A stretch of 9,849 nt of DNA from Desulfobacterales bacterium. GTDB taxonomy: Bacteria; Desulfobacterota; Desulfobacteria; Desulfobacterales; JAFDCJ01. Positions 1-9,849 of this stretch are shown here, piece after piece. The stretch spans positions 5,791,743-5,801,591 of the forward strand of contig CP070771.1 in the NCBI GenBank assembly GCA_020345785.1. Reading direction: 5' to 3'. The notes under the pieces were generated by a model. The model searched no databases, had not been told where the DNA came from, and saw nothing but the letters and a program-made list of their open reading frames with translations. The number at the start of each line of letters is the position of its first letter. Position 1 is the first letter of the stretch. The position numbers and the translations under genes were made by a program.

Positions 1-1
1 T

Positions 2-196
2 TGTCACGGCCGGATTATGAAAAACGTTGTCGGCCACGAAAACATGATCCAATTCGATGCCCTTCCTATGTATAATAAAGACAATAAATACTCCGACACA
101 ATGCTTGTCGACGAGATCCCGGAAGCTGAAAGAAAAGATTTAGCTCGGCAGGTGGCTGACAAAATTCTGGCTAATTTAAAAGACAGCTTCTTATGA
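2..196 (+). CDS. 3' end of an unidentified protein (partial)
   Basis: An open frame runs in from the left edge and ends at TGA 194-196, giving 64 codons without a start in the window. The residues form a charged, soluble C-terminus: after a Cys-His pair at the edge come IQFDALPMYNK and then a likely amphipathic helix (ARQVADKILANLKDSFL). I do not recognise the family. There are no membrane segments and no metal-binding motif beyond the edge Cys-His. The next gene has its own promoter 45 bp downstream, so this gene probably belongs to a different transcription unit. That it is coding rests only on the open frame and its protein-like composition. Confidence 0.5.
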   Translation, partial: CHGRIMKNVVGHENMIQFDALPMYNKDNKYSDTMLVDEIPEAERKDLARQVADKILANLKDSFL

Positions 197-240
197 ACAA
201 CTCATAAAAACGATTAAATCCAATTTGGAAAAAAAAGGAT

Positions 241-269
241 TTGACAAAGAACAAGACCTTTTATATTCT
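241..269 (+). promoter_or_regulatory. Sigma70-type promoter of the first arsR
   Basis: A perfect TTGACA -35 box (241-246) is followed by 17 bp and a -10-like TATTCT (264-269); TATATT at 262-267 overlaps it with a shorter spacer. The site lies 25 bp before the arsR start codon and directly upstream of an operator-like dyad, as expected of a self-repressed arsR promoter. No transcript data are available. Confidence 0.6.
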
Positions 270-271
270 AT

Positions 272-291
272 TTTAACGATATATGAGGTTA
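272..291 (+). promoter_or_regulatory. Operator-like dyad before arsR, copy 1
   Basis: The 13-mer TTTAACGATATAT (272-284) occurs again, exactly and inverted, at 653-665 on the other side of the arsR gene. It also sits in an imperfect dyad, TAAC (274-277) and GTTA (288-291) around an ATAT centre. It lies between the -10 box and the start codon and covers the ribosome binding site, where a bound ArsR dimer would block transcription. Assignment as the ArsR site is inference. Confidence 0.45.
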
Positions 292-293
292 TT

Positions 294-638
294 ATGAAAA
301 CATTTGTGAAAGTCATGAAAGCGTTGTCTGATCCAAATCGGGTCAAAATTATCAAGCTGCTCCAGCAAAAATTTATGTGCGTTTGTGAGCTTCAGACGGC
401 ATTAAAGTTGGCTCAGCCAACGGTATCCAAGCACCTGAAAATACTCGAAGAGGCCGGGTTGGTTGACTATAAAAAAGAGGGCTTGTGGGTAAATTATTTC
501 CTTGCAAACGGCAAGAGCAGCCCCTACGCAGCCAGTTTGCTTGGAAACCTTCAACACTGGTTAAACGAAGATTCTGAAATCGCAGAATTGATGAAAAAAG
601 CACCTTTTATAAACCGGGTCGATATCTGTCGGGGTTAA
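294..638 (+). CDS. arsR: ArsR-family metalloid-responsive repressor
   Basis: This 114-residue winged-helix protein has the size and layout of ArsR/SmtB repressors. The As(III)/Sb(III)-sensing motif MCVCEL (residues 28-33, Cys29 and Cys31) lies just before the recognition helix region, which includes QPTVSKHLKILEEAGLV (41-57). The wing follows around KKEGLWVNYFLANG. In this family arsenite binding to the paired cysteines releases the dimer from its operator. The ATG at 294 is chosen because GAGG (285-288) lies 5 bp upstream; a TTG at 227 frame-extends the protein by 23 residues but lies upstream of the promoter and has no ribosome site. An extra Cys112 near the C-terminus could add a ligand. 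It probably controls itself and the downstream permease/thioredoxin genes. Confidence 0.9.
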   Translation: MKTFVKVMKALSDPNRVKIIKLLQQKFMCVCELQTALKLAQPTVSKHLKILEEAGLVDYKKEGLWVNYFLANGKSSPYAASLLGNLQHWLNEDSEIAELMKKAPFINRVDICRG

Positions 639-651
639 TTTTTTTTGTCTT

Positions 652-684
652 TATATATCGTTAAATTCGCATATAGCGTTTTAA
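652..684 (+). promoter_or_regulatory. Operator-like repeats between arsR and the permease gene
   Basis: Two related boxes, TATATATCGTT (652-662) and CATATAGCGTT (670-680), lie in direct orientation 18 bp apart. The first is an exact inverted copy of the site upstream of arsR. The second is part of an imperfect inverted repeat with arms TTAAATTCGC (661-670) and GCGTTTTAA (676-684) around ATATA. The G+C arms around an ATAT core recall the perfect palindrome before the second arsR. This suggests the permease genes have a second, ArsR-controlled promoter. A T-run at 639-646 just after the arsR stop could weaken read-through, but I see no convincing hairpin before it. Confidence 0.45.
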
Positions 685-738
685 TATCTGAATTTTATAG
701 ATTCAGCATGGGTCATAATAGCGAAGGGAAATTCAAAG

Positions 739-2127
739 ATGAGTGAACTCGCTACAGTTACTGAACATAGCGCCGGCATGGAACAGTCCTCTATGGTTGA
801 AAAGGTTGACACACAACCCAGCTCAATCCATTGGAAAGCCATATGGAAGCCTTTAAGCCTCATCATCGGGGTTTTTCTTATATTTTTCTGGTTGCCGATT
901 GACAGCAGCCGGTTTACGGGAGCGGTGATCGAGTCATTGGCATTAGCCAAGTGGTATGCCCAGGAGCACGTGCTGCTGTGCCTGGTGCCGGCATTTTTTA
1001 TCGCCGGTGCCATCTCGGTGTTCGTGTCTCAGGCAGCCGTGATGAAATATCTGGGCGCAGGGGCCAAAAAAATCCTTTCCTACGGAGTAGCCTCCGTTTC
1101 CGGTACCATTTTAGCAGTTTGTTCCTGCACGGTATTACCATTGTTTGCGGGTATCTGGAAGCGCGGCGCAGGTCTGGGCCCGGCGATTGCGTTTCTTTAT
1201 TCCGGGCCGGCAATCAATGTGCTCGCGATTGTGCTCACCGCCCGAATTCTCGGTCCCGAAATCGGCCTGGCCAGGGCTGTGGGGGCTGTTATGTTCAGCG
1301 TCGTCATCGGGCTGATCATGCACCTGATGTTTCACAAAGAAGAACAGTCCAAGGCAGAAGCAGCCCTGCACATGCCCGAGCAGGAAGTGGAGCGCCCCTT
1401 GGGGCAGAATGTAGTTTATTTTGCCGTCATGGTGGGCATCCTGGTGTCTGCGACCTGGGGGCAGCCGGCTGAACCGACCGGACTTTGGCATGCGATTTAC
1501 AGCGTCAAATGGTTAATGACCGGATTTTTTGCGATTGTCCTTGGGATACTGTTGGTAAAGTGGTTTCGCGTAAAGGCTTATAAGGTGGCCCTGGCTGCCG
1601 CTGCCGTTTTGGTCTTGGCAACTATTTTCCCCCACGAGCCGCTGGTTGCTTTCTCGGCCGGTATCATTGCCCTGGTGGTCCTGACCACCACTACCCGGGG
1701 AGAAACCGAGAGCTGGTTTATGTCCAGCTGGGATTTTGCCAAGCAGATCATGCCGCTCTTGTTTGCCGGCGTACTGGTAGCCGGGTTGCTGCTGGGACGT
1801 CCCGGTTCCGAAGGGCTTATACCTTCGCAATGGATTAGCGGGCTGGTGGGGGGCAACTCACTGTGGGCCAACCTGTTTGCCTCGGTGGTGGGCGCTTTTA
1901 TGTATTTCGCCACCCTGACCGAAGTGCCGATTTTGCAGGGGTTGCTCGGAGCCGGCATGGGCAAAGGGCCGGCATTGGCATTGTTATTGGCAGGCCCGGC
2001 GCTGAGCCTGCCCAACATGTTGGTCATCCGCAGCGTCATGGGAACAAAGAAAACGGTCGCCTTTGTCAGCCTGGTGGTGGTGATGGCCACCATCAGCGGG
2101 ATGATCTTCGGTCATTTTTTCGCCTAA
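739..2127 (+). CDS. ArsP/DUF318-type (YraQ-like) membrane permease
   Basis: This 462-residue polytopic protein has a soluble N-terminus of about 35 residues and then roughly ten hydrophobic segments. It shows the internally duplicated pattern of the ArsP_1 (DUF318) permease family. The first half carries CSCTVLPLFAGIWKRGAG (128-145) and GPAIN (156-160); the second half carries TEVPILQGLLGAGMGKGP (394-411) and GPALSLPN (419-426). Family members with known roles export trivalent organoarsenicals (ArsP) or other metal or thiol-reactive solutes; the substrate here cannot be read from sequence. The CSC pair in a membrane-associated segment is a likely soft-metal site. GAAGGG (722-727) lies about 11 bp before the ATG. 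A position behind an ArsR and ahead of two thioredoxins supports arsenical or thiol-reactive-metal export. Confidence 0.82.
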   Translation: MSELATVTEHSAGMEQSSMVEKVDTQPSSIHWKAIWKPLSLIIGVFLIFFWLPIDSSRFTGAVIESLALAKWYAQEHVLLCLVPAFFIAGAISVFVSQAAVMKYLGAGAKKILSYGVASVSGTILAVCSCTVLPLFAGIWKRGAGLGPAIAFLYSGPAINVLAIVLTARILGPEIGLARAVGAVMFSVVIGLIMHLMFHKEEQSKAEAALHMPEQEVERPLGQNVVYFAVMVGILVSATWGQPAEPTGLWHAIYSVKWLMTGFFAIVLGILLVKWFRVKAYKVALAAAAVLVLATIFPHEPLVAFSAGIIALVVLTTTTRGETESWFMSSWDFAKQIMPLLFAGVLVAGLLLGRPGSEGLIPSQWISGLVGGNSLWANLFASVVGAFMYFATLTEVPILQGLLGAGMGKGPALALLLAGPALSLPNMLVIRSVMGTKKTVAFVSLVVVMATISGMIFGHFFA

Positions 2128-2148
2128 TAAATGGAGAAGGAAAAACAC

Positions 2149-2661
2149 ATGTCCTCGGATGAAATCACTCGCATAAAAGTCGGAGGGGACCGGATCGGTA
2201 TCGTCGGACTTAAATCCATTCTCTCAGAGGTGGCCGAAGCGTCCGCCGTCCAAACCGATGAAGAAATTCGTTCCGAACTGTTCAAGCGGCTCCACAAGCG
2301 CAACTATATTCCCGAATCGTCGAAAGAGGAATATAGCAAGGCTTTCTTAAGAGAGTTCAAAAAATTTACCGGCCGTCCGACTGAGAACACCGGCCCGGAA
2401 GGGCTGGAAATCAAGGTATTGGGCCCCGGCTGTGCGCGCTGCAATCAACTTGAGCAGGATTTGATGGCCGTCATGGCGGAAATGAACCTGCCCGCCGATA
2501 TCGAACACGTTACCGATGCGCTTGAGATCAGCAGCTACGGCGTGATGGGCACCCCGGCACTGATTGTCAATGGAGAGGTCAAAGCGGTAGGTTCAGTACC
2601 GCCCAAAATTAAACTAAAGAGATGGCTGCAGGAGGCAGCCAGAAAGATTCCCAATAAATAA
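2149..2661 (+). CDS. Thioredoxin-fold protein with unknown N-terminal domain
   Basis: This 170-residue protein has two parts. Residues 1-75 form an unfamiliar charged, helical segment (key stretch KRLHKRNYIPESSKEEYSKA, 47-66). Residues 86-165 form a mini-thioredoxin of the MTH895/redox-active disulfide type: strand IKVLGPGC, active site CARC (95-98) and the cis-proline loop GTPAL (134-138). The start at 2149 is preferred because GGAGAAGG (2133-2140) precedes it by 8 bp; an in-frame ATG at 2131 would overlap that site. The start lies 21 bp after the permease stop, so the two are probably co-translated. A role in reducing the permease's substrate or its CSC pair is plausible but inferred. The next gene encodes a stand-alone relative of its C-terminal half. 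Confidence 0.8.
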   Translation: MSSDEITRIKVGGDRIGIVGLKSILSEVAEASAVQTDEEIRSELFKRLHKRNYIPESSKEEYSKAFLREFKKFTGRPTENTGPEGLEIKVLGPGCARCNQLEQDLMAVMAEMNLPADIEHVTDALEISSYGVMGTPALIVNGEVKAVGSVPPKIKLKRWLQEAARKIPNK

Positions 2662-2695
2662 AACTGTCACATGGTTTAAATGGAGGTATTTGAAT

Positions 2696-2929
2696 ATGGA
2701 TATTAAAGTGCTCGGACCCGGCTGCGTGAAATGCCAGCAAACGGAAAAAGTCGTAAAAGAAGCGGTGGCGGAAGCGGGCGTGGATGCTACCGTCGGACAT
2801 GTGACCGACACGATGGAAATCGCCGGCTACGGCGTGTTCGGCACACCGGCGGTGGTGGTGGACGGCGAGGTCAAAAGCGTGGGCAAGATTCCGAAAAAAG
2901 AGGATGTCATTGGTTGGATCAGTAACTAA
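2696..2929 (+). CDS. MTH895-type mini-thioredoxin
   Basis: This 77-residue protein is a complete short thioredoxin fold without extensions. It has strand DIKVLGPGC, active site CVKC (10-13), the segment TDTMEIAGYGVFGTPAVVVD (37-56) with the cis-proline at 51, and a C-terminal helix. Proteins of this class act as small cytosolic dithiol-disulfide carriers in anaerobes. GGAGG (2682-2686) lies 9 bp before the ATG at 2696; a TTG at 2690 would be too close to it. The body is strongly similar to residues 86-165 of the preceding protein (shared LGPGC, GTPA, GEVK and VG motifs), so the pair looks like a tandem duplication. It is the last intact gene of the first arsR module. Confidence 0.88.
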   Translation: MDIKVLGPGCVKCQQTEKVVKEAVAEAGVDATVGHVTDTMEIAGYGVFGTPAVVVDGEVKSVGKIPKKEDVIGWISN

Positions 2930-2998
2930 CAGGTGAATTCTATAATAGCAATACCCAAAGTGTCATCTGCCTCTCCTCAACAATCTAAAATGTATTGA

Positions 2999-3280
2999 AA
3001 AGGTTTCAGGTGTCAGCCTAGCCGCTGGCGTTACGGCTGCCAGTTTGATCATAAAATAAACATTGAACCCAGTTACGCGGGCGCGCCCAAACCAAAGCTG
3101 ATCGAAATTCTGAAACTATTGCCGAAGACCAATTGCAAGGAATGCGGCGAGCCCACCTGCATGGTGTTTGCCGCCCGCATGACCGAGGGAGTAAAGGAGC
3201 CGGCGGACTGTCCGCCAATGGATGCCGGAAAAAAGCAGCAGCTCGAAGAATACATGAGCCGATTCAAATTTGACATTTAA
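2999..3280 (+). pseudogene. Remnant of a 4Fe-4S (PF04060-type) domain protein
   Basis: The frame ending at TAA 3278-3280 encodes a clear CODH/ACS- or RnfB-type 4Fe-4S domain: KLIEILKLLPKTNC, then CKECGEPTC, then a fourth Cys in ADCPPM. It has no ATG, GTG or TTG before the domain and no ribosome binding site. Upstream the frame is closed by TGA 2996-2998, two codons after an ATG at 2990. A second frame (ending TAA 3057-3059) reads EKVSGVSLAAGVTAA and would join the domain frame by a -1 slip on A-AAA at 3053-3056. As I recall them, proteins with this domain in sulfate reducers have a longer N-terminal part that is missing here. I favour a truncated or frameshifted remnant; recoding is possible. 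The rest of 2930-3298 holds nothing else I can support. Confidence 0.6.
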
Positions 3281-3298
3281 GAATAGGGAGGCAACGCG

Positions 3299-3664
3299 AT
3301 GCGCGCCTTCAATCCCGGTCCTTTTGAAGTTCTCGGAATTGCGCCAGATGCGACCCAACGAGAGGTGAAACAGGCCTATCGTGGACTGGCGATGAAATTT
3401 CATCCCGATCACAACCCCGGTAAACCAGAAGCCGCAGAGCGCTTCAAACAAATCCAGCAGGCTTATGAAACCCTGACCGGCCGCAGAAAAGACAGTAGGA
3501 TAACACCAACTAACTTTTACCACAGAAGCCCCCCGCCGTCCTTTTTTAAAAACGAGCACCCGTTTTTTAGCTTTTATTGGGCAATGAGGGCCCATGGCGA
3601 CCGGATAATGAAAAACATGCAATCTAATTGCTCGGATGATCAAAATAAAAACAATGATAGGTAA
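3299..3664 (+). CDS. Small J-domain (DnaJ-like) protein
   Basis: The first 60 or so residues of this 121-residue protein form a canonical J domain: FEVLGIAPDATQREVKQAYR (9-28), the catalytic HPD at 35-37 and FKQIQQAYETL in the last helix. J domains stimulate ATP hydrolysis by Hsp70/DnaK. The remaining 60 residues are low in predicted structure, rich in Phe, Pro, Asn and Asp, and contain neither a zinc-finger domain nor a substrate-binding domain, so this is not full DnaJ. A strong GGGAGG (3285-3290) lies 8 bp before the ATG. It ends 19 bp before the TSUP permease gene. Its client is unknown; by position it might serve the neighbouring Fe-S or redox proteins. Confidence 0.85.
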   Translation: MRAFNPGPFEVLGIAPDATQREVKQAYRGLAMKFHPDHNPGKPEAAERFKQIQQAYETLTGRRKDSRITPTNFYHRSPPPSFFKNEHPFFSFYWAMRAHGDRIMKNMQSNCSDDQNKNNDR

Positions 3665-3683
3665 TGCTTGAGATAGGTGTGCG

Positions 3684-4586
3684 ATGTTTTTTCCGGTATC
3701 CGGTATCGAAGTCAATCCTCTCGTCCCTTTTTCGGTGGCTTTTGCTGTGTCGTTTTTTACTTCGATGGGCGGCGTCAGCGGCGCCTTTTTGCTGCTGCCG
3801 TTTCAGGTGAGCGTTCTGGGTTACACCACCCCGTCGGTCAGCGCCACCAACCAAGTATTCAACATCGCGGCGATTCCCAGCGGTGTGTACCGCTATATAA
3901 AAGAAGGGCGCATGCTCTGGCCGCTGACACGGGCCGTGATCATTGGCACGCTGCCTGGTGTCTTTATCGGCGCCTGGATCAGGATAAGGTATTTGCCCGA
4001 TCCCACAAATTTTAAATTTTTCGCCGGCCTGATGCTGGGATACATCGGCTGGCGGCTGCTGCTGGATATCCTTAAAAACCGACACAAGCCAAAACCCCAA
4101 AACACACCGAGCAACTCAGGCCGACCCCATGAGGTATACGTAAGGGCTGCTGCGCTGCGACGGGTTGAATTTGAATACAACGGCGAGCTGTTTGGATTCT
4201 CACCGTCATGGGTTTATCTGATCTGCTTTTTAGTGGGCATTGCCGGCGGAATTTACGGAATCGGCGGCGGGTCGATCGTGGCACCTTTTTTTGTGGCCAT
4301 CATCGGTTTGCCCGTTTACACCGTGGCCGGTGCCGCCCTGATGGGAACCTTCATCACATCCGCAGCCGGTGTGGCCTTTTACCACTTGCTCGCAGTGTTG
4401 CATCCGGAGATGCAAATCGCACCGGACTGGCTGTTGGGAGTTTTATTCGGTTTGGGAGGATTATTGGGAATGTATGTCGGTGCCAGGACCCAAAAATACG
4501 TTCCGGCCCGGGTTATCAAGGGCATCCTGTGTTTGTGCGTTCTGTTTGTAGCCGGCAAATATATAATCGGCTTTTTCAAAATATGA
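3684..4586 (+). CDS. TSUP (TauE/SafE-like) membrane permease
   Basis: This 300-residue membrane protein has about eight hydrophobic segments in two halves, each with the glycine-rich signature of the TSUP family: SMGGVSGAFLLLP (27-39) and GIAGGIYGIGGGSIVAPF (185-202). A hydrophilic loop at about 131-172 separates the halves. TSUP proteins move sulfite, sulfonates, thiosulfate or other sulfur oxyanions; the substrate here is unassigned. The loop is unusually long and Lys/Pro/Asn-rich at first (NRHKPKPQNTPSNSGRP). The ATG at 3684 follows the J-domain stop by 19 bp with only a weak AGGTG upstream. One of the few genes here ending in TGA, it closes the stretch before the second ArsR promoter. Sulfur transport next to arsenic genes may relate to thioarsenate or persulfide handling, which is speculative. 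Confidence 0.85.
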   Translation: MFFPVSGIEVNPLVPFSVAFAVSFFTSMGGVSGAFLLLPFQVSVLGYTTPSVSATNQVFNIAAIPSGVYRYIKEGRMLWPLTRAVIIGTLPGVFIGAWIRIRYLPDPTNFKFFAGLMLGYIGWRLLLDILKNRHKPKPQNTPSNSGRPHEVYVRAAALRRVEFEYNGELFGFSPSWVYLICFLVGIAGGIYGIGGGSIVAPFFVAIIGLPVYTVAGAALMGTFITSAAGVAFYHLLAVLHPEMQIAPDWLLGVLFGLGGLLGMYVGARTQKYVPARVIKGILCLCVLFVAGKYIIGFFKI

Positions 4587-4682
4587 GCCAATAAGACAGG
4601 ATAGAATGCTGATTTCGGACTGAATCTGCTCAACAACTAGATAACGAACGGCCGAGTAAGAAGAATATCGAACATAATTTGC

Positions 4683-4711
4683 TTGACACCCGGTAGGTTG
4701 AATTCTCTATT
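4683..4711 (+). promoter_or_regulatory. Sigma70-type promoter of the second arsR
   Basis: TTGACA (4683-4688), 17 bp of spacer, then TCTATT (4706-4711) as a -10-like box. The -10 end runs into the left arm of the palindrome at 4708-4729, so a bound repressor would exclude RNA polymerase. The start codon of arsR is 29 bp further on. The 96 bp between the permease stop and this promoter hold nothing I can identify. Confidence 0.65.
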
Positions 4712-4729
4712 TCGCCATATGGCGAAATA
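4708..4729. promoter_or_regulatory. Perfect 22-bp palindromic operator for the second ArsR
   Basis: The left arm TATTTCGCCAT (4708-4718) and the right arm ATGGCGAAATA (4719-4729) are exact reverse complements with no spacer. It overlaps the -10 box and ends 2 bp before the AAGGTG ribosome site. ArsR/SmtB repressors bind AT-rich 12-2-12-like dyads in this position, so it is a strong candidate for autoregulation. No other perfect copy was noticed in the window. Confidence 0.8.
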
Positions 4730-4740
4730 TAAGGTGCGGC

Positions 4741-5124
4741 ATGTTTGAATTCTTAAATATTACCAAAGCCCTGGCGGAGGAAAACCGGCTCCGTATTTTG
4801 CTGGCATTGGACGGACGTGAGCTTTGTGTTTGTCAGATCATCGAACTGCTGGAGCTTGCGCCTTCCAGGGTTTCCAAGCATATGAATGTGCTCAGACAGG
4901 CTCGCCTGGTGAACGGACATAAGGACGGCCGCTGGATGTATTATCGGTTGGCAAACGGAGGTGCCCCCGCACAGGTGCAGGAAGCCATCACCTGGGTGAA
5001 AAAATCGCTTTTGAAAGACAAACGCATCTGCAGTGATGCCAAAAGAGTGAAAGAAATTCTCAAAATAGACCGGGAGGTGCTCTGTAACCGGCAGACGCGT
5101 TCCAGCGCAGGTCAAAACAGCTAA
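4741..5124 (+). CDS. arsR: ArsR-family arsenite-responsive repressor
   Basis: This 127-residue winged-helix protein carries the classic arsenite-sensing motif ELCVCQ (27-32, Cys29 and Cys31), a recognition region APSRVSKHMNVLRQARLV (40-57) and the wing KDGRWMYYRLANG (61-73). A C-terminal tail of about 40 residues has extra cysteines at 97 and 115 that could join As(III) binding. The AAGGTG at 4731-4736 sits 4 bp before the ATG. It shares the fold and CxC site with the first ArsR, but its operator is different, so the two modules are probably separately wired to related inducers. It lies immediately downstream of a perfect palindrome and 23 bp upstream of the exporter gene, the usual arsR-acr3 order. 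Confidence 0.93.
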   Translation: MFEFLNITKALAEENRLRILLALDGRELCVCQIIELLELAPSRVSKHMNVLRQARLVNGHKDGRWMYYRLANGGAPAQVQEAITWVKKSLLKDKRICSDAKRVKEILKIDREVLCNRQTRSSAGQNS

Positions 5125-5147
5125 TAATTGACAAGGAGCAAGAAGCG

Positions 5148-6178
5148 ATGGGCAATGAAGCAATTCAAAACAGTGACCGCAAAATGAACAGTGTACTGAA
5201 CGGTTTCTTTCTTTGTGGGTGATTTTGTGCATTGTCGCAGTTATCCTGCTCGGAAAAATCGCCCCGGGGGTCGCACAGTATCTAGACGGGTTGGCTATCT
5301 ATGTCAAGGGAGCGCCGGTGGTGTCTATCCCGATTGCCGTCTGCCTGTTTTTCATGATGTATCCCATTATGGTCAAAATCGATTTCGGCGAGGTCATCAA
5401 GGCCGGCAAAAGCCGCAAACCGGTGTTTTTGACCCTGTTTATCAACTGGGCAATCAAACCCTTTACCATGTATGGCATTGCACTGTTTTTTCTGGGTACG
5501 CTGTTTTATCATTTCATTGGGCCGGATGCCGTGGATCTCGTCAAGATGCCGTTTGGCCTGGACTTGCCGGTCGGTGCCACACACGGCGCCGGAACGGTGG
5601 TCCTGGTCGATGGTGTCAAGATGCTGCAGGTGCCTTTGTGGCGCAGCTATCTGGCCGGCTGCATTCTTTTGGGTATTACCCCCTGCACTGCCATGGTGCT
5701 GGTGTGGGGGTATCTGTCGCGCGGCAACGACGGACTGACCCTGGTGATGGTAGCCATCAATTCGCTGACTATGCTGTTGCTCTATGGTGTCTTGGGCGGA
5801 TTTCTGCTGGGCGTGGGGCGCCTGCCGGTGCCCTGGCAGGCGCTGCTGCTGTCCATTGGAATTTACGTCGCCTTGCCGCTCTTTATCCAGACCGTGCTGA
5901 TTTTCTGGCTGGGATATGCTCTGGCGCGGCTGCCGAAGCTGCGCTACATGGACACCGCGCCGGCAGCCATGATCGGCGCCTCCAATCACTTCGAAGTCGC
6001 CATCGCCACCGCCACGATGCTCTTCGGTTTGTCTTCCGGTGCCGCCCTGGCCACCGTGGTGGGAGTTTTGATCGAGGTACCGGTGATGCTGATGCTGGTT
6101 AAAATCTGCCTGAAAACCACCCATTGGTTTAAAACAGCAGAAGCAGGCATGGCAGCTCAGCAGCCGACGACCGGGTAA
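5148..6178 (+). CDS. acr3: ACR3-type arsenite efflux permease, 5' frame broken
   Basis: From 5213 to 6178 the frame encodes the body of an ACR3 (bile acid:Na+ symporter superfamily) arsenite exporter with about ten membrane segments. Typical blocks are [19 protein letters not shown], with the membrane Cys, and [15 protein letters not shown] and [13 protein letters not shown], with the conserved Glu; both are residues thought to be essential for arsenite transport. The best start is ATG 5148, with AAGGAG (5133-5138) 9 bp upstream, but its frame stops at TGA 5220 after 24 codons ([12 protein letters not shown]...). The exporter frame carries a family-like [10 protein letters not shown] immediately upstream of the TTG at 5213, so a -1 shift around 5204-5212, in TTTCTTTCTTT, restores a normal N-terminus. 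Alternatives are a sequencing or real 1-base deletion, a recoding event, or initiation at TTG 5213 without a ribosome site. The segment before the Cys block looks longer than I expect for ACR3. Confidence 0.85.
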
Positions 6179-6186
6179 CAATCAAA

Positions 6187-6480
6187 ATGCATCAAATCAA
6201 TAACTTGCAGATATCCGATCTTTATGTTCGCCTGATCGCCGAGCGCGGCGGCAGCATGAGTATTTTTAACGGAACCACTGTTGCCGGGTGATGAAAAGGG
6301 GTCGAAGGTCCGATCGGTCGGATCGGCAAGCCCATTAACGATGAGGAATATCTCCATGTCAGGGTAAAAGGGATTCAGCTGTTTGTCGAAAAAAAACTGG
6401 TCGATGCGCTGCCTGAAAGCGGAGGCCGGATCAATGTGCTGATGGGGGATTACGGCTGCTGGACGATCGTTTTTAATTAG
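6187..6480 (+). CDS. Small HesB/IscA-like selenoprotein with two tandem in-frame TGA (Sec-Sec)
   Basis: Reading from ATG 6187 to TAG 6478-6480 gives 97 codons whose only interruptions are TGA TGA at codons 35-36 (6289-6294). Both halves read like one protein: SMSIFNGTTVAG before the TGAs, then KGVEGPIGRIGKP, a VKGIQLFVEKKLVDALP block and GDYGCWTIVF at the end. The order of strands, the G-x-x-U-x-G-x-x-GP loop and the late FVEKKL...I.V..GDYG segment resemble HesB/IscA-like proteins, a family with known selenoprotein members. A hairpin 21 nt after the second TGA fits a bacterial SECIS. The ATG is 8 bp after the acr3 stop without a clear ribosome site, which suggests coupled translation. Vicinal selenols or thiols would suit binding As(III), Fe-S or a metal; the function is unknown. 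The alternative is a pseudogene with two adjacent nonsense changes. Confidence 0.7.
6310..6326 (+). promoter_or_regulatory. Putative bacterial SECIS hairpin
   Basis: CCGATC (6310-6315) and GATCGG (6321-6326) form six Watson-Crick pairs around the loop GGTCG (6316-6320). The loop begins 21 nt after the second TGA. Bacterial SECIS elements have an apical loop roughly 16-37 nt after the UGA, at least four upper-stem pairs and a G among the first two loop bases. The loop starts GGUC, as in the E. coli fdhF element as I know it. A competing register (TCCGA 6309-6313 with TCGGA 6318-6322) is possible. Confidence 0.65.
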
Positions 6481-6563
6481 AAGCCGCAGATAAAGCGAAC
6501 TGCTCCATTATAAAGCTGTCAGGATGCGTGAAATGATCAATGGTAAACCGCAGGATCGGCGCA

Positions 6564-7946
6564 ATGGAAAATGATGAACCTGAAAACACTGCCAGAATGG
6601 TGGTCGATGCGTGTTCGGATTGCGATGTGTGTCGCTTTCTCATGGATACGGACTGTCTGATGTTTCCTGAACTTTACCGGCTTTACGATAAGGGGCGGGA
6701 AACCGGGGAGCAGATTACTTCCGCGGAACTCAGAAATCTGGTCAATCTCTGCAATTTCTGTGCACTTTGTCCTTGTCTCAATATCCGTGCCGATATCATC
6801 CGGGCCAAAACTCAAATCATCAGAAGGGACGGATTGAAGTTCGGGGTGCGCAGCCTGGAAGACGTGCAGCGGGTGGCCAGGCTGTGCGGCATGTATCCAA
6901 AGATGGCGAACAGGCTTTTCCAGAACAATTCCAGCGGCCGATTCCTCAAAGCAGCCGCTGGCATTCACCCGCAGCGCAGGATTCCGGAGTTTCCCGCCGA
7001 GAATTTTCCGCAATGGGCCCAAAAGCATCGTCTGAATACCCGGCCAAAGAAGCAGGCGCATCGAAAAATCGCCTATGTTGCAGGCTGTACGGCCAACTAC
7101 CTTTTTCCGGAGGTCGCCAAAGCCGCAGTAGAGGTTTTTCAGCATCACGGATTTGAAGTCGTCTATCCGGAACAAAAATGCTGCGGCATGCCGAGCCTGC
7201 TCGAGGGCGATCAGTCATTGACAATGAAATTTGTGCGCTTCAATCTGGAGCGCCTGTCCGAATTCATAGACAAAGGTTACGACATTGTCTGTTCGTGTCC
7301 CACCTGCGGCTTCATGCTGAGAAATATTTTAAGCGAGGGCGCCTATTATTCCCGGCAATATCAAGAGTCGGCAGGGGTCGCTGAGAAATATCTGAAAATT
7401 CCGGTCTCAAAAACGCCGGATAATCCGGGAGGCCAAAAGTTCGAGCTGCTGAAAAAAAACATGTGTCAGGACATCCTCAAAGACGAGGGGTATTTTTCGC
7501 CCATCGACCCCCTCAAGCGCATTCGCGTGGCGGAAAACAACTTTGATCTGGGACAATACCTGGCCGATCTTCACCGCTCAGGGGCGCTGAAAACGAAATT
7601 CGGCGAGGTATCGGGCCGCATGGTCTATTATCCTCCCTGCCATCTCAGAGTGCAGAACATCGGCACGCTGTATCAGGAGCTGTTGAGTTTGCTGCCGAGC
7701 AACGATCTGCAGCCCGAAAACGGCAATCTGTACTGTTGCGGCACGGCGGGAATCATGGGATTCAAAAAGGATTTTCATGATGCATCCCTTCAGCTGGGAA
7801 ACCGATTGAGCGCCAAAATTAAGGAGCTTCAGCCGGAAAAACTGGTCACCGACTGCCTCAGCTGCCGCCTGCAATTCAAACAACTGCTTCCCTGCAAGGT
7901 CCTCCATCCGATCGAAATTCTCCAAGAAGCCTATGGTTTGGGTTAA
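6564..7946 (+). CDS. GlpC/HdrD-like Fe-S oxidoreductase with two CCG domains
   Basis: This protein of about 460 residues has two ferredoxin-type clusters at the N-terminus: CSDCDVC with a fourth Cys at 31 (Cys17, 20, 23, 31) and CNFCALCPC (63-71). Two CCG (DUF3483/heterodisulfide-reductase) domains follow: GC at 174-175 with KCCGMP (205-210) and CSCPTC (243-248), then PPC (357-359) with YCCG (390-393) and CLSC (431-434). Proteins of this class, such as HdrD and GlpC, pass electrons between ferredoxin-level donors and thiol/disulfide or quinone partners, using a non-cubane 4Fe-4S site at CCG. ATG 6564 is preferred because AGGAT (6552-6556) precedes it; an in-frame ATG at 6540 adds 8 residues. 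No membrane segment is seen. It ends 8 bp before the AOR gene, so it is very probably its electron-transfer partner. The 83 bp upstream hold no other feature. Confidence 0.88.
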   Translation: MENDEPENTARMVVDACSDCDVCRFLMDTDCLMFPELYRLYDKGRETGEQITSAELRNLVNLCNFCALCPCLNIRADIIRAKTQIIRRDGLKFGVRSLEDVQRVARLCGMYPKMANRLFQNNSSGRFLKAAAGIHPQRRIPEFPAENFPQWAQKHRLNTRPKKQAHRKIAYVAGCTANYLFPEVAKAAVEVFQHHGFEVVYPEQKCCGMPSLLEGDQSLTMKFVRFNLERLSEFIDKGYDIVCSCPTCGFMLRNILSEGAYYSRQYQESAGVAEKYLKIPVSKTPDNPGGQKFELLKKNMCQDILKDEGYFSPIDPLKRIRVAENNFDLGQYLADLHRSGALKTKFGEVSGRMVYYPPCHLRVQNIGTLYQELLSLLPSNDLQPENGNLYCCGTAGIMGFKKDFHDASLQLGNRLSAKIKELQPEKLVTDCLSCRLQFKQLLPCKVLHPIEILQEAYGLG

Positions 7947-7954
7947 GAGGACAT

Positions 7955-9775
7955 ATGCTCTACGGCTATGGTGGAAAAATACTGCGAGTTGATTTAACAT
8001 CCGGTCGTATTTTAAGCGAAAAGACCGATCCCCTTCACATGTTGTCGGTCATCGGCGGCCGTGGCTTGAATTCAACGACTCTGTACCATGAATTAAAACG
8101 CGACATCGACCCGCTTTCTCCGGAAAATCTGCTGCTCATCGGTGTCGGCCCGCTGACGGGCACACTATTGACCGCCTCCGCTTATACGACGATCTCCGGC
8201 AAATCGCCTTTTACCGGAATACTGGGTGATTCGGCTGCCGGCGGGCATTTCGGGCCGGAACTGAAACAGGCCGGCTACGATCAAATCATCATAACGGGCT
8301 GCGCCGACCGGCCCAGTTACCTGCTTGTTGCCGGCGAGCGCATTGAAATCCGCGATGCCGGCCACCTGTGGGGGTTGGATATCTGGGAAACCGGCTCCAG
8401 GATCCGCCGCGAACTCAATGACAATGCCTTACAAATTGCGGCCATCGGTCCGGCGGGAGAGAATCTGGTGAAGTACGCGACGGTTGCCTGCAACAACTCG
8501 CGCATGTTCGGACGCGCCGGGATGGGATGCCTGTTCGGCTCCAAAAATCTCAAAGCTGTCGTCGTCCGCGGAACCGGCCGGTTGAAAGTGGCCGACCCGC
8601 CTGCCTTTCTTGAACGTTGCCGCGAAATGGATGAAAGGATCCTGCGGCATCCCGAATATGACCGCCGCAAGGCCATGGGCTCAACCCTGTTGATGACGGC
8701 TTTAAACCGCCTGGGCATCCTGCCGACCGATCACTTCCAGAAGGGTGTGTGCGAATACGTCGAGCGGGTCAGTGGTGAACGCATTGCGGAAGAATTCAAG
8801 GTCAAAAACAAAGCCTGCTATAATTGCAACATTCACTGCTCCCGCTATTTTCTCACCAGAGAGGTTGAGGGCGAGGGACCTGAGTTCGAAGCGCTTTGCA
8901 GTTACACCTCCCGCATCGGCAATGATGATCTTGAATTCGCCCTGAAGATTATCACGTTTTTGAATCGCATGGGGTTGGACGCGCTCAGTTCCGGCGAAAC
9001 CATCGGCTGGGCCATGGAATGCGTGCAGCGCGGCCTGCTAGGCAAAGATGATTTTGACGGCCTTGATTTCACCTGGGGCAATCGTGAAACCATTGAAAAG
9101 GTGCTGTCTATGATTGTCCACAGAGAGGGTATCGGGGATGCCCTTGCCGAAGGAGCTTACTGCCTGGCCAAATCATACGGCAGGGGCACAGAAGAATATG
9201 CCCTGCATGTCAAAGGGCTGGATATCATCTGCGGCGACCCGCGCGGCATCAAAGCCTTCGGCCTGACCTATGCGATCGCCTCGCGCGGCGCAGACCACCT
9301 GCGGGCGGAGCCGTTTTTCGAATTGACGGAACGCTACGATGAGGCCGAAAAGCGCTGGGGCATCCGCGAAATTGCGGATCGGTTGGCAGAAAAAGGTAAA
9401 GCCGTCCTGGTGGAGCACACCGAGCGCCAGGCACTGCTGACAGATTGTTTGACCGTTTGCAAGAATATCGGTTTGAGCATGGATATTCTCGATTTCGAAC
9501 TGGGGTCCCGGCTGTTGATCAGCGGCACAGGGCTTAAATTTACTCCCGAGAAGGTCGATGATGCACTGAAAGGCGTCATCGAACGCGACCGGCTGATGAA
9601 TATCGATTTTGGAGTGGACGGCAGCCAGGATACGTTGCCCAAACGCTTTATTCATGAACCATTGGAGGAGGGAGCTTCCAGAGGCCAGGTTGTCCCGGTG
9701 GACCGCATGGTTAAAGAATATTACAAGCTTCGCGGCTGGAATGAAGATGGCGTTCCGATCATCAAGAAAAAATAA
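7955..9775 (+). CDS. Aldehyde:ferredoxin oxidoreductase (AOR) family tungsten enzyme
   Basis: This 606-residue protein has full AOR length. It begins with the family block YGGKILRVDLTSGRI (4-18) and GGRGLNS, continues with GVGPLTGT (63-70) and a GRAGMGCLFGSKNLKAV block (186-202) in the tungstopterin-binding region, and has the 4Fe-4S ligands CYNCNIHC (Cys288, 291, 295) with a C-terminal Cys partner in the LLTDCLTVCKN block (498 or 502). The three cysteines occupy the same numbers as in the P. furiosus enzyme as I know it. AOR enzymes oxidise aldehydes, or run related low-potential chemistry, with ferredoxin or an Fe-S partner. Here the adjacent CCG protein is the likely partner. The substrate cannot be assigned; relation to benzoyl-CoA-reductase-type (BamB) or other AOR clades would need a tree. 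Ribosome site GAGG is 4 bp before ATG 7955. There is no signal peptide, so it is cytosolic. Confidence 0.93.
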   Translation: MLYGYGGKILRVDLTSGRILSEKTDPLHMLSVIGGRGLNSTTLYHELKRDIDPLSPENLLLIGVGPLTGTLLTASAYTTISGKSPFTGILGDSAAGGHFGPELKQAGYDQIIITGCADRPSYLLVAGERIEIRDAGHLWGLDIWETGSRIRRELNDNALQIAAIGPAGENLVKYATVACNNSRMFGRAGMGCLFGSKNLKAVVVRGTGRLKVADPPAFLERCREMDERILRHPEYDRRKAMGSTLLMTALNRLGILPTDHFQKGVCEYVERVSGERIAEEFKVKNKACYNCNIHCSRYFLTREVEGEGPEFEALCSYTSRIGNDDLEFALKIITFLNRMGLDALSSGETIGWAMECVQRGLLGKDDFDGLDFTWGNRETIEKVLSMIVHREGIGDALAEGAYCLAKSYGRGTEEYALHVKGLDIICGDPRGIKAFGLTYAIASRGADHLRAEPFFELTERYDEAEKRWGIREIADRLAEKGKAVLVEHTERQALLTDCLTVCKNIGLSMDILDFELGSRLLISGTGLKFTPEKVDDALKGVIERDRLMNIDFGVDGSQDTLPKRFIHEPLEEGASRGQVVPVDRMVKEYYKLRGWNEDGVPIIKKK

Positions 9776-9840
9776 TGGTGGATCCAAAAAAAATGGTCCT
9801 GTCTGAAAGCAGGAATCCTATGGTAATGCAGAATATTTAA
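9775..9840 (+). CDS. Possible 21-codon ORF overlapping the AOR stop
   Basis: The AOR stop overlaps an ATG in TAATG (9773-9777), and that frame runs 21 codons to TAA 9838-9840 (MVDPKKMVLSESRNP...). The overlap suggests possible coupled re-initiation, but the peptide is short and Met-rich and matches no family I know. It may be only leader sequence for a gene to the right of the window. Confidence 0.2.
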   Translation: MVDPKKMVLSESRNPMVMQNI

Positions 9841-9849
9841 ACCGGCGAT

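What the first reader, a model, noticed from the sequence alone, without database searches (positions are those of the whole stretch)
6187..6480. Unannotated tandem-selenocysteine (UU) HesB-like protein inside an arsenite-resistance operon
Two consecutive in-frame TGA codons (6289-6294) are the only breaks in a 97-codon frame. Sense on both sides is continuous and protein-like: G-T-T-V-A-G before, K-G-x-E-G-P after, then a conserved-looking strand/helix pattern. A conventional caller would leave 6179-6540 almost empty, as happens here. Adjacent selenols would make a very strong soft-metal or As(III) ligand or redox centre. I vaguely recall a small (seleno)protein family in RefSeq with a CC or Sec pair, so the family itself may be known; the placement between acr3 and an Hdr-like/AOR pair is what looks new.
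Basis: partly seen in the sequence, partly recalled or inferred. Interest (0 to 1): 0.92.

Follow-up and report, generated by a model that had tools for sequence, protein, structure and literature searches.

The report
Tandem-selenocysteine protein beside arsenic genes
A small, overlooked bacterial protein appears to carry two selenocysteines side by side, both written as stop codons, and it often sits among arsenic-resistance genes, so it may be an unusually strong soft-metal binding site and tests how a cell reads two stop signals in a row as selenium amino acids.

Summary
Window 6187-6480 is a 97-codon frame broken only by TGA TGA (6289-6294). All 15 have TGA TGA at the same place and no other stop before their end. 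Both halves are under purifying selection. A 6-bp hairpin that fits the published bacterial SECIS model follows in 15 of 15, with suppressed synonymous change. SelA and SelB are each found in 12 of 14 relatives' genomes, tRNA-Sec in 10 of 14. More distant relatives (NCBIfam CC/Se family NF041239 and one further gene) carry CC, UC or U-x at the aligned position; one genome holds a CC and a UU form. The UU protein scores below that family's cut-off, so it is a sister group. Likeness to IscA/HesB rests on weak fold matches only. At least one ArsR, ArsP, Acr3-type or ArsE-like gene lies nearby in 11 of 15 loci; an HdrD-like gene is next door in 5; the AOR was found only in the window. No Sec-Sec motif is given in a 2026 table of 119 selenoprotein families. 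Sec-Sec is near certain; a soft-metalloid ligand role is my best but unproven guess.

The parts
6187..6480 (+). UU selenoprotein gene, 97 aa with two adjacent Sec (U35, U36), TAG stop
   Evidence: 15 of 15 homologues with TGA TGA
6289..6294 (+). tandem TGA TGA codons read as Sec-Sec
   Evidence: 15 of 15 TGA TGA
6310..6326 (+). SECIS-like hairpin CCGATC-GGTCG-GATCGG, loop 21 nt after the second and 24 nt after the first TGA
   Evidence: 6 of 6 pairs in 15 of 15; two both-sided changes at one pair in 14 rows; synonymous freeze
6540..7946 (+). HdrD/GlpC-like protein with CCG (cysteine-rich) domains; next gene downstream
   Evidence: PF02754 twice; NCBIfam GlpC-like below cut-off; next to UU in 5 of 15 loci
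7955..9775 (+). aldehyde:ferredoxin oxidoreductase-like protein (AOR)
   Evidence: AFOR_N and AFOR_C; no match in L001-L012
5213..6178 (+). acr3 arsenite efflux gene, apparently damaged (see noticed)
   Evidence: TIGR00832 270.7 of 282.8 bits, SBF
4741..5124 (+). ArsR/SmtB metalloregulator
   Evidence: NF033788, HTH_5
3684..4586 (+). TauE/SafE permease
   Evidence: PF01925
3299..3664 (+). DnaJ-domain protein
   Evidence: PF00226
2690..2929 (+). MTH895/ArsE-family thioredoxin-like protein
   Evidence: TIGR00412 95.5 bits, cut-off 62
2131..2661 (+). protein with C-terminal ArsE-type thioredoxin domain
   Evidence: TIGR00412 88.1 bits
739..2127 (+). ArsP_1 permease
   Evidence: PF03773
225..638 (+). 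second ArsR-like regulator
   Evidence: ORF; clusters with the other ArsR proteins; not itself scanned against a family library

Best explanation
Shown: the gene is under coding constraint with two obligate adjacent UGA codons, and it belongs to a new subgroup (here 'UU group') related to the NCBIfam CC/Se family. Inferred with high confidence (about 0.95): both UGAs are read as selenocysteine, directed by the one hairpin just downstream. Inferred with moderate confidence (about 0.45): the Sec-Sec pair sits on the tip of a beta-hairpin of a small IscA/HesB-like domain and works as a vicinal diselenol that captures a soft metalloid, most likely As(III) or an organoarsenical, and hands it to the efflux permeases and thioredoxin/Hdr-type redox proteins encoded beside it. 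This would be the selenium counterpart of the neighbouring Cys pairs of the arsenite chaperone ArsD. The number below is for the whole statement.
For: TGA TGA in 15 of 15 genes with no other stop; purifying selection on both sides. Hairpin with 6 of 6 pairs, GG at the loop start and 21/24 nt spacing in 15 of 15, within the bacterial SECIS constraints quoted in PMC13188914 (passages). Two double changes keep one pair (G-C to A-U and to U-G). Synonymous divergence of codons +7 to +11 is 0.107 against 0.505 in 69 other columns, the lowest five-column window, permutation p 2e-5. SelA 12 of 14, SelB 12 of 14, tRNA-Sec over cut-off 10 of 14. Profile match to CC/U relatives, probability 97.9, aligns UU with CC; a UC relative (G588, L027) was found directly with the UU profile, E 3.7e-5, and aligns U with U and C with U. 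The pair lies at model residues 35-36 between strands 23-33 and 37-46. Arsenic-type neighbours in 11 of 15 loci. ArsD uses neighbouring Cys pairs for As(III) (passage in PMC12607644).
Confidence: 0.5

Rival explanations
1. Redox relay: the pair cycles between diselenol and a strained vicinal diselenide, carrying electrons from the thioredoxin/DsbD-like or HdrD-like partners to an arsenical or other oxidised substrate.
For: DsbD_TM-type genes lie in 9 of 14 relatives' loci and thioredoxins of one cluster in 8 of 14; an HdrD-like protein is adjacent in 5 of 15. Most uncharacterised selenoproteins are thought likely to be redox proteins (PMC13188914, section 7).
Against: No thioredoxin-family hit; no conserved third Cys: C91 of the window is not conserved. 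The model's best matches are IscA-like.
Confidence: 0.3
2. Iron-sulphur or metal carrier of the A-type (IscA/SufA/HesB) with Sec ligands.
For: The first nine Foldseek rows are IscA, SufA, AQ_1857, a YneR complex and DsrR; the 10 VIA entries are these plus HI1723 and two putative Fe-S biosynthesis proteins (that all share the HesB fold is recalled for some).
Against: The C-terminal Cys-x-Cys ligands of IscA (recalled) are absent; matches are weak; no isc/suf gene was among the neighbours that I scanned.
Confidence: 0.12
3. Only one UGA is Sec; the other is read as another residue (for instance by near-cognate reading or Cys insertion), or the doublet is a regulated stop.
For: Two UGAs share one hairpin; shifting the UGA-hairpin distance harms recoding in E. 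coli (recalled).
Against: Both positions are TGA in 15 of 15 although one substitution would give TGC, TGT or TGG. Spacings of 21 and 24 nt both lie in the 16-37 nt range. Distant relatives have CC or UC.
Confidence: 0.05
4. Pseudogene, sequencing error, two separate ORFs, or genome-wide TGA reassignment.
For: The public proteins show either WW or begin after the pair.
Against: Purifying selection on both halves and 15 of 15 identity. By my reading 6 of 13 UU genes whose stop I printed end in TGA themselves. P0002 (WW) is letter for letter the G479 gene, whose DNA is TGA TGA. At V39, where many public fragments begin, the codon is a start codon (GTG) in only 1 of 15.
Confidence: 0.01

Closest known systems
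NCBIfam NF041239, CC/Se motif family (seleno)protein
   Same: About 90 aa; Sec or Cys at the first position of the pair; profile match 97.9 with UU on CC
   Different: Window protein 27.2 bits against cut-off 40. In 12 Desulfobacterota matches the pair is CC (2), UC (2), U followed by A/R/G (7) or absent (1), never UU. 8 of the 12 have a Cys near the C-terminus that the UU group lacks. The UU group has its own GPIGRxGxP and MxDYG signatures
HesB-like selenoprotein, TIGR01911
   Same: Small Sec protein; relatives of it (below the cut-off) occur in 5 of 6 UU genomes searched (L044-L048)
   Different: One Sec, in UGGP; no sequence link (hhalign probability 1.1); shared fold only suggested
ArsD arsenite metallochaperone
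   Same: Neighbouring chalcogen pair, ars-operon setting (ArsD pairs: passage in PMC12607644)
   Different: No ArsD domain; Sec instead of Cys; ArsD's thioredoxin-like fold (recalled) differs from the model
CU-type metal-linked selenoproteins (SaoC, SaoL, MbdU, KCU-star) in Table 1 of PMC13188914
   Same: Adjacent chalcogen pair; metal or organometal context for some of them
   Different: Listed motif is Cys-Sec, not Sec-Sec

Membership tests
bacterial selenoprotein gene | in-frame UGA conserved across species with coding constraint on both sides | tested here: met
   15 of 15; dN/dS below 1 in the 8 printed pairs
bacterial selenoprotein gene | SECIS hairpin: 3-9 nt loop, 4-16 bp stem, G in first two loop positions, 16-37 nt from UGA, MFE at most -7.5 | tested here: met
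   15 of 15: 5-nt loop GG.., 6 bp, 21/24 nt, hairpin MFE -7.6 to -11.7 (model from PMC13188914)
bacterial selenoprotein gene | Sec machinery in the genome | tested here: met
   In relatives: SelA 12 of 14, SelB 12 of 14, tRNA-Sec 10 of 14; one MAG (G007) has none. The window's own genome is not held; SelD not tested
bacterial selenoprotein gene | selenium at both positions of the protein | not testable with these tools
   needs mass spectrometry
NF041239 CC/Se motif family | score over the curated cut-off of 40 bits | tested here: not met
   27.2 bits; 15 of 20 A1 members match at E up to 10, best E 3e-6
NF041239 CC/Se motif family | Cys/Sec at the motif position | tested here: met
   hhalign aligns UU with CC of L034
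HesB-like selenoprotein TIGR01911 | profile match | tested here: not met
   no hit at E 0.01 or among 20 members at E 10; hhalign 1.1 against A5
HesB/IscA fold | structural match | tested here: inconclusive
ArsD-type As(III) chaperone | ArsD domain | tested here: not met
   no Pfam hit for P0001 at E 0.1
ArsD-type As(III) chaperone | As(III) binding and transfer | not testable with these tools
   bench test

The most novel reading that the evidence does not exclude
The first conserved natural bacterial protein family with an obligate Sec-Sec dipeptide, in which one SECIS drives two successive UGA recodings (processive SelB use in bacteria), giving a vicinal diselenol that acts as a very tight arsenic (or other soft metalloid) handle in an anaerobic resistance pathway.
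Probability: 0.4. Interest if true: 0.9.

Novelty: new variant of a known kind. Interest (0 to 1): 0.78.

Why it matters
No Sec-Sec motif appears in the motif column of the 119-family table of a 2026 review (some rows give no motif). Strict conservation of both UGAs in 15 genes suggests that Sec-Sec does something Sec-Cys cannot. It also poses a testable decoding question: one hairpin must serve two UGAs 3 nt apart, and the reported efficiency per UGA is 30-40% (abstract start of PMC4513850), so independent reading would give only 9-16%. If the pair binds arsenic, it links selenium supply to arsenic resistance in relatives of sulfate reducers. The gene is missed or mistranslated (WW) in the public proteins that I found.

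Tried and rejected
Chance TGA pair, pseudogene, sequencing error, two ORFs, TGA=Trp: rejected. Viral and plasmid carriers: no relative in viral contigs by A2 or in plasmids by tblastn; the HdrD-like gene found nothing in viral contigs. Rfam: only three sub-threshold hits in the window. PDB by sequence: none at E up to 1. Of the 16 genomes that match in the order search of 389, 13 are UU genes, 1 (G588, L027) is a UC relative, and 2 (L028, L029) I judge spurious and dropped; in the phylum search of 395, 1 of 2 is real (G001) and L014 was dropped. Of the 34 public proteins P0002-P0035, 14 read WW, 17 begin after the pair, and 3 (P0014, P0019, P0035) look frame-shifted or misstarted around it and were set aside; none shows Cys at both positions. 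Second possible Sec in the window's Fe-S ORF (TGA at 2996): rejected, since the relatives' match begins only later in the protein. AOR beside UU in other loci: no match in L001-L012 (L030 and L031 not tested). Papers: listings showed no report of adjacent bacterial Sec (I saw titles and abstract starts only; one search lists PMC11510084, which proposes two tandem UGA codons in a viral overlapping frame). The two Haft papers cited by the review are not held and could mention it. In deep-Sep (PMC12013277) and PMC1794560 only word searches were made.

Full report
OBSERVATION. The frame 6187-6480 contains TGA TGA at 6289-6294 as its only breaks. Among 13 in-frame UU pairs of the window's six frames only this one has more than 50 open codons on each side. 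NCBIfam gives one weak match, NF041239 'CC/Se motif family (seleno)protein', 27.2 bits against a cut-off of 40; Pfam gives none.

RELATIVES. A protein search found 19 public proteins; a second one with a profile brought the total to 34, P0002-P0035. I read all 34 (recounted): 14 show WW at the pair, 17 begin after it, 3 are frame-shifted or misstarted there and uninformative. A scan of genome contigs gave 12 loci, L001-L012, all titled as MAGs of Deltaproteobacteria, Desulfobacterales, Desulfobacteraceae or named genera that I know to belong there. A search of 389 genomes of the order gave 16 matches: 13 UU genes, two of them new (G479, L024; G475, L026, cut at its 5' end by the contig edge), 1 UC relative (G588, L027), and 2 that I judge spurious. 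A search of 395 genomes of the phylum gave 2 matches, G001 and a spurious one, so the gene is rare. All 15 genes, window included, have TGA TGA in the same two columns and no other stop before their end. P0002 with WW equals the L024 gene with TGA TGA, so in that case WW is a reading of TGA as Trp; for the other 13 WW proteins the DNA was not seen. By my reading 6 of the 13 genes whose stop I printed end in TGA, so TGA is still a stop there.

SELECTION AND SECIS. Nei-Gojobori estimates show purifying selection on both sides; in the 8 pairs with a printed ratio it is 0.05-0.44 downstream and 0.17-0.58 upstream. Many window comparisons have high or saturated dS, so the close pairs carry the weight. 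After the pair, all 15 genes can form a 6-bp stem with loop GGTCG (14 of 15) or GGGCG (1), MFE of the hairpin alone -7.6 to -11.7, loop starting 21 nt after the second and 24 nt after the first UGA. This satisfies the constraints of the bacterial SECIS model as worded in PMC13188914 (passages seen), for both UGAs at once. In 14 of the 15 (L024 left out because it lay on the other strand) 84 of 84 pair cells are standard, with two both-sided changes at one pair; RNAalifold finds the same helix. Five of six pairs never vary, so the covariation evidence is thin. The stronger signal is synonymous: codons +7 to +11 differ in 0.107 of same-residue comparisons against 0.505 in 69 other columns, the lowest five-column window, permutation p 2e-5, kinship of the rows not modelled. 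Against this, single-row folding energies against codon-resampled versions are mostly ordinary (3 of 15 below 0.05), and of 13 rows folded over 51 nt at least the window and L001 prefer another fold.

MACHINERY. Over curated cut-offs: SelA 12 of 14 genomes, SelB 12 of 14, tRNA-Sec 8 of 12 plus G475 and G479, that is 10 of 14, each of these with a match of 75 bits or more. Nine of 14 have all three, 13 of 14 at least one; G007 has none and may be incomplete. Controls: of 14 well-known genomes SelA is over cut-off in 1, SelB in 2, but tRNA-Sec in 5, so the tRNA cut-off is the least specific; matches at the looser E 0.001 ring in all controls for SelB and tRNA-Sec and were not counted. SelD was not tested, and no genome is held for the window.

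DISTANT RELATIVES. In 297 Desulfobacterota genomes NF041239 matches 11 (8 over cut-off). I read 12 of the 13 matches: first pair position U in 9, C in 2, no pair in 1; second position C in 4 and A, R or G in 7. Profile comparison of the UU set (13 of 15 genes) with these 12 gives probability 97.9 and aligns UU with the CC of L034; both profiles are shallow. L034 lies in genome G001, which also holds the UU gene L001. L027, found with the UU profile itself (E 3.7e-5, 29% identity), reads UC at the pair, and the alignment places its C under the second U. The UU group is thus a sister group in which both positions are Sec. Comparison with five HesB-like selenoproteins of the same genomes gave nothing (1.1).

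NEIGHBOURHOOD. Within about 6 kb, at least one of ArsR, ArsP-type, Acr3/SBF or ArsE-like genes occurs in 11 of 15 loci (window, L001, L002, L004, L005, L006, L008-L012; for L012 the ArsE-like piece is); in L003, L007, L030 and L031 none was identified, not every ORF there being scanned. Recurrent neighbours of relatives are DsbD_TM (9 of 14 loci) and a thioredoxin cluster (8 of 14), besides DGC, rhodanese, MauE and PF04060 genes. An HdrD/GlpC-like gene is the next neighbour on the same strand in window, L001, L009, L010 and L030, and lies about 8 kb away on the other strand in L011. AOR was found only in the window (L001-L012 tested); in L001 the gene before UU is a radical SAM protein most like the tungsten-cofactor maturase family, far below its cut-off (192 of 380 bits).

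MECHANISM. Shown: conserved gene, conserved UGA pair, conserved hairpin. Inferred: Sec-Sec. Best guess: a vicinal diselenol for As(III) or organoarsenicals, by analogy with the neighbouring Cys pairs of ArsD (passage in PMC12607644) and with the arsenic-type neighbours. A redox relay is the main rival; an Fe-S carrier is less likely.

NOVELTY. The family table of PMC13188914 (section 7, parts 1 and 2 of 3 read) covers 119 families and subfamilies: no UU motif in its motif column, though some rows give none; NF041239 is listed with one Sec. Listings of seven paper searches showed no adjacent bacterial Sec; two key papers are not held. I therefore rate it a new variant of a known kind.

Noticed in passing
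L004 9771-9977, L002 2900-3097, L005 1625-1828 and 4681-4869, L006 4864-5061, L007 1844-2041, L008 14256-14447: A second candidate selenoprotein, about 66 aa, with the conserved core LQPH-U-VPVFE(V/A)SYGP, lies between dsbD and the UU gene in five loci. 24 of 242 genomes of the order match, 22 of them with exactly one TGA in the best match. Of 100 public proteins found, 73 end at LQPH, 6 have W there and none C. No NCBIfam hit. Not found in the window.
   Followed up: partly
window 5148-6178: The acr3 gene looks damaged compared with the 397-aa relative in L002: the reading frame changes near the 5' end and roughly 60 residues are missing in the middle. It could be real decay or an assembly fault.
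   Followed up: partly
window 2930-3280: The PF04060-type Fe-S gene matches only the last 77 residues of a 174-aa protein of L001, so it looks like a shortened remnant; an in-frame TGA at 2996 lies in the part without a match.
   Followed up: partly
   Followed up: no
L001 8705-9562: A radical SAM protein most like the tungsten-cofactor oxidoreductase maturase (below cut-off) precedes the UU gene, while the window has an AOR-type protein after it: a possible tungsten link.
   Followed up: no
L027 1501-1683 (minus strand): A UC relative of the UU group in genome G588, closest to the NF041239 match L037; its C-terminal end was not worked out.
   Followed up: partly
L044-L048: Single-Sec HesB-like proteins (UGGP), all below the TIGR01911 cut-off, occur in 5 of 6 UU-carrying genomes searched.
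   Followed up: no
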